Positions 1-64,000 of a stretch of 64,000 nucleotides of DNA are shown here, in pieces. The position numbers and the translations under genes are program-made. The notes beneath the pieces are model-generated. The model did no database searches. It worked only from the letters and a program-made list of their open reading frames with translations, and was not told where the DNA came from. The number at the start of each line of letters is the position of its first letter. Position 1 is the first letter of the stretch. The stretch is from Pseudomonadota bacterium (GTDB taxonomy: Bacteria; Pseudomonadota; Gammaproteobacteria; Burkholderiales; Burkholderiaceae_C): NCBI GenBank assembly GCA_020161775.1, contig JAIUOW010000006.1, positions 165,240-229,239 of the forward strand. The letters are read 5' to 3'.

Positions 1-1863
1 CTCGATCTGGACCTGCTCCTTGCCTGAGTCGCGGGTGGTCTTAACGAGGGCGAGCTTCGCAGTCAGCGCCTTCTGTTCAGCGTCGATTTCCTGCAGGCGC
101 AAGTCACGCTTGCGCTCCACGGCCGTCTGTTCGCTGATCAGCGCCTGCTTGCGCAAGCTGTCCACCGCGTCGAGGCCATCGGCAATCACCAACTGCTCAA
201 GCCGATAAGACGCCTCCACCGACGCGATACGCCGCTCAACCTGTTGATCGCTGTCGCGCGTCTGCGCCTTGTCATAGGCGGCCAGCTGCTGGCGTGTGTC
301 TTTGCTGAGCTGGATCAGGCGCGCGTCACGCTCTTTCTCCAGCGCCACGCGGGCGTCGTTGTCCGTGGTAACGGCGATGCGGTTGGCATAGGACTTGGCG
401 ATATCCACCGCCTGTTCATTGCCCTCACGCAGGATGTCATTGCGCAGCTTGACGTACTTGTTGACCTCTTCCAGAGGCTTGGCGCCAGGGAAAGGGGCAA
501 CCGTGGCCGCCCCGGAAAGGCGGCGGTCCTCCACTGCTTTGCTGCTGCCATCCATCGTAGCCAGCTCACCACGCAGCAGCGCGATCTGCTGGCGCCGCTC
601 TGCAATGGTGCGGGCAATGTTGTCTTGCGCACCCTGGCGGCCAGCGGCGCGCTGCATGGCGGCTTCTGAGCGCCGGTTCGCCTCTTCCAGAGCGTTGATT
701 GTCTGCTCGATGCCTTGGGCGGTCTTGTTGTACGCAGAGGCGGCCGAGCCCACCGCGCTTACCCCGGCAGCAAGACCCAAGAGGATGGCGACGGCTGGAT
801 TGGCCGCCAACGCGGCGCCCACCGCCACCACAGCGCCTGCCACCTTGGCAATACCGGCAGCCAAACCCACAACCGCACCCACGGCCGCAGCACCGCCCAC
901 TGTCCCTGCGATGATGCTGACGGCAGTCTTGTTGGCTTCAACAACCCTGCCGACCGTGTCGATCCCGTCCGCGATCTTGATGACGGCACCGGCCAGGCGT
1001 CCGCTGGCATCGGTGGCCTCGTCAACAGTGCCGATGAAGTTCTGTGTAGCGTTGGTCCACACCTGGGCTGCGCTGCTGATCGTAGGCTTGACCCGAGCGA
1101 ACTCCGCCTCCAGCTTCGGCGCGCTCTTCTCCAAGGCATCCAGAACCGCCAGCGCGCTGATCTTGCCCTCCTGGCCATAGGCACGCAGCTGGCCCACCGT
1201 GATGCCCATGCCATCCGCGATCGCCTGCGCCAGACGCGGGGTCTGCTCCAGGATGGAATTCAGCTCTTCCCCGCGCAGGGTGCCGCTGGCCAGGCCTTGG
1301 CTCAACTGCACCAGCGCGGCAGACTGGCCTTGCGCCGCGCCGCCGCCGATCGCCAGCGCCTGACCCACGGCCTTGCTCACGTTCAGCAGCCTGTCCTGGC
1401 TGTAACCCAGCTGCTGACCGTTCTTGGCCAGCGTGGCGTAGGTGTTGCCCAGCTCGGTCATGGACGTGCGCGTGTCCTGGGCAATGCCGTAGATCTCGCC
1501 GCGCAGCCGGCGCACGGCTGATTCCTGGGCCGTCACCAGCTTTAACCGGCTGTCCAGGGCCGACACCGCATCCATCGCCTGCACCACCTGGCCGGCCCAG
1601 CCCGCGAACAGGCCAACGCCGATCGCGCCGCTGGCGTAGTGCCCCACCTTTTTGACGGCGTCAGCCAGGCGGTCCACGCCGGTGGTGGCGTCACGGGCCT
1701 CGCGGCCAGCGCGGGCCGCCTTGGTGCCCATGCCCTCGATCTTGCGGCCGGTGTCCTCGACCTGGCGGCCGAGTTTGGCCGCTGCGTCGGCGTTCGCGCC
1801 CTGATCCACCACGAACGCCTTACCGTCCGAGGTGATCTTGATGGATATGACGCGTTCTGCCAT
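1..1863 (-). CDS. Tail tape measure protein (partial, runs off left edge)
   Basis: The minus-strand frame from ATG at 1863 stays open to position 1, giving at least 621 residues. It starts MAERVISIKI and contains the tape-measure signature region LNSILEQTPRLAQAIADGMG followed by GQLRAYGQEGKISA (roughly residues 205-245), typical of the TMP_2-like N-terminal domain. A hydrophobic Ala/Gly/Val block at about residues 315-375 is followed by long charged helical sequence suitable for coiled coil. In siphophages this protein sets tail length and helps DNA delivery. It lies directly after the tail chaperone genes, as expected. Confidence 0.92.
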   Translation of the reverse strand, partial: MAERVISIKITSDGKAFVVDQGANADAAAKLGRQVEDTGRKIEGMGTKAARAGREARDATTGVDRLADAVKKVGHYASGAIGVGLFAGWAGQVVQAMDAVSALDSRLKLVTAQESAVRRLRGEIYGIAQDTRTSMTELGNTYATLAKNGQQLGYSQDRLLNVSKAVGQALAIGGGAAQGQSAALVQLSQGLASGTLRGEELNSILEQTPRLAQAIADGMGITVGQLRAYGQEGKISALAVLDALEKSAPKLEAEFARVKPTISSAAQVWTNATQNFIGTVDEATDASGRLAGAVIKIADGIDTVGRVVEANKTAVSIIAGTVGGAAAVGAVVGLAAGIAKVAGAVVAVGAALAANPAVAILLGLAAGVSAVGSAASAYNKTAQGIEQTINALEEANRRSEAAMQRAAGRQGAQDNIARTIAERRQQIALLRGELATMDGSSKAVEDRRLSGAATVAPFPGAKPLEEVNKYVKLRNDILREGNEQAVDIAKSYANRIAVTTDNDARVALEKERDARLIQLSKDTRQQLAAYDKAQTRDSDQQVERRIASVEASYRLEQLVIADGLDAVDSLRKQALISEQTAVERKRDLRLQEIDAEQKALTAKLALVKTTRDSGKEQVQIE

Positions 1864-1883
1864 TTCTAGTTAAACTGCCGTGT

Positions 1884-2051
1884 ATGGGTCTCTTGCTTCA
1901 ACTCGCCTTCACCGTGATCTGCGCCTTGGTCGCCGCCGCGCTGTTGCCTGGGCCTCTGGGTGGGTGGCTTCTGATGGCCGTTGCTGCTCTGCTCCCCATC
2001 GCCTTGCTGGTGGCCGCTGTGCGCGGTGCACTGGGCCTGGCCAAGTCCTGA
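1884..2051 (+). CDS. Small two-helix membrane protein on the strand opposite the tail operon (candidate moron)
   Basis: A 55-residue frame runs from ATG 1884 to TGA 2051 on the plus strand, inside the otherwise unexplained 195-bp gap between the tail chaperone extension and the tape measure gene. It begins MGLLLQLAFTVICALVAAAL and has two strongly hydrophobic segments (about residues 2-22 and 27-48) separated by Pro-Gly-Pro-Leu-Gly-Gly, with a short basic tail. No clear Shine-Dalgarno precedes it. A lone opposite-strand gene in a phage structural operon is the usual layout of a lysogenically expressed moron, so a membrane role such as superinfection exclusion is possible. That function is inference only. 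Confidence 0.5.
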   Translation: MGLLLQLAFTVICALVAAALLPGPLGGWLLMAVAALLPIALLVAAVRGALGLAKS

Positions 2052-2058
2052 CGTTGGG

Positions 2059-2436
2059 TCAGCGGTCGTTCAGGTAGGTCTTGGCCTCGGCCTCCATCAC
2101 CTTCAGCTGCTCGAACAGCTCCCGCGTGCCATTCACCCCCAGCCAGCCCATCACCACTTCCACCTTCTGGTAGTTCAGGCCCTGGTAAAACACCCCGCCT
2201 GAGCCCACCAGCACATCCCACTGCGTCTCCGCACCCCTGAACACCTCCAGCGCGTCCCAGTGCTGCGGCCACACTTCGCAAATCGCCTCGGCCTGGGCCT
2301 GCGCCACCGCATCGGGTGGCACCAGCTGGTCGATGTCGATGCCCAGCGCCTCGCATTGGGCTTGCAGGCTGTGGCTGCTCCGGTCGTTCGCCGCGTTGTC
2401 CGCGCCTAGGAAGTAGTGGCGGACTGCGGCCCGGAG
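2059..2436 (-). CDS. Tail assembly chaperone C-terminal extension, reached by -1 frameshift (DUF1799-like)
   Basis: This -1 frame is open from the slippery site to the TGA at 2059-2061 and supplies 125 residues after the shift. Its C-terminal part (EAICEVWPQHWDALEVFRGA, then the GLNYQKVEVVMGWLGV segment) resembles the DUF1799 family found downstream of tail-tube genes. A GTG at 2322 could also start an 87-residue separate product. With the frameshift the joined protein is about 244 residues (119 + 125), equivalent to lambda G-T. It should act with the shorter product as a chaperone around the tape measure protein, whose gene is next. Confidence 0.8.
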   Translation of the reverse strand, partial: LRAAVRHYFLGADNAANDRSSHSLQAQCEALGIDIDQLVPPDAVAQAQAEAICEVWPQHWDALEVFRGAETQWDVLVGSGGVFYQGLNYQKVEVVMGWLGVNGTRELFEQLKVMEAEAKTYLNDR

Positions 2437-2442
2437 TTTTTT
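2390..2442 (-). promoter_or_regulatory. Programmed -1 ribosomal frameshift signal (slippery heptamer plus stem)
   Basis: On the minus strand the heptamer A AAA AAC (2442-2436) sits exactly in the zero frame of the upstream gene (codons GCA-AAA-AAC). Five bases later a stem can form: GCCGC (2430-2426) pairs with GCGGC (2394-2390), and GTCCGC (2424-2419) pairs with GCGGAC (2403-2398), enclosing a 15-nt loop. Slippery site, spacer and stem match the classical layout of lambda-type G/GT frameshifting. The zero-frame gene stops 30 bases downstream at 2406. Confidence 0.85.
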
Positions 2443-2792
2443 GCGGGCTCCAGCGCCTCGGGTTCCTGCAGGTAGGTGTCCAGGAACTTGCGCACGATCG
2501 CCGCGCGCACGCCGTACACGTCACAGACTTTCTGGACGTTCTCGGGCGTGAAGGGCAGCTTCTGATCGTCGTCGCCAACGACTTCCGGCCCCCAGTCCAG
2601 CAGCACCAGGTCGATCACGCCCTGGTCGTTGATCTGCTTGGCGTTGATCTTGCCGATCAGCTGCTGGACCTCTTCCTGGCCGAGGCGTTTGAACTTGACC
2701 GTGAATTCGACGGCCGGGGCGGCGCCCAGATCGCCGATGACTCGGGTGGAGACTTTTGCCCAGAAGAAGGGCTGCTGTGCGACTTTGAACAT
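2406..2792 (-). CDS. Tail assembly chaperone, short form (lambda G-like)
   Basis: The gene encodes 128 residues beginning MFKVAQQPFFWAKVSTRVIG, directly after the tail tube gene and before the tape measure gene. It is a small soluble protein rich in charged residues with no membrane segment. Its end carries the slippery heptamer that lets a fraction of ribosomes enter the next frame and make the long form. Position, size and frameshift together identify it as the G-type chaperone. I would not assign it from sequence similarity alone. Confidence 0.8.
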   Translation of the reverse strand: MFKVAQQPFFWAKVSTRVIGDLGAAPAVEFTVKFKRLGQEEVQQLIGKINAKQINDQGVIDLVLLDWGPEVVGDDDQKLPFTPENVQKVCDVYGVRAAIVRKFLDTYLQEPEALEPAKNSGPQSATTS

Positions 2793-2837
2793 GGTGCGTG
2801 CGAGTGAGTTAAAGATGGGCGGACGGTGCAGTGGCGA

Positions 2838-3773
2838 TCAGGTGAACACGATCGACCACTCATCGTTGCCGGCCGAGGTGGGCACGTAGCGCGTGGGCAC
2901 GTTGATCATCTGGATGCCGTCCTGGTTGGAATAGGTCGGCTTGCCCAGCTCCAGCGTGCCCGTGGCGTTGAAGGTGATGATGTTGCCGGCCGTCGTGCCA
3001 TGCACGAGCGCCAGGTTGCCCAGCGTCTTGTCCTTCGCGGTACCCACCCAGTTTTTGGTGGCGATGGCCGTGTTCTCGAACACCAGGGAGCCCGCCGACT
3101 TGCGGTCCACGATCTCAACCGTGTCCACGCCCGTCAGGTCGCGCTTGACCACCTGGTTGCCGAAGTCCAGGTCATAGTGGCTCATGGCCACGGCCACACC
3201 GTGCACCGTGCACGTCGTGTTGGCCTTGTTCACTGCCACCGGCTTGACCCAGCCCGTCAGCGTCACCGCAGGCAGCGGGGTGTCAGTCAATGGCACGAAC
3301 AGACCCATGAACTCGAACTGGAACACCGGCTTGCCCTTGGCGTCCAGCACGGGTTTGCAGTTGCCGCGCACGCCCGGCATGATGTGGTTGATTCCGTCAA
3401 TGTTGCAGTACAGGCTGGCCGACTCCAGCGCTTCGGTGATCGGCAGCACGGTGACGCTGGTGTCAGCCACCACGGTCAACGAGGTTGCGCAGGCGCGCAG
3501 CAGGGGCGAGTACTTCGGCGCAACGCCGGCCGTTCCACTGCCCGCCATTTCCACATTGAAGCGCAGCCGTGCATAGCTGGTCGCTTCAATGGCGCCCATA
3601 TTGCCGAAGTAGGGCTGCACGTTGTTGCGCTCGACTTCTTCGCCATCCAGCGGCGTCACTTCCACGTCATGCACCACCATCGCGTTGGCGGCACCAGTGG
3701 GTACAGAGTCAGTCGCGTAGACCGTCTCCATCTTGGCCAACAGGGCCAGTTTGCGGAACTTCTTCGATGCCAT
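2838..3773 (-). CDS. Major tail tube protein
   Basis: The 311-residue product starts MASKKFRKLALLAKMETVYA and has a beta-rich composition (many Val, Thr, Gly) with no membrane segment. The N-terminal pattern with 'TDSVPTGAANAMVVHDVEVT' and the mid region 'GLFVPLTDTPLP' fit the tube proteins of Mu-like siphophages. It sits between the tail-completion genes and the tail chaperone pair, the normal tube position. A purine-rich stretch (AAAGGAGCC) precedes its ATG. The protein is expected to form the hexameric rings of the non-contractile tail. Confidence 0.82.
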   Translation of the reverse strand: MASKKFRKLALLAKMETVYATDSVPTGAANAMVVHDVEVTPLDGEEVERNNVQPYFGNMGAIEATSYARLRFNVEMAGSGTAGVAPKYSPLLRACATSLTVVADTSVTVLPITEALESASLYCNIDGINHIMPGVRGNCKPVLDAKGKPVFQFEFMGLFVPLTDTPLPAVTLTGWVKPVAVNKANTTCTVHGVAVAMSHYDLDFGNQVVKRDLTGVDTVEIVDRKSAGSLVFENTAIATKNWVGTAKDKTLGNLALVHGTTAGNIITFNATGTLELGKPTYSNQDGIQMINVPTRYVPTSAGNDEWSIVFT

Positions 3774-3799
3774 GCTGTGGCTCCTTTAGATGTGATGGC

Positions 3800-4051
3800 T
3801 CAGGTGGGCAGCGGCTTGCCGTCGTCGCCGATCGGCACCCGCTTGCCATTGACCAGGGCGAACATGCCGCCGTGGCCGTGGAACTTGTCGCGCGGCACGG
3901 GCGGGTTCTTGGGCGGCGGCGTGAACGCGGGCTCGGGCTTTTTCTCAACGGCTGCGGGTGCAGCTGCAGGCGACGGTGCCGGGGCCTGGGCGGCTGCGGC
4001 ATCGACAGCGCCAACGGTGGCTACGGCTTCAGTGGTGGGTGCGGGCTTCAT
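3800..4051 (-). CDS. Small Ala/Pro-rich phage protein of unknown function
   Basis: The start at 4051 (83 residues, MKPAPTTEAV) is preferred because GGAG lies six bases upstream; an in-frame ATG at 4063 is possible. The N-terminal half is a low-complexity Ala/Pro linker with the KKPEP and FTPPPKNPPVP segments. The C-terminal 25 residues form a compact motif (GMFALVNGKRVPIGDDGKPLP). The start codon overlaps the stop of the preceding gene as ATGA, so the two are translationally coupled. It lies between the tail terminator candidate and the tube gene. The function is unknown. Confidence 0.6.
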   Translation of the reverse strand: MKPAPTTEAVATVGAVDAAAAQAPAPSPAAAPAAVEKKPEPAFTPPPKNPPVPRDKFHGHGGMFALVNGKRVPIGDDGKPLPT

Positions 4052-4521
4052 AGGTAGCTCCATGTCTTCAGTTGCAAAAGGGCGCTGTGGCAGAGCACAC
4101 CGCAGAACATCACGGGCGCGGCGTCAATCACCTGGACGCCGTCTTCGCCGTCTTCGACGCTGTTGGCCTCGCAAACGCCGTCCAGGGTCGGATCAGCACG
4201 CACCACGGCGCGGTATGCCTCGATCAGCTCATCAAAGCGCAGCTCGCTCTCGTCCGCGTCGTTGAACGTCATGTAGCCGCGCCACTGCCAGGTGTGCACA
4301 ACCATCACCGTGCCGGTGCTGACCGTGCTCTCTTGTGTGGCCGTGCGGCGCAGCCACCAGCCGCGTACCTGTTTGTCTTCCCCTTCGGGGGTACACACAA
4401 ACAGCTCGCGGAACTTCCCTTCCTCGCGCGTGTAGCGCTCGCGGTCGTGCACGATGCCAATGCCAGGGACGCCGGTCATTTGCGCCACCACGGCCGCGCG
4501 GATCTCCGCCAGGGTGCTCAT
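4048..4521 (-). CDS. Tail terminator / tail completion protein (Mu gp37-like by position)
   Basis: The 157-residue protein begins MSTLAEIRAAVVAQMTGVPG and contains a Trp-rich centre (VHTWQWRGYMTFND). It follows the HK97-gp10-like gene and precedes the tube gene, the usual place of the tail terminator in Mu-like and lambda-like tail clusters. The start overlaps the preceding stop (TGAGCATGA region at 4518-4521), indicating tight coupling. No membrane or signal sequence is present. The assignment rests on order and size more than on motif. Confidence 0.6.
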   Translation of the reverse strand: MSTLAEIRAAVVAQMTGVPGIGIVHDRERYTREEGKFRELFVCTPEGEDKQVRGWWLRRTATQESTVSTGTVMVVHTWQWRGYMTFNDADESELRFDELIEAYRAVVRADPTLDGVCEANSVEDGEDGVQVIDAAPVMFCGVLCHSALLQLKTWSYL

Positions 4522-5012
4522 GCGCCACCTCCGGCCATGCGCGCCGTCAGGCGGTCTGCAGCAGCTTCAAAGATGCGGCCGATCGGCCCCTGCAAGCGGT
4601 CCAGCGTCTTGGCGAAGATGCGCTGGGCCGGCGTACCCTTGACCGCGATCTTTCGGGCGATCAGGAAGGCAACGCCGGGCGCCCGCTTGGCATCCACGCC
4701 CAGCACCTCACGCACCCACGGCACCAGGGCGGCCACCGGCGGCATATGCGGCTTGGTGCCCAGCTCCACGAACAGGGCGGCTGGCTGGGTGCTGCCCGTC
4801 ACGCCCAACACGCCGGCCGGGGTGCTGTACACGTCGCTGGTGACGCTTCCGGCAGTCAGGCCCGTGGCGCCGCGGGGCATGGCGTCTTTAACTTCGCGCT
4901 CATACAGCAGCGTCGCCTCAGTCATCGCAGCCGTCAGCTCGGCCTGAGCCATCGCGGGCGCCTCGCGCCAGGCGCGCGCCAGCGTATGCAGGGCTTGGGC
5001 GCTGATGCTCAC
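4518..5012 (-). CDS. HK97 gp10-like tail completion protein
   Basis: The 164-residue protein has the pattern of the gp10/virion morphogenesis family: an N-terminal helix, then YEREVKDAMPRGATGLTAGS (cleft with charged residues), a beta segment, and FVELGTKPHMPPVAALVPWV. The 'ELGTKPHMPP' motif closely matches the family's conserved 'E.GT..H.PP.P.L.P.' signature. It overlaps both neighbours by a few bases. Members act at the head-tail joint during tail completion. Confidence 0.78.
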   Translation of the reverse strand: MSISAQALHTLARAWREAPAMAQAELTAAMTEATLLYEREVKDAMPRGATGLTAGSVTSDVYSTPAGVLGVTGSTQPAALFVELGTKPHMPPVAALVPWVREVLGVDAKRAPGVAFLIARKIAVKGTPAQRIFAKTLDRLQGPIGRIFEAAADRLTARMAGGGA

Positions 5013-5710
5013 AGCACACCCCGCGTCAGGCTGTTGCGCGTGCGACCAGGCCAGGCTGACACGCTGGCGGCTGCATCACCGCCGCTGCCACCAGCCGAGC
5101 CGCCAGACTTGTCCGCAAGCGGGTCCACCTTACCGATGCCGGCAAAGTAGGCGGCGCGGCACTCCTTGGCCCGGTACGAGTAGTTGCGCGCACGGCTTTC
5201 GGTGTTCGATTGATCGGCGCTAATCGACGCGTCCCGCTCGCCGCTGTACTTCGCCGCCAGCTGCTTGAGCAGCACATGCGCCGCGTAACTGGCCACCGCC
5301 TCACGATGCACGGCCGGGATGGTGTCAGCAGGGGTTTCGCCGCCCACCAGAAGGTGCGGCGCGGCATAGGTAACCCGCACCACGGCGCCGATGCCCAGGG
5401 CGTAGGGCACAGCCAGGCGCTGGCCGAGGGCCGTGTCCACGTACAAGGCCATGTCGATCAGCTCCAGGGGCTGGCGGCCGATGGGGTATTCCGCCTGCCT
5501 GATCCACGCGCCATCCACCCAGCCCTCGGGCAGCGGGCCGTAGTAGCCCGTGGCCACCCAGGTCACATCCTCGGTCAGATCACGCTCCACGTCCTGGCTG
5601 TAGCGCAGACGTGCCAGCTCGATCGCGGTGTCGCGGTCGGTGGTGGCAATGGCGCCGCTTTCGTCGCGCACCATCTGGGTCACCAGGGTCTGATAGTCAG
5701 CCAGGGCCAT
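5009..5710 (-). CDS. Head-tail connector / adaptor protein (putative)
   Basis: The product has 233 residues, starting MALADYQTLVTQMVRDESGA. The first 150 residues look like a compact helical adaptor with the TDRDTAIELARLRYSQDVER and HREAVASYAAHVLLKQLAAK helices; the C-terminus is a Gly/Ser/Ala-rich tail. It lies between the capsid gene and the gp10-like gene, where adaptor/connector genes are found. The function is inferred from gene order; a phage structural role is likely. Confidence 0.55.
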   Translation of the reverse strand: MALADYQTLVTQMVRDESGAIATTDRDTAIELARLRYSQDVERDLTEDVTWVATGYYGPLPEGWVDGAWIRQAEYPIGRQPLELIDMALYVDTALGQRLAVPYALGIGAVVRVTYAAPHLLVGGETPADTIPAVHREAVASYAAHVLLKQLAAKYSGERDASISADQSNTESRARNYSYRAKECRAAYFAGIGKVDPLADKSGGSAGGSGGDAAASVSAWPGRTRNSLTRGVL

Positions 5711-5735
5711 GATCGTGTGGGTCTTTAACTTGGGT

Positions 5736-5806
5736 GGGTTTCACAAGGGCACGGGGCAGTGGCCTTGTGAAACCCGCCCCGTTGCCGGGGCGGGAGTAGC
5801 TTTTTT
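5736..5806. terminator. Overlapping inverted repeats between capsid and connector genes
   Basis: A 13-bp inverted repeat (GGGTTTCACAAGG at 5736-5748 and its complement at 5763-5775) overlaps a 9-bp hairpin (5773-5781 with 5786-5794). On the plus strand the second hairpin is followed by a six-T run at 5801-5806, so it reads as a plus-strand terminator. On the minus strand it could be a processing or attenuation structure after the highly expressed capsid gene. The 5711-5850 gap holds no convincing gene. Confidence 0.5.
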
Positions 5807-5850
5807 GCGGGAGCCACCCGCGCCGCGCCAGGTGTGCGCTGTGAATCTGG

Positions 5851-8220
5851 TTACGCGACCACCGCCTTGGTGGCGCAGCGCCAGTCGGCGACGGCGCCGC
5901 CATAGACGTGGCGGATCTTGTAGGTCAGCTTGTCGGCCGAGAACATGGAGCCCTGGTTGGGCGCGTCCTGCACGAACAGCTCGGGCTCTTCGCGGCCGTC
6001 CAGGAAGCCGATCTCGATGCCGGGGATGTCCATCGGGTCGGCAACCGTGCACCAGTCGTTCGCGTCGGTCCAGTACCACACCGGGATGATGTTCATCGTC
6101 ATGGCCTGGATGAACGTCTTCTCGTTGTTGGTGGACAGCTTGAACAGGTTGACGGCCGTCTCCTGCAGGTCCACCGGCACCACCAGGTTCTTCGGCGCGA
6201 TGCCGATGCGATCCGCGCTGGACAGCTCGGTCTGCTTCAGCATCAACAGCCGGTGGGCCGCCAGGGTGGTGGCGTCAAGCGCCGCCGTCAGCAGGTTGGC
6301 GTGGTCAGCGTGGAAGAACGCCTTGGTGTCGTAGATCGTCGGGTTGGACCGCAGGAAGTCAAACACGAACTTGGCCAGCGTGCGCTTGGCAGCGCGCGCC
6401 AGTTTGATCGGCACGCGACGAACGACGCCAGCGTCGTCGTTCTTGATCATTTCCAGCGTGATGGTTTCCAGACCACCGCGCTTGGTCACACCGTAGGTGG
6501 CCTTTTCGTCGGTCGGACTGGTCAGGGCCGTGTAGTCAGCGGACTCGTTGACGGCCGGCAGGTCGCCATAGCCGCCAAAGCGCGTGCGCTCCTGCGTGCG
6601 GAAATCGGACACCGGAACCACACTGGCAATCTGGCGCCAGCCGTCAAAGTCCACCGCAGCACGGTAGTCGGCCAACATGCGGCGCGTGATGCTGTTGCCC
6701 AGCACGTCGTCAAAGGTGCTGGAGCCCAGCGCCTCGCGCATGCGGCTTTGATCGCAGTCACGCATGCGGCCAGTGACAAGGCGGTCGCCCGTGATTTCCA
6801 CATAGGCTTCCTTGATCGACTGCACGCGGCCGTGGTCCTTGTGCGCCGGGTCAAAGAAAGCGTCCAGCATGTCCGCCACCACGAGGGTCTTGTCGCCCAC
6901 GACGATGGAGCCCTCGCCGAACATGGGCACGCGCACGGTGCCGCTTTCGGTGAAGCGGCCCAGGTAATCACCCTCGGCCTTGATGGCGGCCGTCACGTCG
7001 GCTTCGACAAAACGCTCACGGCCGGCGAAATCAGCCTGCAGGCGGTCCTTGGCGGGCTGGGGCAGCTTGCTCGCTGCGATCGTGAGGCTGGCCGCCTGGC
7101 GCGTCTGGAACATGGCCAGGTCGGCACGCGTCAGCGGCGTGTTGTCGCCCGCGGCCTCGGCCACGCGCGTCTGACCGGTCGGCGGTACCAGCGGACCGCA
7201 GACCGATTCATGCAGGTTCACGACTTCGTCGTCGGTGATCGACGCCAGGTTGATGGCGGCGTGCTTGGCCGGGTCTTTGGCCTTGATGGCCTCCAGCATG
7301 CGTTGCTTCCACAGGGGCATAGTGGGTTCTCCTTGGGGGGTGATGTCTTCGGCGGCGGCTTCGGTCAGACGATCCAGGCCGCCACCAGCGCCCGGCTCGA
7401 CAATCAGGTCAACGCTGGCCACCTTGATGAACTGCGTCGCTTCGCGCACGGCCTTGCCGCCGCGCGTGGTCTTCTTGGTCTTGGCACAGGCGTCGATCGA
7501 CAGGCCCAGCAAATCCTGCATGCCGCGCTTGACGGCCTCGGTCATCTTCTTGACGACGGCGTCTTCGGGGTCCAGGGGCTTGAAGGTGCCGACCAGGCGG
7601 CCGGTGTCGGGCGTTGCGCCCTCCACGAACCGCACGCCGTAGATGCCGCCGATCAGGTTGCGCACGTCCTTGCCGCCGCCCTTGAGGTGCTCGGCGTCCG
7701 GCTTGACCAGCACGCGCACGCCCTCGAAAAGCTGTACGGCGCCCTTCAGCGCGGCATCCGGGTAATAGTTGCCGTTCAGGCTGGCGCCAGCGCGCACAAC
7801 CGTCACCTGAATCGCGCCCGAGCCGTCCGCGGCCTCGACGAAGTTTTCCTCGGCGGCTTCCTTGACGCGTGTGGTGGACTTCACCGGCGCGAACGTCGTC
7901 ACGACCTGGACGGGGTTGGCCAGCACCATCGTTTCGGTGCCGTTCACATCCTGCAGGTTGAAGCTGTACTGCCAGTGCTTGCCGTCCAGCTCGACCACGA
8001 TGCGGTCGCTGTACATGGCCGTGAGGCTCACGTAGCGGCGTTCGCCCGGCAGCTTGCCGGCGTTCACGACGGCGTCCACGGCGCCACGCGCCATGTCGAT
8101 CAGCGCGCGGAAGTCACGCTCGGGCGTGCTGGCGGCTTCGCGCATGGCCATCTCGACGGCATCGCGCGTCTGCAGGCCACCACTGGCAACCAGCGCAGCA
8201 AGAAGTGCGGCGTACTTCAT
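5851..8220 (-). CDS. Prohead protease / scaffold / major capsid fusion protein
   Basis: The single 789-residue frame combines what is normally two or three genes. The N-terminal part (about residues 100-290, from 'GAIQVTVVRAGASLNG' through 'LLGLSIDACAKTKK') resembles Mu-like protease/scaffold proteins. An Ala/Glu-rich helical linker follows (about 290-420). The C-terminal part, from about residue 450 to the end, has the features of a Mu-like/HK97-fold major capsid protein (ADYRAAVDFDGWRQIASVVP, FHADHANLLTAALDATTLAA, near-terminal KIRHVYGGAVADWRCATKAVVA). Maturation cleavage would have to release the coat protein. No internal frameshift is visible. The gene lies between the small gene at 8228 and the connector. 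Confidence 0.82.
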   Translation of the reverse strand: MKYAALLAALVASGGLQTRDAVEMAMREAASTPERDFRALIDMARGAVDAVVNAGKLPGERRYVSLTAMYSDRIVVELDGKHWQYSFNLQDVNGTETMVLANPVQVVTTFAPVKSTTRVKEAAEENFVEAADGSGAIQVTVVRAGASLNGNYYPDAALKGAVQLFEGVRVLVKPDAEHLKGGGKDVRNLIGGIYGVRFVEGATPDTGRLVGTFKPLDPEDAVVKKMTEAVKRGMQDLLGLSIDACAKTKKTTRGGKAVREATQFIKVASVDLIVEPGAGGGLDRLTEAAAEDITPQGEPTMPLWKQRMLEAIKAKDPAKHAAINLASITDDEVVNLHESVCGPLVPPTGQTRVAEAAGDNTPLTRADLAMFQTRQAASLTIAASKLPQPAKDRLQADFAGRERFVEADVTAAIKAEGDYLGRFTESGTVRVPMFGEGSIVVGDKTLVVADMLDAFFDPAHKDHGRVQSIKEAYVEITGDRLVTGRMRDCDQSRMREALGSSTFDDVLGNSITRRMLADYRAAVDFDGWRQIASVVPVSDFRTQERTRFGGYGDLPAVNESADYTALTSPTDEKATYGVTKRGGLETITLEMIKNDDAGVVRRVPIKLARAAKRTLAKFVFDFLRSNPTIYDTKAFFHADHANLLTAALDATTLAAHRLLMLKQTELSSADRIGIAPKNLVVPVDLQETAVNLFKLSTNNEKTFIQAMTMNIIPVWYWTDANDWCTVADPMDIPGIEIGFLDGREEPELFVQDAPNQGSMFSADKLTYKIRHVYGGAVADWRCATKAVVA

Positions 8221-8227
8221 GGGCCGA

Positions 8228-8509
8228 TCAGTCCGCCGAGCTGAATTTCTGACCGTCCTTGGTCACGACCACCACATGGGTGCCGTAGTCCTTGAACGAC
8301 AGGACTTCATCAGCGCCGATGTCCACGCGCTTGTCGAACTCCTTGAACTGCGGCTTGCCGTCTTCATCGGCAACGGGGGCGCCGTTTTTCATCACGGGCT
8401 CGCGCATGCGGATCACGCGCTTGACGCGTTTGGCCGCGTCGGCGGCCGTCATGGCTTTGGTGGCCTGGGCGTTTTCGCCGGTGCCGGCGTTCGGGTTGGG
8501 GGCTGTCAT
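8228..8509 (-). CDS. Small phage protein upstream of the capsid gene, unknown function
   Basis: The 93-residue protein starts MTAPNPNAGTGENAQATKAM, has a basic helical segment (AADAAKRVKRVIRMR) and a C-terminal beta-like region ending VTKDGQKFSSAD. It has no membrane segment. It is the first gene of the transcription unit that starts after the hairpin at 8576-8593. A decoration or accessory head role is plausible by position only. Confidence 0.6.
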   Translation of the reverse strand: MTAPNPNAGTGENAQATKAMTAADAAKRVKRVIRMREPVMKNGAPVADEDGKPQFKEFDKRVDIGADEVLSFKDYGTHVVVVTKDGQKFSSAD

Positions 8510-8570
8510 GGTTCGCTCCTGGTTGATCGGTCAACTTGAGGAACGAACTGTGCGGCGGGGCGCGCAAATA

Positions 8571-8636
8571 AATAAGGCCGACACGTGTCGGCCTCAGGGT
8601 TCGGGTGGGGCTTTTTTCAGGCTACCACAACCAGCC
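8571..8636 (-). terminator. Rho-independent terminator-like palindrome (first copy of a repeated element)
   Basis: A perfect 18-bp palindrome (8576-8593, GGCCGACAC/GTGTCGGCC) is followed on the minus strand by TTATTTATTT. Together with CTTTTTTCAGG downstream on the plus strand it forms a ~60-bp element that recurs at 15422-15482. It should end transcription of the terminase-portal-head unit. The rest of the 318-bp gap (8510-8827) holds no convincing gene; it contains five copies of the motif AGTTAAAG/CTTTAACT or close variants between 8648 and 8832. Confidence 0.7.
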
Positions 8637-8827
8637 CGGCGCACAACCTTTAACTCGGCTGCGCGGCACGTAGGCACGCCAAAGTCGGCATGGCTACTGG
8701 CCTGGAGGGTCAAAAATATCGATCCGGCTTGAGTTAAAGCATGGTTAAAGGGGGTCTGGCGCAATCCCGGTACGGTTGTGGCGTGGAGGGGCGTTAAAGC
8801 GCCACAGGCCCGCAAACCCGAAACCCT

Positions 8828-9748
8828 TTAACTTTGCCGCATCCCCCGCCGTTTTGCGGCCTGGTCCAAGGCTGCTTTGCGGCCATCGCGCTGCAGCTCC
8901 AGCTGGCTGAACGGCTTGGCGCCCGGCGTCATGACCTGCCAGCTCTTCATGTACGGCAGCGACAGGCACCCGCAGTTGATCACCTCCTCGATCGGCGCTG
9001 TGGGGTCGTGCGGATGCATCATCTTCACAGGCCCGCTGTCGGTGGGCACGATGAAGGGCTTGCCCACGTCCACCACCTGGCCGTCGATCGCGTCATGGTT
9101 CCAGCGGCTGTGGATCTTGCCGCTACGCCGCCATTGCTTCTGCAGGCCGGGTACCAGGGCCACCGCCTGCTCCTGCCGCTGGTTGGTGGCCAGGGCGAAT
9201 GCCCGCCCCACCTCGGTACGCACGATGGTGGCGGCCCGCTGGGGGCTTTCGGTACCTAGCAAGCGCTGCACGGCCTGCATCGCCGCGAACGGCGTGCTGG
9301 CGCCCACCGTTACCAGGCTGAGCTGGTTACCGATCTTGCGGGCCGCCTCGGTGCCCACGTCCTTCAGGCGCAGCTCGGTGAACCGGCGCAGGCTGGTCAA
9401 CACCTGGGTGTCCAGCAGCGGCAGCTGCATCTCCACGTTCAGGCCGGCCGCGGCCAGGGGCTTGTCCACCACATCCTCGCCCTGCAGCCACAGCTCGCGC
9501 AAGGCGCCATCGGCCACGGTGGCCGCCCGACCCGTCGCACCGGCCAGGAGGGTGGTGACTTGATCCAGGATCTGCGTAAGCTGCCACTGCTGCCAGTCCG
9601 CGGGCTGGCTGGCCAACAAGGTCAAGATCTGCGCGCGCACCGCCACCAGCTCCGCCACCACGCGCTGGTTGGCCGACAGCAGGGCACGGCCCCGTTCGGC
9701 CAGGCGCTCACGCAGCGCCGCCTCAAACGCCTTCTGCTGCGGCGTCAC
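8828..9748 (-). CDS. Mu F-like minor head / head morphogenesis protein
   Basis: The 306-residue protein begins at GTG 9748 (MTPQQKAFEAALRERLAERG). The C-terminal half carries the family signature: RTEVGRAFALATNQRQEQA, then QKQWRRSGKIHSRWNHDAID, then HPHDPTAPIEEVINCGC with the conserved cysteines. This domain is shared by Mu gpF and SPP1 gp7, which bind the portal and enter the head with the DNA. It follows the portal gene directly (stop and start within two bases). The terminator at 8576 closes the unit. Confidence 0.85.
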   Translation of the reverse strand: MTPQQKAFEAALRERLAERGRALLSANQRVVAELVAVRAQILTLLASQPADWQQWQLTQILDQVTTLLAGATGRAATVADGALRELWLQGEDVVDKPLAAAGLNVEMQLPLLDTQVLTSLRRFTELRLKDVGTEAARKIGNQLSLVTVGASTPFAAMQAVQRLLGTESPQRAATIVRTEVGRAFALATNQRQEQAVALVPGLQKQWRRSGKIHSRWNHDAIDGQVVDVGKPFIVPTDSGPVKMMHPHDPTAPIEEVINCGCLSLPYMKSWQVMTPGAKPFSQLELQRDGRKAALDQAAKRRGMRQS

Positions 9749-9749
9749 G

Positions 9750-11276
9750 CTACCCCGCCTTGTTGCTCGTCTTGCCTTGGCCCGCCGGGTCGGCCTGACC
9801 CTTGGCCAGCGCGTCCCGTTCGTCGGCCGTCAGGTTGAAGGCGTCGTCGGTTGATCGCGCCTTCTTGCGCACGGCGTATTCGGCCTTGGCGGCAGTCAGC
9901 TCCTTCTCAGCGTCGATCTGTTGCCCAAAGCGCGCCGCCACGTCGGCCACCAGCTGCAGGCCACGTTCCTGGGTGAGCAGCTCGTTGTCGATCAGCATCA
10001 CCACCGTGGTGGCCACTGTGCTCAGGGCCGATGCGAACTTGGTCAGATCCTTGTTGGCCAGCTCCGGGAATACGGCCGTCACCTTGCACCGATCATCATC
10101 CGCATCCAGCTCGGTGCGCGAGCCCTTGATGATGACGATGCGGCCGATCTCCTCCAGCATCAGCTTGAGCATGGACTGGCGGGCCGTGTAGATCTTCATG
10201 GTCGGGCCGTCCATCTCGCTCGCAGCGGCGCGGTTCACGTCGCCGCCGCCGCCAAACCAGTGTTCCGGCACAGTGGCGCCACCCAGCACGTGGTTACGCA
10301 GCAGCCTTGCGCTTTCGCTGGTGTCAGCCGACTGCAGCTCGGGGGAGACCGCCTTCAGCTCAATCTGGTCGTTGTGCACGAACTTGCTGTTCGGTGTGGG
10401 CGCTCGGAACTTCTTGTCGTACTCTTCCACAGCCTTGGTGTCGCTGCCCTTCATGGTCACATCCCAGACGAAGCTGCGCAGATAGCCGATACGGTCCAGC
10501 TCGTTGAACAGGAACTCGTCATAGGCGTCCAGCCAGTCCATCTGCGCCAGCAGGTCACTGCGGCCCCTGCTGCCGTTGGGTAGCTTGTTCACCTGGTACA
10601 GCAGGCACTCGCCATCCTTGAAGTCCTCTTCGCGGATCTTCTGCGTTTGCTTGCTGAACAGCTCCTCGTCCTTGCCAGGCAGCGCCACGCGGTACTTATG
10701 GTTTCTGCCGCGCGTGTCTTTCTTGGTCACCACGCCGATCGGCTGCTCCGGGTTGCCGGGGTCCATCACCACGGTAGCGATCTGGCGCGGGTCCAGGTAG
10801 CCCAGGCGCACAAAGCCGCTGGCCTCGTTGGTGTTCAGGATGTAGCACTGCTCACCCAGCAGGCTCAGGCCGCGCACGCGGCTCGGCAGCTTCAGCGGCC
10901 AGTTGTTGATAGGGTCGTTCCAGAACTTGTCCAGCAGCTTCTGGTGCTCAGGGTCTTCGCACTGCAGCGTGACGCCCTCGGCCAGCAGATAGGCCAAAGG
11001 CAGCTCCACCAGCCGGTTGGCCAGCAGGTTGCTCTGCCACAGGAATTCGGCCAGCTTGGCCATGCGGTCCTGCGCCACGGGCGCCAGGTCCCGCTCGTTG
11101 TACTTACCCAGGCCATCACCTGTCAGGCGCCGATAACCCGGTTCGTCCTCGCTTTGCGAGCTGGCGGCTTCGACCATGCGGGCAGGCGCGGGCGCTGCGG
11201 CCGGCGTGGCCTGGGCCGGGCTGGGGGCTTCGGATTCACCCCAGCGAAACGAGAAGAGGCGGCTGGTAAACATCAT
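9750..11276 (-). CDS. Portal protein
   Basis: The 508-residue product has an Ala/Pro-rich N-terminal tail followed by portal-like sequence: DRMAKLAEFLWQSNLLANRL, GFVRLGYLDPRQIATVVMD, and a C-terminal helical region. It lies directly downstream of the large terminase with overlapping stop and start (11273-11276), matching Mu-like gp29 portal genes. The last ~60 residues are charged and Ala-rich, as in many portal C-termini. Tandem ATGs at 11276 and 11273 leave the first residue uncertain. Confidence 0.85.
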   Translation of the reverse strand: MMFTSRLFSFRWGESEAPSPAQATPAAAPAPARMVEAASSQSEDEPGYRRLTGDGLGKYNERDLAPVAQDRMAKLAEFLWQSNLLANRLVELPLAYLLAEGVTLQCEDPEHQKLLDKFWNDPINNWPLKLPSRVRGLSLLGEQCYILNTNEASGFVRLGYLDPRQIATVVMDPGNPEQPIGVVTKKDTRGRNHKYRVALPGKDEELFSKQTQKIREEDFKDGECLLYQVNKLPNGSRGRSDLLAQMDWLDAYDEFLFNELDRIGYLRSFVWDVTMKGSDTKAVEEYDKKFRAPTPNSKFVHNDQIELKAVSPELQSADTSESARLLRNHVLGGATVPEHWFGGGGDVNRAAASEMDGPTMKIYTARQSMLKLMLEEIGRIVIIKGSRTELDADDDRCKVTAVFPELANKDLTKFASALSTVATTVVMLIDNELLTQERGLQLVADVAARFGQQIDAEKELTAAKAEYAVRKKARSTDDAFNLTADERDALAKGQADPAGQGKTSNKAG

Positions 11277-12943
11277 GATTGGCTTCCTCTAAACATGCGC
11301 GCGGCCTGGCGGCCGTAGCGTTCGCGCGCTGACTGTTGATCCGTGGTGGTGGACTGCGCTGCGGCAGCCACGCCGCCTGTAACTGCCAGCATCCAAAGCA
11401 TGTGGACGGCATCCGGGCCGTCGTCGTGGTCTGCCTTCGGCCAGTGCTTGAACATGTTGATCAGCGTGGTCTGGCTGCTGTGCAGGCGCAGCAGGCCGTT
11501 TGCCATGTGCGGCTGCAATGACTCAATGCGCAGATCCTTGTCAGTGATCGGGATCAACGGCCGTGCGGGCACGGGGACACCCAGCTGCGCACTGCGCTTG
11601 ACCAGCTCGGTGCGCAGGAATTCCTGGAACTGCACGGATTCAAAGCCCCAGACGATGCAGTTGAACTCGCGCTGCGCCTCGATGATGTCGCTGATGATCA
11701 GGTCGGGCACGCGCTTTTTGATCTTGGCCTCAACCACATCCAACACGCCCGTCACCCGCTGATAACCGCCCACCACGATGGCGCTGGGGTCGCGCTTGTT
11801 GCCGTGGCGGCCGAGCGACGGGTCACAAGCGCCGTACATCACCCATTCAGCAATCCGGTTGACCCAGAAGTGGATGCAGTTGTTAAACGGTGCATCGGCG
11901 CCGCTGGTCGGGTCGTTCTGCTGCTCGGAGTCGAACGCGTCGTGGCCTTCTCGCGCGCGCTTGATCATCAGCTTGACCAGAGGCCGTACCGCTGGCCAGC
12001 TCACGATGGCACCGGCGTCCATGTCGGCTTTGTTCTGCTCGTACAGGGCCATCGCTGCCGCCATGCCGGTCTGCGGATCGTCGGCATTGAGCAGCAACCC
12101 CTCGAACTGCTCCCACAGAGGCATGTTGCTGGGCCACTGAATGATGGCCTTGAACACCTTGCGGTGCCACAGCGGGTTGCGCAGGAACCGCGCGAGCACG
12201 CTGTCATGGTGCAGCACGGTACCGATGATCACGGCGTCCATACTGTCGTCGGGCGGGCCGAGGTTCAGCACACCCTTGGTGACGAACTTCTCCAGCTTGT
12301 CCCGCTGGGCGGGCGTCTGTACGTTCTCGTCGTTCTCGATGTCATCGCAAACGGCGAAATCGGGGCGGTGCGGGCCGTGGCGCCGGCCGCGAATCTTCTT
12401 GTTGGAGCCGAAGGCCTCGACCTTGCGGCCGCTCTTTGTCACGATGACACCAACACGCCAGACGCGGCCCTGCCCGGTCGCTTCTGGGAAGTCGCCCGCA
12501 AGCCGCGGATTCGCCTCCAGCTCGGCCTTGACCGCCTCCAGCATCTCGGCCGCCTGCTCGAACGCGTCCATGACGATGATCGGGTACCACTTCGCCTCGG
12601 TGATCAGCATCCAGAGCACAGCGCTCATGCTGACCTTGGTGGACTTGGCCTCGCCGCGCGGCGCAGCGATCGCGTCACGCTGGCCGTCCTGGCTGTTGAC
12701 GATCTGCGGGATGCGTTTGTACAGGTACTTGTGCAGCTCGCTGGGCTCAGCCGTGCCGTAGTGCGGGAAGTAGGTTCGGTCGAAGTACTCGAAGCCGGTT
12801 ACAGGGTCGAACACCCTGCGGCGGCGCTCGGCCACGGCCTCGGCCGAGTTGTCCCAGCCGTCTAGATCCGCGTCGATCTGCTTGCGCAGCGACTCGGCCA
12901 GCTCAACTATGCCGTCGAGGAATTGTTTGCTTGCCCTGGCCAC
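11273..12943 (-). CDS. Terminase large subunit (Mu gp28-like)
   Basis: The 556-residue protein starts at GTG 12943. An ATPase domain carries a Walker-A-like loop in AAPRGEAKSTKVS (about residue 90) and a Walker B in FAVCDDIEND (about residue 200). The C-terminal nuclease part includes YGACDPSLG and DDGPDAVHMLWML acidic motifs. These are the features of phage packaging motors. The 12947-13153 gene and the small-terminase candidate lie just upstream, and the portal downstream, the standard Mu-like order. Confidence 0.88.
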   Translation of the reverse strand: MARASKQFLDGIVELAESLRKQIDADLDGWDNSAEAVAERRRRVFDPVTGFEYFDRTYFPHYGTAEPSELHKYLYKRIPQIVNSQDGQRDAIAAPRGEAKSTKVSMSAVLWMLITEAKWYPIIVMDAFEQAAEMLEAVKAELEANPRLAGDFPEATGQGRVWRVGVIVTKSGRKVEAFGSNKKIRGRRHGPHRPDFAVCDDIENDENVQTPAQRDKLEKFVTKGVLNLGPPDDSMDAVIIGTVLHHDSVLARFLRNPLWHRKVFKAIIQWPSNMPLWEQFEGLLLNADDPQTGMAAAMALYEQNKADMDAGAIVSWPAVRPLVKLMIKRAREGHDAFDSEQQNDPTSGADAPFNNCIHFWVNRIAEWVMYGACDPSLGRHGNKRDPSAIVVGGYQRVTGVLDVVEAKIKKRVPDLIISDIIEAQREFNCIVWGFESVQFQEFLRTELVKRSAQLGVPVPARPLIPITDKDLRIESLQPHMANGLLRLHSSQTTLINMFKHWPKADHDDGPDAVHMLWMLAVTGGVAAAAQSTTTDQQSARERYGRQAARMFRGSQS

Positions 12944-12946
12944 GGC

Positions 12947-13153
12947 TTACTCCGCGGCCGGCTTCAGCGCAGCGTTGATCTCGGCTACCAGCCGGGCTTT
13001 GGTGCTGTAACCGGACTTGCCATAGTCGCGGTTCACGTAGTGGCTGGCCCCATCTTTCATGTGGACGTGGATGTCGTCGCCTCGGTCGTTGAGCGTCACG
13101 TAGGCCACCTCGGAAGCGGCCACGTCCACATGGTCATTGATGCGAATCAGCAT
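12947..13153 (-). CDS. Small conserved-looking phage protein, unknown
   Basis: The 68-residue protein (MLIRINDHVDVAASEVAYVT...) has alternating hydrophobic and polar residues suggesting a small beta fold, with HVHMKDGASHYVNRDYG in the middle and a helical end. It is tightly packed between the small and large terminase genes (8 and 3 bp gaps), which supports it being real. The function is unknown. Confidence 0.55.
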   Translation of the reverse strand: MLIRINDHVDVAASEVAYVTLNDRGDDIHVHMKDGASHYVNRDYGKSGYSTKARLVAEINAALKPAAE

Positions 13154-13161
13154 GTGCGTCC

Positions 13162-13668
13162 TCAGGCGTATGCTTTCGCCAGCTCAGCGCCGAAAGGCTC
13201 CAGGATGGCCAGCAGCGCCGGCACATGCTTGGGATGCTTCGTCTGCGCAAACTGGGCCAGGCGCTGCAGCACGTCCAGACCGATGGCCTGCTTGTTCAGC
13301 TCAGGCGCCAGCCGCTTGAAGCTGTTCATGGTCTTGTTCAGGCTGTCGCCCATGCTGGCCAGAATCTCGGCGCGCTGCATGGCAGACAGCTCCTTGCTGT
13401 CACTGTTCTTGAGCAGGTCCATCGTGGCTTGGTGCTGCACCAGGTAGTCCTCCAGCAGGCGCTTGGCCAGGTTGCTGAAGGTCTCGTCGCCCATCGCCAC
13501 GGCCGTGCGCGCGGTGTCCCAGTCGTCACCCTGGTCGGCCGCGTCTTGCTTCCAGCGGTTGGCGGTGCTGCGGGGCACGCCCAGCTTCTTGCAGGCGGCA
13601 TCCATCGCCAGCCGCTGGTAAACGTAGAGGCTGCGAAGTTGGGTGCGCTTCTCGGTTGCGTGGGCCAT
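13162..13668 (-). CDS. Small terminase subunit / DUF1804-like DNA-binding protein
   Basis: From ATG 13668 the product is 168 residues (MAHATEKRTQLRSLYVYQRL). A helix-turn-helix-like N-terminus (LAMDAACKKLGVPRSTANRWKQDA) is followed by a long helical region, matching DUF1804 proteins of Mu-like phages (Mu gp27 position). It would recognise phage DNA for headful packaging together with the large subunit encoded 200 bp downstream. An upstream in-frame ATG at 13713 would overlap the preceding gene by 40 bp and is less likely. Confidence 0.78.
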   Translation of the reverse strand: MAHATEKRTQLRSLYVYQRLAMDAACKKLGVPRSTANRWKQDAADQGDDWDTARTAVAMGDETFSNLAKRLLEDYLVQHQATMDLLKNSDSKELSAMQRAEILASMGDSLNKTMNSFKRLAPELNKQAIGLDVLQRLAQFAQTKHPKHVPALLAILEPFGAELAKAYA

Positions 13669-13672
13669 CGAG

Positions 13673-13960
13673 TTACTGGCCGCCGAAGCGCGCGGACCAC
13701 CAGGCTTTGCCACCCTCGACGATCAACGCAACGCCCAGGGCCATCGCCCCGCCCGACGCAGCGCCCAGCACGGCCGCCCGCTGCTCCAGATGGCGCACGC
13801 GGCTGTCCAGGGTGAGCAGCTGCTCGGCCTGGGTGTCCAGGCGCTCATTGACGCCGGCCATCTGCAGGTTGAGCTGATCTTTCAGGCCGTCGAGCTTGCC
13901 GTCGATCTTGCCGAGCAGGATCAGCTCGTCGCGTTGGAAGCCATCATCATTGTTGGACAT
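13673..13960 (-). CDS. Coiled-coil protein with C-terminal membrane helix (possible holin-associated)
   Basis: The 95-residue protein (MSNNDDGFQRDELILLGKID) has a heptad-like middle (LKDQLNLQMAGVNERLDTQA) and one hydrophobic segment near the end (VLGAASGGAMALGVALIVEG). This arrangement resembles XhlA-type lysis accessory proteins. It overlaps the end of the i-spanin gene by 14 bp and follows it in the lysis cluster. A holin role is possible but not shown. Confidence 0.55.
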   Translation of the reverse strand: MSNNDDGFQRDELILLGKIDGKLDGLKDQLNLQMAGVNERLDTQAEQLLTLDSRVRHLEQRAAVLGAASGGAMALGVALIVEGGKAWWSARFGGQ

Positions 13961-14588
13961 TGGTTTTCTTTCCCTGGAGAAACTCGATCAGATGGCGGTA
14001 CCTGGTGCGGTCTTCCGCGCAGGACTTGGCGTTGGCGATGTGGTTGTCCCAGGCGTCGTCGGCGTTGAGGCCTGAGCTTTCGGCACAAGCAGGATCGGCT
14101 TCGCTGGCAGCTGCATCAGTGCCGCAGGCACCGGCGGGAGTGTTCCCCCCTGCGAGGGCGCTGTTCCACATCCAGATAGCGCCCAGGTTGAAAGGAGGAG
14201 GCTCAGCGTCCACCTCCAGCTGTACGACGACGCACCCCGGCGCCGGGGCCTCTTCTGTGGGGTCTGCTGCAGGGGCTGTGCCTGCAACTGCCACAGGTGG
14301 CGCCACGCGCGGCGCAGCATAGAGGCCGCTGCGCGCACGAAACTGTTTGAAGCTGTCATCAAGCTGGCCATAGCGTTCTTCCTGGTCGCGGTGTTCGTTG
14401 AGGTAGTTGGTGCTGGCCTTGTCGCCACGCGCGACTTCAGCCTCGTACTGTTGGCGCTGCTGCTCGCGCTCCTTTGCCTGTTTGGCTTCCCAGGCGTTGT
14501 CTGTAACGGTGTGGCCTGCCCAGCCACCTGCGCTCAGCAGGGCGGCTGCGGCGGCGACAAGCACAAGGGCGCGGGCGGCTGGCGTCAT
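13947..14588 (-). CDS. Inner-membrane spanin (Rz-like)
   Basis: The ATG at 14588 overlaps the endolysin stop as ATGA and gives 213 residues. An N-terminal membrane anchor (ALVLVAAAAALLSAGGWAGH) is followed by a charged helical region (AKQAKEREQQRQQYEAEVAR) typical of Rz. A longer frame starting at 14726 would overlap the endolysin by 139 bp and is rejected. The o-spanin candidate is encoded inside this gene in another frame. The pair would fuse inner and outer membranes at lysis. Confidence 0.8.
   Translation of the reverse strand: MTPAARALVLVAAAAALLSAGGWAGHTVTDNAWEAKQAKEREQQRQQYEAEVARGDKASTNYLNEHRDQEERYGQLDDSFKQFRARSGLYAAPRVAPPVAVAGTAPAADPTEEAPAPGCVVVQLEVDAEPPPFNLGAIWMWNSALAGGNTPAGACGTDAAASEADPACAESSGLNADDAWDNHIANAKSCAEDRTRYRHLIEFLQGKKTNVQQ
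13988..14320 (-). CDS. Outer-membrane lipoprotein spanin (Rz1-like), nested in Rz
   Basis: In a shifted frame within the Rz gene there is a lipoprotein signal WTLSLLLSTWALSGC with a good lipobox (LSGC), preceded by an Arg-rich stretch and followed by a Pro-rich mature region. Proline-rich lipoproteins nested in Rz are the hallmark of Rz1. The start is uncertain: ATG 14320 gives 110 residues with a long n-region (Cys at residue 51). A GGAGG lies just upstream of the hydrophobic core but is followed only by non-canonical codons. Confidence 0.65.
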   Translation of the reverse strand: MLRRAWRHLWQLQAQPLQQTPQKRPRRRGASSYSWRWTLSLLLSTWALSGCGTAPSQGGTLPPVPAALMQLPAKPILLVPKAQASTPTTPGTTTSPTPSPARKTAPGTAI

Positions 14589-15190
14589 CACTGCACCGCC
14601 ATGCACTTCTGGTGCCGTTCGAGCTGGCGGGTCCAGACACCCATACACACTCGGTTGCCCGGCGTGCTGCAATCGAACTCCCAGCGCAGCACATTCCCCG
14701 CAGCGTCCTTGCGACTGGGCACCCACCCAGCCCCTTCCTTACGGGCGCTGGTCATCTTTCGGTACTGGAGCAGCGCGTCGCACGCGGCCACATACTCGCC
14801 GGCGCGGAGATGCCGCAGCATGTCAGACCCTTTCCACGCGCCGATTCCGAACTGGTAGCGCCAGTCGTAATACACCTCGTACTCAGCCGGGTGCAGCTCA
14901 ACGCCCACAAGCGTGGCCTTCATCTCAGCGTCGGCCTTTTGCAGATACAGCAGCGTGCGCTGCAGCGCCTTGACCGGCGTTGTGGTGTCACCCAGTCGCA
15001 CCGGTCTGCCGTCCGCGTGGGTGGTGTTGCCAAAGCCCAGCGTGGGCTTGTCGCCCTGGGCCGGGATGCAGGCGGGGTTGCAGTAGCCCTCATTCACAAT
15101 CACTCCGACCAGGAGCGATGCCGGAATGGCAATTGATGCGACCAGGGTACGGCTGACCCGGCCCAGTTGGCGCCACCACCCCAAAGTCAT
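14588..15190 (-). CDS. Endolysin, GH24-type lysozyme with N-terminal membrane (SAR-like) segment
   Basis: The 200-residue protein has an N-terminal hydrophobic helix (TLVASIAIPASLLVGVIV, residues 15-32) directly followed by the catalytic region. That region contains NEGYCNPACIPAQGDKPTLG with Glu34, Asp47 and Thr50, matching the E-D-T arrangement of a GH24 subgroup. The weakly hydrophobic anchor suggests a signal-arrest-release enzyme exported by Sec and activated on release. Several Cys residues could help regulate it. It overlaps the upstream small gene and the downstream spanin. Confidence 0.85.
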   Translation of the reverse strand: MTLGWWRQLGRVSRTLVASIAIPASLLVGVIVNEGYCNPACIPAQGDKPTLGFGNTTHADGRPVRLGDTTTPVKALQRTLLYLQKADAEMKATLVGVELHPAEYEVYYDWRYQFGIGAWKGSDMLRHLRAGEYVAACDALLQYRKMTSARKEGAGWVPSRKDAAGNVLRWEFDCSTPGNRVCMGVWTRQLERHQKCMAVQ

Positions 15191-15390
15191 TTAGAACCTC
15201 CTTGAGCAGCCAGAGATTCTTCAAGCGCGGATGAAGTGGCGAGCCTCGCCGTCATGTAGGCAGCCTTGGCTCCAGCCCCAACAACCTCTGCGCTGGAAAG
15301 CGGGGCATTGGCCTCCGCCCATGCTTGCGCAGCCACCAGGCCGACTTCATGCGCCTGGTGCTCAACGAGTGCGGGGGTGATGTTTTCCAT
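15187..15390 (-). CDS. Small Ala-rich protein at head of lysis operon, unknown
   Basis: The 67-residue protein (MENITPALVEHQAHEVGLVA) is Ala-rich and helical with no clear membrane segment. Its stop overlaps the endolysin start (TGA/ATG at 15187-15190). It follows the terminator-like element at 15427-15444, so it is likely the first gene of the lysis/late transcript. The function is unknown. Confidence 0.5.
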   Translation of the reverse strand: MENITPALVEHQAHEVGLVAAQAWAEANAPLSSAEVVGAGAKAAYMTARLATSSALEESLAAQGGSK

Positions 15391-15421
15391 CCCCCGGACT
15401 TTGCGGGGATAGGCCCAAAAA

Positions 15422-15482
15422 ACTAAGGCCGACGCGTGTCGGCCTCAATGCAGGGTGTTTCCTTTTTTCAGGGTAGCACAGG
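15422..15482 (-). terminator. Rho-independent terminator (second copy of the repeated element)
   Basis: The hairpin GGCCGAC-GCGT-GTCGGCC (15427-15444) is followed on the minus strand by TTAGTTTTTT, a good intrinsic terminator for the HNH/membrane gene unit upstream. Flanking sequence, including CTTTTTTCAGG on the plus strand, repeats the layout at 8571-8636. The element therefore appears to mark the boundaries of minus-strand transcription units in this phage. Confidence 0.75.
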
Positions 15483-15779
15483 CGTGTGGGCACGCCTCTT
15501 GAGCCGCCGGCATTCACGGATATCGACCGCTGTCTTGAATCGGTGATCGTCCTCGGACAGCCAGTGCATGTTGCTGCGTCGATCTTCACCGCCCAGGCAT
15601 AAAGCCTTGATGTGGTCCACGTGCCAGCCAGGGCACGCGCCACGGCGCTGGCCCGTCGAGGGGCAGGGGTTCTCGCGCTTGAAGGCAGCGACCTCTGCAG
15701 CCGAGCGTTCGATGCGAGGGTGGGCGGGCAGGCAGAAGGCGAGCGCCAGGCAGAGGGCCAGCGTCCGCGCAAGCCTCAT
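15468..15779 (-). CDS. HNH nuclease-like protein with N-terminal signal sequence
   Basis: The 103-residue protein starts with a signal-like segment (RLARTLALCLALAFCLPAHP). It continues with an HNH-type core: GWHVDHIKALCLGG, then SNMHWLSEDDHRFKTAVD. The His-Val-Asp-His and Asn...Asp-His spacing fits ββα-metal nucleases. It overlaps the upstream membrane protein gene by a few bases. The export signal is unusual for a packaging-associated HNH and suggests a periplasmic nuclease; that is inference. Confidence 0.7.
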   Translation of the reverse strand: MRLARTLALCLALAFCLPAHPRIERSAAEVAAFKRENPCPSTGQRRGACPGWHVDHIKALCLGGEDRRSNMHWLSEDDHRFKTAVDIRECRRLKRRAHTPVLP

Positions 15780-16012
15780 TGATCGAGAACTTGTCTAGCT
15801 ACCTTGTCGCGAGCGGCGTCTTCAATGGCCCGACCACCGGCGAATAGAGCGCCGATCACGATAGCGATGTACACCCACCACGGCGCCGCCGGGAAAAAGA
15901 ACCAAACACCCGCACAAACGACCAAGCCCAGCAGGAAACTAGTCAAGGTGATGCGTTCTGAAGGCTTCATCTTTTTCTCCGGGGGATACAGATGGTCAAA
16001 GTTTTCTTTCAT
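15776..16012 (-). CDS. Small two-helix membrane protein downstream of the repressor
   Basis: The start at 16012 is chosen because a strong AGGAGG sits five bases upstream; the product is 78 residues (MKENFDHLYPPEKKMKPSER). Two membrane segments (TSFLLGLVVCAGVWFFF and WWVYIAIVIGALFAGG) are joined by a short turn. It lies only 8 bp after the repressor stop on the same strand, so it can be transcribed with the repressor in the lysogen. The function is unknown; superinfection exclusion would fit the context. Confidence 0.65.
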   Translation of the reverse strand: MKENFDHLYPPEKKMKPSERITLTSFLLGLVVCAGVWFFFPAAPWWVYIAIVIGALFAGGRAIEDAARDKVARQVLDQ

Positions 16013-16020
16013 GCAACCTC

Positions 16021-16791
16021 CTACTTGATGTTGATGCCACCCCAACGTACCCGGCCGATGATCGCAAAGTCTCGGTCTTCTTCTTCCGTCGCTCGAATCT
16101 CAAAAGACTCGTAATCGGAGTTCAGGCTCCGAATCTTGAACACCCGCCCCGGTAGCCGCTGCACCTGCTTGACGAGCAGCGCCTCGTCGAGACGAATCAC
16201 ATGGATGCCGTCGCTGAACATTTCACTGCCAGCCCTCAAGTCCACCAGAACCGTATCGCCCGAGCTTAGGCGCGGCTCCATTGAGTCACCCACTACCGAA
16301 ATCAGCGCTATCGCGTCATGCGATATGCCCAAGTCGCCTCGTATGTAACTCTGATCAAAGGGCCTCATGGCCTTTACCAACTCGATCTGATTGAACAGCT
16401 CGCGCACGCCAGCTGACGCCTGGATATCGAAATGCGGCACGTACACAAAAGGGTGTTGAGAGACTGCAGTGATAGCCGGGGAAACTAACAGATCACCGCC
16501 AGCGTCCGAGGAAAAGGCGGAGAGCTGTCTGGGAGAGAGGCCTAGCCCACGCGCTAGAGCAATCAAATGCTCGGAACTCGGGTCCATCTCACCGCGCTCT
16601 ATGCGTCCGATCGTGTTTGGATGCAGCCCACTCTTCCTGTGAAGGTGGCCGATCGTCAGACCTGACCTCTTACGCGCCGCCCGCACACGTTCACCCTGAG
16701 CAATGCGCAGCTCTTCTGCGAGCGCTTTGTCGTCAGAAGAGATTCCTTCAGTCGAAGAGGAATCGTCGCCGATCCCCGTAGCTGTGTTCAC
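16021..16791 (-). CDS. Phage repressor, XRE helix-turn-helix with S24 (LexA/CI-type) peptidase domain
   Basis: The 256-residue protein begins at GTG 16791. A Cro/CI-type HTH lies at about residues 34-92 (LTIGHLHRKSGLHPNTIGRI). The C-terminal S24 peptidase domain has the catalytic serine in VVGDSMEP (Ser170) and the lysine in ALLVKQVQR (Lys208). The Ala-Gly pair in QASAGVRELF (about 127-128) is a candidate autocleavage site. This predicts RecA/SOS-linked induction, unlike the Mu c repressor. It faces the ner gene across a 168-bp operator region. Confidence 0.88.
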   Translation of the reverse strand: MNTATGIGDDSSSTEGISSDDKALAEELRIAQGERVRAARKRSGLTIGHLHRKSGLHPNTIGRIERGEMDPSSEHLIALARGLGLSPRQLSAFSSDAGGDLLVSPAITAVSQHPFVYVPHFDIQASAGVRELFNQIELVKAMRPFDQSYIRGDLGISHDAIALISVVGDSMEPRLSSGDTVLVDLRAGSEMFSDGIHVIRLDEALLVKQVQRLPGRVFKIRSLNSDYESFEIRATEEEDRDFAIIGRVRWGGINIK

Positions 16792-16794
16792 TGC

Positions 16795-16950
16795 AAACCC
16801 AAATTGTGATGTTCATCGCAATTATCGCGCGGCACCGGGTTTGCGTGGCCTGTTATGCCACCCCGCAATCAGGTCTTGGGTTAATAAATCACAAAAGGGG
16901 TTGCGAAAACCCAATTTGTGCGTATCATCGCGATGAATAACCCAAATACA
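16795..16950. promoter_or_regulatory. Early operator/promoter region between repressor and ner
   Basis: Two 25-bp direct repeats begin with AAACCCAA and end with TCATCGC (16795-16819 and 16907-16931, five mismatches). Further AACCCAA copies lie at 16875-16882 (inverted) and 16939-16945. The early promoter is readable as TTGCGA (16901-16906), 16 bp, TATCAT (16923-16928), so the second repeat covers it. A GATAAT at 16826-16821 on the minus strand is a candidate repressor -10. These repeats are the likely binding sites of the repressor and/or Ner. Confidence 0.7.
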
Positions 16951-16959
16951 GGTGATTTA

Positions 16960-17241
16960 ATGGATTGGCACCCCGCGCAAGTGAAGATGGCCCTCGAAAT
17001 GGAGGGGACAAATCTCGCAAAACTGGCGAGAGACCACGGATACGCGCACATCAACGACGTTTTGTCGCGTCACTGGGTTGCCGCCGAACTGATCGTTGCC
17101 AAGGCGCTGGGAAAAAAGGCCGAGGAAATCTGGCCGAGCAGATACGCGCGGTCCAGAGAGCGGGCGAAAGCGCTGACGCGAAATGCGCAGGTTCGCAAGA
17201 AATTCGCCGGGGCACTGAAGCAGGCGAGGACGCAGTCATGA
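16960..17241 (+). CDS. ner: Ner-like early regulatory DNA-binding protein
   Basis: The start at 16960 is chosen because the TATCAT -10 box lies at 16923-16928 and an AGGTGA stands just upstream; the earlier in-frame ATGs at 16918 and 16933 would lie in or beside the promoter. The 93-residue product begins MDWHPAQVKMALEMEGTNLA and contains DHGYAHINDVLSRHW and KKAEEIWPSRY. These match the Mu Ner pattern (DWH...HW...IWPSRY). Ner represses early and repressor promoters after induction. An extra basic tail of about 25 residues follows the Ner core. Confidence 0.88.
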   Translation: MDWHPAQVKMALEMEGTNLAKLARDHGYAHINDVLSRHWVAAELIVAKALGKKAEEIWPSRYARSRERAKALTRNAQVRKKFAGALKQARTQS

Positions 17242-17345
17242 AGCCGCGCTTTGTCCTCATCGCCGAGACGCGGCTTAACGTCGTCGCCATCGGGCTGCAC
17301 ACGCATACCTTCCGCGAAGGTGAAATCGTGCGGGAGGGCGAATGA
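17238..17345 (+). CDS. Very small early phage protein, unknown
   Basis: A 35-residue frame (MKPRFVLIAETRLNVVAIGL) overlaps the ner stop (ATGA at 17238) and the next start (17342). The end-to-end overlaps on both sides and normal codon use support translation. No domain is recognisable; the C-terminus is charged (FREGEIVREGE). Confidence 0.5.
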   Translation: MKPRFVLIAETRLNVVAIGLHTHTFREGEIVREGE

Positions 17346-17677
17346 TCCACAAGACCATCCCCCTCAAGTCCGTGCGCGACGCGCTCATGTGCGCGATGGT
17401 GCGCAAGTGCAGTGGTCGCCAGTCGATGGACGGCAAGCCTCTGGGCCGCTGCGCCGCGTTTACCCAGTACCCGCTGCTGAACATCGCCTGTCGCGAGGCC
17501 AAGCGCGGCCACCGGCCTTACCTGCACCAGCCGCATCACTTCGGCCCCATGTCCAAGGGCGACATGGAGCGGGTACTGAAAAACGTGCGCTGCGCGGGCC
17601 TGGCCGAGGTGCGCCGCACCTGGGGCCAGGGCATGCGGGCAATGGCGGTTGAATTCGCCGATGGGGTCATGCGATGA
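17342..17677 (+). CDS. Early phage protein of unknown function upstream of transposase
   Basis: The 111-residue protein (MIHKTIPLKSVRDALMCAMV) contains several Cys and His residues (ALMCAMVRKCSG, GRCAAF, LNIACREAK), which could bind a metal. It overlaps the small gene before it and the transposase after it (ATGA at 17674). Similar-sized genes sit upstream of A in other Mu-like phages, but I cannot name it. Confidence 0.6.
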   Translation: MIHKTIPLKSVRDALMCAMVRKCSGRQSMDGKPLGRCAAFTQYPLLNIACREAKRGHRPYLHQPHHFGPMSKGDMERVLKNVRCAGLAEVRRTWGQGMRAMAVEFADGVMR

Positions 17678-19830
17678 CCTGGCTCACCGCCCGCGAACTC
17701 GCCGGTCTTCCCGGCATGCCCGGCTCCGAGCGCCGCACCCGCGACAAGCTGGCCCAGCTGCAGGTGCCTATGCGCTCCCGCGCTGGCCGGGGCGGTGGTC
17801 AGGAATACGACTGCACGGCGCTGCCCGCCGAGACGCGCACGGCCCTGATGATCGACAAGATCGCCCAGGCCGCGCCTTTGGTGGCCGCGCATGCCGAGGC
17901 GACCGTCCCCGCACAGGTGGCCGCCAACCTTCCCGCCCCCATCACCGCACGCCGTCCGCCCAGCCAGGCAGACAAGGCCGTCGCCGACGCCCGCGTGATG
18001 CTGATCAACCGCCTGGAGGAACTGGCCGGCCTGCAGGGCACCAAGAAGGGCGCGGCCCTGCTGTCCCTGCAGCTGTCCAGCGGTCAGGCCAGCGCCGAGC
18101 TGCAGGCCACGGCCCGCACGGCCAACCAGCGCCCGCGTGATGCATCGGTCAGCCCGCGCACCCTGCTGCGCTGGCTCAGCACCCACAGGGCCGAGGGCTG
18201 GTGGGGTCTGCTGCCCGCCCAGGCCGACGACACCGGCGCCGAAGTGGGCAACGACGTAGCGGCGGTGCTGGGCCGGTACCTGAACAAGGACGCCCGGTAC
18301 CGCAACCTGAGCGCCGCCGCGATGGAGGTGAACGCCGAACTGGGCAACGACCCCGACGCCTGGCGCAACCTATATGCGCGCGCCCGAAGGGCACTGCCTA
18401 AGGTCAATCGCGTGGACCTGATCAAGGCACGCCACTCGGGCGCCGAGCGCGCAGCCAAGCTGCCCTTCAAGCGCCGCGATACCAGCGTGCTCAAGCCGCT
18501 GGACGTGTGGCTGATCGACGGCCACACCTTCAAGGCCAAGGTACGCCACCCCGATCACGGCGCCCCGTTCGCGCCTGAGGTGACTGTGGTTAAAGATGCC
18601 GCCACCCGCCTGATCTGCGGTTGGTCGGTGGCGTTGAGCGAGAACGTGATCGCGGTGGGCGATGCCCTGCGGCACGCGGTTGGCCGCTGCGGTAGCCCGG
18701 CGATCGTCTACAGCGACAACGGCGCAGGCGAAACCGCCAAGCAGATGGACTGCCCTGTAACCGGCATCATCGCGCGCCTGGGCGCCGATCACCGCACCGG
18801 CATCGCGGGCCATCCGCAGGGCCACGGCCTGATCGAGCGCGGCTGGCGCACCCACATGATCAACTGCGCGCGGCAGTTTGGCAGCTACCAGGGCAAGGAC
18901 GTGGACAGCAACACGCTGCGCAAGGTCAGCGCCGAGCTGGCCAAGGAGCAACGCGCGCTCAAGCGGGCCGAGTCCACGGGCGAAGTCATCCAGCTCAGCC
19001 ACAAGGCCCCCACCTGGAAGCAATTCATTGACGCCGTGCAGGTGGCTGTTGACAAGTACAACAACGAGCACCGCCACCGCAGCCTGCCCAAGAACGCCCA
19101 AGGCAAGCACATGACGCCGGCCGAGGCATGGGCCGCCATGCTCGACACCAGCCTGCAGCACAAGCTGGGCGAGTTGGAGCTGCGCATGCTCTTCATGCCG
19201 GCCGTGCTGCGCACCGCCAAGCGCGGCGAGGTGACGTTCCTCAATCAGACGTACTTCTCCAACGACCTGATGGCCGTGGACGGCGAACAGGTCCGGGTGC
19301 ATTACGACATCCACGACCCCAACTTCGTGATGGTGTTCAGCACAGACGGCGAGTTCGTCTGCGAGGCGAAGTGGAACGCCAACCGTATCGACTACTTCCC
19401 CAAGCCCGTGGTGCAGATGGCGCGCGAAAAGCGCGTCGATGCGGCCGTCAAGCGGCGCGAGGGTCAGATCGAACTCGCCAAGCGCGAGCTGCAGGGCACC
19501 TACGGCCCTGCCAATGTTTTTGCCCTGCCGGAACCGTCCGCCCCCGTGGTGGTGGTGCCCCCGCTGGAGGTGCATGTCTCCTCCTCCCCCTCCCTCTTGC
19601 TTCCAGAGGCGCAGCCGGTGCAAACCGCTGCGGGCAGGCCTTTCTTTGACACACAGAGCCAACGCTACGAGTGGCTCATGTGCAACCGCACCGCCTGGGC
19701 TGACGCCGATCACGCATGGGTCAGCGATTACGTCCAGGGCGACGACTACGACGGCCTGCGCGACTACTTCGCCTCGCGCGGCATCGACTGGCAAGCCACC
19801 AACCAAACCACTACGAGGGGAACTGCATGA
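17674..19830 (+). CDS. A: Mu A-type DDE transposase
   Basis: The 718-residue protein has the MuA domain order. The N-terminal winged helix (MTWLTARELAGLPGMPGSER) binds end or enhancer sites. A central helical DNA-binding region follows, then an RNase-H-like catalytic core: LDVWLIDGHTFKAKV (Asp282), AIVYSDNGAGE (Asp348) and GHGLIERGW (Glu388). A MuA beta-barrel domain and a C-terminal tail complete it. Asp-Asp-Glu are all present, so the enzyme should be active. It is followed directly by the B ATPase gene (4-bp overlap), as in Mu. Confidence 0.95.
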   Translation: MTWLTARELAGLPGMPGSERRTRDKLAQLQVPMRSRAGRGGGQEYDCTALPAETRTALMIDKIAQAAPLVAAHAEATVPAQVAANLPAPITARRPPSQADKAVADARVMLINRLEELAGLQGTKKGAALLSLQLSSGQASAELQATARTANQRPRDASVSPRTLLRWLSTHRAEGWWGLLPAQADDTGAEVGNDVAAVLGRYLNKDARYRNLSAAAMEVNAELGNDPDAWRNLYARARRALPKVNRVDLIKARHSGAERAAKLPFKRRDTSVLKPLDVWLIDGHTFKAKVRHPDHGAPFAPEVTVVKDAATRLICGWSVALSENVIAVGDALRHAVGRCGSPAIVYSDNGAGETAKQMDCPVTGIIARLGADHRTGIAGHPQGHGLIERGWRTHMINCARQFGSYQGKDVDSNTLRKVSAELAKEQRALKRAESTGEVIQLSHKAPTWKQFIDAVQVAVDKYNNEHRHRSLPKNAQGKHMTPAEAWAAMLDTSLQHKLGELELRMLFMPAVLRTAKRGEVTFLNQTYFSNDLMAVDGEQVRVHYDIHDPNFVMVFSTDGEFVCEAKWNANRIDYFPKPVVQMAREKRVDAAVKRREGQIELAKRELQGTYGPANVFALPEPSAPVVVVPPLEVHVSSSPSLLLPEAQPVQTAAGRPFFDTQSQRYEWLMCNRTAWADADHAWVSDYVQGDDYDGLRDYFASRGIDWQATNQTTTRGTA

Positions 19831-20594
19831 AGCCTGGGTTCGTTCAAACAGAAAACTTCCGCCGCCTGAAGGACGCCGAGAAGCTGGTCGCCCGCCGGGG
19901 CGCCAGCGAGGCCGGCCTGGTCATCGTGCGCGGTGTCTTCGGCGTCGGCAAGTCCAAGCTCACCGAGCGCTGGGCGGCCGAGAGCGGCTACGTGTTCATC
20001 CGCGCCAAGGAGACTTACACCAAGCGCGCCCTGCTGGACGAGCTGGCCGACGCAATGGGCCTGGCCAAGGGCGGGCGCAACATCGAGGTGCAGGGGCGGA
20101 TCATCGCCAAGGTCGGCGTTGACATGGTGCCGATCATCGTGGACGAAGCCGACCACCTGGTGCGCAGCACGGCCAGCCTGCTTGAAGTCTTGCGCGACAT
20201 CACCGACGTGACGGGCTGCATGTGCTTCCTGGTCGGCATGGAGCACTTCCCCATGAAGGTCGCGCGTTATGGCCACATCGCCAGCCGCGTGGCCAAGGTG
20301 GTCGAGTTCGAGACGCTGTCGATCGGCGACATCCGCGCCACGGTGAACGCCAAGGCCTCGCTGGGCTCCGAACCGAATGCCCCCGCACTGCCGATGGACG
20401 AGGACGTGGTGGCCGAGATCCACAAGCAGTGCTCTGGCCGCATGCGCCTGGCGCTGAACGCGATCGCCAACATTGAGGGCTGGGCGCACGCCAACGGCTG
20501 GAAGAAGGTCACCCTGGCCGACATCAAGGGCAAGGCCCTGTGCACCGAGTTCAGCGGCAAGCCGCTGGGCGTCTCGGCCAACCGCGTCAAGTAA
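19827..20594 (+). CDS. B: Mu B-type transposition ATPase (target-DNA activator)
   Basis: The 255-residue AAA+ protein has a P-loop GVFGVGKSK (about residues 36-44) and a Walker B VPIIVDEADHL (about 101-111). It is shorter than Mu B (312), lacking much of the N-terminal HTH region. MuB-type proteins bind target DNA as filaments, stimulate the transposase and confer target immunity. The start overlaps the transposase stop. Confidence 0.92.
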   Translation: MKPGFVQTENFRRLKDAEKLVARRGASEAGLVIVRGVFGVGKSKLTERWAAESGYVFIRAKETYTKRALLDELADAMGLAKGGRNIEVQGRIIAKVGVDMVPIIVDEADHLVRSTASLLEVLRDITDVTGCMCFLVGMEHFPMKVARYGHIASRVAKVVEFETLSIGDIRATVNAKASLGSEPNAPALPMDEDVVAEIHKQCSGRMRLALNAIANIEGWAHANGWKKVTLADIKGKALCTEFSGKPLGVSANRVK

Positions 20595-21229
20595 TGAGCG
20601 CCGCCGCCATGACGCCCGCCCTCAAGCCCGTCGAAGAGCTGCGCTGGGTCGCCTCGGCCGTGCTGCAGGCGCTGGCCGAGCGCGGCAAGGGCAAGGGCGA
20701 CACATTCACCGCCGCCGATCTGCTGGCATGGGTGCCCGCGTTGTCGGCGGGAGCCAAGCGAACCAACGCCACGACGCGCCTGGTCGGGCTGGGCCTGCTC
20801 ACGTACCGCCAGGGCTTCGACGCCGACACGGCTGATCTGCAAGGCACCTACACGGTTACAGCGGCCGGCGCCGAGGCGATCCAGGCAGCCAAGGCGGGCA
20901 AGGCCCACAAGAGCGGCCCCAAGCGACCGCACGGCAACCGCCCGCAGTCCGCCAGCGCCTTCAGCACGCAGCTGTGGCGCCTGGTGCGCGCACGGCGCCT
21001 GCTGGACGCCAAGGAAGCCGCCGAGACGCTGGTGGATGCCGGCGACGACGTGAAGAAGGCAGAACAGCACGCCTCCAAGCTGTTCCGCCGCTGGGAGCTG
21101 ACCGGCCACCTGGCTGCGAGCAAGCAGCGCGTCCACAGGGTCGGCACCAGCAACGGTCACAAGCGCTACGTGCTGATCAACGACTGCGGCCCGATGCCGC
21201 CTCAATCTCCCTCCAAGAAGACCGCATGA
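20594..21229 (+). CDS. Early phage protein with winged-helix-like segments, unknown
   Basis: The start at 20594 overlaps the B stop (TAATG). The 211-residue protein (MSAAAMTPALKPVEELRWVA) has an N-terminal region with TNATTRLVGLGLLTYRQGFD resembling a wing, a basic Pro-rich linker (KSGPKRPHGNRPQ), and a C-terminal helical region. It is probably a DNA-binding accessory of the early operon; no family is recognised with certainty. Confidence 0.6.
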   Translation: MSAAAMTPALKPVEELRWVASAVLQALAERGKGKGDTFTAADLLAWVPALSAGAKRTNATTRLVGLGLLTYRQGFDADTADLQGTYTVTAAGAEAIQAAKAGKAHKSGPKRPHGNRPQSASAFSTQLWRLVRARRLLDAKEAAETLVDAGDDVKKAEQHASKLFRRWELTGHLAASKQRVHRVGTSNGHKRYVLINDCGPMPPQSPSKKTA

Positions 21230-21657
21230 GCTACAAGAAGGAACCCTGGTTTGCCCTGCTGCAAGCCACTGCGCAGACGCTCAACCGCGCCAAGGTGGCC
21301 GGCCTGCTGGGCGTCAGCGCACCCACCATCAGCCAGGTGCTCAACGGCTCCGGCAAATACGGTGACGGCACGGCCAGCACAGACAAGCTGGCCGAGAAGG
21401 TGATCCACACCTTTGGCCGCTACTCCTGCCCGCACCTGTCTGAGCAGACCGGCTTTGGCGATAAGGCGGTGGAAATCACGGCCGATCAATGCCGGACCTA
21501 TGCCCATCGGCCCGCACCAGCGGGCAGTCCCGGCGACATGCAGCACTGGCAGGCCTGCAACCGCTGCCCCCACAAGGCGCACACCGCGCCACCCACCGCG
21601 CGTGAAGTCAAGCCGCGCAAACCCCGCAACCAGGAGACCTCTCATGAAGCTCTTTAA
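21226..21657 (+). CDS. Small HTH protein with Cys-rich C-terminus
   Basis: From ATG 21226 (overlapping the previous TGA) the 143-residue protein starts MSYKKEPWFALLQATAQTLN. It has a LacI/XRE-type helix-turn-helix: AKVAGLLGVSAPTISQVLNG. The second half contains a Cys/His cluster (YSCPHL, DQCRTYAHR, HWQACNRCPHK) that may bind zinc. A regulatory role in the early operon is likely; the target is unknown. Confidence 0.65.
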   Translation: MSYKKEPWFALLQATAQTLNRAKVAGLLGVSAPTISQVLNGSGKYGDGTASTDKLAEKVIHTFGRYSCPHLSEQTGFGDKAVEITADQCRTYAHRPAPAGSPGDMQHWQACNRCPHKAHTAPPTAREVKPRKPRNQETSHEAL

Positions 21658-21922
21658 CTCAGCGCGGGCGCACGCCACGCAGCTGGCCCAGCACTTCCTG
21701 CTGGGCGGCCCTGTCGGCGTCTTCTACGCCGTCAAGCTGGCCTGGCTGCGCGCCCGCGCCGCGCGGATCAGTCTGCACATCCACCGGGAGCAGGAACTGC
21801 ACCGCGCCAACCTCAAGGCCCTGAATCACGAGCTGAACGAGGTGATCAGCGCACAGCAGGGCACCAACATTGCCGCTGCGCAGTTCTGGAGCTGGTGCGA
21901 CAAGAAGGCGGGGCAGTCATGA
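21644..21922 (+). CDS. Small early phage protein, unknown
   Basis: The 92-residue protein (MKLFNSARAHATQLAQHFLL) has a Shine-Dalgarno AGGAGA eight bases before its ATG. It has one moderately hydrophobic stretch (LLGGPVGVFYAVKLAWL) and a helical C-terminal half. It overlaps its neighbours by 14 and 4 bp. No function can be assigned. Confidence 0.55.
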   Translation: MKLFNSARAHATQLAQHFLLGGPVGVFYAVKLAWLRARAARISLHIHREQELHRANLKALNHELNEVISAQQGTNIAAAQFWSWCDKKAGQS

Positions 21923-22827
21923 GCGTCGAACGCATCCTGCCGGTGGCGCGCGAGCTGGCCGCCCGCCCTGAGGGCATGAGCAATGGCGACTTGGCTATGG
22001 CCGCCAACCTGACAGCCAGCGCTGCGGGCGCCTACATCCAGGTGTACATGAACAATGGGCACATCTTCAGGGGCCAGCCTGACGGAAAACGCGCCCGCTA
22101 CTTCACCACCCAAACCGCCGCCGACGCCTTTCGGGACGGCAACCAGAAGCCACTGACCCTGCAGCGCGCCAGCCCCGACATGCTGGCCCGCGCGGCCGTG
22201 GCCCAAATGCGCAAGGACCAGATCCGCAGCAGCGCGAGCCTGGCAGAGACGCTGCACGTCAAGCCCGAGCAGATCGACGCGGCGCTCGCCCCGCTGGTCA
22301 ACGCCCATTACCTTACCCGCGTGAACGTCCTGCGCGGTGGCGTGACGATGTTCGACTACAGGTTTTCGGCAGCGTGGACGCCCAAGTCTGAGGACTTCGA
22401 TGGCCTGGTGTGGGACGGTGCCTCCCCCCAAGCCAACGTGAGCCCGGTGGCCGCGCCAAAGGCCACGCCCGCACCCAGCCCGCGGCCTGCGCCCGCCACG
22501 GCGCCTGTGGCCCCGCCAAAGCCCGCCAGGGACGCCTTGGCGGCTGGTGGAGACCTGGGCCGTCGGCCCCTGCACGCCGAGCCGGACCCGGTCGAGCGCA
22601 AGGCCGAGAAGGCAATCGAGGCCGCTGCGGAGTTAAAGCGGCCTACGGTGCTGAATGTCCTGCGTGCCGACGACATGGTCTGCGCCATGAACTCGCGCGG
22701 TGAACTTGCACTCGACCTGGCAAACGACACGGTGCTCAAGTTCACGCCGGCCAGCGCGCTGGCGCTCAAGCGGTTCCTGGACAACACGACGGTCCTCGAA
22801 TCGCTCAGCCTGGTGGAGCAGCCGTGA
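21919..22827 (+). CDS. Early phage protein with two winged-helix-like repeats and Pro-rich linker
   Basis: The 302-residue protein begins MSVERILPVARELAARPEGM. Two HTH-like regions (NGDLAMAANLTASAAGAYIQ; SASLAETLHVKPEQIDAALA) are followed by a Pro/Ala-rich linker (about residues 175-215) and a C-terminal domain with NSRGELALDLANDTVLKFTP. The design suggests a modular DNA-binding protein. ATGA overlaps at both ends place it in the early operon. The role is unknown. Confidence 0.6.
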   Translation: MSVERILPVARELAARPEGMSNGDLAMAANLTASAAGAYIQVYMNNGHIFRGQPDGKRARYFTTQTAADAFRDGNQKPLTLQRASPDMLARAAVAQMRKDQIRSSASLAETLHVKPEQIDAALAPLVNAHYLTRVNVLRGGVTMFDYRFSAAWTPKSEDFDGLVWDGASPQANVSPVAAPKATPAPSPRPAPATAPVAPPKPARDALAAGGDLGRRPLHAEPDPVERKAEKAIEAAAELKRPTVLNVLRADDMVCAMNSRGELALDLANDTVLKFTPASALALKRFLDNTTVLESLSLVEQP

Positions 22828-23039
22828 TGTACCAAAGCCTGAGCAGCTACATGGTGGCCTTGGCTGCGCTGGTGCCCAAGCGCGGCAGCGCCATCACCAC
22901 CTTGGCGCTGGCCACCGCGAGCAATTTGAGCGCCGAGCGCGTGCGCCTTGAGCTGCAACCGCTGGTGGACGCCGGCAGCGTCGTCTATGACGCAGCCAGC
23001 GACACCTACACAACCCCGGCCCAGCCGGCGCTGGCCTGA
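22827..23039 (+). CDS. Small HTH-like early protein, unknown
   Basis: The 70-residue protein (MYQSLSSYMVALAALVPKRG) resembles the winged-helix units of the gene before it (TLALATASNLSAERVRLELQ). ATG 22827 overlaps the preceding stop; a GTG at 22824 is an alternative. The function is unknown. Confidence 0.5.
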   Translation: MYQSLSSYMVALAALVPKRGSAITTLALATASNLSAERVRLELQPLVDAGSVVYDAASDTYTTPAQPALA

Positions 23040-23047
23040 GCACCGCC

Positions 23048-23365
23048 ATGCAGACCGCCCAGCTGCTCAACGCGCTCAGCCGCCACCTCGGCCAGGCCCA
23101 AGGCGTGCGCGCCGCCGACCTGGCGCGCGATCTGGCCGTCAGCACACGCCAGATCCGCAAGGGCGTGAGCGCGCTGCGTGACGAGGGTGTGGCCGTCTGC
23201 GGCACGCCCAGGACGGGCTACTACATCGCCACCACCCCGGAAGAGCTGCGCCAGACGCTGGCCTTCCACAAGAAACGCCTGGAGCACGAGGCGCGGATCG
23301 TCCGCCACCTCGAAGCCCTATGCACCCCGGCCCTGATGGGTCAACAACTTCTCAATCAAGCCTGA
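23048..23365 (+). CDS. Small winged-helix regulator
   Basis: The 105-residue protein has a clear HTH_11/DeoR-like pattern: AADLARDLAVSTRQIRKGVS, followed by a wing (GVAVCGTPRTGYYIATTPEE) and a helical tail. Such small regulators are common in transposable phage early operons. The operator is unknown. Confidence 0.65.
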   Translation: MQTAQLLNALSRHLGQAQGVRAADLARDLAVSTRQIRKGVSALRDEGVAVCGTPRTGYYIATTPEELRQTLAFHKKRLEHEARIVRHLEALCTPALMGQQLLNQA

Positions 23366-23378
23366 CAAGGAGAACGAC

Positions 23379-23900
23379 ATGGCTACCACCAAGCTGAAGG
23401 CGAAGGCCCAGACCTACGCCCCGCAAACCCCCAACGACTGCGCCGCCGACATCAAGAAGCTGGGTGATCTGCAGCGCGATTTTGCCCGCCAGCAAGCCGA
23501 CATGAACGACGAGATCGCGGCGATCACGAAGCGCTACCAGCCCAAACTGGAAGCACTGAGCGAGCGCATCGCCACGTTGCAGCAGGGCGTGCAAACGTAC
23601 TGCGAGGCGAACCGCAGCACGCTGACCAACGACGGCAAAGTCAAGACGGCCAACTTCGTCACCGGTGACGTCCAGTGGCGCCAGCGACCGCCCAGCGTGT
23701 CGATCCGCGGCGCCGATGCCGTGATCGAGGTTCTGCAGCGCATGGGCCTGTCGCGCTTCGTTCGCACCAAGGAAGAAGTGAACAAGGAGGCGATCCTCAA
23801 CGAGCCGGACGCCGTGCGCGGTATCGCTGGCATCAGCGTGGTCACCGGGGTCGAGGACTTCGTGATTTCCCCGTTTGAAGCCGCAGCGGAGGCCCGCTGA
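23379..23900 (+). CDS. gam: Gam-like host nuclease inhibitor / DNA-end protector
   Basis: The 173-residue protein matches the Mu Gam family: an N-terminal helical pair, then KTANFVTGDVQWRQRPPSVS, and VVTGVEDFVISPF at the end. Mu Gam is a Ku-like dimer that binds double-strand ends and blocks RecBCD-type nucleases. A Shine-Dalgarno AAGGAG precedes the ATG. Confidence 0.9.
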   Translation: MATTKLKAKAQTYAPQTPNDCAADIKKLGDLQRDFARQQADMNDEIAAITKRYQPKLEALSERIATLQQGVQTYCEANRSTLTNDGKVKTANFVTGDVQWRQRPPSVSIRGADAVIEVLQRMGLSRFVRTKEEVNKEAILNEPDAVRGIAGISVVTGVEDFVISPFEAAAEAR

Positions 23901-24112
23901 TGAGCACCATCCAGGTTGCACAGATCAGCATGGGTTACAGCCCCGCCTTGCCCGACGGGGGCCTGTGCCCTGGCTGCGTCCACGTCAAGTTCGAGGACGG
24001 CCTGCGCTGCACCAAAGGCGGCTTTTGGGTGCGCCGCGCCGCCGGCTGTAACGAATTCCAGCCGAAGCCCGCCGAACCGCCCAAGGTCCAGATCGGCCCC
24101 ACCGATATCTAG
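23900..24112 (+). CDS. Small Cys-containing early protein, unknown
   Basis: The 70-residue protein (MSTIQVAQISMGYSPALPDG) carries four cysteines in the pattern GLCPGCVHVKF...GLRCTKGG...AGCNEF, consistent with one zinc or Fe-S site. It overlaps the gam stop by one base. A 64-bp gap follows (24113-24176) without a gene. The function is unknown. Confidence 0.5.
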   Translation: MSTIQVAQISMGYSPALPDGGLCPGCVHVKFEDGLRCTKGGFWVRRAAGCNEFQPKPAEPPKVQIGPTDI

Positions 24113-24176
24113 TTTTCTCCAATGGTCGTTGTTGGCGACCCCCTGGCTTCGGCCAGGGTCTTTTTCAAAGGTGATC

Positions 24177-24686
24177 ATGACCATTACCCTCAAAACCACC
24201 CCCGATCAGCTCAAGGAGCTGCTCGACGCCGCGTGCTTCAGCACAGCAGCCGAGCTGAACGTCAACCGCTGCGTCCTCATGCAGGTTCTGCGCGATGTCG
24301 AGGCTGGCCACGAACTGCACGCGCTCATCAACAACCCACACACCGACGAGTTCCTGCAGGCCACACAACTGGAAGCCGCCCACCAGCGCGACCGCTGGGG
24401 CGAGGCCCATGACAGGGGCAAGAGCGCGGAGAACTGGTTCTGGCTGGTGGGTTACCTGGCCGGCAAATGCCTGCGCGCGGTCATCACGGGCGACAAGGCC
24501 AAGGCGCTGCACCACACCATCAGCAGCGCCGCTGCCCTGGCCAACTGGTACGAGGCGATCAAGAAAGACGAGACCGGCGCCGGCATGGGCCACGACCGCG
24601 ACATCAAGCCTGTCGAGATCGCCCGCTTTGAAAACGCCGCGCTGCCCGTGGTTCATCTGAATCAAGACCTCTACTCGGGCCGCTGA
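24177..24686 (+). CDS. MazG-like / dNTP pyrophosphohydrolase-like phage protein (tentative)
   Basis: The 169-residue protein begins MTITLKTTPDQLKELLDAAC. The stretch RDRWGEAHDRGKSAENWFWL and LAGKCLRAVITGDKAKALHH resembles the 'RWG.EHD...W..L...GK...A...GD' layout of MazG-like all-alpha NTP pyrophosphohydrolases in phages. If so, it would adjust nucleotide pools. The metal-binding EExxD motif of true MazG is not evident, so the assignment is weak. Confidence 0.45.
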   Translation: MTITLKTTPDQLKELLDAACFSTAAELNVNRCVLMQVLRDVEAGHELHALINNPHTDEFLQATQLEAAHQRDRWGEAHDRGKSAENWFWLVGYLAGKCLRAVITGDKAKALHHTISSAAALANWYEAIKKDETGAGMGHDRDIKPVEIARFENAALPVVHLNQDLYSGR

Positions 24687-24687
24687 C

Positions 24688-24984
24688 ATGCAGGTCGCCG
24701 CCGCCACCACTACCTACCTGCCCGCGCGCCAGTCGCAGGCAGATGCCGACCGCTTCTGGGCTACCCAGGAGTGGAAAAAGTACGTCGTCACGCTGGAGTG
24801 CGGGCCGCAGCGCGCGAAGCTGTCTGAGACGCGCTACGTCACGGCGCGCACGCAGGCGCTCGCAATCAAGGCCGCCAAGCGAAACGCGATGCGGGTCAAG
24901 AAGCCCACCCACGTGCAGTGCCGCTACGCCACCGCCCAAGACCTGGGCTGTGTGCAGGTCGTTCGCCAGGAGAAGCCGCTATGA
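24688..24984 (+). CDS. Early phage protein, unknown
   Basis: The 98-residue protein (MQVAAATTTYLPARQSQADA) is basic (WKKYVVTLE, KAAKRNAMRVKKPT) and could bind nucleic acid. It follows the previous stop by one base and overlaps the next start by 4 bp. No family is recognised. Confidence 0.5.
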   Translation: MQVAAATTTYLPARQSQADADRFWATQEWKKYVVTLECGPQRAKLSETRYVTARTQALAIKAAKRNAMRVKKPTHVQCRYATAQDLGCVQVVRQEKPL

Positions 24985-25286
24985 ACTGCAAGCCCGATCA
25001 AATGGCCTGGATCGTCGTGCCCAAGGATCAGTGCCGACGCGGTGTCGAGCAGCTCAACGGTCGGATAGTTCGAACCATACGTCTGTTGCCGGGCGCTCCT
25101 GTGGCCACCTGGGAAGTGACGCCCGAACAGCAGGTCCACTTCACAGCTCGTGGTGTCGATCCCTTCGGCCGCGTGCTGGAACCTGGCGATATCGGCGTAT
25201 GCGAAGGCATTCCTGATCACTACCTGCGCCCCTTTGACCCTGACAGCGAGCCTGAGCCCGTGGTGCGCGAACTGGAGGCCGCGTGA
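24981..25286 (+). CDS. Early phage protein, unknown
   Basis: From ATG 24981 the 101-residue protein (MNCKPDQMAWIVVPKDQCRR) reads like a small beta fold: it has paired hydrophobic strands (RIVRTIRLLPGAPVATWEV) and ends with an acidic tail. It overlaps both neighbours. The function is unknown. Confidence 0.5.
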   Translation: MNCKPDQMAWIVVPKDQCRRGVEQLNGRIVRTIRLLPGAPVATWEVTPEQQVHFTARGVDPFGRVLEPGDIGVCEGIPDHYLRPFDPDSEPEPVVRELEAA

Positions 25287-25660
25287 TGCTTAAGCGAGCC
25301 TGCGATGCCAATCACTGTGGAGTGCCCACCGATTCAAGCAAGGGCATGTGCCCGCATCACTGGCGCATGGTGCCTCTGGACGTTCAGCGGCGCATATACG
25401 CCGCCGCCCGCAAGTTCACCACCTCGGCCGAGCGCCTTTCCAGCGTCGAGTTCTTGGAGGCCTGGGCCGATGCGGTTGAGTTCGTCGCCATGCAGGAGGG
25501 CAGGCTTACTCGCAACGCTTACCGCAATTTGGCCAATTGGACGAAGCGCCGGGCGCTCACCACTGCAGCGCCATCACTCAAAAAGACCGGCCAATCGGGT
25601 GATGGCCTGTCTCTCCGAAGCAGTATCACTCGCCCGCAAATACCGAAAGCACCACTATGA
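25286..25660 (+). CDS. Early phage protein with Cys/His N-terminus, upstream of DGR
   Basis: The 124-residue protein (MLKRACDANHCGVPTDSSKG) has a small putative zinc site: C-x4-C, then GMCPHHW. This N-terminal pattern recurs in phage proteins of Burkholderiales. The remainder is helical with a basic end. Its stop overlaps the start of the first DGR target gene (ATGA), so the DGR is read from the same early transcript. Confidence 0.55.
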   Translation: MLKRACDANHCGVPTDSSKGMCPHHWRMVPLDVQRRIYAAARKFTTSAERLSSVEFLEAWADAVEFVAMQEGRLTRNAYRNLANWTKRRALTTAAPSLKKTGQSGDGLSLRSSITRPQIPKAPL

Positions 25661-26274
25661 ACATGAAAGAAGGTTTCCCCACCACACCCGGCACGCCCTA
25701 CGGAGGCGGCTTCTACGACGGCCCCATCGTCCTTGGCAACGAGGTGTGGGGCCAGGTCAGTGCCCCCAAGGCGCAAGGTCAGATCACCGGCATCTGGATG
25801 CCAAAGAGCAGCAACGTCATCGGGGCCACAAGCTACGTTGACGGCCTGGCCAACACCCGCGCAATGGCGGACGCGGGCAGTCCCATCGCGCAGCAGGCTC
25901 TGGCTTGCCGCATCGCGGGCTTTGACGACTGGCACATCGGGGCACGGGACCAGGTGGAGCTGCAGTACCGGCACCACAAGCCCACCAAGCAGATGAACGC
26001 CGGCAACTTCCGCGACGGTGACAACCCGAGCAGTTACCCGGCCGGCTATCGCTACAGCAGCGACATGCCGCTCCAAACGCTGGACCCGCTGTTTCAAGAG
26101 GACGGTGTCGAGGCATTTGAACCGATGGGCTATTGGACAAGCACGCAGTACTCGGCCTACTACGCCTGGTCTCAGCTCTTCTACTACGGCGGCCAGCACC
26201 TCAACGCCAAGAGCTGGGAGCTGGGCGTCAAGTTCGTCCGCAGATTCTTCATCGGTCATTTGACCCTTCGGTAA
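25657..26274 (+). CDS. DGR target protein 1 (C-type-lectin/DUF1566-like variable protein)
   Basis: The 205-residue protein has no signal peptide or membrane helix. The C-terminal domain has the DUF1566/formylglycine-type pattern found in many DGR targets: FDDWHIGARDQVELQ, then YWTSTQ, the VR, and LGVKFVRRF. VR1 covers residues about 163-197. Relative to the template the variable residues are N-to-Y, Y-to-S, N-to-L, N-to-Y twice, N-to-G, N-to-H, N-to-L and D-to-A. The residues after the VR (FIGHLTLR) are unique. It is expected to bind a changing ligand; the ligand is unknown. Confidence 0.93.
   Translation: MNMKEGFPTTPGTPYGGGFYDGPIVLGNEVWGQVSAPKAQGQITGIWMPKSSNVIGATSYVDGLANTRAMADAGSPIAQQALACRIAGFDDWHIGARDQVELQYRHHKPTKQMNAGNFRDGDNPSSYPAGYRYSSDMPLQTLDPLFQEDGVEAFEPMGYWTSTQYSAYYAWSQLFYYGGQHLNAKSWELGVKFVRRFFIGHLTLR
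26143..26247 (+). repeat. DGR variable repeat VR1
   Basis: This is a 105-bp repeat of the template at 27446-27550 with 12 substitutions, every one at a template adenine (A to T, C or G). The 3' part from GAGCTGGGAGCTGG onward is identical to the template. The homology begins at ACGCAG and ends at CAGATTC. Confidence 0.97.
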
Positions 26275-26281
26275 TTCATTG

Positions 26282-26307
26282 CCGGCGCGCAGCGCCGGTC
26301 GAAATTT
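26282..26307 (+). repeat. Hairpin repeat after VR1 (copy 1)
   Basis: A 7-bp stem CCGGCGC/GCGCCGG with a 3-nt loop GCA is followed by TCGAAATTT. The same 26 bp recur after VR2 at 26839-26864. Inverted repeats just downstream of VR stimulate homing in the Bordetella phage DGR, so a cruciform role is likely. As RNA it could also act as a weak terminator. Confidence 0.88.
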
Positions 26308-26322
26308 TTCAGGAGCACCGTT

Positions 26323-26838
26323 ATGCGCACTCTGACCGTCCCAAACTTTGCCGCCGCCGTCACCGGCCAGGGCGGCGTTCTCGGCCCGCTGATGCGCGCT
26401 GAGCCCAGCTCAGGCCAAGAGGACTACTTCATCATCGTGCCGACCGATCCGGCCAGCGTGATCGCCAAGATCGCCTATGGCGGCGAGGGCAAAACCACCA
26501 AGGGCGCGGACAGCGAATGGGACGGCCTGGCCAACACCCGCGCGCTGGCCACCAGCAAGACCAAACACCCTGCAGCGCGCGCTGCCGTTGAGCTGGTGAT
26601 TGACGGGCACCAGGACTTCTACCTGCCCGCCAGGCGTGAAGCACGCGTGCTGCAGGCCATGCTCCCTGAGCTGTTCTATCCAGCCGCCCAGTGGACCAGT
26701 ACGCAGTTCTCGGCCCACTACGCCTGGTCTCAGTACTTCAACTACGGCGACCAGTACTACGACGGCAAGAGCTGGGAGCTGGGCGTCAAGTTCGTCCGCA
26801 GATTGCCCCTTTCGTTCTTTAGCACTTCGGTCCTTTAA
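26323..26838 (+). CDS. DGR target protein 2 (C-type-lectin/DUF1566-like variable protein)
   Basis: The 171-residue protein has a good Shine-Dalgarno (AGGAG, seven bases before ATG). It shares DGLANTRA and the DFYLPARREARVLQAM motif layout with target 1. It ends in VR2 (about residues 127-161) plus a short unique tail (PLSFFSTSVL). Its N-terminus (MRTLTVPNFAAAVTGQGGVL) differs from target 1, so the two proteins share the display fold but not the attachment part. There is no export signal. Confidence 0.92.
   Translation: MRTLTVPNFAAAVTGQGGVLGPLMRAEPSSGQEDYFIIVPTDPASVIAKIAYGGEGKTTKGADSEWDGLANTRALATSKTKHPAARAAVELVIDGHQDFYLPARREARVLQAMLPELFYPAAQWTSTQFSAHYAWSQYFNYGDQYYDGKSWELGVKFVRRLPLSFFSTSVL
26701..26805 (+). 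repeat. DGR variable repeat VR2
   Basis: This is a 105-bp repeat of the template with 10 substitutions at template adenines (A to T, C or G). The only other difference is the final base (C to G), where homology ends. VR2 and VR1 differ from each other at many of these sites, so the two were diversified independently. Confidence 0.97.
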
Positions 26839-26864
26839 CCGGCGCGCAGCGCCGGTCGAAATTT
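26839..26864 (+). repeat. Hairpin repeat after VR2 (copy 2)
   Basis: This is identical over 26 bp to the repeat at 26282-26307 (stem CCGGCGC/GCGCCGG, loop GCA). It overlaps the stop of target 2 and ends five bases before the Avd start. Conservation of the hairpin after both variable repeats, but not of the surrounding sequence, points to function. Confidence 0.88.
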
Positions 26865-26868
26865 CAAA

Positions 26869-27273
26869 ATGACTCTCCACACCAAACTGGAAATCCACAA
26901 GGCCGCATACGCCTTACTGGGCCTGGCCACGGATGCGCAGGCGAACATGCGCAGGCCGTTCAACAGGTCGCTTGGTGTGCGAGTCCACGACGAATGCATC
27001 GCCTTGCTGGTGCTGATCGCCAAGATCAACGCCACCGAGCCCGGCGAGGCCCGCGTGCCGCTGATCGCGCACCTGCTGGAATGCATCGACGTGGTGAAGT
27101 TCCTGATGCGTATCTGCATCGACAAACAGCTGATCGCGCCGTCGATCTGGCAGCAGTCGAACAACACTCTACAAAGCCTCGGCAAGCAGGGCGGTGGGTG
27201 GCTAAAGTGGGAACGTCAGGTCAAAGACCAGCGCCGCGCTGCGGCGCACCACAGCAACGCGTCTGACGCATGA
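26869..27273 (+). CDS. avd: DGR accessory variability determinant (Avd-like)
   Basis: The 134-residue, all-helical, basic protein (MTLHTKLEIHKAAYALLGLA) sits between the target genes and the template repeat, as Avd does. Segments such as LVLIAKINATEPGEARVPLI and IDVVKFLMRICIDKQLI predict the four-helix bundle of Avd proteins. A barrel-shaped Avd pentamer binds the RT and template RNA in the Bordetella phage system. The C-terminus is rich in Lys, Arg and His. Confidence 0.88.
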   Translation: MTLHTKLEIHKAAYALLGLATDAQANMRRPFNRSLGVRVHDECIALLVLIAKINATEPGEARVPLIAHLLECIDVVKFLMRICIDKQLIAPSIWQQSNNTLQSLGKQGGGWLKWERQVKDQRRAAAHHSNASDA

Positions 27274-27445
27274 AAGTCAAGATTTTCATGCCTGTACGCT
27301 CTTTGAATCTGGTCCCGCCCCTGGCTCACGAGGCCACGGACAAGTGCGCAACGGATACCACTGGACAGCTTCAGCTTTGGTCCGGCACAGATACTCAGCT
27401 GATCGGCGAATGCCTTCGGCCGGGCGTCGTGGATAGCGGGAATCG

Positions 27446-27550
27446 ACGCAGTACTCGGCCAACTACGCCTGGTATCAGAACTTCAACAACGGCAACCAGA
27501 ACAACAACGACAAGAGCTGGGAGCTGGGCGTCAAGTTCGTCCGCAGATTC
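27446..27550 (+). repeat. DGR template repeat (TR)
   Basis: The 105-bp donor sequence includes eight AAC codons in the VR reading frame. AAC can change to many amino acids but never to a stop, the usual DGR design. TR is not translated in the target frame. It lies between avd and the RT gene, and its 3' end is followed within two bases by a perfect TGCCCC/GGGGCA hairpin (27553-27566). Confidence 0.97.
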
Positions 27551-27551
27551 A

Positions 27552-28658
27552 ATGCCCCTCGGGGCACCTTTTCAGGCCGGCGACCTGGCCCAGGCATTCC
27601 TGGACTGCCGCCGGCACAAGCGCAACACGCCCGCCTGGCAAGCCTTCGAAGCTGATTGCGAACGCCACTTGGTTGAGATCGAAGAAGAGCTGCGCGCGGG
27701 CACCTACCGGCCCGGCCCGAGCAACTGCTTTGTGGTGACGCACCCTAAGCCCCGTGAGGTATGGGCCGCCCAGCCCCGTGATCGCGTTGCCCACCACCTT
27801 CTCTACAACCACATCGCCCAGCGCTTCCACAACAGCTTTGAGGCCGCCAGCAGCGCATGCATTCCCGGTCGGGGCACGCTGTACGCGGCCAACCGGCTTG
27901 AGCACGACATCAGGTCGATCACGCGGAACTGGAAGCGGCCGGCCAGGTACCTCAAGTGCGACCTGTCGAACTTCTTTGTGTCGATAAAGAAGCCGGTCCT
28001 GCGCGAGCTGCTCGCCGAACGCATCACAGAACCGTGGTGGCTGTGGCTTGCCGAAACGATCCTCTTCCACGATCCGCGTACCGATGTGAGAGTCTGCAGC
28101 CCATCGCATGTACTGGCCTTGGTGCCGCCCCACAAGAGCCTGTTTAACGCGCCCGATGACGCGGGCTTGCCTATCGGCAACTTGTCGAGCCAGTTCTTCG
28201 CCAATGTCTTGTTGGACCCGCTGGACAAGTTCGTCAAGCACCAGCTTCGCTGCAAGCACTACATCCGGTACGTCGATGACTTCGTGCTGCTGCACGAAGA
28301 CCCGCAATGGCTCAGCGCAGCCCTTGCCAGGATCACCGCCTTTCTACCCGAGCGCCTGGAGCTGAACCTGAACCCCACAAAGACCATCCAGCAGCCCGTG
28401 GAGCGCGGGATCGACTTCGTGGGCCATGTGATCAAACCCTGGTGCCACACGACGCGCCGCAGGACATTAAACACGGCGCTGCGTCGGTTGGAGCACATGG
28501 AGCCCGGCGACGTGTTTTCCGTTGGCAATAGCTACCTTGGCTTGATGGGCCAGGCTCAGGAGAGCCACACCGACAGAGCGCGAATCTGTAACGCACTGCG
28601 CCGCCGTGGCCACGCCGTCAGCGGAGACCTTTCCAAAGCTCACAGGAGCGCTGCATGA
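27552..28658 (+). CDS. DGR reverse transcriptase
   Basis: From ATG 27552 the RT is 368 residues (MPLGAPFQAGDLAQAFLDCR). Motifs in order: RYLKCDLSNFF (Asp137), GLPIGNLSSQFFANV (the SSQ that marks DGR RTs, about 206-218) and YIRYVDDFVLL (YVDD at 240-243). It lacks maturase and endonuclease domains, so it is not a group II intron protein. The frame is open upstream to ATG 27270 through the TR, but that extension has low-complexity non-RT sequence. The start codon lies next to and partly in the 27553-27566 hairpin. Confidence 0.95.
   Translation: MPLGAPFQAGDLAQAFLDCRRHKRNTPAWQAFEADCERHLVEIEEELRAGTYRPGPSNCFVVTHPKPREVWAAQPRDRVAHHLLYNHIAQRFHNSFEAASSACIPGRGTLYAANRLEHDIRSITRNWKRPARYLKCDLSNFFVSIKKPVLRELLAERITEPWWLWLAETILFHDPRTDVRVCSPSHVLALVPPHKSLFNAPDDAGLPIGNLSSQFFANVLLDPLDKFVKHQLRCKHYIRYVDDFVLLHEDPQWLSAALARITAFLPERLELNLNPTKTIQQPVERGIDFVGHVIKPWCHTTRRRTLNTALRRLEHMEPGDVFSVGNSYLGLMGQAQESHTDRARICNALRRRGHAVSGDLSKAHRSAA
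27553..27566 (+). repeat. Hairpin at the TR/RT junction
   Basis: A perfect inverted repeat TGCCCC-TC-GGGGCA begins within the proposed RT start codon, two bases after TR. In the transcript it could fold and limit RT translation, or define the 3' end of the template RNA region used for priming. Both roles are inference. Confidence 0.6.
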
Positions 28659-28933
28659 ACCTGGGCGAACTCAACACTGAACTCTGGCTCTTCATGCTCC
28701 AGTCCGGCGACTGGTGGACGCCTCAAGAGCTGGACCGTCAGTTTGCATTCAAGCCCGGCACGACCTGGGAACGCTTGCACAGCATGGTGCGCCACGGCTC
28801 AGTGGCCAAGCGACAGGTTCAAGGTACCCGGTCGGTCAAGTTCGCTGTGACAGCCACTTGTCGCGTCCCACGCGGCATCGCGGTGGGCAAGGTACAGGTG
28901 CGCTATGTCCTGGAAGAGGAGCAGCACGCATGA
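28655..28933 (+). CDS. Early phage protein upstream of gemA, unknown
   Basis: The 92-residue protein (MNLGELNTELWLFMLQSGDW) has a winged-helix-like N-terminus (WTPQELDRQFAFKPGTTWERLHSM). It overlaps the RT stop and the gemA start by 4 bp each. This shows that the DGR is embedded in, not appended to, the early operon. Confidence 0.6.
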   Translation: MNLGELNTELWLFMLQSGDWWTPQELDRQFAFKPGTTWERLHSMVRHGSVAKRQVQGTRSVKFAVTATCRVPRGIAVGKVQVRYVLEEEQHA

Positions 28934-29364
28934 AGCCGCTATTGCGTACCGCCTCCGACAAGGCCGATCAACGGCGAAAGGAACTGGCACAGATCCACAT
29001 CGCCGTGGCCGCCCTCGCTTGGTCCGAAGCGGACTACCGGAACATCCTGCAGGCAAAGACGGGGCGAGCATCTGCCGGCGATCTGGACAGCACCGGCCGT
29101 AAGCGCTTCCTTGAGCACCTTCGCCAGTGTGGCTGGAAGCCCCAAGGAAATGGTCCGCGCCTGACCAAACAGCAGTGGCTGGTGCAGCGCCTCTGGAAAG
29201 ACCTCGGCCAGGCCGGCGCGCTTGAAGACAAGTCCGCCGCCGCACTCAACCGCTTCATCAAGGCCCAGGGCGGCCCGGATGAACTCCGCTTCCTCGGCAC
29301 CAGCCACGCCAGCCTGGTGATCGAAGCACTCAAGAGCTGGCTGCAGCGTGTGAAGACCAAATGA
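28930..29364 (+). CDS. gemA: GemA-like protein (Mu gp16 family, DUF1018)
   Basis: The 144-residue protein has the family pattern: KELAQIHIAVAALAWSEADY, RNILQAKTGRASAGDLDSTG, then LEHLRQCGWKP and LTKQQWLVQRLWKDLGQAGA. Mu GemA (gp16) affects host gene expression and DNA supercoiling. The start at 28930 overlaps the preceding stop. Confidence 0.85.
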   Translation: MKPLLRTASDKADQRRKELAQIHIAVAALAWSEADYRNILQAKTGRASAGDLDSTGRKRFLEHLRQCGWKPQGNGPRLTKQQWLVQRLWKDLGQAGALEDKSAAALNRFIKAQGGPDELRFLGTSHASLVIEALKSWLQRVKTK

Positions 29365-30131
29365 GTGCGGCACGGATTGTTTGCCAGTTCAGCTGCGGCG
29401 CCGCATCAGCGGTGGCTACCAAGCTCGCCTTAGCGCAGTACACGGGCAAACACAAGGTTGAAATCATCAACGCCTTCATCAAGCAGGAGCACGAGGACAA
29501 TCGCCGCTTCCTGGGTGACTGCGAACGCTGGTTTGAACGGCCGATCACCCAGCTGCGCAACGACAAGTACGACGGTGACATCGTGAAGGTGTTCCGGCTG
29601 CGCCAATTCATCAAGGGCCCGCGCGGCGCCATTTGCACCGTGGAGTTGAAGCGCAAGCTGCTGGACCGCTGGAAGCAGCCCAGCGACGTGATCGTGTTTG
29701 GCTTCACCGCCGAAGAAGAAGATCGCTGGGAAGATTGGATGCAGGCCAATCCGGGCCGTATCGCCCTTGCGCCCCTCGTGACGGCGGGCTTGACGAAAGA
29801 GGACTGCAAGGCAATGGTGCTGCGCGCCGGCATCCGCCTGCCGGTGATGTACGAGTTGGGATACGACAACGCCAACTGCAAAGGTTGTGTGAAGGGCGGC
29901 GAAGGCTACTGGCGCGCCATCCGGCACGACTTCCCCGGGGAGTTCGAGTCAATTTGCCTGGTGCAGGACGAGCTAGGCCCTGGGTCGTGGTTCCTGCGGT
30001 ATCGCAGCGGTCCGAAGAAGGATCAGCGTTTCCCGTTGCGCGACCTACCAGACGGTCCGATCGTGCGGAACGAGGGGCTTCCTAGCTGCAGCTTCTTCTG
30101 CGAAATGGCCGAGCAGGACTACGCGGCATGA
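29361..30131 (+). CDS. PAPS-reductase-like (adenine nucleotide alpha hydrolase fold) protein
   Basis: The 256-residue protein has a PP-loop variant near the start (VCQFSCGAASAVATKLAL) and a Cys-containing region further on (DNANCKGCVKGGEGYWRAIR). Phage homologues of phosphoadenosine phosphosulfate reductase are common but their substrates are mostly unknown. Placement between gemA and the mor-like gene is unusual. Sulfur metabolism, DNA modification or defence-related roles are all possible. Confidence 0.75.
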   Translation: MSAARIVCQFSCGAASAVATKLALAQYTGKHKVEIINAFIKQEHEDNRRFLGDCERWFERPITQLRNDKYDGDIVKVFRLRQFIKGPRGAICTVELKRKLLDRWKQPSDVIVFGFTAEEEDRWEDWMQANPGRIALAPLVTAGLTKEDCKAMVLRAGIRLPVMYELGYDNANCKGCVKGGEGYWRAIRHDFPGEFESICLVQDELGPGSWFLRYRSGPKKDQRFPLRDLPDGPIVRNEGLPSCSFFCEMAEQDYAA

Positions 30132-30526
30132 AGAACTGGGCCGATCTTTCCACGAACCTGCTGCCCAAGCTGCTGCAGGACTTTGTGCGCCTGATCGGCC
30201 TGCAGGCCACCATGCTGCTCGTTGAGCGGTTCGGTGGCCTGCGTATCTACATCCCGCTTCACCCCACGCCGGAGCATCACTTCGCGCAGCTGATTGGCTT
30301 TGACAACCTGGTCAAGCTGGCCGGTGAATTTGGGCGCGAAACGCACTTCGAACTGCCGAAAGCTCAGCAGGCGCTGCTGGCTGTTCGCAATGCCAAGATG
30401 CGGTCGGAATACGGCCCAAAGTCGCTCCGCGTTCTAGCCGCAGAGTACAAGCTCACCGAGCGCCAGGTGACGCGGATCGTCGGCGCCGACATACCCAACG
30501 ATGTCCAACCGGCGCTGTTCGAGTAG
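30128..30526 (+). CDS. mor: Mor/C-family transcription activator
   Basis: The 132-residue protein matches the Mor family: an N-terminal dimerisation region (LSTNLLPKLLQDFVRLIGLQ, then LRIYIPLHP) and a C-terminal helix-turn-helix (YGPKSLRVLAAEYKLTERQVTRIV). In Mu, Mor and C activate middle and late promoters. No second (C-like) gene follows, so this single protein may activate the leftward late genes 15-30 kb away. It is the last early gene. Confidence 0.88.
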   Translation: MKNWADLSTNLLPKLLQDFVRLIGLQATMLLVERFGGLRIYIPLHPTPEHHFAQLIGFDNLVKLAGEFGRETHFELPKAQQALLAVRNAKMRSEYGPKSLRVLAAEYKLTERQVTRIVGADIPNDVQPALFE

Positions 30527-30657
30527 AATCCGGTCACCGTCCGACGTAAGCATTGATCGGCACAAGCGATGCCCCGGTCCCGCCGGGAGATGGTGGTTAG
30601 CCAGGCCACACATACGAACGGTCACAACGCCCAGCCCTGCTGGGCGTTGTGCTTTCT
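30524..30657 (+). ncRNA. Candidate small structured RNA with its own terminator
   Basis: TAGAAT at 30524-30529 is a possible -10 box; no good -35 is visible, as expected for an activator-dependent promoter. The ~120-nt stretch after it can form several stems (for example CCCGG/CCGGG near 30575-30590). It ends in a strong terminator: a 12-bp perfect stem CACAACGCCCAG/CTGGGCGTTGTG (30623-30651) with CTTTCT after it. It is non-coding in all frames that I checked. It may instead simply be the 3' end of the early transcript. Confidence 0.35.
30623..30657 (+). terminator. Rho-independent terminator of the early operon
   Basis: A 12-bp perfect stem with the loop CCCTG is followed by CTTTCT. It closes the rightward early operon about 100 bp after the mor-like gene. 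Confidence 0.85.
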
Positions 30658-30663
30658 GGCGTT

Positions 30664-30851
30664 AGTTAAAGTCGGACGCGCCGTCGATCAATGTCCGACT
30701 TTAACCATCCTGCGTCCACGAATTCTGCGTCCGAGTTCGCGAACTCGGACGTTTGCAAGCCGCCGACGCAAATCGCTGCAAACCCGCGTGGCACAAAGGA
30801 AAAGTGAAGTCGGACACGAAAAACCGTCCGAGTTCCGAACGTCCGAGTTCA
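30664..30851. repeat. Cluster of seven GAA(C/G)TCGGAC repeats near the inferred prophage right end
   Basis: Copies of GTCCGA(G/C)TT or its complement lie at 30668, 30693, 30730, 30741, 30806, 30826 and 30841. Two form a 13-bp inverted repeat (30665-30677 with 30693-30705) and two form a perfect 24-bp palindrome (30728-30751). An eighth short match lies at 30539. They may be transposase binding sites of the right end or sites for a regulator. The rest of the gap to 31277 has no clear gene. Confidence 0.65.
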
Positions 30852-31074
30852 GGGCGGGCTCAGCACAGGCGGCCAGCGCGGCGGCCGTGCGCCTGGCTGC
30901 GTTCCGTGGCCCTGATTCCCCAATGAAAGCGGCCCGTGGGGCGCACGAACCGATCCGGCCCATGATCCGCCCGCCGAAGGCCAGCTGACGCCCGCCAGGG
31001 CCTGTTTTGGCCCCACGGTAGCCCATTTGGTGCCAAAGCCGATCAGCCGGGCCGGAGTCCTACAATCCCCCGCA

Positions 31075-31108
31075 GGCCCGCGCCAAATAAGGCGAGGGCC
31101 GTTTTTTC
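31075..31108 (+). terminator. Rho-independent terminator in the gap beyond the mor-like gene
   Basis: The imperfect stem GGCCCGCGCC/GGCGAGGGCC (one mismatch) with an AAATAA loop is followed by GTTTTTTC. The AATAAGG context and a CTTTAACTC immediately after resemble other phage intergenic sequence, so the prophage may extend to about 31115. Confidence 0.6.
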
Positions 31109-31277
31109 TTTAACTCGGGGATGGTGTCAAAACGAGCAGTCCCCCACAGGTCAATGCAAGGATTACAAGTGCGAAGGGCGCTTCTTCCTGGCCGGTGTCA
31201 ACGGACTGTGTACTGCGCCATCCGAGCGTCGCGGGCGCCTTAAAATACAATGAATACACGTATCACAGGAGTCCGCC

Positions 31278-31505
31278 ATGGCCACTTCCATCCGGCTTGA
31301 TGCCGCCATAGAACAGCGTCTGGACCACCTCGCCAGTCAGACCGGCCGGACCAAGGCCTATTACCTGCGCGAGCTGGTCACCAATGGTCTGGACGACCTT
31401 GAAGACTATTACCTCGCCGCCAACACCATGGAACGCGTGCGCAAGGGTGAGGAGCGCGTGTTCACGCTGGACGAAGTGGAGCGCGACCTTGGCCTGGCAG
31501 ATTGA
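31278..31505 (+). CDS. RelB-type ribbon-helix-helix antitoxin
   Basis: The 75-residue protein (MATSIRLDAAIEQRLDHLAS) has an RHH N-terminus: a first strand TSIRLD, then QRLDHLASQTGRTKAYYLRE. The acidic C-terminal tail (VFTLDEVERDLGLAD) would wrap the toxin. A TACAAT -10-like box and an AGGAG precede the ATG. The toxin gene overlaps its 3' end. The module lies immediately beyond the inferred right prophage end. Confidence 0.82.
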   Translation: MATSIRLDAAIEQRLDHLASQTGRTKAYYLRELVTNGLDDLEDYYLAANTMERVRKGEERVFTLDEVERDLGLAD

Positions 31506-31758
31506 GTTAACCGCCACTGCGGCCAGGCAGCTCAGCAAGCTCGACAAAGGGGAGGCCCGGCGCCTCACCAGCTTTCTGCGTCACCGCCTTGCCGTCACTG
31601 AAGACCCACGCTCACTGGGCAAGGCACTGACTGGCCCTCAGCTGGGTACCTTCTGGCGATACCGCGTGGGTGACTACCGGATCATCTGCGCCATTCAGGA
31701 TGGCGCGCTACGCATCCTCGTCATCGAAATGGGCAACCGCAAGGACGTTTACCGCTAG
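31489..31758 (+). CDS. RelE/ParE-superfamily toxin
   Basis: From TTG 31489, overlapping the antitoxin by 17 bp, the product is 89 residues (MAWQIELTATAARQLSKLDK). Typical RelE features are the N-terminal strand plus helix, LGTFWRYRVGDYRIICAIQD and VIEMGNRKDVYR at the end. RelE-type toxins cleave mRNA at the ribosome. No ATG is available near the start, so the TTG start is inferred from the overlap. Confidence 0.8.
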   Translation: MAWQIELTATAARQLSKLDKGEARRLTSFLRHRLAVTEDPRSLGKALTGPQLGTFWRYRVGDYRIICAIQDGALRILVIEMGNRKDVYR

Positions 31759-31823
31759 CACCGTGTTGCGAGTGCCCGCTTGGTAAACTCTCCGCCCCGC
31801 TTCACAGCCCCTGGACACACACC

Positions 31824-32258
31824 ATGACCCGCTGCACACGAAGCCGCCACCGGGCCGTCGCGCATGTCTTTGCCGCGCTGGCCCTGTTGGCAGGCTCACT
31901 GGCTTACCTTCCCCAAAATGCCGCCGCGCAGGGCTTCGTGCGCGAAGCCCCCAAGGACGTGCGCCCAGGCCGCCTGGTCGTGACGGCCGCGCCGGAAATT
32001 ACCCTGGACGGCAAGCCCGACCGGCTGTCGCCCGGTTCGCGCATCCGCAACCTGAACAACCTGCTGGTGATGTCGGCCAGCATCACCGGCCAGGACATCC
32101 CCGTGGTGTACCGGCGCGACGCCGCCGGGCTGGTGCATGAGGTCTGGGTGCTGACGCCCGACGAGTACCGCCGCCTGGGCGGCGTGGACGCCAGCAGCGC
32201 CGAAGGCTTCAAGCGCCTGAACGAGCTGTTGGCGCTGATTTTTGGCGCACGCAAGTAA
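31824..32258 (+). CDS. Secreted protein of unknown function upstream of miaB
   Basis: The 144-residue protein has an N-terminal signal peptide (FAALALLAGSLAYL, likely cleaved after AAAQG). The mature part contains RPGRLVVTAAPEITLDGKPD, then RIRNLNNLLVMSASITGQDI. It lies 12 bp before miaB on the same strand. It appears to be a periplasmic protein; the function is unknown. Confidence 0.7.
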   Translation: MTRCTRSRHRAVAHVFAALALLAGSLAYLPQNAAAQGFVREAPKDVRPGRLVVTAAPEITLDGKPDRLSPGSRIRNLNNLLVMSASITGQDIPVVYRRDAAGLVHEVWVLTPDEYRRLGGVDASSAEGFKRLNELLALIFGARK

Positions 32259-32270
32259 GCCGGGGGCCGC

Positions 32271-33611
32271 ATGAGCAAGAAAGTCTTTATCAAAACCTTC
32301 GGCTGCCAGATGAACGAGTACGACTCGGACAAGATGGCCGATGTGATGAACGCCGCGCAGGGCTACGAACCCACGCAGGACGTGGAGCAGGCCGACCTGA
32401 TCCTGTTCAACACCTGTTCGGTGCGCGAAAAGGCACAGGAGAAGGTGTTCAGCGACCTGGGCCGCGTGCAGCACCTCAAGAAAAAAGGCGTGCTGATCGG
32501 CGTGGGCGGCTGCGTGGCCAGCCAGGAGGGCGCCGAGATCATCAAGCGTGCGCCCTATGTGGACGTGGTGTTTGGCCCGCAGACCCTGCACCGCCTGCCC
32601 GAGCTGCTGGACGCGCGCGCGCGCCAGCAGCGCCCGCAGGTGGACATCAGCTTTCCCGAGATTGAAAAGTTCGACCACCTGCCGCCCGCCCGGGTCGAGG
32701 GCGCGACGGCCTTCGTGAGCATCATGGAAGGCTGCAGCAAGTACTGCAGCTACTGCGTGGTGCCCTACACGCGGGGCGAAGAGGTCTCGCGCCCGTTTGA
32801 CGACGTGCTGACTGAAATCGCGGGGCTGGCCGAGCAGGGCGTGCGCGAGGTCACGCTGTTGGGCCAGAACGTCAATGCCTACCGCGGCGCCATGGGCGGC
32901 ACCGCCGAGATCGCCGACTTCGCGCTCTTGATCGAGTATGTGGCCGACATTCCCGGCATCGAGCGCATCCGCTACACCACCAGCCACCCCAACGAGTTCA
33001 CCCAGCGCCTGATTGACGTGTATGCCAGGGTGCCCAAGCTGGTGAGCCACCTGCACCTGCCGGTGCAGCATGGCAGCGACCGCATCCTGATGGCCATGAA
33101 ACGCGGCTACACCGCCATGGAATACAAGAGCACCGTGCGCAAGCTGCGCGCGATCCGCCCCGACATGGCCATGAGCAGCGACTTCATCGTGGGCTTTCCC
33201 GGCGAGACGGACGACGACTTCAGCAAGATGATGAAGCTGATCGACGACGTGCAGTTCGACAACAGCTTCAGCTTCATCTTCAGCCCACGCCCGGGCACGC
33301 CCGCGGCCAACCTGCATGACGACACGCCGCATGCCGTGAAGCTGGCGCGGCTGCAGCAGCTGCAGGCCGTGATCGAGGCCAACATCCGCCGCTTCAGCGC
33401 CGAACGCGTGGGCACCGTGCAGCGCATCCTGGTGGAAGGCCCGTCGCGCAAGGACGCGTCCGAGCTGGCCGGGCGCACCGAATGCAACCGCGTGGTCAAC
33501 TTCCGCGGCCATCCGCGCCTGGTAGGCCAGATGGTGGACGTGACGGTCACCGAGGCCTACCCGCATTCCCTGCGCGGCGAGGTCCGCCTGGCGCAGCCCG
33601 AGCCGGCCTGA
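32271..33611 (+). CDS. miaB: tRNA-2-methylthio-N6-dimethylallyladenosine synthase MiaB
   Basis: The 446-residue radical SAM enzyme adds a methylthio group to i6A37 of tRNAs. The N-terminal UPF0004 domain has three cluster cysteines (FGCQMNE, NTCSVRE, GGCVASQ). The radical SAM core has [15 protein letters not shown] (about residue 155). The C-terminal TRAM domain ends the protein. Length and motifs are normal for MiaB. Confidence 0.97.
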
Positions 33612-33628
33612 CGCGCCAGCCTTCGCGC

Positions 33629-35035
33629 ATGGGTTCTTTCCGCCAGCTGCTGCTGGTTGCTTTCCTGTTGATCGCCGCGCTGCTGGGCGGCACCGCCCTG
33701 CGCGCGGTCGTGATCCTGGACCGGCTCATGGCCCAGAGCAGCACCGAGGCCGCGCGCGCGCTGGACCTGAGCGCGGCGGTGCAGTCGCTGGCCGCCCGCA
33801 CCACGGCCATGGAGCGCGCCGCGCGCCAGTCGCTGATCCTGAGCGACAGCGTGCTGCGCCGCCAGTTCGAGGCGGAAGCCGGCAACGCCCGCGCCGCGGT
33901 GGACCGCATGGTCAAGGAAGGGCTGCCCGGCGCCGATACCGTGGCCTGGCGCGCGCAGCTGGACACGATCGACGGCTGGATGGATGGACCCGGCGCCACG
34001 GCGCTGGACCGCGAACGCGCAGTGGCGGCGGCCTTTCGCGAGCTGGGCGCGATCAACAGCGCCATCTCGGGCCAGGTGCAGGCCCTGATCGAAAGCCGCA
34101 ACACCGCCCTGCAGGAACAGCTGGGCGCCAGCCGCGCGCGCCTGATGCAGCAGGTGGTGCTGGCCATTGTCATTGCGGTCACGCTGGCATTCGCGCTGGG
34201 CATCTGGCTGGCACGGCCATTTGGCAGGCTGGAGGCCGCCATTGCCGGCCTGGGCGAAAACCAGCTCAGCCAGCCCATCGACATCCCCGGCCCGTCGGAC
34301 GTGCGCCGCGTCAGCCAGCGCCTGGAATGGCTGCGCCTGCGCCTGACCGAGCTGGACGAGGACAAGGCGCGCTTTCTGCGCCATGTGTCGCATGAGCTCA
34401 AGACACCGCTGGCCGCGCTGCGCGAGGGCGTGGCCCTGCTGGAAGACGGCGTGACGGGCGAGCTCAACGCGAGCCAGCGCGAGGTGGCGCGCATCCTGCA
34501 CCAGAACACGCTGGCCCTGCAGCGCCAGATCGAGGCACTGCTGCGCTTCAATGCGGCGGCATTCGAGGCGCGCCAGCTCAACCGCCGCCCCACCGACCTG
34601 CTGGCCCTGCTGGAAGAACAGGTCGAGGCGCAGCGGCTGCAATGGCGCGGGCGCGGCCTGGCCGTCAGCGTGCAGGGCGCGCCCCTGACGGTGCCGGTGG
34701 ACGCCGACAAGCTGGGCACGGCGATCGCCAACATCCTGTCCAACGCCATCCGTTTTTCGCCCGCGGGCAGCACCATCCGCATGACCCTGTCCCAGGCCCC
34801 CGGCGTCGCGCGCATCGACATTGCCGACGCCGGCCCCGGCATTGCGAGCGCCGACCGCGCGCGCGTATTCGAGCCCTTTTACCGGGGCGAGCGCCAGCCC
34901 GAGGACGCAGTGCCCGGCACCGGCATCGGCCTGTCCATCGTGCGCGAGTACGTGGCCGCCCATGGCGGGCAGGTCGCGCTGTTGTCTGATGGCGCGGGCA
35001 CCGTTTTCCGTATAGAAATCCCCCATGCACGTTGA
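33629..35035 (+). CDS. Sensor histidine kinase (GlrK/QseE-like)
   Basis: The start at 33629 (MGSFRQLLLVAFLLIAALLG) gives 468 residues. Order: TM1 (about 6-28), periplasmic helical region, TM2 (about 175-195), HAMP, then HisKA with FLRHVSHELKTPLAALREG (phospho-acceptor His) and HATPase with NILSNAIRF, DAGPGI and GTGIGLSIV. It is followed by a QseG-like lipoprotein and a sigma54-dependent regulator, the GlrK-QseG-GlrR arrangement. The next gene overlaps by 11 bp. Confidence 0.9.
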   Translation: MGSFRQLLLVAFLLIAALLGGTALRAVVILDRLMAQSSTEAARALDLSAAVQSLAARTTAMERAARQSLILSDSVLRRQFEAEAGNARAAVDRMVKEGLPGADTVAWRAQLDTIDGWMDGPGATALDRERAVAAAFRELGAINSAISGQVQALIESRNTALQEQLGASRARLMQQVVLAIVIAVTLAFALGIWLARPFGRLEAAIAGLGENQLSQPIDIPGPSDVRRVSQRLEWLRLRLTELDEDKARFLRHVSHELKTPLAALREGVALLEDGVTGELNASQREVARILHQNTLALQRQIEALLRFNAAAFEARQLNRRPTDLLALLEEQVEAQRLQWRGRGLAVSVQGAPLTVPVDADKLGTAIANILSNAIRFSPAGSTIRMTLSQAPGVARIDIADAGPGIASADRARVFEPFYRGERQPEDAVPGTGIGLSIVREYVAAHGGQVALLSDGAGTVFRIEIPHAR

Positions 35036-35672
35036 GTCCCCTGCATTGATTGAAACCCAAACCCGCCTTGGCCTGCCGCAGCGATTGCTGCTGGCAGCCT
35101 GCGCTGCCACCATCGTGGCCGGCTGCACCAGCGTGAAGCCGGCCGAGCCCCCGCCGCCCGCACCCGTCATCGTCGTGGCGCCACCGCCCGCACCGCCCGC
35201 GCCAGCACCCGCTGCGGCCACGCCGGCACCGCCTGCCCCGGCGCCCGCCGCGCTGGCGCTGGACTACGCGGACCGCCTGCGCGCGCTGACAGTGCCGGGG
35301 CTGGCCCAGGAAATCACCCGCCTGGGCGAGCCCGGCGCCGCGCCGCTTGGCCAGCTGCAACTGGCCATGGCGCTAGCCCTCACGCGGGTGCCGTCCGACC
35401 TGCAACGCGCCCAGGCGCTGCTGCAGCGTGTGCTGGACAACGGCAGTGACGAGGCACGCAGCCTGCACCCGCTGGCGCGCCTGCTGGCCGCGCAGTACGC
35501 GGAACAGCGCCGTGCCGAGGAAGCCACCGAACGCCAGGCCCAGCAGTTGCGCGATGCACAGCGCCGCATCGACCAGCTCAATGACCGGCTGGAAGCCGTG
35601 CGGGCCATTGAGCGCAGCCTGTCCAGGCGGCCCGCTGGCGCAGCCTCCGCGCCGCGCAGCCCCGCCCCCTGA
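35025..35672 (+). CDS. QseG-like lipoprotein
   Basis: The 215-residue lipoprotein has signal LLLAACAATIVAGC (lipobox VAGC). A Pro/Ala-rich linker follows, then a helical domain (VPGLAQEITRLGEPGAAPLG) and a C-terminal coiled coil (QQLRDAQRRIDQLNDRLEAV). Between a GlrK-like kinase and a GlrR-like regulator it corresponds to QseG, which activates the kinase by contact at the outer membrane in enterobacteria. Confidence 0.75.
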   Translation: MHVESPALIETQTRLGLPQRLLLAACAATIVAGCTSVKPAEPPPPAPVIVVAPPPAPPAPAPAAATPAPPAPAPAALALDYADRLRALTVPGLAQEITRLGEPGAAPLGQLQLAMALALTRVPSDLQRAQALLQRVLDNGSDEARSLHPLARLLAAQYAEQRRAEEATERQAQQLRDAQRRIDQLNDRLEAVRAIERSLSRRPAGAASAPRSPAP

Positions 35673-35694
35673 CGCCACAACCGCCCCCACGCCC

Positions 35695-37119
<1,425 letters not shown>

Positions 37120-37298
37120 AAGGGATTTCTGGTTCGGCGGCGCTGCTGGCCCAGCGCGGCGTCGCCCCCGAGCGACAAAACCCGGGGGTTTACCCGGAGT
37201 TTTTGCGTGCCTGCCGCCAGGAACAGCGCCTGTACCGCTCTAAGTCCTTGAATTAAAAGGAATTTTTAAGGCTGGCACAGGGTTTGCCCTAGCAGGGC

Positions 37299-38843
37299 AT
37301 GAGCTTGCGTTTTTTCGCTGTAGTGCTGGGGGGCTGGCTGGCCGCCACTGCGGCTGCGCAGGCGCCGGTGTTCGACTTTGACACCCTCACGCAAAAGGCC
37401 CGCGAGCAGGCCGCCCAGCCCTGGCAGGCGCCTGCCAGCACCACCCCGGCCGAGCTGGTCCAGCTGGACTACGACGGCATGCGCGACATCCGCTGGCGGC
37501 CCGAACGCGCCCTGTGGCGCGATGCGCAGCTGCCGTTCGAGGCGATGTTCTTTCACCTCGCGGCCTACCACACGGCGCCGGTGCGCATCCACGAAATCAC
37601 GCCTCAAGGTGTGCAGCCGCTGGGCTTTCGCAGCAGCGACTTCGACTACGGCAAAAACCGCCTGACCCCGCAGGCCTGGGGCGACATCGGCTTTGCCGGC
37701 TTTCGCCTGCACTACCCGCTGAACACCCCGCAGTACAAGGACGAGCTGGTCGTCTTCCAGGGCGCCAGCTACTTCCGCGCGCTGGGTGCTGGCCAGCAAT
37801 ACGGGCTGTCCGCGCGCGGGCTGGCCATCGACCCGCATGGCGCGGGGGCCGAGGAATTCCCGCGCTTTTCCGAATTCTGGCTGCAGCGCCCCGCGCCTGG
37901 CGCGCAGCAGGTCACGGTGTATGCGCTGCTGGAATCGCCACGCGCCACGGGGGCCTACCAGTTCGACATCACGCCCGGCACCGCCAGCGTGATGCAGGTG
38001 CGCGCCCGGGTGTTCCTGCGTGCGGGGGCAAGCCCCGTGCGCGTGCTGGGCCTGGCGCCGCTGACCAGCATGTTCATGTCTGGCGAGAACCAGCCGCGCG
38101 CCAGCGACTTCCGCCCCGAAGTGCATGACTCCGACGGGCTGATGATGCTCACCGGCGACGGCGAATGGCTGTGGCGCCCGCTGCAGAACCCGGCCCGGCC
38201 CATCGTCAATTCATTCGCCATGGCCCGCCTGGGCGGCTTTGGCCTGATGCAGCGCGACCGCGACTTTCGCAGCTACGAGGATGTGGAAGCGCGCTATGAC
38301 CGCCGGCCGTCCGCCTGGGTGCGCCCGCTGGGCGACTGGGGGCCGGGCCGGGTGGAACTGCTGCAGTTGCCCACGCCGGACGAAACCCACGACAACATCG
38401 TCGCGTACTGGGTGCCGCAGCAGTGGCCCGCGCCCGGCACGCCGCTGGAATTTGCCTACGAGCTGTCCTGGCAGGGCGATGCACAGCAACGCCCGCCCGG
38501 CAGCTGGGCCACGCAGTCGCGCCGCGGCCTCGGCTACAGCAAGCTGGACGCGGCCACGCTGGCCAGCCAGGTGCAGTACGTCATTGACTTCCAGGGCCCG
38601 GCGCTGGACGCGCTGTCCGCGGACGCGGCGCTCAAAGCCGTCGTCACCGCCAGCGGCGCCGGCCGCGTCATCGAACAGATCGCCTACCGCAACCCCGCCG
38701 CCGCCCACAACCCCAAGGGCTGGCGCATGACGGTGCGCGTGCAACGCGACGACCCCGCGCAGCCGGTAGAGCTGCGCGCCTTCCTTCAACACGGCAACGA
38801 CATCGTGAGCGAAACATGGACACACATCATCCTTCCGGAGTAG
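37299..38843 (+). CDS. opgG: Periplasmic glucans biosynthesis protein OpgG/OpgD
   Basis: The 514-residue protein starts MSLRFFAVVLGGWLAATAAA (signal peptide). OpgG motifs are FDFDTLTQKAREQAAQPW, IDPHGAGAEEFPRFSEFWLQ, MFMSGENQPR and PWRPLQNPA-type 'GEWLWRPLQNP'. OpgG shapes beta-1,2/1,6 glucan branches in the periplasm and works with OpgH encoded by the next gene, which overlaps by 28 bp. The 180-bp upstream gap (37120-37298) contains two similar TTGAA(A/T)TAAAAGG segments but no gene. Confidence 0.93.
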   Translation: MSLRFFAVVLGGWLAATAAAQAPVFDFDTLTQKAREQAAQPWQAPASTTPAELVQLDYDGMRDIRWRPERALWRDAQLPFEAMFFHLAAYHTAPVRIHEITPQGVQPLGFRSSDFDYGKNRLTPQAWGDIGFAGFRLHYPLNTPQYKDELVVFQGASYFRALGAGQQYGLSARGLAIDPHGAGAEEFPRFSEFWLQRPAPGAQQVTVYALLESPRATGAYQFDITPGTASVMQVRARVFLRAGASPVRVLGLAPLTSMFMSGENQPRASDFRPEVHDSDGLMMLTGDGEWLWRPLQNPARPIVNSFAMARLGGFGLMQRDRDFRSYEDVEARYDRRPSAWVRPLGDWGPGRVELLQLPTPDETHDNIVAYWVPQQWPAPGTPLEFAYELSWQGDAQQRPPGSWATQSRRGLGYSKLDAATLASQVQYVIDFQGPALDALSADAALKAVVTASGAGRVIEQIAYRNPAAAHNPKGWRMTVRVQRDDPAQPVELRAFLQHGNDIVSETWTHIILPE

Positions 38844-40801
38844 CCCCCCTGGCCACCCGCCCCGCGCTGCGCGAGGACCGCCACCCCAATGCCGTGACCG
38901 CGCCGCCGGTCAACCGCGGCTCCATGCCGCAGCGCCCCTGGCGCGGCTTCTGGAACAGCGTGGGCACCGCCTTGCTGTCGGCGGCCAACCAGCTGCTGTC
39001 GCCGCGCGCGCGCATGCCCCAGGCCGTCGTGCCCCGCCAGCCCTGGGAACGCGCTGCCGCGCGTCGCCGCGCGGTGTTTGCGCTGCTCACGGTGGCCACC
39101 ACCATCGCCGCCGCGGCGCTGTTTGCCAACGCCCAGCCCGACTACGACAACGCCTGGCTCGAATACGGCCAGATCGCGCTATTCACCGTGCTGACCACCT
39201 GGGTCATGACGGGCTTCGTCACGGCGCTGATGGGCTTCTGGGTGACGCTGCGCGGTGACGCGCACACGCTGTCGGCGCGCGCCGTCAAGGGCCATGCCAT
39301 GAACCCCGATGCGCGCACCGCGGTCATCATGCCGATCTGCAACGAAGACGTGGCTACCGTGTTCGCTGGCCTGCGCGCCACCTGCGAATCGCTGGCCGGC
39401 ACCGGCCACGCCCGGCAGTTTGACGTGTTCGTGCTGTCCGACACCGGCAACCCGCAGGCCGCCGCCGCCGAGCGCGCCGCCTGGGAGGACCTGCGCGCGG
39501 CGCTGGCCGCCGACCCGGCGCACGCCGGCATCGAGGTGTACTACCGCCTGCGCACGCGCCGCACCCACCGCAAGGCCGGCAACGTGGCCGACTTCTGCCG
39601 CCGCTGGGGCAAGGACTACCGCTACATGGTGGTGCTGGACGCTGACAGCGTGATGAGCGGCGACTGCCTGGTGTCCATGGTCAAGCTCATGGAGGCCCAC
39701 CCCACGGCCGGCATCATCCAGACCGCCACGCAGGCCATCGGCCACGTGACGCTGCACGCGCGCGCGCAGCAGTTCGCGTCGCGCGTCACGGGCCGGCTGT
39801 TCACCCTGGGCATGCAGTACTGGCAGCTAGGCGAGTCGCACTACTGGGGCCACAACGCGATCATCCGCATTGAACCCTTCATGAAGCACTGCGGCCTGGC
39901 CAACATCCCCGGCACCGGCGGCATGGCCGGCAGCATCATGTCGCACGATTTTGTAGAGGCCGCGCTGATGCGCCGCGCCGGTTACCACGTGTGGCTGGTA
40001 TCCGACCTGAACGGCAGCTATGAACAGCAGCCGCCGGACCTGCTGAGCGAGCTGCAGCGCGACCGCCGCTGGTGCCAGGGCAACCTGCAGAACTCGCGCC
40101 TGGTGGCCGAGCCGGGCATCCACCGCGTGCACCGCGCGATGTTCCTGATCGGCGCCATGTCCTACCTGTCGGCGCCGCTATGGCTCGCATTCCTGGCCTT
40201 TGGCACCGCGCTGTGGGTGTCAGGCGCGCGCATCCTGCCCGAATGGCATGCCGTGCCGGCCGAGCTGCGCGGCCTGTGGCTGTGGACGCTGTGCATGCTG
40301 TTCATGCCGCGCGTGCTGGGCATCGCCGCCGTCTTCCTGCGCGGCGAGCAGAAATCGTTTGGCGGTGCGCCCGCCCTGCTGCGCAGCGCCGTGACAGAGA
40401 CCGTGCTGGCCCTGGTGCAGGCGCCGGTGCGCATGCTGGGTCATTCGCTGTTCGTGGCGGTGGCCTTGACCGGCCTGAAGCTGGAGTGGAAGTCGCCCCC
40501 GCGCGAAGCCGTGGGCGTGACCTGGGGTGATGCCGCGGCGCGCCTCATGCCCATGACAGCCGGGGTTGGCCTGCTGGCCCTGGCCGTCGCCGCGTTCGAG
40601 CCCGGCGCGCTGGTCTGGCTGGCCCCGGTGGCGCTGCCGCTGCTGCTGGCCGTGCCGCTGGTCGTGTTCACCAGCGGCGTGGGCGTGGGCACCCGCGCGC
40701 GGGCCCATGGCTGGCTGCTGATTCCCGAGGAGTCATGGTCGCCCGCGGTACTGCGCCGGGCGTGGCGGCATGCGAGCCGGCTGGCGTTGAAGACTGCCTG
40801 A
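38816..40801 (+). CDS. opgH: Glucans biosynthesis glucosyltransferase OpgH
   Basis: The 661-residue membrane enzyme has two N-terminal TM segments (about 75-95, 115-140). A GT2 catalytic domain carries VVLDADSVMSGD (DxD), GTGGMAGSIMSHDF and the RRWCQGNLQN (Q/RxxRW-type) motif. Several C-terminal TM helices follow. It polymerises beta-1,2-glucan from UDP-glucose and exports it. It is shorter than E. coli OpgH (847), mainly at both ends. Confidence 0.94.
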   Translation: MDTHHPSGVAPLATRPALREDRHPNAVTAPPVNRGSMPQRPWRGFWNSVGTALLSAANQLLSPRARMPQAVVPRQPWERAAARRRAVFALLTVATTIAAAALFANAQPDYDNAWLEYGQIALFTVLTTWVMTGFVTALMGFWVTLRGDAHTLSARAVKGHAMNPDARTAVIMPICNEDVATVFAGLRATCESLAGTGHARQFDVFVLSDTGNPQAAAAERAAWEDLRAALAADPAHAGIEVYYRLRTRRTHRKAGNVADFCRRWGKDYRYMVVLDADSVMSGDCLVSMVKLMEAHPTAGIIQTATQAIGHVTLHARAQQFASRVTGRLFTLGMQYWQLGESHYWGHNAIIRIEPFMKHCGLANIPGTGGMAGSIMSHDFVEAALMRRAGYHVWLVSDLNGSYEQQPPDLLSELQRDRRWCQGNLQNSRLVAEPGIHRVHRAMFLIGAMSYLSAPLWLAFLAFGTALWVSGARILPEWHAVPAELRGLWLWTLCMLFMPRVLGIAAVFLRGEQKSFGGAPALLRSAVTETVLALVQAPVRMLGHSLFVAVALTGLKLEWKSPPREAVGVTWGDAAARLMPMTAGVGLLALAVAAFEPGALVWLAPVALPLLLAVPLVVFTSGVGVGTRARAHGWLLIPEESWSPAVLRRAWRHASRLALKTA

Positions 40802-40833
40802 CGGAAAAGCACGGCACGAAAGTCCGCCCCATG

Positions 40834-40861
40834 AAAAAAGCCCGGCACTGCCGGGCTTTTT
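40834..40861. terminator. Bidirectional intrinsic terminator between opgH and ffh
   Basis: A 7-bp stem GCCCGGC/GCCGGGC with loop ACT is flanked by an A run on one side and a T run on the other. It can end both the rightward opgGH and leftward ffh transcripts. Confidence 0.88.
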
Positions 40862-40864
40862 CAA

Positions 40865-42235
40865 TCAACCCATCCCGGGCATCTTGGGTATCCCCTTCAT
40901 GCCCCCCATGCGCTTCATCATCTTCATGAGGCCGCCGCCCTTCATCTTCTTCATCATGTCCTGCATCTGCCCGAATTCATTGAGCAGGCGGTTGACGTCC
41001 TGAACCTGCACACCGGCGCCAGCGGCAATGCGGCGCTTGCGCGTGGCCTTGATGAGCTCGGGCTTGCGCCGCTCCAGCGGCGTCATGCTCTGGATGATGC
41101 CTTCCTTGCGCTTGATGTCGCGCTCGGCCTTGTTCATGTCCACCTGGCCGGCCTTGGCCTGCATCTGGGCGGGCATCTTGTCCATCAGGCTGGACAGGCC
41201 GCCCATGCTCTTCATCTGCTGGATCTGGCCGAGGAAGTCCTCCAGGTCAAAGCCCGATCCGCTCTTGACCTTGGCCGCGAGCTTTTGCGCGGCCTCCATG
41301 TCCACGCCGGCCGTGACCTGCTCGACGAGCGCGACGATGTCGCCCATGCCCAGGATGCGCCCGGCGTGCCGCTCGGCGTCAAACACCTCCAGGCCATCAA
41401 TCTTCTCGCTGGTGCCGGCGAACTTGATCGGCGCGCCCGTGATCTGCCGCACCGACAGCGCCGCGCCGCCGCGTGAATCACCGTCGGTCTTGGTCAGGAT
41501 GATGCCGGTCAGCGGCAGCGCTTCCTTGAAGGCCCTGGCCGTGTTGACCGCGTCCTGGCCCTGCATGGCGTCCACGACAAACAGCGTTTCCACCGGATTG
41601 AGCGCGGCGTGCAGGTCCTTGATCTCGCGCATCAGCGCTTCGTCAATGGCCAGACGGCCGGCCGTATCGACCAGCAGCACGTCAAAGAAATGCCGGCGCG
41701 CGTGATCCAGCGCCGCGCGGGCGATGTCCACCGGCTTCTGGTCCGGCGTACTGGGGAACCATTCGGCGCCGGCCTGCTTCGTCACGGTCTTGAGCTGCTC
41801 GATGGCGGCCGGGCGGTAAACGTCGCCAGACACCGTCAGCACCTTCTTCTTGCGCTTTTCAATCAGGTGCCTGGCCAGCTTGGCCGTGGTGGTGGTCTTG
41901 CCGGCGCCCTGCAGGCCGGCCATGAGGATCACCGCCGGCGGCTGGGCCGCCAGGTTGATGTCGCTGACGCCCTCGCCCATGGTGGCTGAGAGTTCGCGGC
42001 TGACGATGCCCACCAGCGCCTGGCCCGGCGACAGCGAGCCCAGCACCTCCTGCCCCAGCGCCTTGTCCTTGACACGGGCAATGAAGTCGCGCACCACGGG
42101 CAGGGCCACGTCGGCTTCGAGCAGGGCCATGCGCACCTCGCGCAGCATGTCCTGCACGTTGGCTTCTGTGATGCGGGCCTGGCCGCGGATTTCCTTGACC
42201 AGGCGGGAGAGTTTGTCGGTGAGGGCGGATGCCAT
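40865..42235 (-). CDS. ffh: Signal recognition particle protein Ffh
   Basis: The 456-residue GTPase has N-domain helices, GLQGAGKTTTTAKLARHL (G1), DTAGRLAID (G3), TKTDGDSRGGAALS (G4) and a Met-rich M domain ending MKRMGGMKGIPKMPGMG. It binds 4.5S RNA and signal sequences. It is divergent from the CcsA-like gene. Confidence 0.97.
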   Translation of the reverse strand: MASALTDKLSRLVKEIRGQARITEANVQDMLREVRMALLEADVALPVVRDFIARVKDKALGQEVLGSLSPGQALVGIVSRELSATMGEGVSDINLAAQPPAVILMAGLQGAGKTTTTAKLARHLIEKRKKKVLTVSGDVYRPAAIEQLKTVTKQAGAEWFPSTPDQKPVDIARAALDHARRHFFDVLLVDTAGRLAIDEALMREIKDLHAALNPVETLFVVDAMQGQDAVNTARAFKEALPLTGIILTKTDGDSRGGAALSVRQITGAPIKFAGTSEKIDGLEVFDAERHAGRILGMGDIVALVEQVTAGVDMEAAQKLAAKVKSGSGFDLEDFLGQIQQMKSMGGLSSLMDKMPAQMQAKAGQVDMNKAERDIKRKEGIIQSMTPLERRKPELIKATRKRRIAAGAGVQVQDVNRLLNEFGQMQDMMKKMKGGGLMKMMKRMGGMKGIPKMPGMG

Positions 42236-42286
42236 GGGACGGCTGCGGCGTGGCGCAGCAAAAGTGCAAAAGGCTAAACTGTGGCA

Positions 42287-43093
42287 ATGATTTTAGCCAG
42301 TGTATCCCCCGTGGGCGCCGCCTTGTCCGTGGCTGCGGTGATTGCGTACGCAACCCCCGCCGTGGCGCCCCGCCGGCTGGGGCCGCCGGGCATGCGTCTG
42401 GCGTTGCTGCTGGCCTGGGCACTGCACGCCGCCGCACTGGCCTGGAGCCTGCTCGGTGACACCCCGCGCTTTGGCTTTGCGCCCGCGCTGTCCGTCACCG
42501 CATGGCTGGTGTTGACCGTCTACATCATCGAGAGCCGCGCCTTCCCCCAGATGACTGCCCATGCGGCGCTGTCGGGCCTGGGCGCGGCGGCCGTGCTGGT
42601 CGCGCTGCTGTTTGCGGGCACGCCGCTGCACAAGACGGCCTCGCCGTGGCTGCCGCTGCACTGGGCGCTGGGCATTGCGTCCTACGGCCTGTTTGCCGCC
42701 GCGGTGGTCCACGCGTGGCTCATGCGTCGCGCCGAAAAGCAGATCCGCCTGGCCACCGAGGCCCAGGAAGGCGGCGTGCCTCTGCTCACGCTGGAACGCC
42801 TGACCTTCCGCTTCGTACAGGCCGGCTTTGTGCTGCTGTCGGCCACGCTGCTGGCGGGCCTGCTCTTCACGGAGCAGCTCTACGGCGCGGGCCGGGCCTG
42901 GAAGTGGGACCACAAAGCCGTTTTCTCGGTGCTGTCATGGGTGGCGTTTGCCGTGCTGCTGGTGGGGCGTGCCCGCTTTGGCTGGCGTGGCCGCAAGGCG
43001 GTGCGCACCCTATATATTGGTTCGCTGCTGCTGCTGCTGGCCTACGCAGGCTCGCGTTTTGTGCTGGAAGTCGTCCTGGGCCGCCCGTCATGA
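42287..43093 (+). CDS. Cytochrome c assembly family membrane protein (CcsA/YpjD-like)
   Basis: The 268-residue protein has eight predicted membrane helices and the CcsA-type core (LPLHWALGIASYGLFAAAVV; WKWDHKAVFSVLSWVAF). Position next to ffh matches the ypjD gene of other proteobacteria. ATG 42287 is chosen; a GTG two codons earlier is possible. The exact role of YpjD-type proteins is uncertain. Confidence 0.85.
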   Translation: MILASVSPVGAALSVAAVIAYATPAVAPRRLGPPGMRLALLLAWALHAAALAWSLLGDTPRFGFAPALSVTAWLVLTVYIIESRAFPQMTAHAALSGLGAAAVLVALLFAGTPLHKTASPWLPLHWALGIASYGLFAAAVVHAWLMRRAEKQIRLATEAQEGGVPLLTLERLTFRFVQAGFVLLSATLLAGLLFTEQLYGAGRAWKWDHKAVFSVLSWVAFAVLLVGRARFGWRGRKAVRTLYIGSLLLLLAYAGSRFVLEVVLGRPS

Positions 43094-43326
43094 AATACCT
43101 CCTGGTATTCGCCGTGCTGGCCGTGGCGTTCTATGTCTGGCGCGCGGGCCGGCGCAATGCACCGCGTGACCTGCCCCCACAAAAGCGCCCAGGCGCCCCG
43201 GCCCAGCCGCAAGACATGGTGCGCTGCGCCGCGTGCGCCGTTCATCTGCCGCGCGGCGACGCTTTGGCCGGACCTGATGGCGCCGTCTATTGCAGTGAAG
43301 AGCACCGCCAGCGCGCCCGGCGCTGA
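43090..43326 (+). CDS. PP0621-family small protein with Cys motif
   Basis: The 78-residue protein has an N-terminal membrane anchor (MKYLLVFAVLAVAFYVW). A C-terminal zinc-finger-like motif reads RCAACAVHLPRGDALAGPDG followed by VYCSEEH. It overlaps the CcsA-like stop (ATGA) and precedes pilS, as in related genomes. The function is unknown. Confidence 0.75.
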   Translation: MKYLLVFAVLAVAFYVWRAGRRNAPRDLPPQKRPGAPAQPQDMVRCAACAVHLPRGDALAGPDGAVYCSEEHRQRARR

Positions 43327-43341
43327 GCACTGACGAACCCC

Positions 43342-45060
43342 ATGGCCGGCAACACCGCACTGGCGTCCTGGTTCGGCCTGCGGGAGATGGCGGCCGAAGA
43401 CTCGGCGTTTGTGCGCCTTTGGCGCGGCTTCATGACGGCGCGCGTCATGATCGCGCTGGTGCTGTTGCTGGTGCTGGGCGGCACCTGGCTGCTTCTGCCG
43501 GCCGTGCCCACCAGCGCGGCGGCGGGCTATTGGCCGCCGCTGCTGTGCCTGCTTTATCTGGTGGCGACGGTCGCCGTGCGCGTGCTGGGTGGCCCGCGCC
43601 CGCCCGGCCAGACTTTCGACGCGCAATGGGCATCCACCATTGGCGTGGACCTGGCGGCGTTTTCGGTGCTGCACTACCTGCAGGCTGGCGGCATCAACTA
43701 CGTGCCGCTGTTTGCGCTGCCGCTGCTGCTGGCATCGGTGCTCAGCTCGCTGCTGCTGGCGCTGGGCACGGCCGCCGCGATCACGCTGCTGCTGCTCGTT
43801 GACGCCTGGCAGGTAGGTAACATTGATGGCACGCCGCGCCTGGTGCAGGCCGGCCTGGCCGGCACCGGATTTTTTATTGTGGCCCTGCTGGCCAACCAGC
43901 TGGCCACGCGGCTGGCCCGCGAAGAGAAGCGCTCGCGCGAAAGCCAGCACCTCGCGCGCGTGCAGATCGAGGTGAACGAGCTGGTAATCGAGACCCTCGC
44001 CGATGGCGTGCTGGTGGTGGACGAGAACGGCATCGTTCACGCCGCCAACCCGGCCGCGCGGCGCCTGCTGGGCGCCTGGCCGGACCGCTCCACGCCGTTT
44101 GTGCTGGCCTCGGACCAGGCCTGGCAGCCACTGGCCGTGCTGTCGCGCCAGACTTTCATGACCCGCGCCGCGCAGACGGCCGAGCTGGATATCGCCCAGT
44201 CCGGTGAGGGCTCGCGCCGCGTGCATGTGCGCACCCGCCTGACCGCCGCCCACGATGTGCTGGCCGAAAGCCTGTGCGTGATGTTCCTGGAAGACCTGCG
44301 CGAGATGGAAGCCCGCCTGCGCACCGAAAAGCTCGCGGCCATGGGGCGCATGTCGGCGGCCGTGGCGCACGAGATACGCAACCCCCTGGCGGCCATCATG
44401 CAGGCCAACGCGCTGCTGGAAGAGGACATCAGCGAACCGGGCCAGCGCCAGCTCACGCTGATGGTGCGCCAGAACGCGCAGCGCCTGGCACAGATCGTGG
44501 ACGACGTATTGAACATCTCGCGCGTGCAGCACGAGGGCAATGCGCCCACGCCCGCGCTGCTGGACCTGAGCGCGTCGGTGCGCCAGGTCTGCACCGACTG
44601 GTCGCAGCAGACCGCATGCGCGCAGCGCCTGCACCTGGACCTGGACGTGCCGCCGCGCCAGGTCGCCTTTGAGCCAGACCACCTGCGCCGCGTGCTGGTC
44701 AACCTGCTGGACAACGCGCTTCGCTACGCCAGCCAGCAGCCTGGCGCCATCCGTGTGCTGACCGACCTGTCGCCCGCCGGCCTGCCGCGCCTGCGCGTGT
44801 GGAGCGACGGCGCGCCGCTGGACCCGGGCGTGCAGCGTCACCTGTTCGAGCCCTTCTTTTCCTCGGAAAGCCGCTCCAGCGGCCTGGGCCTGTACATCTG
44901 CCGGGAGCTTTGCGAGCGCCACGGCGCACTCATTGGCTACCAGCGCGCGCCCTGGCGGGCCGTGACCGGCGCGGCAGAGGGCAACGAGTTTTTCGTGCTG
45001 TTCCATGCCCGCGGAGGCGCAGCGGCGCACGCCGCGGCTTTTGCCACAATACCGGCCTGA
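43342..45060 (+). CDS. pilS: Sensor histidine kinase PilS-like
   Basis: The 572-residue protein has six N-terminal membrane helices (about 30-190). A PAS-like region (LADGVLVVDENGIVHAANPA) is followed by HisKA with SAAVAHEIRNPLAAIMQ and HATPase with NLLDNALRYA and SSGLGLYICREL. With the following regulator it forms the PilS/PilR pair that controls pilA through sigma54. The stop overlaps the pilR start (TGATG). Confidence 0.88.
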   Translation: MAGNTALASWFGLREMAAEDSAFVRLWRGFMTARVMIALVLLLVLGGTWLLLPAVPTSAAAGYWPPLLCLLYLVATVAVRVLGGPRPPGQTFDAQWASTIGVDLAAFSVLHYLQAGGINYVPLFALPLLLASVLSSLLLALGTAAAITLLLLVDAWQVGNIDGTPRLVQAGLAGTGFFIVALLANQLATRLAREEKRSRESQHLARVQIEVNELVIETLADGVLVVDENGIVHAANPAARRLLGAWPDRSTPFVLASDQAWQPLAVLSRQTFMTRAAQTAELDIAQSGEGSRRVHVRTRLTAAHDVLAESLCVMFLEDLREMEARLRTEKLAAMGRMSAAVAHEIRNPLAAIMQANALLEEDISEPGQRQLTLMVRQNAQRLAQIVDDVLNISRVQHEGNAPTPALLDLSASVRQVCTDWSQQTACAQRLHLDLDVPPRQVAFEPDHLRRVLVNLLDNALRYASQQPGAIRVLTDLSPAGLPRLRVWSDGAPLDPGVQRHLFEPFFSSESRSSGLGLYICRELCERHGALIGYQRAPWRAVTGAAEGNEFFVLFHARGGAAAHAAAFATIPA

Positions 45061-46544
45061 TGGTTGCCCCCGCCACCCCACCACGCATCCTGGTCGTTGA
45101 CGACGAGCCGGACCTGCGCACGCTGTACGAGCTGACGCTGCTGCGTGAGGGCTACCGCGTCGATGCGGCCGCCACGCTGGCCGAGGCGGGCGAGCTGCTG
45201 GCGGACAGCCGGTTTGACTGCGTGATCACCGACATGCGGCTGCCCGACGGCCTGGGCCTGGAGTTGCTGCGCCAGCTGCAGACGCAGCAACGCGCCGAGC
45301 GCTGCATCGTCATGACCGCCTACGGCTCGGCCGAGAACGCGGTGGACGCGCTGAAAGCGGGCGCCTTCGACTACCTGACCAAGCCGGTGGACCTCAAGCA
45401 GTTTCGCGCGGTGGTGGCATCCGCCATCCAGGGCACGGCCCAGGGCGCCGCGGCGCGTGCCCGGCCAAACGCACCGGCGCCACGGGCCCCTGAGCATCCC
45501 GCGGACGCGGACGCAGCGCTGCAACGACTGGTGGGTGAGTCCGACGCCATGCGCGAAGTCAAGTCACGCATCGCCAAGGTGGCGCGCAGCATGGCACCGG
45601 TGCTGGTCCGCGGCGAATCGGGCACCGGCAAGGAGCTGGCGGCGCGCGCGCTGCATGCCTGCAGCCACCGCGCCGACGGCCCCTTCGTGGCCGTGAACTG
45701 CAGCGCCATTCCGGAGAACCTCCTGGAGGCCGAATTTTTTGGCGCGCGCAAGGGCTCGTACACCGGCGCCACCCAGGACCGTGACGGCTACTTCCAGGCC
45801 GCGCGCGGCGGCACGCTGTTCCTGGACGAGATCGGTGACCTGCCGCTGCCCATGCAGTCCAAGCTGCTGCGCGCCATCCAGGAGCGGCAGGTGCGCCCGC
45901 TCGGCTCCACCCAGGAAGACATGGTGGACGTGCGCGTGGTCAGCGCCACCCACAAGGACCTGGCCGCCGACGTGCAGGCCGGCCGCTTCCGCCAGGACCT
46001 GTACTACCGGCTGAACGTGATCGAGATCCTGGTGCCACCCCTGCGCGAGCGCCGCGATGACCTCCCCAGGTTGTGCGATGCGCTGCTGGCGCGCATCGCA
46101 CATGAATCGGGCATGCCGGTGCCCACGCTGTCGCCCGCGGTGCTGGCGCAGCTGTGCGCGCACCCGCTGCCGGGCAACGTGCGCGAGCTGGAAAACCTGC
46201 TGCATCGCGCGGTGGCCCTGAGCGACGGCGATGCGCTGCAGGTGGACTTCGCTCCCACGCGGCACACAGCCGACGCAGCAGACGCACCGGGCACGGCCCC
46301 GCCGGACGCGCAGCCCTGCCCTGCCCCGGACACCGCCCCGGCCGCCACGGCCATCCCGGAGGACCTGCAGGCCTGGCTGGACCAGCAGGAACGCGACATC
46401 CTGGTCAGGGCCCTGAACGAAAGCCGCTTCAACCGCACGGCCGCCGCCAACCGCCTGGGCCTGAGCCTGCGCCAGATCCGCTACCGCATTGCGCGGCTGG
46501 GCATCCACACGCACGGCGACGATCCCCATGGCGACGCCAGTTGA
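45060..46544 (+). CDS. pilR: Sigma54-dependent response regulator PilR
   Basis: The 494-residue protein has a receiver ([18 protein letters not shown]), AAA+ domain ([15 protein letters not shown]; the sigma54 loop reads [18 protein letters not shown]) and C-terminal Fis HTH ([20 protein letters not shown]). The GSYTGA variant of GAFTGA is usual in PilR/NtrC relatives. ATG 45060 overlaps the pilS stop. Confidence 0.9.
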
Positions 46545-47142
46545 GGCGCCCGGCGGCGCCACGTTGTGGCAGGCCGGCTGGTATGCCTACGCACACCGCC
46601 TGGCGTCACCCAACTTCGGGCCACGACCCGCGGACGCCAGCATCGACCTGATCGTGCTGCACTCCATCAGCCTGCCGCCGGGACGCTATGGCGGCCAGGA
46701 GGTGCAGCAGCTTTTCACCAACACCCTGGACTGGACCGCGCACCCTTATTTCATGCAGATCGCGGGCGCGCAGGTGTCTTCGCATTTCTACATCCGCCGC
46801 GGCGGCGAGCTGTGGCAGTTCGTCAGCTGCGACGACCGGGCCTGGCACGCCGGTCAGTCGCACTACCGCGGGCGCGGCAACTGCAACGACGATTCGGTGG
46901 GCATCGAACTGGAGGGCCTGGAAGGCGGGCCGTTCGAGGACGCGCAGTACGAGGCGCTGTCGTGCCTGTGTGCCGCGCTCGCCCAGCGCTACCCGATCAC
47001 GCACGTGGCCGGCCACGAACACGTGGCGCCCGGACGCAAGCAGGACCCGGGCGCAGGCTTTGCATGGAACAGGCTGCACAACGCACTGGCCTGGCCTGGC
47101 GCGTACTTTCCCGATGGTGTGTTGACGCAACACAGCGCCTGA
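46528..47142 (+). CDS. ampD: 1,6-anhydro-N-acetylmuramyl-L-alanine amidase AmpD
   Basis: The 204-residue cytoplasmic zinc amidase has IDLIVLHSISLP (His ligand), SSHFYIRRGGELWQFVS and VAGHEHVAPGRKQDPG (His and Asp ligands). It recycles muropeptides and so indirectly controls AmpR-type beta-lactamase induction. The start at 46528 overlaps the pilR end by 17 bp. Confidence 0.93.
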   Translation: MATPVEAPGGATLWQAGWYAYAHRLASPNFGPRPADASIDLIVLHSISLPPGRYGGQEVQQLFTNTLDWTAHPYFMQIAGAQVSSHFYIRRGGELWQFVSCDDRAWHAGQSHYRGRGNCNDDSVGIELEGLEGGPFEDAQYEALSCLCAALAQRYPITHVAGHEHVAPGRKQDPGAGFAWNRLHNALAWPGAYFPDGVLTQHSA

Positions 47143-47328
47143 AACGCTCGCGACCTGCAAAAAGCAAGGCGCCATGCGGCCCCGCCACGCAAATGGCCGC
47201 GCATGGCGCGCGCCTGCTGGCCCGCGCCATGCGCATGACAGTTTTTCAGGCCCTGCGCAGCCATGCTGACCACTGCCGCAACGCAGCAATTGCAGCCCCC
47301 GTGCGTAAGCATCTGTATCGGTCGCGGT

Positions 47329-47376
47329 ACACTACCTGTAGTGGCTTGAATTCACCCAAGACCCTAGATATAGTGT
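47329..47376. promoter_or_regulatory. Two tandem NrdR-box-like sites upstream of nrdA
   Basis: Boxes at 47329-47344 (ACACTACCTGTAGTGG) and 47361-47376 (ACCCTAGATATAGTGT) fit the NrdR consensus ACACWATATMTWGTGT at 12 and 14 of 16 positions. Their centres are 32 bp apart, the usual tandem spacing. The rest of the 342-bp gap between ampD and nrdA shows no gene. Confidence 0.8.
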
Positions 47377-47484
47377 GCTGCTGTTGCGCCCCTGCCCGCC
47401 CCGGCAGGCCCCGACAAGGAATTCCAGGCTCGCCCGCCGAGCCTTGCAGCCCGACTCACAAAAACTGCGAAAGAAGAGGAAACA

Positions 47485-50400
47485 ATGCAAACAGTCCTGA
47501 GTACGCCGTCTCCCGCCAGCACCCCCATCACCGTGACGCACGGCACCGGCCAGACCGGCACTCCGGCAACCAACCCGCTTGCCAACTACCAGATCATCCG
47601 CCGCAACGGCGCGGTCGTGGCATTCGAGCCCAACAAGATCGCCATTGCCATGATGAAGGCCTTCCTGGCCGTGCATGGCACGCAGGGCGCGGCCTCGGCC
47701 AGCGTGCGCGAAACCGTGGACAGCCTGACGCAGGCCGTGATCCGTGCCATGGTGCGCTCGCGCCCGGGCGGCGGCACCTTCCATATTGAAGACGTGCAGG
47801 ACCAGGTCGAGCTGGGCCTGATGCGCGGCGGCCACCACGAGATCGCCCGCGCCTACGTGCTGTACCGCGAGCGCCGCACGCAGGAACGCGCCAGGCAGGC
47901 CGTCCAGGAAGCGCCCAAGGCGCCGGTGCTGCACGTCATCGACGGCGGCCAGCGCGTCGCGCTGGACCTGAACGAGATCAAGGCGCTGATCGAATCCGCC
48001 TGCGCTGGCCTGGGTGCCGACGTCAAGGCAGACCCCATCGTGGCCGAGACCATGCGCAACCTGTATGACGGCGTGCCCATGGACGAGGTCTACAAAGCCT
48101 CCATCCTGGCCGCGCGCACGCTGATCGAAAAGGACCCCGACTACACCTACGTCACCGCACGCCTGCTGCTGCACACCATCTTCAAGGAAGTCATCGGCCG
48201 CGACGTGGCCCCGGCCGACATGGCCCAGACCTATGCCGACTACTTCCCCGGTTTCATCAAGAAGGGTGTGGACAACGAGCTGCTGGACGAAAAGCTGCTC
48301 CAGTACGACCTGAAGCGCCTGGGCGCCGCGCTCAAGGCCGAGCGCGACCTGAAGTTCGACTACCTGGGCCTGCAGACCCTGTACGACCGCTACTTCCTGC
48401 ACGTGCGCAAATCCCGCATCGAGCTGCCCCAGGCCTTCTTCATGCGCGTGGCCATGGGCCTGGCCCTGAACGAGATCGACCGCGAAGCCCGCGCCATCGA
48501 GTTCTATGAAGTGCTGTCCAGCTTCGACTTCATGTCATCCACGCCCACGCTGTTCAATGCCGGCACGCTGCGCAGCCAGCTGTCCAGCTGCTACCTGACC
48601 ACCGTGCCCGACGACCTGGACGGCATCTATGAGTCCATCAAGGAAAACGCCCTGCTGTCCAAGTTTGCAGGCGGCCTGGGCAACGACTGGACGCGCGTGC
48701 GCGCGCTGGGCTCGCACATCAAGGGCACCAACGGCGAATCGCAGGGCGTGGTGCCGTTCCTGAAGGTGGTCAACGACACGGCCGTGGCCGTGAACCAGGG
48801 CGGCAAGCGCAAGGGCGCGGTCTGCACCTACCTGGAGACCTGGCACCTGGACATTGAAGAATTCCTGGAGCTGCGCAAGAACACCGGCGACGACCGCCGC
48901 CGCACGCACGACATGAACACGGCCAACTGGATCCCCGACCTGTTCATGCGCCGCGTGATGGAAAAGGGCGAATGGACCCTGTTCTCGCCCAGCAACGTGC
49001 CCGACCTGCACGACAAGTTCGGCGCCGACTTCGAGAAGGCCTATGTCGCCTACGAGGAAAAGGCCCGCCGCGGCGAAATCAAGCCGGCCAAGACGGTGCA
49101 GGCCACCGACATGTGGCGCAAGATGCTGTCAATGCTGTTTGAGACCGGCCATCCCTGGATCACCTTCAAGGACGCCTGCAACGTGCGCAGCCCGCAGCAG
49201 CATGCCGGCGTGGTGCACTCGTCCAACCTGTGCACCGAGATCACGCTGAACACCAGCGACACCGAAACCGCCGTCTGCAACCTGGGCTCGGTCAATCTGC
49301 TGCAGCACCTGAAGAATGGCAAGGTTGACCAGGACAAGCTCAAGAAGACCATCAGCACCGCGATGCGCATGCTGGACAACGTGATCGACATCAACTACTA
49401 CGCCGTCAAGAAGGCGCGCGACTCCAACATGCGCCACCGCCCGGTGGGCCTGGGGCTGATGGGCTTCCAGGACGCGCTGTACGAGCTGCGCATTCCCTAC
49501 GCGTCGCAAGAGGCCGTGCAGTTTGCCGACGAATCCATGGAGGCGATCTGCTACCACGCCTACTGGGCGTCAACCGAGCTGGCCCGCGAGCGCGGCAAAT
49601 ACTCCAGCTACAAGGGCTCGCTGTGGGACAAGGGCGTTCTGCCGCTGGACACGCTGGACATGCTGGCCCAGGCGCGCGGCGGCTATGTGGAGGTGGACCG
49701 CTCGGCCACGCTGGACTGGGACGCCCTGCGCAGGAAGATCGCCGCCGACGGCATGCGCAACTCCAACTGCGTGGCCATTGCCCCCACGGCCACCATCTCC
49801 AACATCATCGGCGTGGACGCATCCATCGAGCCGTGCTTTGGCAACCTGTCGGTCAAGTCCAACCTGTCGGGCGAGTTCACCGTCATCAACCACTACCTGG
49901 TGCGCGACCTGAAGCGCCTGGGCCTGTGGGACGACGTGATGGTCATGGACCTCAAGCACTTCGACGGTTCGCTGCGCCCCATCGACCGCGTGCCGCAGGA
50001 CGTGAAGGCGCTGTACGCCACCGCGTTCGAGGTGGAAACCACCTGGCTGGTGGAAGCCGCCGCGCGCCGCCAGAAATGGATCGACCAGGCCCAGAGCCTG
50101 AACATCTACATGGCCGGCGCGTCGGGCAAGAAACTGGACGACACCTACAAGCTCGCCTGGCTGCGCGGCCTGAAGACCACCTACTACCTGCGCACCAGCA
50201 GCGCCACGCACGCCGAGAAATCCACCGTGCAAAGCGGCCGGCTGAACGCCGTGTCCTCCGGCAGCAGCGAGCCGCAGGGCAGTGCCATGAGCGCACTGGA
50301 TGCCGCGGCCGCCGCTGCGCGCGCGCAGCTCAGCGCATCGCCCGCCACCGACATCAAGTTCTGCGGCGTGGACGATCCCACCTGCGAGGCATGCCAGTAA
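47485..50400 (+). CDS. nrdA: Ribonucleoside-diphosphate reductase class Ia, alpha subunit
   Basis: The 971-residue enzyme has an N-terminal ATP-cone (QIIRRNGAVVAFEPNKIAIA, about 33-125) and a second cone-like region (VALDLNEIKALIESACAGLG). The catalytic core has SSCYLTTVPDD, SNLCTEITLN and AVCNLGSVNL, and the C-terminal redox pair is in CGVDDPTCEACQ. It reduces NDPs to dNDPs. Strong RBS AGAGGA precedes the ATG. Confidence 0.96.
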   Translation: MQTVLSTPSPASTPITVTHGTGQTGTPATNPLANYQIIRRNGAVVAFEPNKIAIAMMKAFLAVHGTQGAASASVRETVDSLTQAVIRAMVRSRPGGGTFHIEDVQDQVELGLMRGGHHEIARAYVLYRERRTQERARQAVQEAPKAPVLHVIDGGQRVALDLNEIKALIESACAGLGADVKADPIVAETMRNLYDGVPMDEVYKASILAARTLIEKDPDYTYVTARLLLHTIFKEVIGRDVAPADMAQTYADYFPGFIKKGVDNELLDEKLLQYDLKRLGAALKAERDLKFDYLGLQTLYDRYFLHVRKSRIELPQAFFMRVAMGLALNEIDREARAIEFYEVLSSFDFMSSTPTLFNAGTLRSQLSSCYLTTVPDDLDGIYESIKENALLSKFAGGLGNDWTRVRALGSHIKGTNGESQGVVPFLKVVNDTAVAVNQGGKRKGAVCTYLETWHLDIEEFLELRKNTGDDRRRTHDMNTANWIPDLFMRRVMEKGEWTLFSPSNVPDLHDKFGADFEKAYVAYEEKARRGEIKPAKTVQATDMWRKMLSMLFETGHPWITFKDACNVRSPQQHAGVVHSSNLCTEITLNTSDTETAVCNLGSVNLLQHLKNGKVDQDKLKKTISTAMRMLDNVIDINYYAVKKARDSNMRHRPVGLGLMGFQDALYELRIPYASQEAVQFADESMEAICYHAYWASTELARERGKYSSYKGSLWDKGVLPLDTLDMLAQARGGYVEVDRSATLDWDALRRKIAADGMRNSNCVAIAPTATISNIIGVDASIEPCFGNLSVKSNLSGEFTVINHYLVRDLKRLGLWDDVMVMDLKHFDGSLRPIDRVPQDVKALYATAFEVETTWLVEAAARRQKWIDQAQSLNIYMAGASGKKLDDTYKLAWLRGLKTTYYLRTSSATHAEKSTVQSGRLNAVSSGSSEPQGSAMSALDAAAAAARAQLSASPATDIKFCGVDDPTCEACQ

Positions 50401-50516
50401 GCGCGTCCTTGTCCGACACAACGTCGATGCAATAGAGCAACACAATAAGGCGGTGATGTGAATGAACACTTTTAAATTCGCATCACTGCTCACATAATTC
50501 ACGCATTGGAAAACTT

Positions 50517-51749
50517 ATGTTGACCTGGGACGAAGAAGTCAAGCCCTCATCGCCAGCATTGAACAGCGTCCCCGCTGCGGGCCGCGAGGTGGGTTACTCA
50601 CCTCTTTCGCAAGCACCCTCGCAAACGATCTCTGCTCCCCAGCCCGCGTTGCGCACGCTGGATGATGGCGCGGTCGTATCCGCCACACAGCCGTCCATCG
50701 CCCAGCCCGCCAGGCCCGCAGCCACCGTGCACCGCCGCGTGAACGCGGCTGACAAGCGCATCATCAACGGCCAGACCGACGTCAACCAGCTGGTGCCGTT
50801 CAAGTACAAGTGGGCCTGGGAAAAATACCTCGCCACCTGCGCCAACCACTGGATGCCGCAGGAAGTGAACATGACGCGCGACATCGCGTTGTGGAAGGAC
50901 CCCAACGGCCTGACCGAAGACGAGCGCCGCATCATCAAGCGCAACCTCGGTTTCTTCGTCACCGCCGACTCGCTGGCCGCCAACAACATCGTGCTGGGCA
51001 CCTACCGCCACATCACGGCGCCCGAGTGCCGCCAGTTCCTGCTGCGCCAGGCCTTTGAAGAAGCCATCCACACCCACGCCTACCAGTACATCGTGGAATC
51101 GCTGGGCCTGGACGAATCCGAGATCTTCAACGCCTACAACGAAGTCCAGTCCATCCGCGACAAGGACGAGTTCCTGATCCCCTTCATCGAGGCGATCATG
51201 GACCCCAACTTCCACACCGGCACGCCCGAGAACGACCAGCGCCTGCTCAAGAGCCTGATCGTCTTCGCCTGCCTGATGGAAGGCCTGTTCTTCTACGTGG
51301 GCTTCACGCAGATCCTTGCTTTGGGCCGCCAGAACAAGATGACCGGCGCCGCCGAGCAGTACCAGTACATCCTGCGCGACGAGTCCATGCACTGCAACTT
51401 CGGCATCGACCTGATCAACCAGCTCAAGCTGGAAAATCCCCACCTGTGGACGTCCGAATTCAAGGCCGAGATCAAGGCCCTGTTCCAGAAGGCCGTCGAA
51501 CTCGAATACCGCTATGCCGAAGACACCATGCCCCGCGGCGTGCTGGGCATGAATGCATCCATGTTCAAGGGCTACCTGCGTTACATCGCGAACCGCCGCG
51601 CCACGCAGATCGGCCTGGAAGCGCTGTTCCCCAACGAAGAGAACCCCTTCCCCTGGATGAGCGAAATGATTGACCTGAAGAAAGAGCGCAACTTCTTTGA
51701 AACCCGCGTGATTGAGTACCAGTCGGGTGGCGCGCTTTCCTGGGACTGA
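50517..51749 (+). CDS. nrdB: Ribonucleoside-diphosphate reductase class Ia, beta subunit
   Basis: The 410-residue protein has an extended N-terminal tail (~85 residues, low complexity) and then the di-iron core: [40 protein letters not shown] and [17 protein letters not shown] with Glu/His ligands. It generates the tyrosyl radical for NrdA. The 116-bp gap after nrdA (50401-50516) has no gene. Confidence 0.95.
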
Positions 51750-51969
51750 ACGTGGAATGCAAATTCCGCAAGGCAACTGCGATATTTGAGTTTGTGATGG
51801 TTTGAGAATTCGCCCGCGGTGATTACCTGGCCAGCAGAGCCGGGACAACGCGGGCCACGGTGTTCATGAGGCTGGGCCACGGCCCAACCTCATGGATCGC
51901 TTCCTGCCCCCAACAGGCATGGAGTGCTTCTTTGGTTGATGTTGATCAACTTGATTAGGAGAAATGAGA

Positions 51970-52422
51970 ATGGCAACTGCAAAGAAACCGGCCGCCAAGA
52001 AGGCCGTCGCGAAGAAGGCCCCGGCCAAAAAGGTCGCCGCTAAAAAGCCGGCAGCCAAGAAGGTAGCCGCCAAGAAGGCCCCGGCCAAAAAGCCGGCAGC
52101 CAAGAAGGTAGCCGCCAAGAAGGCCCCGGCCAAAAAGCCGGCAGCCAAGAAGCCCGCTGCCAAGAAAGTAGCGGCCAAGAAGGCTCCGGCGAAGAAGGCC
52201 GCTGCCAAGAAGGCTCCTGCGAAAAAGGCTGCGGCCAAAAAGCCCGCTGCCAAGAAGCCTGCCGCCAAGAAAGCAGCGAAAAAGCCCGCTGCGAAGAAAG
52301 CCGCGAAAAAGCCCGCTGCCAAACCTGCAGCCAAAGCAGCCCCTGCTCCCGCTGCCCCCGCGGCTCAGACCACTCTGAACCCGCAGGCAGCTTGGCCGTT
52401 TCCCACGGCCAGCAAGCCCTGA
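51970..52422 (+). CDS. Histone H1-like Lys/Ala-rich DNA-binding protein
   Basis: The 150-residue protein consists of repeated [15 protein letters not shown] pentads, like AlgP/Hc-type bacterial H1 proteins. The DNA carries a 45-bp tandem repeat (15 residues) around 52040-52150 that could change length by slippage. ATG 51970 is preferred because AGGAGA lies seven bases upstream; ATG 51964 is too close. It should bind and compact DNA. The 51750-51963 gap upstream has no gene. Confidence 0.88.
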
Positions 52423-52454
52423 GCTGGACAGCTAGCAGGCGGGTAACCGCTTCA

Positions 52455-52486
52455 AGCCCGGTGCCGCAAGGCCCCGGGCTTTTTCT
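52455..52486 (+). terminator. Intrinsic terminator after the H1-like gene
   Basis: The 7-bp stem AGCCCGG/CCGGGCT is followed by TTTTTCTTT. It separates the H1-like gene from the CitE-like gene. Confidence 0.82.
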
Positions 52487-52547
52487 TTGCAGGGCTTGCG
52501 GGGGCTTTGGGGTGGCCCGGTATGCCCTGCTTTGAGATACTCGGCCC

Positions 52548-53426
52548 ATGAACGAAGCCTCCCGCGACCGTCTTGCCCCCGCGCTGCGCCGCACCTGGCT
52601 GTTTGGCGCGGGCGCGGACCGCGTCGTGCATGAAGCCATGGCGCAAAGCGGCGCCGACGTGCTGATCCAGGACCTGGAAGATTTCACCCCGCCCGTGCGC
52701 CGCCATGAAGCCCGCGCCCTGGCCCCGGCGCTGTACCAGCGCTGGCGCGAAGCCGGCGCGCTGGTGTGCGTGCGCATCAACCCGCTGGAAGCCGAAGGCA
52801 ACCTGGACCTGCAGGACGTGATGCCCGGGCGCCCCGACATCGTGGCCTATCCCAAGAGCGCCACCGCGCTGCACATGCGCGCGCTGGATGCATCCCTCAC
52901 CACGCTGGAACGCGCCCTGGGCATTCCCGACGGCACGACGGAAATCCTGCCGGTGTGCGAAACCGCGCTGGGCGTGGTGAACCTGCGCGAGATCGCCGGC
53001 GCCAGCCCGCGCATCCGCTGCGCGCTGCTGGGCGCCGAAGACCTGGCCACCGACCTGTGCGCTGAACGCAGCCGCGAAGCCGTGGAGCTGGATTACGCCC
53101 GCCGGCGCTTCGTGCTGGAATGCCGCGCGGCCGGCGTCGAGCCGGTGGACGCGCCCTATACCTTCAGCGACGTGGCCGGCGCCGTGCAGGAGGCGCGCCA
53201 TTCACGCCGCCTGGGCTACCGCACCAAGAGCCTGGTGCGGCCCGACCATGCGCTGTCCCTGCGCGATGCGCTGACACCCAATGTGTCGGACCTGGCCGCC
53301 GCGCGGCGCATCGTGAGCGAGTTTGAAGCCGCCCGCGCACGCGGCGAGGAACGCGCGCTGGTGGACGGCCTGTGGGTGGAAGTGCCCACCTACCTGAACG
53401 CCAAACGCCTGCTCGGCCAGCCGTAA
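52548..53426 (+). CDS. HpcH/HpaI aldolase / CitE-like acyl lyase family protein
   Basis: The 292-residue TIM-barrel protein has RTWLFGAGADRVVHEAMAQS, GADVLIQDLEDFTPPVRRHE, LVCVRINPLEAEGNLDLQDV and the acidic metal-site segments. The family cleaves citramalyl- or malyl-type CoA thioesters. The precise substrate cannot be told from sequence. Confidence 0.85.
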   Translation: MNEASRDRLAPALRRTWLFGAGADRVVHEAMAQSGADVLIQDLEDFTPPVRRHEARALAPALYQRWREAGALVCVRINPLEAEGNLDLQDVMPGRPDIVAYPKSATALHMRALDASLTTLERALGIPDGTTEILPVCETALGVVNLREIAGASPRIRCALLGAEDLATDLCAERSREAVELDYARRRFVLECRAAGVEPVDAPYTFSDVAGAVQEARHSRRLGYRTKSLVRPDHALSLRDALTPNVSDLAAARRIVSEFEAARARGEERALVDGLWVEVPTYLNAKRLLGQP

Positions 53427-53429
53427 GCC

Positions 53430-53918
53430 GTGGCCATCCCCGCACCGCGCCACGACGAGACCGACAAGGGCGCGGTGGAGCGGGCGCTGGTCACTGAATT
53501 CGCGGCGCGCTTTCGCGCCGACATCGACATCACCTCCGTGCGCAGCGGCGACCCGCGCCTGCAGGAGCCCGACGTCATCACCAAGTCCACCGAAAGCGAT
53601 GCGCAGATTGCGTTCGAGCTCGTGCGCCTGACGGGGCTGGATGAAACGCTGGCCACCGATGCGCTGACGCGCAAGTTCGACAAGGCCCGCCAGGGGCTGT
53701 ATGCCGGCGTGGACGCCGCAGGCCTGGAGCTGCTGGCCTGGTCGGACCGGCTGGCACTGCCCTGGACGCGCGTGCTGCAGCGTGTGGGCGAGCGCCTGGC
53801 ACCGCACAACCACGGCTTCACGCGGGCGTGGCTGTGGAACCGGCCCGACGGGCTGGACACCTATGACGAGGGCGTGTGGCTATGGGAAGCCGGGCGCGGC
53901 ATCAGCCGGTTTGACTGA
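53430..53918 (+). CDS. Conserved-looking protein of unknown function
   Basis: The 162-residue protein (GTG start, MAIPAPRHDETDKGAVERAL) is soluble, with the helical region ESDAQIAFELVRLTGLDETL and a Trp-rich C-terminus (TRAWLWNRPDGLDTYDEGVW). It follows the CitE-like gene by 3 bp, so the two are likely co-expressed. I do not recognise the family. Confidence 0.65.
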   Translation: MAIPAPRHDETDKGAVERALVTEFAARFRADIDITSVRSGDPRLQEPDVITKSTESDAQIAFELVRLTGLDETLATDALTRKFDKARQGLYAGVDAAGLELLAWSDRLALPWTRVLQRVGERLAPHNHGFTRAWLWNRPDGLDTYDEGVWLWEAGRGISRFD

Positions 53919-53921
53919 ACC

Positions 53922-54644
53922 CTAGCGCCACGCCGCCCACAGCATCGTCAACCCTGCCACCAGCAACAGCCCTTCGATCAGCAGCCTGAATTTGTCCGCG
54001 TCCAGCTTGAGCACAAAGCGCCTGGCGATGAATGAGCCCACAGTGATGGTGCTGCCAATGATCAGCCCCTTGACCACTGCGTCCCAGGGCAGCGCACCCA
54101 GACTGCGGAAGGTGGCCGCCTTGGCCAGGTACACCGCCAGCGAGCCCAGCGCCTCGGTGGACAGGTAGGCGCCCTTGACCAGGCCGTAGGTCAGGAAGAA
54201 CGGCGCATTGATGGGCCCGGTGCTGACCACGATGCCGGTGATGAAGCCGATCACCGCCCCCACCAGCGCCAGGTGCGGCAGGCGCAGTGCCCACTGCCGT
54301 GCCGCCATCCAGCGGCGCGCCGGAATCATGGCGATGAAAAACACGCCCAGCACCGCCTCCACCACGCCCACGGGCAGCCGCAGCAGCGTGGCCGCGCCCA
54401 GCGCGGCGGCTGGCACCGCCGTCAGGCTGTAGGCGGCCACGGCCGGCCAGTCCACCTCGCGCCACCACACGGCCACGCGCGACGCATTGGCCATGATGCT
54501 GGCAATCGCCATGATGGGCACGGCCTCGCGCGGACCAAACACGATGACCAGCGCCGGCATGAGCATGATGGACGTGCCAAAGCCCACCACGCCGCCCACC
54601 GTGCCGGCCACCAGCCCCAACAACAGCACCAGTGCGAACTCCAT
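53922..54644 (-). CDS. TauE/SafE-family sulfite/anion exporter
   Basis: The start at 54644 (MEFALVLLLGLVAGTVGGVV) gives 240 residues and seven to eight membrane helices. The family motifs are GTVGGVVGFGTSIMLMPALV near the start and LVGAVIGFITGIVVSTGPIN in the second repeat. It exports sulfite or organosulfur anions in related bacteria. It overlaps the preceding gene stop by one base. Confidence 0.88.
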   Translation of the reverse strand: MEFALVLLLGLVAGTVGGVVGFGTSIMLMPALVIVFGPREAVPIMAIASIMANASRVAVWWREVDWPAVAAYSLTAVPAAALGAATLLRLPVGVVEAVLGVFFIAMIPARRWMAARQWALRLPHLALVGAVIGFITGIVVSTGPINAPFFLTYGLVKGAYLSTEALGSLAVYLAKAATFRSLGALPWDAVVKGLIIGSTITVGSFIARRFVLKLDADKFRLLIEGLLLVAGLTMLWAAWR

Positions 54645-54985
54645 CAGGGCGCCTTGCCCGGGTTGTTGTCCCGGTTGTGCTTGCAGACCTCGAACGTCTG
54701 CGCGGCCACTGCCACGCCGCCCAGGCTGGTGCGTGCCAGCACGTTGCGGCAACCGGGCCGCGTGGGCCCCTGGTCCGTGGTTTCAATGAGGTAGCCGTTG
54801 GGGTCCAGGCCGCTGGATTCACCGTACAGCACGGCCAGGTCCAGCACACGCTGGCGGAATTCACGCGTGGCGGGCGTGTCGGGCCACGGCGCCGGTGCCA
54901 CCGCCTGGGCAGCAGCCTGCGCACAACAGGCCAGGGCCAGCACCCGCAAACCCAGCCGCGTACCCAACCGCACACTCAACCCCAT
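54644..54985 (-). CDS. Small secreted protein of unknown function
   Basis: The 113-residue protein has a signal peptide (LGLRVLALACCAQAAAQ). The mature part contains RVLDLAVLYGESSGLDPNGY and two cysteines (PGCRNV, EVCKHN). It overlaps both neighbours by 1 bp, so it forms an operon with the MgtC-family gene and the exporter. Longer frames upstream are shadows of the MgtC-family gene. Confidence 0.65.
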   Translation of the reverse strand: MGLSVRLGTRLGLRVLALACCAQAAAQAVAPAPWPDTPATREFRQRVLDLAVLYGESSGLDPNGYLIETTDQGPTRPGCRNVLARTSLGGVAVAAQTFEVCKHNRDNNPGKAP

Positions 54986-56241
54986 CACACCGCCCCGCGC
55001 CATGCCAGCAGCCCCAGCACCACCGCCATATGGACCAGAATCCCGGGCGCAAAGGCCAGCAGGTAAGCCCGTCCGCCGCTTAGCGCCGCAGTCACGCATT
55101 TGCTGAGGTTGTGCACCAGCAGCGCACCCATCAGGCCCTGCAGCAATGCCGCCGGCGCCGCCTCGGGCGGCCCCTGCACCAGCACGGCCGCCGCCGCCGC
55201 ATGCAGGTCCACCAGCGCGCCCAGCAGCACGCCGGCCAACAGGCCGGCGGAGCCCCACCACAGCGACAGGCCATGCACCGCGGCCTGGATGCCGCCCAGC
55301 AGCAGCGCCACCATGGCCGCGGTGCGCAGGCTGAACATGCGGGCGTCCTTGGCCGTGAGGGCCACCTTGTGGTCCGTCTCGCCGCTGCGCACCAGCCACA
55401 AGCCCCAGGCCGCCACCAGGGCCGCGCCCGCCAGCGCGGGCAGCCACAGCACCGCCAGCCAGCGGGGTTGCACGGCGGCCGCCACGGCCAGCAGCTGCAG
55501 CAGCGTGCCCACGCAGCTGAGCAGCGCCGCGCCCGCCTGGGGCCGGGCGCTGGCGCGGCCTTCGCGCACCTCCATGCCCAGGGTGGCGATGGTGGCCGTG
55601 CTGGAGACGAAGCCCGCAGCCAGTGATGACAACACCAGTGCGTGACGCGCCTGCAGCAGGCGCCGTGCCACATGGGCCAGCGCCTGGATGGCCAGCAGCA
55701 CCACCAGCAGCGTGGCAATGGTGCGCGGGTTCAGCGCAGGGCCCCACAGCGCACGGTCGGGCAGCAGCGGCACCGCGATCAGCGCCAGCGCGCACAGGAT
55801 CAGGCCATCGCGCAGCTCACCCGCTTGCAGCCATTCGCGGGCAAACCGGTGCATCGGGTCGCGCGCGGCCAGCAAGCCCGTGACCACCACGGTCAGCGCC
55901 GCCGCCAGCGGCAGGCTCCAGGTGCACAGGGCACCGATCAGGTAGGCCAGCAGCAGCGCGATTTCAGTGGTGACGCCGGGGTCGTCCGAACGGTCACGCC
56001 AGTAGGCGATCACCCCCAGCGCCCCGATGAACGCCGCGCCCACCATCGTCAGCCAGACCTGCCCGAGCAGCATGCTGACCGCGCCCGCCAGGCACGCCAG
56101 CGTGAAGCTGCGCATGCCGGCCAGCGCCCGGCTCGGTCCATGGCCCTTGCGGCGCTCACGCTCCAGCCCCATCAGCAGGCCACAGCCCAGCGCGGCCGCC
56201 AGCGCCTGCGCGCCACCAGGCCACCATTGCGCCATATCCAT
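54985..56241 (-). CDS. MgtC/SapB-family membrane protein with DUF4010
   Basis: The 418-residue protein has about 12 membrane helices. The N-terminal MgtC-like segment reads CGLLMGLERERRKGHGPSRA and GMRSFTLACLAGAVSML; the remainder matches DUF4010. The physiological role is unknown; MgtC relatives affect ion homeostasis and virulence. Confidence 0.85.
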   Translation of the reverse strand: MDMAQWWPGGAQALAAALGCGLLMGLERERRKGHGPSRALAGMRSFTLACLAGAVSMLLGQVWLTMVGAAFIGALGVIAYWRDRSDDPGVTTEIALLLAYLIGALCTWSLPLAAALTVVVTGLLAARDPMHRFAREWLQAGELRDGLILCALALIAVPLLPDRALWGPALNPRTIATLLVVLLAIQALAHVARRLLQARHALVLSSLAAGFVSSTATIATLGMEVREGRASARPQAGAALLSCVGTLLQLLAVAAAVQPRWLAVLWLPALAGAALVAAWGLWLVRSGETDHKVALTAKDARMFSLRTAAMVALLLGGIQAAVHGLSLWWGSAGLLAGVLLGALVDLHAAAAAVLVQGPPEAAPAALLQGLMGALLVHNLSKCVTAALSGGRAYLLAFAPGILVHMAVVLGLLAWRGAV

Positions 56242-56243
56242 GT

Positions 56244-57656
56244 TCAGTCCTCCAGCAGCCGCACCTTCACGCTCTTGCCCTTGATGCGCCCGGCGTTCAG
56301 CCGCTGCACCGCCTGCTGCGCGATGGCGCGGTCCACCGCAACATAGGTGGAAAACTCGTTGACGTTGATCTTGCCGACCTGCTCCTTGGCAAAGCCTGCC
56401 TCGCCGGTCAACGCGCCCAGCACGTCACCGGCGCGGATTTTTTCCTTGCGCCCGCCCACGATCTGCAGCGTGGCCATGGGCGGTCGCAGCGGCCCGCTGC
56501 CCGTGGGCGTCAGCTCGGCCAGCGTATGCCATTGCGATTCACGGCCCTGCAGCAGCTCGATCTTGCCCACCGAGCCCATCTCGTCCAGGCTGGCCAGGCA
56601 CAGCGCCAGCCCTTCCTCGCCCGCGCGGCCGGTGCGGCCAATGCGGTGGATGTGCACCTCCGGGTCGGGCGTGGTGTCCACGTTGATCACGGCGGCCAGC
56701 TGGGCAATGTCCAGCCCGCGCGCGGCCACGTCGGTGGCCACCAGCACCGAGCAGCTGCGGTTGGCAAACTGCACCAGCACCTGGTCGCGCTCGCGCTGGT
56801 CCAGCTCACCATACAGCGCCAGCGCGCTGAAGCCCTGGGCCTGCAGCACGGCCACCAGGTCGCGGCATTGCGCCTTGGTGTTGCAAAACGCCAGTGTGCT
56901 GGCCGGGCGGAAGTGGTTGAGCAGCAGGCTGACCGCGTGCAGGCGCTCGCTGTTCTTCACCTCATACCAGCGCTGCTGGATTTGCGCGCTGCCGTGCTGC
57001 GCTTCGACCCTGATGGTGATGGGCTCGCGCATGAACTGCACGCTGAGTTTGGCAATGCCCTCCGGGTAGGTGGCGGAAAACAGCAGCGTCTGGCGCTGCT
57101 TCGGACATTGGCGCGCCACGGTGGCGATGTCATCGAAAAACCCCATGTCCAGCATGCGGTCGGCCTCGTCCAGCACCAGCGTGTTCAGCGCCTCGATGTC
57201 CAGCGTGCCGCGCTCCAGGTGGTCCATGATGCGCCCGGGCGTGCCCACGGCAATGTGTGCGCCGTTTTCCAGGCTGGCCATCTGGTTGCGCAGCGGCACG
57301 CCGCCGCACAGCGTGACCACCTTGATGTTTTCCTCGGCCCGCGCCAGGCGGCGGATTTCGGTGGTGACCTGGTCAGCCAGCTCGCGCGTGGGGCACAGCA
57401 CCAGCGCCTGCACCGCAAAGCGCCTTGGGTTCAGGTTGGCCAGCAACGCCAGCGCGAATGCGGCCGTCTTGCCACTGCCGGTCTTGGCCTGGGCAATGAG
57501 GTCCTTGCCCAGCAGCGCAGGCGGCAACGCGGCCGCCTGGATGGGGGTCATTTCGGTGTAGCCCAGCTGCACCAGGTTGGCCTGCATGGCCGGGCTCAGC
57601 GCCAAAGCGCCAAAGCCCGCGGGTTCCACCACGGGCTGGGAAGGGGTTGGGGTCAT
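56244..57656 (-). CDS. dbpA: DEAD-box ATP-dependent RNA helicase DbpA
   Basis: The 470-residue helicase has a Q-motif (TEMTPIQAAALP), AKTGSGKTAAFA, PTRELADQVT, VLDEADRML, SAT, and HRIGRTGRAGE. The C-terminal DbpA RNA-binding domain (IVGGRKEKIRAGDVLGALTG) binds helix 92 of 23S rRNA. It acts in 50S subunit assembly. Confidence 0.94.
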   Translation of the reverse strand: MTPTPSQPVVEPAGFGALALSPAMQANLVQLGYTEMTPIQAAALPPALLGKDLIAQAKTGSGKTAAFALALLANLNPRRFAVQALVLCPTRELADQVTTEIRRLARAEENIKVVTLCGGVPLRNQMASLENGAHIAVGTPGRIMDHLERGTLDIEALNTLVLDEADRMLDMGFFDDIATVARQCPKQRQTLLFSATYPEGIAKLSVQFMREPITIRVEAQHGSAQIQQRWYEVKNSERLHAVSLLLNHFRPASTLAFCNTKAQCRDLVAVLQAQGFSALALYGELDQRERDQVLVQFANRSCSVLVATDVAARGLDIAQLAAVINVDTTPDPEVHIHRIGRTGRAGEEGLALCLASLDEMGSVGKIELLQGRESQWHTLAELTPTGSGPLRPPMATLQIVGGRKEKIRAGDVLGALTGEAGFAKEQVGKINVNEFSTYVAVDRAIAQQAVQRLNAGRIKGKSVKVRLLED

Positions 57657-57695
57657 GGCCCATTATCGGCGCCATGACCCGGGGCCGCGCTGTGC

Positions 57696-58175
57696 TCAGC
57701 AGCCCGATGGCCGGTCCGACCGCATCGGCAGGGTGCCCGAGAGGGTGACCGTGGGCGTGCCCGCGCTCAGCACGCTGCCCGCAAAGCTCACGTTGTTGTT
57801 CGTGCGCGAGACGGTGGAGGTACCGACCGTGGTGGTTTCGTAGATGCTGCCGCCCAGCTCCAGCACCAGGCGGCGCACCGTGGTGCTGTCCACCAGGTAC
57901 TCCACCGAGCCCTTGGCAACAGCACCGCCAGCCAGGCGCGGAATGTTCTCGAAGGTGAACGAGCAGGAATCGGTGGCGCCGATGCGTTCCAGCTTGTTCA
58001 CGCCGGACAGCGGCGTGTTGGTGCTGCCGTAGGCGCCATTGAGTGACGGGTCGGTGGCCGACGTGATGGTGAAGGCGGAGTTGAGGCTGGTTGGATCGGG
58101 GTCGTCTCCGCCACCGCCGCAGGCGGCCAGCAGGGAGGCCAGCAGGACGCTGGAGATCAGGGGAAGTGTTTTCAT
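57696..58175 (-). CDS. Small lipoprotein of unknown function
   Basis: The 159-residue lipoprotein has signal MKTLPLISSVLLASLLAACG (lipobox LAAC) then GGGGDD. The mature part is beta-rich (Ser/Thr/Gly) with two cysteines, one in DSCSFTF and one at the last residue. The longer frame to 59006 in the same phase is a shadow of the acyltransferase gene. The function is unknown. Confidence 0.7.
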   Translation of the reverse strand: MKTLPLISSVLLASLLAACGGGGDDPDPTSLNSAFTITSATDPSLNGAYGSTNTPLSGVNKLERIGATDSCSFTFENIPRLAGGAVAKGSVEYLVDSTTVRRLVLELGGSIYETTTVGTSTVSRTNNNVSFAGSVLSAGTPTVTLSGTLPMRSDRPSGC

Positions 58176-58258
58176 GGTGGATGGCCCAAGGGATTGACGG
58201 ACATCCAGTGTCAAAAACAATTCCCGCCGCGCGCGTAGGACGCGCCTGTGCCCCGCTG

Positions 58259-59443
58259 TCAGCGCGTGGCCGACACCTGCGCCTGGCGCGCGTGGCGTTT
58301 GCCGTTCAGCAGGCTGCTGACGGCGGTGTAGCGCACGAGCAGGTGGTAGCTGGCCAGGCACACGGCAGTAGTGGCAGCCACGTTCAGCGTCATCTTGGCC
58401 AGCGCCGGCAGCGGCGCGCCAAACAGCAAGGCACCAAAACCGATGGTCAGCGGCAGGTGCAGCAGGTACACCCAGTACGAGCTGTCGGCCAGGTAGCCCA
58501 GCACCGGGTGCGGGCCCTGCAGGTAGCGCAGGAACAGGCCGATGAACGCAAAGCTCCACAGCCACGATGCGCCGTTGTACACGTACGCAATGCACAGCGG
58601 CAGGTTCCAGCCAGATAGCTGCCCCGCGCGCTGTGCCTCCACCAGCCCACCGGTGGCCAGGAACAGCGGCAACCCCGCCAGCGCGAACGCAACCCAGCGC
58701 CGCGTGTACAGCGCAAACAGCGCCTGCTGGTGGCGCCACAGCGCCCAGCCAAACACGAAGAACAGCCCGTTGTGCAGCCATTCGGCCAGCGGCGGCACAA
58801 AGGCACCGCTGGGCACCACCACGCCCTGCGGGTACAGCGCGCCCACCGCCGCCAGCGGCAGCGCCAGCACGGCAAAGCCCCAGGGAGTGCCACCCAGGCG
58901 GGCCAGCACGCGGGTCATGGCGGCGGACACCGCCGGCAGGCGCTCGCCCACCCACAGCACCGGCGCGGCCAGCACGCAAAACCACAGCAACATCCACAGG
59001 AACCACAGGTGCATGGTCGTGAGGCCAGTGGGCATGTTGGGCCGTGGTGGCACGATGCTGGCGTCCAGCCCCCAGGTGCCGCGCACCATGCGGTGCAGGA
59101 ACAGCAGCGCCAGCACGGCGCTGGCCGCGAAGACAGGTGGCCAGAAAATGGCAAAGGGCAGACCCAGGCGACGCAGGCGGTTGCCCACCATGCCCCGCAC
59201 GCCGCGCTTTTGCACCAGCATGGCCGCAAAGAAGCCCGCCAGGATGAAGAACACCGGCATGCGAAAGGTGTGGATGAATGCCGACAGCAGATCCGCCACC
59301 GGGGTGGATCGGTCATCGTGCCAGGGCAGCGGCGAGTCGTTCACCATGTGGCTGACCGACACATGCAGCACGATGCCCAGCCACATCATCAGCGCACGCA
59401 GGTTGTCCAGCGCGTGCAGGCGGTCGGTGCTGGCGTGTTGCAC
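58259..59443 (-). CDS. Acyltransferase-3 family membrane protein (OpgC-like)
   Basis: The 394-residue protein has about 10 membrane helices. The N-terminal acyltransferase-3 signature (DRLHALDNLRALMMWLGIVL) and FRMPVFFILAGFFAAML are present. It resembles OpgC, which succinylates periplasmic glucans, so it could modify the product of the opgGH genes 20 kb away; other O-acyl substrates are equally possible. Confidence 0.78.
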   Translation of the reverse strand: MQHASTDRLHALDNLRALMMWLGIVLHVSVSHMVNDSPLPWHDDRSTPVADLLSAFIHTFRMPVFFILAGFFAAMLVQKRGVRGMVGNRLRRLGLPFAIFWPPVFAASAVLALLFLHRMVRGTWGLDASIVPPRPNMPTGLTTMHLWFLWMLLWFCVLAAPVLWVGERLPAVSAAMTRVLARLGGTPWGFAVLALPLAAVGALYPQGVVVPSGAFVPPLAEWLHNGLFFVFGWALWRHQQALFALYTRRWVAFALAGLPLFLATGGLVEAQRAGQLSGWNLPLCIAYVYNGASWLWSFAFIGLFLRYLQGPHPVLGYLADSSYWVYLLHLPLTIGFGALLFGAPLPALAKMTLNVAATTAVCLASYHLLVRYTAVSSLLNGKRHARQAQVSATR

Positions 59444-59850
59444 TAGCGTTTGACGGCGATCAGCTCGATCTCGAAATTCAACGTGGCGTTGGGCGGGATC
59501 ACATTGCCCGCGCCGCGCTCACCGTAGGCAATGGCCGGCGGGCAGGTCAGCCGCGCCTTGCCGCCGGGCTTCATGCGCTGCACGCCCTCGGTCCAGCAGG
59601 GGATCACCCGGTTGAGCGGGAACTCCGTGGGCTGACCGCGCCGGTGGGAGCTGTCGAACTCGCGCCCGTCAGCAAAGGTGCCGCGGTAATGGACCTGCAC
59701 CACGTCAGTGGCCGCGGGCGACGCGCCGGTACCATCCTTGAGGGACTGGTACACCAGGCCGGAAGCGGTGGTGACGGGGGCGGGTTGCGCCAGCACGGGG
59801 GGCGCCACCACAACAAAAGCGGCGATCAGGGAGCACAGGAGGTTTCGCAC
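59443..59850 (-). CDS. FKBP-type peptidyl-prolyl isomerase (periplasmic)
   Basis: The GTG at 59850 is preferred (AAGGA upstream), giving a signal peptide (MRNLLCSLIAAFVVVAPPVL) and 135 residues; an ATG at 59880 is possible. The FKBP domain has VQVHYRGTFADGREFDSSHR, FPLNRVIPCWTEGVQRMKPG and IPPNATLNFEIELI. It folds or chaperones exported proteins. Confidence 0.9.
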   Translation of the reverse strand: MRNLLCSLIAAFVVVAPPVLAQPAPVTTASGLVYQSLKDGTGASPAATDVVQVHYRGTFADGREFDSSHRRGQPTEFPLNRVIPCWTEGVQRMKPGGKARLTCPPAIAYGERGAGNVIPPNATLNFEIELIAVKR

Positions 59851-59891
59851 GGGGCAGGTTCCTTGGTTGGGGTGTGGCACTGTAAACGGAT

Positions 59892-60533
59892 TCAGGGCGC
59901 CACCAGCGCCATGCGCCGGCGGATGCGCGCGGCCTCGTCTGCCGCGCCCGCGGCTTCAGCCCGCTGGGCCTGCACGCCCAGCCAGGCCAGCAGCGGGCGG
60001 CGCCAGCCCTGGGCCGATGCAGTGTCCACCGCCAGGGCCAGAACTTCGGGCGTGGCACGGCCCATGCGCATGAGCACACCGGCGGCCACCAGGCGCGACA
60101 GCGGGTCGGCGATGCCTTTTACGGCTTCGGCTCCGCCCGACAGCACCGCACGCTGTGCGGCGGGCAGCAGCGCCGCATCCGCGGGCTGGGCCTGGCCAGC
60201 CAGCCAGGCGGCGTAGGCACGCTCGGCTGCCGGTGCGTCCTGGCGCAGCGGCTCGAAACCATCGCAGGGCTGCAGCACCAGGCTGGCCACCTGGGCCGCG
60301 CAGCGCAGCAGCTCGGCGCGGGCCACCAGTTCGGGCTGGCCGGTGGCGGCCAGGGCGCTGCGCGCACGGGAGAACTCCGCCACTTCCACGCGGGTGTTGC
60401 CTGTCATGTAGGCGTTGGTGAAAGCATCGAGCGCGCCGCGGGCGTTCATTTGCCAGTCGGGTGGTGACGGTGTGGAGCTGCAGGCAGACAGTGCCGCCAT
60501 CACCACCAGCGTTGATAGAGCTTTACCGTTCAT
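59892..60533 (-). CDS. Lipoprotein encoded with the mla-type operon
   Basis: The start at 60533 (MNGKALSTLVVMAALSACSS; lipobox LSAC) gives 213 residues. The mature part is Ala-rich and helical with two cysteines (LRCAAQ, QPCDGF). It overlaps the end of the MCE gene by 4 bp. It may be the outer-membrane partner of the lipid transporter; the family is not recognised. Confidence 0.7.
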   Translation of the reverse strand: MNGKALSTLVVMAALSACSSTPSPPDWQMNARGALDAFTNAYMTGNTRVEVAEFSRARSALAATGQPELVARAELLRCAAQVASLVLQPCDGFEPLRQDAPAAERAYAAWLAGQAQPADAALLPAAQRAVLSGGAEAVKGIADPLSRLVAAGVLMRMGRATPEVLALAVDTASAQGWRRPLLAWLGVQAQRAEAAGAADEAARIRRRMALVAP

Positions 60534-61537
60534 GGCAGCTTGATCTCTGTATCGCGCTTGAACGGCCACTTGCGGTTGATCTCGGTGATCAGGCCTTCGA
60601 CCTTGCGCAGATTGGACTCGACCTCGGCACGCAGCGTGCCCAGGTCTTCGGTGGCCACGCGGGCATTGGCGCCCACGGCCTTGGCCTCCACCAGCACCGC
60701 GTCCATTTTCTTCAGGCTTTCGCGCGTGTCGGCCAGCAGCGCATTCACCTGGCCGATCGCCGCCTTGACATCTGGCATCACCCCTTGCGGGCCAAACACC
60801 TGCGCATCGGCCTTGGCGGTCAGGCCATCGGCCTTGATGACCAGGCCGTCCAGCCGCGCCAGCAGCGTGTTGGTGCGGTCCAGCGCCAGGATGAGCTTTT
60901 GCGCGTCGGCGTCGTTGCCGGTCAGCACCCCTAAAGCGCCACGCGGGCCGTTGAGCTTTTCGGTCATGGCCTGCAGGTTGGCCAGGCTGGCGCCCAGCGG
61001 CCCCTCCTTGGCGGCCAGCGCATTCAGGTTGTCCAGCAGTTCCTTGGCCGCGGACACCACGCGCGGGATTTCGGCCGACGCGTCACCGCGCAGCACCTGG
61101 CGTACGGCGCCGTCGGGCAGCGGCGGGTCGGTCAGCATGCCGCTGTAGGCGCGGATGTTGGTGTTGCCCACCACGCCGCGCACCAGCGTGAACACGCTGG
61201 ACTGGCGCAGCCAGTGGGCGTCGCGCGTGGGCACGTCGATCAGGATGCGGGCGTTGCCGTCCTCGGCCAGCTCGATGCGGCGCACCCGCCCGATGGGAAA
61301 GCCCGAGAACGTGAGGTTCATGCCCACCACCACGCCCTCGGAATCATCGGCCACCAGCACCAGGCGTTGCGTGGTCTCGAAAGCGCCTCGTGAATACAGC
61401 AGGTACAGCACCGAAGCGCCCACCAGCAGCGCGGTGAACACCAGCAGCAGCAGGGCCTTGAATTCCACGTTCTTCACCGGTGGCGGTGACGGCAGCGACG
61501 GGTCAGACGGGTCGGCGGGGGTCCGGGCTTGTGTCAT
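60530..61537 (-). CDS. mlaD: MCE-family lipid-transport protein (MlaD-like)
   Basis: The 335-residue protein has one N-terminal membrane anchor (ALLLLVFTALLVGASVLYLL, about 29-48). The MCE domain has TTQRLVLVADDSEGVVVGMN and LTFSGFPIGRVRRIEL. A long C-terminal helical tail follows. It should form a hexameric ring in the periplasm with the permease encoded 6 bp upstream. Confidence 0.85.
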   Translation of the reverse strand: MTQARTPADPSDPSLPSPPPVKNVEFKALLLLVFTALLVGASVLYLLYSRGAFETTQRLVLVADDSEGVVVGMNLTFSGFPIGRVRRIELAEDGNARILIDVPTRDAHWLRQSSVFTLVRGVVGNTNIRAYSGMLTDPPLPDGAVRQVLRGDASAEIPRVVSAAKELLDNLNALAAKEGPLGASLANLQAMTEKLNGPRGALGVLTGNDADAQKLILALDRTNTLLARLDGLVIKADGLTAKADAQVFGPQGVMPDVKAAIGQVNALLADTRESLKKMDAVLVEAKAVGANARVATEDLGTLRAEVESNLRKVEGLITEINRKWPFKRDTEIKLP

Positions 61538-61543
61538 CGGTTT

Positions 61544-62338
61544 TCAATAGTAATTGCCGACCAGCGACACCACTTCGATCAGCACCAGCACGGCAAACAC
61601 CCGCACCAGGCCCTGCAGCTCGTCGCTGGTGCGCCAGCCGGCCGGATTGCTCTCGTACAGGCCGGCGGCCATGGGCATGAGCGACACGGCCAGGCTGAAG
61701 AACAGCGTCTTGAGCGTAAACACCAGCGTCACCGCCGGGTTGAACACCTGGCCAAACATGCGGGTGTAGGCGGGCAGGCCCGCGAGCGTGAAGCCGTACA
61801 CCGCCAGGTAGGCCAGCACCATGGCCACCACGCAGCTCAAGGCGGCCAGCGTGATGACCGAGAACATGCCCGCGACCACGCGCGGCAGCAGCTCGCTCGC
61901 GACCGGGTCCACGCCTTGCGCGCGCAAGGCGTCCAGCTGGCCGCGCCGGCGCATCTGCGCCAGCTCTGCCCCGTTGGGAATCGTGCAGCGCAGCGCCACG
62001 AACAGCGCCGCCGTCAGCGGGATCAGCTCCAGCACCAGGACGCGAATGACCATCTCCAGTGCGTACTGCGTCAGGCCGTAGCTGAGCGCCGTGACCACCA
62101 CGATGCGCGTGATCACCAGGCTGACCAGCGCGCACAGCACGGTAAACCAGGTGAGCACCGGCGCCGTGTCCAGGTAGATGTGGCGCGCCATGGCCTGGCG
62201 GTTGGCCGCGCCGTAGCTGGACGGCGACAGCGCCAGCACCAGCATCAGCGCGCCAAAGTGCACGATGCGCCACCAGGCCACCGCCCAGCGCCAGGGCGCG
62301 CGGGCCGCGCGGTGCAGCGTTTGATTCACCTGGGGCAT
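61544..62338 (-). CDS. mlaE: MlaE-type ABC permease, 3' exon only (5' part beyond group II intron)
   Basis: The visible coding part gives 264 residues with about six membrane helices and the MlaE core (RIVVVTALSYGLTQYALEMV, LVLELIPLTAALFVALRCTI). An ATG at 62338 seems to begin it (MPQVNQTLHRAARA), but the predicted intron 3' splice site falls inside this ATG. The frame also stays open into intron sequence to 62452. The native gene therefore probably continues in a 5' exon outside the window. Betaproteobacterial relatives often carry an extra N-terminal region. Confidence 0.75.
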   Translation of the reverse strand: MPQVNQTLHRAARAPWRWAVAWWRIVHFGALMLVLALSPSSYGAANRQAMARHIYLDTAPVLTWFTVLCALVSLVITRIVVVTALSYGLTQYALEMVIRVLVLELIPLTAALFVALRCTIPNGAELAQMRRRGQLDALRAQGVDPVASELLPRVVAGMFSVITLAALSCVVAMVLAYLAVYGFTLAGLPAYTRMFGQVFNPAVTLVFTLKTLFFSLAVSLMPMAAGLYESNPAGWRTSDELQGLVRVFAVLVLIEVVSLVGNYY

Positions 62339-62413
62339 GGAGGGTAGGAAGGAAGCCTCTCGGCCTCCCTCCCCCCTAAGAACCGGACGTGCGCCTTTCG
62401 ACGCATCCGGCTC
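62337..62413 (-). ncRNA. Group II intron RNA domains V and VI
   Basis: Domain V has the catalytic AGC triad near its 5' side, a GAAA tetraloop and the usual 34-nt length. Domain VI pairs GAGGCC with GGCTTC around a GAGA loop and leaves one unpaired adenine (62345) as branch point candidate. Confidence 0.88.
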
Positions 62414-62474
62414 ACGCGCGACCACTGGATCGGTAGCTTCATTGGGCTGCATTGCCCTAGTCTACTTCTCCAGA

Positions 62475-64000
62475 TTAAAGTCCCCGTGCTGGGACCGGCT
62501 TGGTTACCTCCAAACCCAGGGCGTGTACCCGCCGGTGACAGACCGGGTGCAGAAGCACCCGGTTGGAAAGAGCATGGCTCCCCCCGTATTCGCGATAGAC
62601 GATGTGGTGATCGTCCATAGCGCTCGAACTGTCAATGAATTGCTCACACAAGACGCACTTGCCGCCTTGCTGCATCCACAGCTTCAGGCGCTGGGCGTCC
62701 CAGATGTCTTGCGACATCCGGGCCGTCAGCAACCCTTCCGCATAGGCAAACCACGCAGGGTCAAACGGGTTGTATTTCCCGTCGACTTTCTGATGGCGGA
62801 CAATTTTCGTGTCCGCGAGCTGGTACAAGACCAGCGACCTCAGATCTCCATTTTTGCCAGGCAAGTCCACTGCCATGACCCGGCGTGAGCCGAGTCGTGG
62901 CCAGTAGTGGTCATAGACCCACTTGCCCGTCTTTCTGGGATGCCGGCGCCGCCCCCACTTCATCAACCTCCAGTAAATCAGGTGGTCGAGTCGTGAGAAC
63001 GTCGCTTTGGCAACCACTCCCTTGTGGTACTCAGCCCAGCCGCGGAGCACTGGATTGAGTTTTCTGATGAGCACTTCGCGTGGAACTGACAGCGAACGTC
63101 TGATGACCTCACTTGCCTTGCTGTAGAACGCCTTCACGTTTTTCCTGCTCGGCTTGATCAGCATCTTTCCGTCGTACTTCCGGAAATTCCACCCCAGGAA
63201 ATCGAACCCTTCATCGATGTGCACGATCTTGGTTTTCTCCTCGGAGAACTGCAGACCCCGCTCGCGCAGGAATTCCACAATCCAAGGTTTGACCTGTGTT
63301 GCCAGCAACTCTTTGGAGTCCCCGGTCACCACAAAATCGTCTGCATATCGAACCAGATTCACTTTCGCCTGGTCAGCCGCTTTGGACCCGAGTTCCTTTT
63401 TGAGGAACTGCTTGAGTCCGCGCTCCAACCCGTTCAGGGTGATGTTCGCCAATGTCGGCGAAATGATCCCGCCTTGCGGCGTTCCCATTTCGGTTCGGTG
63501 CAGTTGTCCTCTGTCGACGACACCTGCTTTCAACCACTTGCGGAGAACACGTTTGTTCATGTGAACATTCGCTAGCAACCAGTCGTGATTGATGTTGTCG
63601 AAGAACCCCGTGATATCCGCGTCCAAAATCCATTGGGCCGAAGCCTTCTGGGATAACGACACGAACAACTGGCTCCGGGCATCGTGCGTTGATCGTCCTT
63701 TGCGAAAGCCGTAGCTATTCGGATCGGACGCACATTCAGACACCGGTTCCAGCGCGAGCAGGTACAGGGCCTGCATCGCCCTGTCGAACATGGTCGGAAT
63801 GCCCAGAGGGCGCTCTTTCCCGTTCGCTTTCGGAATCCAGACTCGCCGCAAAGGCTTCGCCCGGTATCCCCTTTTGTTCAATCGACACACCGCATTCCAT
63901 TTGGCCGTCGATGACGGCCAGAGTTCGCGGTCGACGCCACTCGTCCGCTTCCCTTGGTTCTCGGTAACTTTCCTGACCGCCAATGCCTTGGCCTGCCAGG
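62475..64000 (-). CDS. Group II intron-encoded reverse transcriptase-maturase with HNH domain (partial)
   Basis: The frame is open to the window edge, so the N-terminus is missing; a TTG at 63983 is not a reliable start. At least 508 residues include RT0-7 motifs (YGFRKGRSTHDARSQL, TPQGGIISPTLANI, LVRYADDFVV), the GIIM maturase domain (LNPVLRGWAEYHKGVVAKAT) and a C-terminal HNH (CVLCEQ...DDHHIVYREYGG...HPVCHRRVH). All catalytic residues appear intact, so the intron may be mobile. Confidence 0.93.
   Translation of the reverse strand, partial: WQAKALAVRKVTENQGKRTSGVDRELWPSSTAKWNAVCRLNKRGYRAKPLRRVWIPKANGKERPLGIPTMFDRAMQALYLLALEPVSECASDPNSYGFRKGRSTHDARSQLFVSLSQKASAQWILDADITGFFDNINHDWLLANVHMNKRVLRKWLKAGVVDRGQLHRTEMGTPQGGIISPTLANITLNGLERGLKQFLKKELGSKAADQAKVNLVRYADDFVVTGDSKELLATQVKPWIVEFLRERGLQFSEEKTKIVHIDEGFDFLGWNFRKYDGKMLIKPSRKNVKAFYSKASEVIRRSLSVPREVLIRKLNPVLRGWAEYHKGVVAKATFSRLDHLIYWRLMKWGRRRHPRKTGKWVYDHYWPRLGSRRVMAVDLPGKNGDLRSLVLYQLADTKIVRHQKVDGKYNPFDPAWFAYAEGLLTARMSQDIWDAQRLKLWMQQGGKCVLCEQFIDSSSAMDDHHIVYREYGGSHALSNRVLLHPVCHRRVHALGLEVTKPVPARGL

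Follow-up and report, generated by a model that had tools for sequence, protein, structure and literature searches.

We found that the early operon of a Mu-like prophage in the window (the whole 64,000-nt stretch of DNA analysed here) carries a complete diversity-generating retroelement (DGR), comprising two target genes, avd, a template repeat (TR) and a reverse transcriptase (RT) gene. We put at about 0.57 the probability that this is a permuted-template DGR which mutates two lectin-like C-termini, is primed beside a long-range RNA helix (a1/a2) and keeps its RT reading frame open through the template. The features referred to below are, in window coordinates:

17674..19830, + strand, Mu A-like transposase, upstream of the DGR
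19827..20594, + strand, Mu B-like gene, upstream of the DGR
23379..23900, + strand, Mu Gam-like gene (phrog_491, E = 5e-66), upstream of the DGR
25657..26274, + strand, target gene 1, 205 aa, putative small C-type-lectin-like or Lcl_C-like protein
26143..26246, + strand, variable repeat 1 (VR1), 12 changes, every one at template A; with template A left free, the run continues to 26249
26282..26298, + strand, GC hairpin 3' of VR1, 7-bp stem and GCA loop
26323..26838, + strand, target gene 2, 171 aa, predicted C-type-lectin fold
26701..26804, + strand, VR2, 10 changes, each at template A
26839..26855, + strand, GC hairpin 3' of VR2, same as that 3' of VR1
26869..27273, + strand, avd (phrog_3206 Avd, E = 2.9e-18)
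27257..27448, + strand, RT-15 structured RNA (Rfam RF03018), 160 bits against a gathering cut-off of 82, ending at the TR start
27270..28658, + strand, RT open frame, 462 aa, beginning at an ATGA that overlaps the stop codon of avd and crossing RT-15 and TR
27303..27311, + strand, a1, 5' strand of the long-range helix, from covariation and pairing analyses
27312, + strand, G next to a1 on its 3' side, possible priming residue, G in 128/128 loci
27314..27440, + strand, multibranched RNA domain, closed by a stem of 27314-27318 and 27436-27440
27446..27549, + strand, TR, from ungapped alignment with VR1 and VR2
27544..27552, + strand, a2, 3' strand of the long-range helix, covering the final 6 nt of TR and the 3 nt after it
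27552..28658, + strand, RT body, 368 aa counted from the first ATG 3' of TR
30128..30526, + strand, late transcriptional activator (phrog_836, E = 6e-27), downstream of the DGR

The Mu A, Mu B, Gam and late activator genes lie on one strand in the order of a Mu-like transposable phage, and this gene content bears out the first-pass annotation in placing a two-target DGR in a Mu-like prophage. DGRs were also found in the records BalMu-1 and YPCBV-1, which we take to be Mu-like from their names and a search listing. The neighbour sample covered 118 of 288 upstream ORFs (120 sampled, less two target ORFs removed manually) and, downstream, 120 of 310 ORFs, some of them possibly spurious, and the neighbour families given are 25 of 115 and 25 of 139. 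The accompanying claim that such an arrangement is rare in a transposable phage is not supported, given the published precedent of hankyphage, a transposable phage that carries a DGR (PMC12135933); the layout of the template RNA, which that annotation passes over, is the more unusual feature.

TR aligned to VR1 and VR2 without gaps, and 32 of its 104 nt are adenines. All 22 mismatches (12 in VR1 and 10 in VR2) fell at template adenines and none at C, G or T, as the first-pass annotation had stated; with the repeat boundaries taken as observed, the hypergeometric probability of this placement is 1.3e-7 for VR1 and 2.5e-6 for VR2. A 51-nt TR pattern, with A read as N and up to 3 mismatches, hit three sites in the 32-contig genome assembly, namely TR, VR1 and VR2, while the reversed 51-nt control pattern hit none. 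Among 178 gathered loci, to which each of two large scans for relatives contributed its best 80, a TR with adenine-only VRs was present in 165, the window included, and 127 of these 165 had two such VRs. In these counts the absence of C, G and T mismatches across relatives follows from the construction of the TR/VR finder, the 13 loci in which it gave none include some contig ends, and L006/L035 and L007/L042 appear to be identical loci counted twice. In a sister cassette, the two VRs depart from that cassette's TR at 5 and 7 sites, all of them adenines, so that the adenine pattern held in related sequence as well. Site 27460 is C in TR, VR1 and VR2 of the window and T in all three repeats of the sister cassette, a single concerted difference that supports past copying from TR to VR, as retrohoming predicts. 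A 26-nt element containing the GC hairpin is identical 3' of VR1 and VR2.

The Avd-like gene and the RT with SSQ and YVDD motifs that had been read from the sequence were both recovered, with matches to the PHROG family "Avd protein of DGR" (E = 2.9e-18) and to phrog_1423 (E = 2e-103), respectively. A profile built from 13 RTs matched PDB 8ub7, which a full-length match identifies as the BPP-1 RT, at E = 1.8e-46, ahead of the next RT at 1.9e-13; by this comparison with known RTs the enzyme is of the DGR type. It is hardly conceivable that it is instead a retron or group II intron RT accompanied by incidental repeats: the RNA topology is retron-like, but the adenine-only mismatches, the presence of Avd and the margin of the BPP-1 RT match over all others oppose this reading, and we ruled it out on the profile match. 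In a 66-taxon FastTree phylogeny of DGR RTs only, all 40 short-gap RTs formed one clade (support 0.952). No relative turned up in a scan with the RT of MT836212.

The structure model of target 2 (pLDDT 89.6) had as its best PDB match the C-terminal domain of Legionella Lcl (E = 4e-4, TM 0.47/0.60), and in this model VR2 lies at the C-terminus of a predicted C-type-lectin fold. For target 1 the model was poor (pLDDT 69), and a C-type-lectin assignment is weakly suggested by sequence matches: phrog_4245 (E = 4e-24), Lcl_C at E = 9e-6, below the Pfam cut-off, and a match of a profile of relatives to 8q4e over the VR end (E = 0.001). The two small lectin-like targets lie apart from the phage tail genes.

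The window RT-15 is a full-length covariance model match, and RT-15 lay 5' of TR in all 20 RT-15-clade loci tested (the window and 19/19 further loci). The record Cruim01 already carries an RT-15 annotation; a literature search found no paper tying RT-15 to a TR. Across the 165 of 178 loci with TR and VR, TR ended at a median of -1 nt from the position of the window RT start (range -43 to +19). The distance from TR end to a fixed RT block was 209-264 nt in 56 of 67 BPP-1 relatives versus a median of 50 in the window's clade; L109, at 364 nt, had its TR/VR called in this comparison only and is probably wrong. Since TR adjoins the RT gene in the window's RT clade, a priming spacer of the BPP-1 type 3' of TR is absent, and the window cassette has no structured spacer of that type between TR and RT. 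The Rfam families Phage_DGR (in BPP-1) and RT-14 (in BalMu-1) lie 3' of their TRs, whereas the sole Rfam match of the window lies 5'.

The Rfam RT-15 model, which the window RNA matches over its full length, stops at the TR start and lacks the helix predicted between 27303-27311 and 27544-27552. Our RNA set comprised 128 loci, thinned from 159 to below 90% identity, with L009-L012 and two loci lacking the anchor motif left out; pairs were counted in 63 of 125 loci, the reversed loci among L005-L008 being excluded. In these 63 loci, 89.4% of cells were paired at a1/a2 versus 23-45% at slid positions, and double changes occurred at six of nine pairs (51 cells versus 15.0 ± 2.8 after shuffling). 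The a1/a2 diagonal ranked first of 7490 by pairing and 12th of 7490 by summed covariation. Pair 27305/27550 held the top rank by covariation, with joint change on 8 branches versus 1.2 expected; in raw counts of compensatory branches, several column pairs outside the helix also reach 5-6. As the permutation z of -9.8 ignores relatedness, we relied on slides, branch counts and sister pairs, among which 12 double changes retained pairing at a1/a2 versus 1-4 at the slides. The helix forms in the MFE and centroid folds of the window sequence alone, the fold energy of the window RNA being ordinary (z = -0.37); an equally long complement arose in 6 of 200 shuffles of the window alone, pair 27306/27549 was unpaired in 22 of the 63 loci, and the RNAalifold consensus did not place the helix. 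Just 3' of a1, the equivalent of 27312 was an invariant G. The covariation supports the predicted a1/a2 pairing over the RT-15 clade. There are weak hints of the same helix in sister short-gap lineages, namely the Bacteroides-type loci, where the residue after the putative a1 is other than G, and L187, which has a 9-bp complement equalled in 4 of 200 shuffles; 8-bp complements occur in L186/L260 and in L261/L262, each equalled in 15-20 of 200. In L009-L012 the shuffle control found nothing above chance at places chosen by eye, and our by-eye reading of the helix in every sister short-gap lineage was dropped for these loci.

From the end of RT-15 to the RT block, the RT frame is kept (modulo 3) in 124 of 128 loci despite 20 different lengths. 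Of 24 anchored differences in RT-15 length between sister pairs, 17 are multiples of 3 (p = 2e-4); with TR start unanchored, the figure is just 13 of 36. This conservation of frame supports an RT frame that runs through TR in most of the clade. Openness by itself proves little, since the BPP-1 RT frame is likewise open through its TR, in 22 of 126 loci no start close to the avd stop leads into a frame open as far as RT, and the frame is closed in or after TR in 6 of 8 sister short-gap loci; a stop also lies inside TR in 21 of 165 loci. The stop-free contrast among the three frames (111/6/12) was set aside as frame evidence, since one conserved motif, GTAGATAGC, closes both other frames and the contrast is not independent. 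We lean against, but take seriously, the alternative that RT starts at ATG 27552, or inside TR in relatives, with the upstream open frame a by-product of the RNA sequence. A search for third-codon-position bias in RT-15 found none (93/94/105), which would suit such a late start, as do the weakness of the stop-free contrast, the open BPP-1 frame and a start codon in or after TR in 118 of 128 loci. Against it stand the kept frame and the multiples of 3, together with the finding that 45 of 128 loci have no ATG, GTG or TTG after TR, 10 of them having none in TR either; the sister cassette, whose RT is truncated, has AGG at the position of ATG 27552.

In the reading we prefer, the DGR would introduce mutations, at codons templated by adenine, into the C-terminal ends of two small C-type-lectin-like proteins, from an RNA ordered as hairpin, a1, invariant G, multibranched RT-15 domain, TR, a2 and RT, an order permuted relative to BPP-1. 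The a1/a2 helix would hold the 3' edge of TR against the RT-15 domain, to which RT and Avd may bind. On the precedent of retrons and BPP-1, cDNA would be primed by an RNA residue beside the helix, most likely G 27312, and would copy TR with errors at A before replacing VR1 or VR2 beside the downstream hairpin. The RT ORF would start near the avd stop and be translated through RT-15 and TR in most of the clade, so that a single mRNA would be both message and template. More tentatively, and with some doubt on our part, the whole clade may share a permuted retron-like template RNA, priming from the 5' G and a template in frame in the gene of its own RT, in which case translation and copying would compete for each message.

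Two other roles for RT-15 and the helix were weighed. In a canonical DGR the priming spacer would sit 3' of TR inside the early RT coding sequence, with RT-15 and a1/a2 protecting or terminating the template; this has the account of BPP-1 priming from a 3' spacer as precedent (PMC12875486), and sequence 3' of a2 is present in all loci. We judge it improbable, as substitutions 3' of a2 track codon positions (81/59/179), RNAalifold on an alignment reaching 12 nt past a2 gave no pairs 3' of TR, and the window's RT-15 lies on the other side of TR from the Phage_DGR and RT-14 RNAs. It is also unlikely that a1/a2 is a translation switch that sequesters the region before RT and couples RT synthesis to template folding, with no role in priming. 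The helix does reach the ATG, with A27552 as its last base, and the RT frame runs across it, but an in-frame ATG lies between a2 and the RT block in only 18 of 128 loci; moreover, in 252 of 263 pairs the identity between TR and VR breaks off inside the first 1-7 nt of a2, an indication of cDNA biology.

The window DGR shares with BPP-1 its Avd, TR, DGR-type RT, adenine-only variation, C-terminal VR and a GC hairpin downstream of VR (PMC3240598), with a GCA triloop after both VRs where BPP-1 has a GRNA tetraloop. In BPP-1 (Rfam RF03022, Phage_DGR) the spacer is 3' of TR and TR end lies 228 nt from the RT block, whereas RT-15 is 5' in the window; the BPP-1 target is a tail protein, unlike the small lectin-like targets here, which raises the question of how a phage would benefit from diversifying small lectins encoded away from its tail genes. 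Retrons make 2'-5' branched cDNA from a guanosine beside their end helix. In retron msr-msd RNA, pairing of about 8-30 nt joins the 5' and 3' ends, and a conserved G adjoins the 5' strand at its inner end (PMC6868368), a topology resembling a1/a2 and the invariant G of the window, where this G would prime, although the window RT is not of the retron type. DiGReF structural group 3, whose TRs overlap an annotated RT ORF, likewise has TR inside the RT open frame (PMC3521204); its authors describe arrangement as irrelevant to mechanism and loosely tied to RT phylogeny (PMC3521204), whereas the arrangement here follows an RT clade. Among the Bacteroides uniformis phages F1, F2 and F4, isolates of which are described as differing mainly in their VRs (PMC8143477), F2 has a short-gap DGR like the window's clade; these phages differ from the window in having no Rfam match and an RT start after TR. 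If this clade does prime 5' of its template by way of an end helix like that of retrons, this would link two bacterial retroelement families, give the RNA family RT-15 a function and provide directed mutagenesis with a second, compact RNA scaffold. The first-pass annotation was silent on RT-15, on the RT frame open through TR and on the 26-nt element after both VRs.

The complete diversity-generating retroelement (DGR) described by the first-pass annotation is present, with a template repeat (TR, 27446-27549), two variable repeats (VR1, 26143-26246; VR2, 26701-26804), avd and a reverse transcriptase (RT) gene. As that annotation had also claimed, TR differs from VR1 at 12 positions and from VR2 at 10, all of them among the 32 template adenines in its 104 nt. 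The TR/VR likeness ends abruptly 5' of this stretch and, on the 3' side, after 27549-27552, and a search for the TR/VR pattern found no fourth copy in the assembly. The RT is of DGR type, as proposed, the nearest solved relative of its profile being the BPP-1 DGR RT. The assignment to a Mu-like prophage likewise stands, as transposases A and B, Gam and the late activator lie on one strand, with the DGR between Gam and the late activator.

17674-20594, + strand, transposases A and B
23379-23900, + strand, Gam
26282-26307 and 26839-26864, 26-nt element, identical after VR1 and VR2, a hairpin with a GCA triloop
26869-27273, avd, identified by profile match
27552-28658, RT body, identified by profile match
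30128-30526, + strand, late activator
minus strand, repressor, terminase, portal and head genes

The early operon 3' of the DGR also carries a phosphoadenosine phosphosulfate reductase-like gene (29361-30131; phrog_424, E 6e-42).

Relatives gathered with one RT, and then with a profile of 13 RTs, gave 178 loci (L-numbers), the window included, with four more distant ones (L009-L012) among them. TR and at least one adenine-only VR were found in 165, which have two VRs in 127 cases, three in 19, four in 2 and one in 17; none was found in the other 13. Some VRs of the four-VR cassettes L003 and L047 lie several kb from the RT, and L030 and L031 are RT relatives with long flanks in which the search found no adenine-only repeat, their TR/VR being possibly decayed or distant. 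By title, about 36 of the best 80 named genome contigs belong to genera that we take to be Burkholderiales, and 21 are Pseudomonas.

In the 165 loci, TR ends at a median of -1 nt from the window's RT start (range -43 to +19). Measured to a fixed conserved stretch of RT (the RT block), the gap in the clade carrying RT-15 (Rfam RF03018; 27257-27448 in the window) has a median of 50 nt, from 31 upward (162/174 loci), with L109 the sole outlier at 364 nt. It is 53-85 nt in L009-L012, 68-99 nt in the Bacteroides F2 set (4/4) and 54 nt in MT836212, versus 209-264 nt in the BPP-1 set (56/67 loci), 199-399 nt in the Lagaffe set (8/9) and 169-265 nt in seven other named phage records, including BPP-1 itself. 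In a 66-taxon RT tree, one clade (support 0.952) holds all 40 short-gap RTs and no long-gap member. RT-15 lies directly 5' of TR in 20/20 clade loci tested, whereas in BPP-1 and BalMu-1 the Rfam RNA (Phage_DGR and RT-14, respectively) is 3' of TR. Six sister short-gap loci gave no Rfam match even with E up to 1, and MT836212 none at gathering scores. The short-gap DGRs L186, L261, L262, L009, L010, L012 and L187 have no Rfam match 5' of TR, and these regions are possibly undescribed 5' template RNAs.

Within RT-15, a1 (TTGAATCTG, 27303-27311) is the exact complement of a2 (CAGATTCAA, 27544-27552), which comprises the 3' edge of TR and three further bases. Since 6/200 shuffles of the window sequence reach a complement of this length, the case for a long-range helix rests on the relatives. 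Across 63 loci, 89.4% of cells pair, versus 23-45% at slides of 1-3 columns, and 6/9 helix pairs show double changes. Across 128 loci, the helix diagonal ranks 1 of 7490 by pairing and 12 by summed covariation. The top covarying column pair, 27305/27550 (GC 68, TA 38, CG 9, AT 2), changed together on 8 RT-tree branches (1.2 expected), and on five of these the change was compensatory; the most compensatory branches (7) belong to another helix pair, and several unrelated fast-column pairs reach 5-6. In 42 sister pairs, 12 double changes kept pairing in the true register, versus 1-4 at slides of 1-4. The RNAalifold structure, a 5' hairpin plus a multibranched domain rich in double changes, did not include the a1/a2 helix; the single-sequence MFE and centroid structures both place it.

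Bacteroides-type short-gap loci (L186/L260, L261/L262) have 8-bp complements of different sequence at apparently the same place, before a common AAATGGG motif, each equalled by 15-20/200 shuffles. The complement in L187 is 9 bp (4/200 shuffles), and at the places chosen in L009-L012 complements were not above chance in the shuffle control. Searches of open-licence PubMed Central papers yielded no description of RT-15 as a DGR 5' spacer or of the a1/a2 helix, which does not prove novelty in print.

Strand a1 is oriented on the 3' edge of TR as a primer would be, and a G follows it directly in 128/128 loci. In retron RNA the two ends are paired, with the priming guanosine at the inner end of the 5' strand (PMC6868368), and BPP-1 primes from an adenine inside its 3' spacer (PMC12875486). 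On these grounds we propose that cDNA priming would take place next to a1. In 252/263 pairs, TR/VR identity reaches 1-7 nt into a2 before it stops. Adenines changed in 1/79 cases within 12 nt 5' of a2, 4/63 at 12-17 nt, and 43/332 at 18-23 nt; across the bins covering 24-95 nt the share was 24-58%. Both patterns are consistent with priming next to a1, although the adenine profile may also be shaped by codon constraint on the lectin. GC hairpins follow VRs in 63/263 cases versus 18/263 upstream controls, with GCA or GTA loops in 29/63. BPP-1 requires such a hairpin after its VR, with a GRNA loop as quoted from PMC3240598, whereas the window's hairpins have a GCA triloop.

Within the same family, a sister cassette in a different genus (L271; G047:C18, ~2166-2820 of the reverse complement) is 92% identical over 2423 bp, and its RT is truncated ahead of YVDD. 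Its VRs differ from its own TR at adenines only (5 and 7 sites), so the adenine-only change anticipated for relatives was observed. Two sites, 27460 (C/T) and 27461 (A/G), distinguish its TR from that of the window; site 27460 is C in all three window repeats and T in all three of L271, an outcome that retrohoming would predict, a thin sign from a single shared site.

We found that the template is embedded in the RT frame in most clade members. The distances to the RT block from the RT-15 end (20 lengths) and from a2 (14 lengths) keep one value modulo 3 in 124/128 and 122/128 loci, respectively; the TR-RT distances of the BPP-1 set spread 21/19/16. When RT-15 length is measured between conserved anchors, 17/24 of the differences within sister pairs are divisible by three, and with an unanchored TR start 13/36 are. 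RT-15 is free of stops in the RT frame in 112/128 loci. An NTGA start overlapping the avd stop and open to RT occurs in 59/126 loci, another such start, at most 60 nt before or 90 nt after that stop, in 45/126, and none in 22/126. No codon-position signal was found in the RT-15 part. We read this as suggesting that RT may be translated through an unconstrained leader in most, not all, clade members. The frame is also open through TR in the long-gap DGR of BPP-1 (L183), and PMC3521204 records a structural group whose TR overlaps the annotated RT ORF. In phage ARM81mr (L192, 4707-5993; long-gap) the RT frame is likewise open through TR, which the annotated RT spans.

Both targets are short, with the VR at the C-terminus. 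The model of target 2 was predicted with good confidence (pLDDT 89.6), and its nearest match, of modest similarity (TM 0.47/0.60), is the C-type-lectin-like fold of the Legionella Lcl C-terminal domain; target 1 has weak matches to the same family. In a comparison of seven separate phage records whose RT is close, SC_8_H2H8 has no annotation at that place; the other six have no tail-annotated gene within 6 kb of the DGR, their neighbours being integrase, repressor, recombination, methylase, nuclease, lysis, other enzyme and unknown genes. The DGR adjoins tail or virion genes in BPP-1, BalMu-1, Bise, YPCBV-1, 1F273, VHML, Lagaffe and ARM81mr. Position does not strictly follow architecture, since short-gap phage F2 has a putative outer capsid gene close to its DGR. 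Our low-confidence guess is that the targets might be diversified ligand-binding proteins made outside the tail, perhaps working in lysogeny or on the virion. In the wider set, ORFs were sampled upstream (118) and downstream (120), and 25 matched families were listed for each side. The commonest of those listed were ParB-like (8/118), RecE-like, integrase (16/120), HNH and methyltransferase; 'virion structural protein' was one family of 25, matching 4/118 upstream ORFs. Near one relative cassette, L060, an sRNA-Xcc1 match lies at 9286-9370.
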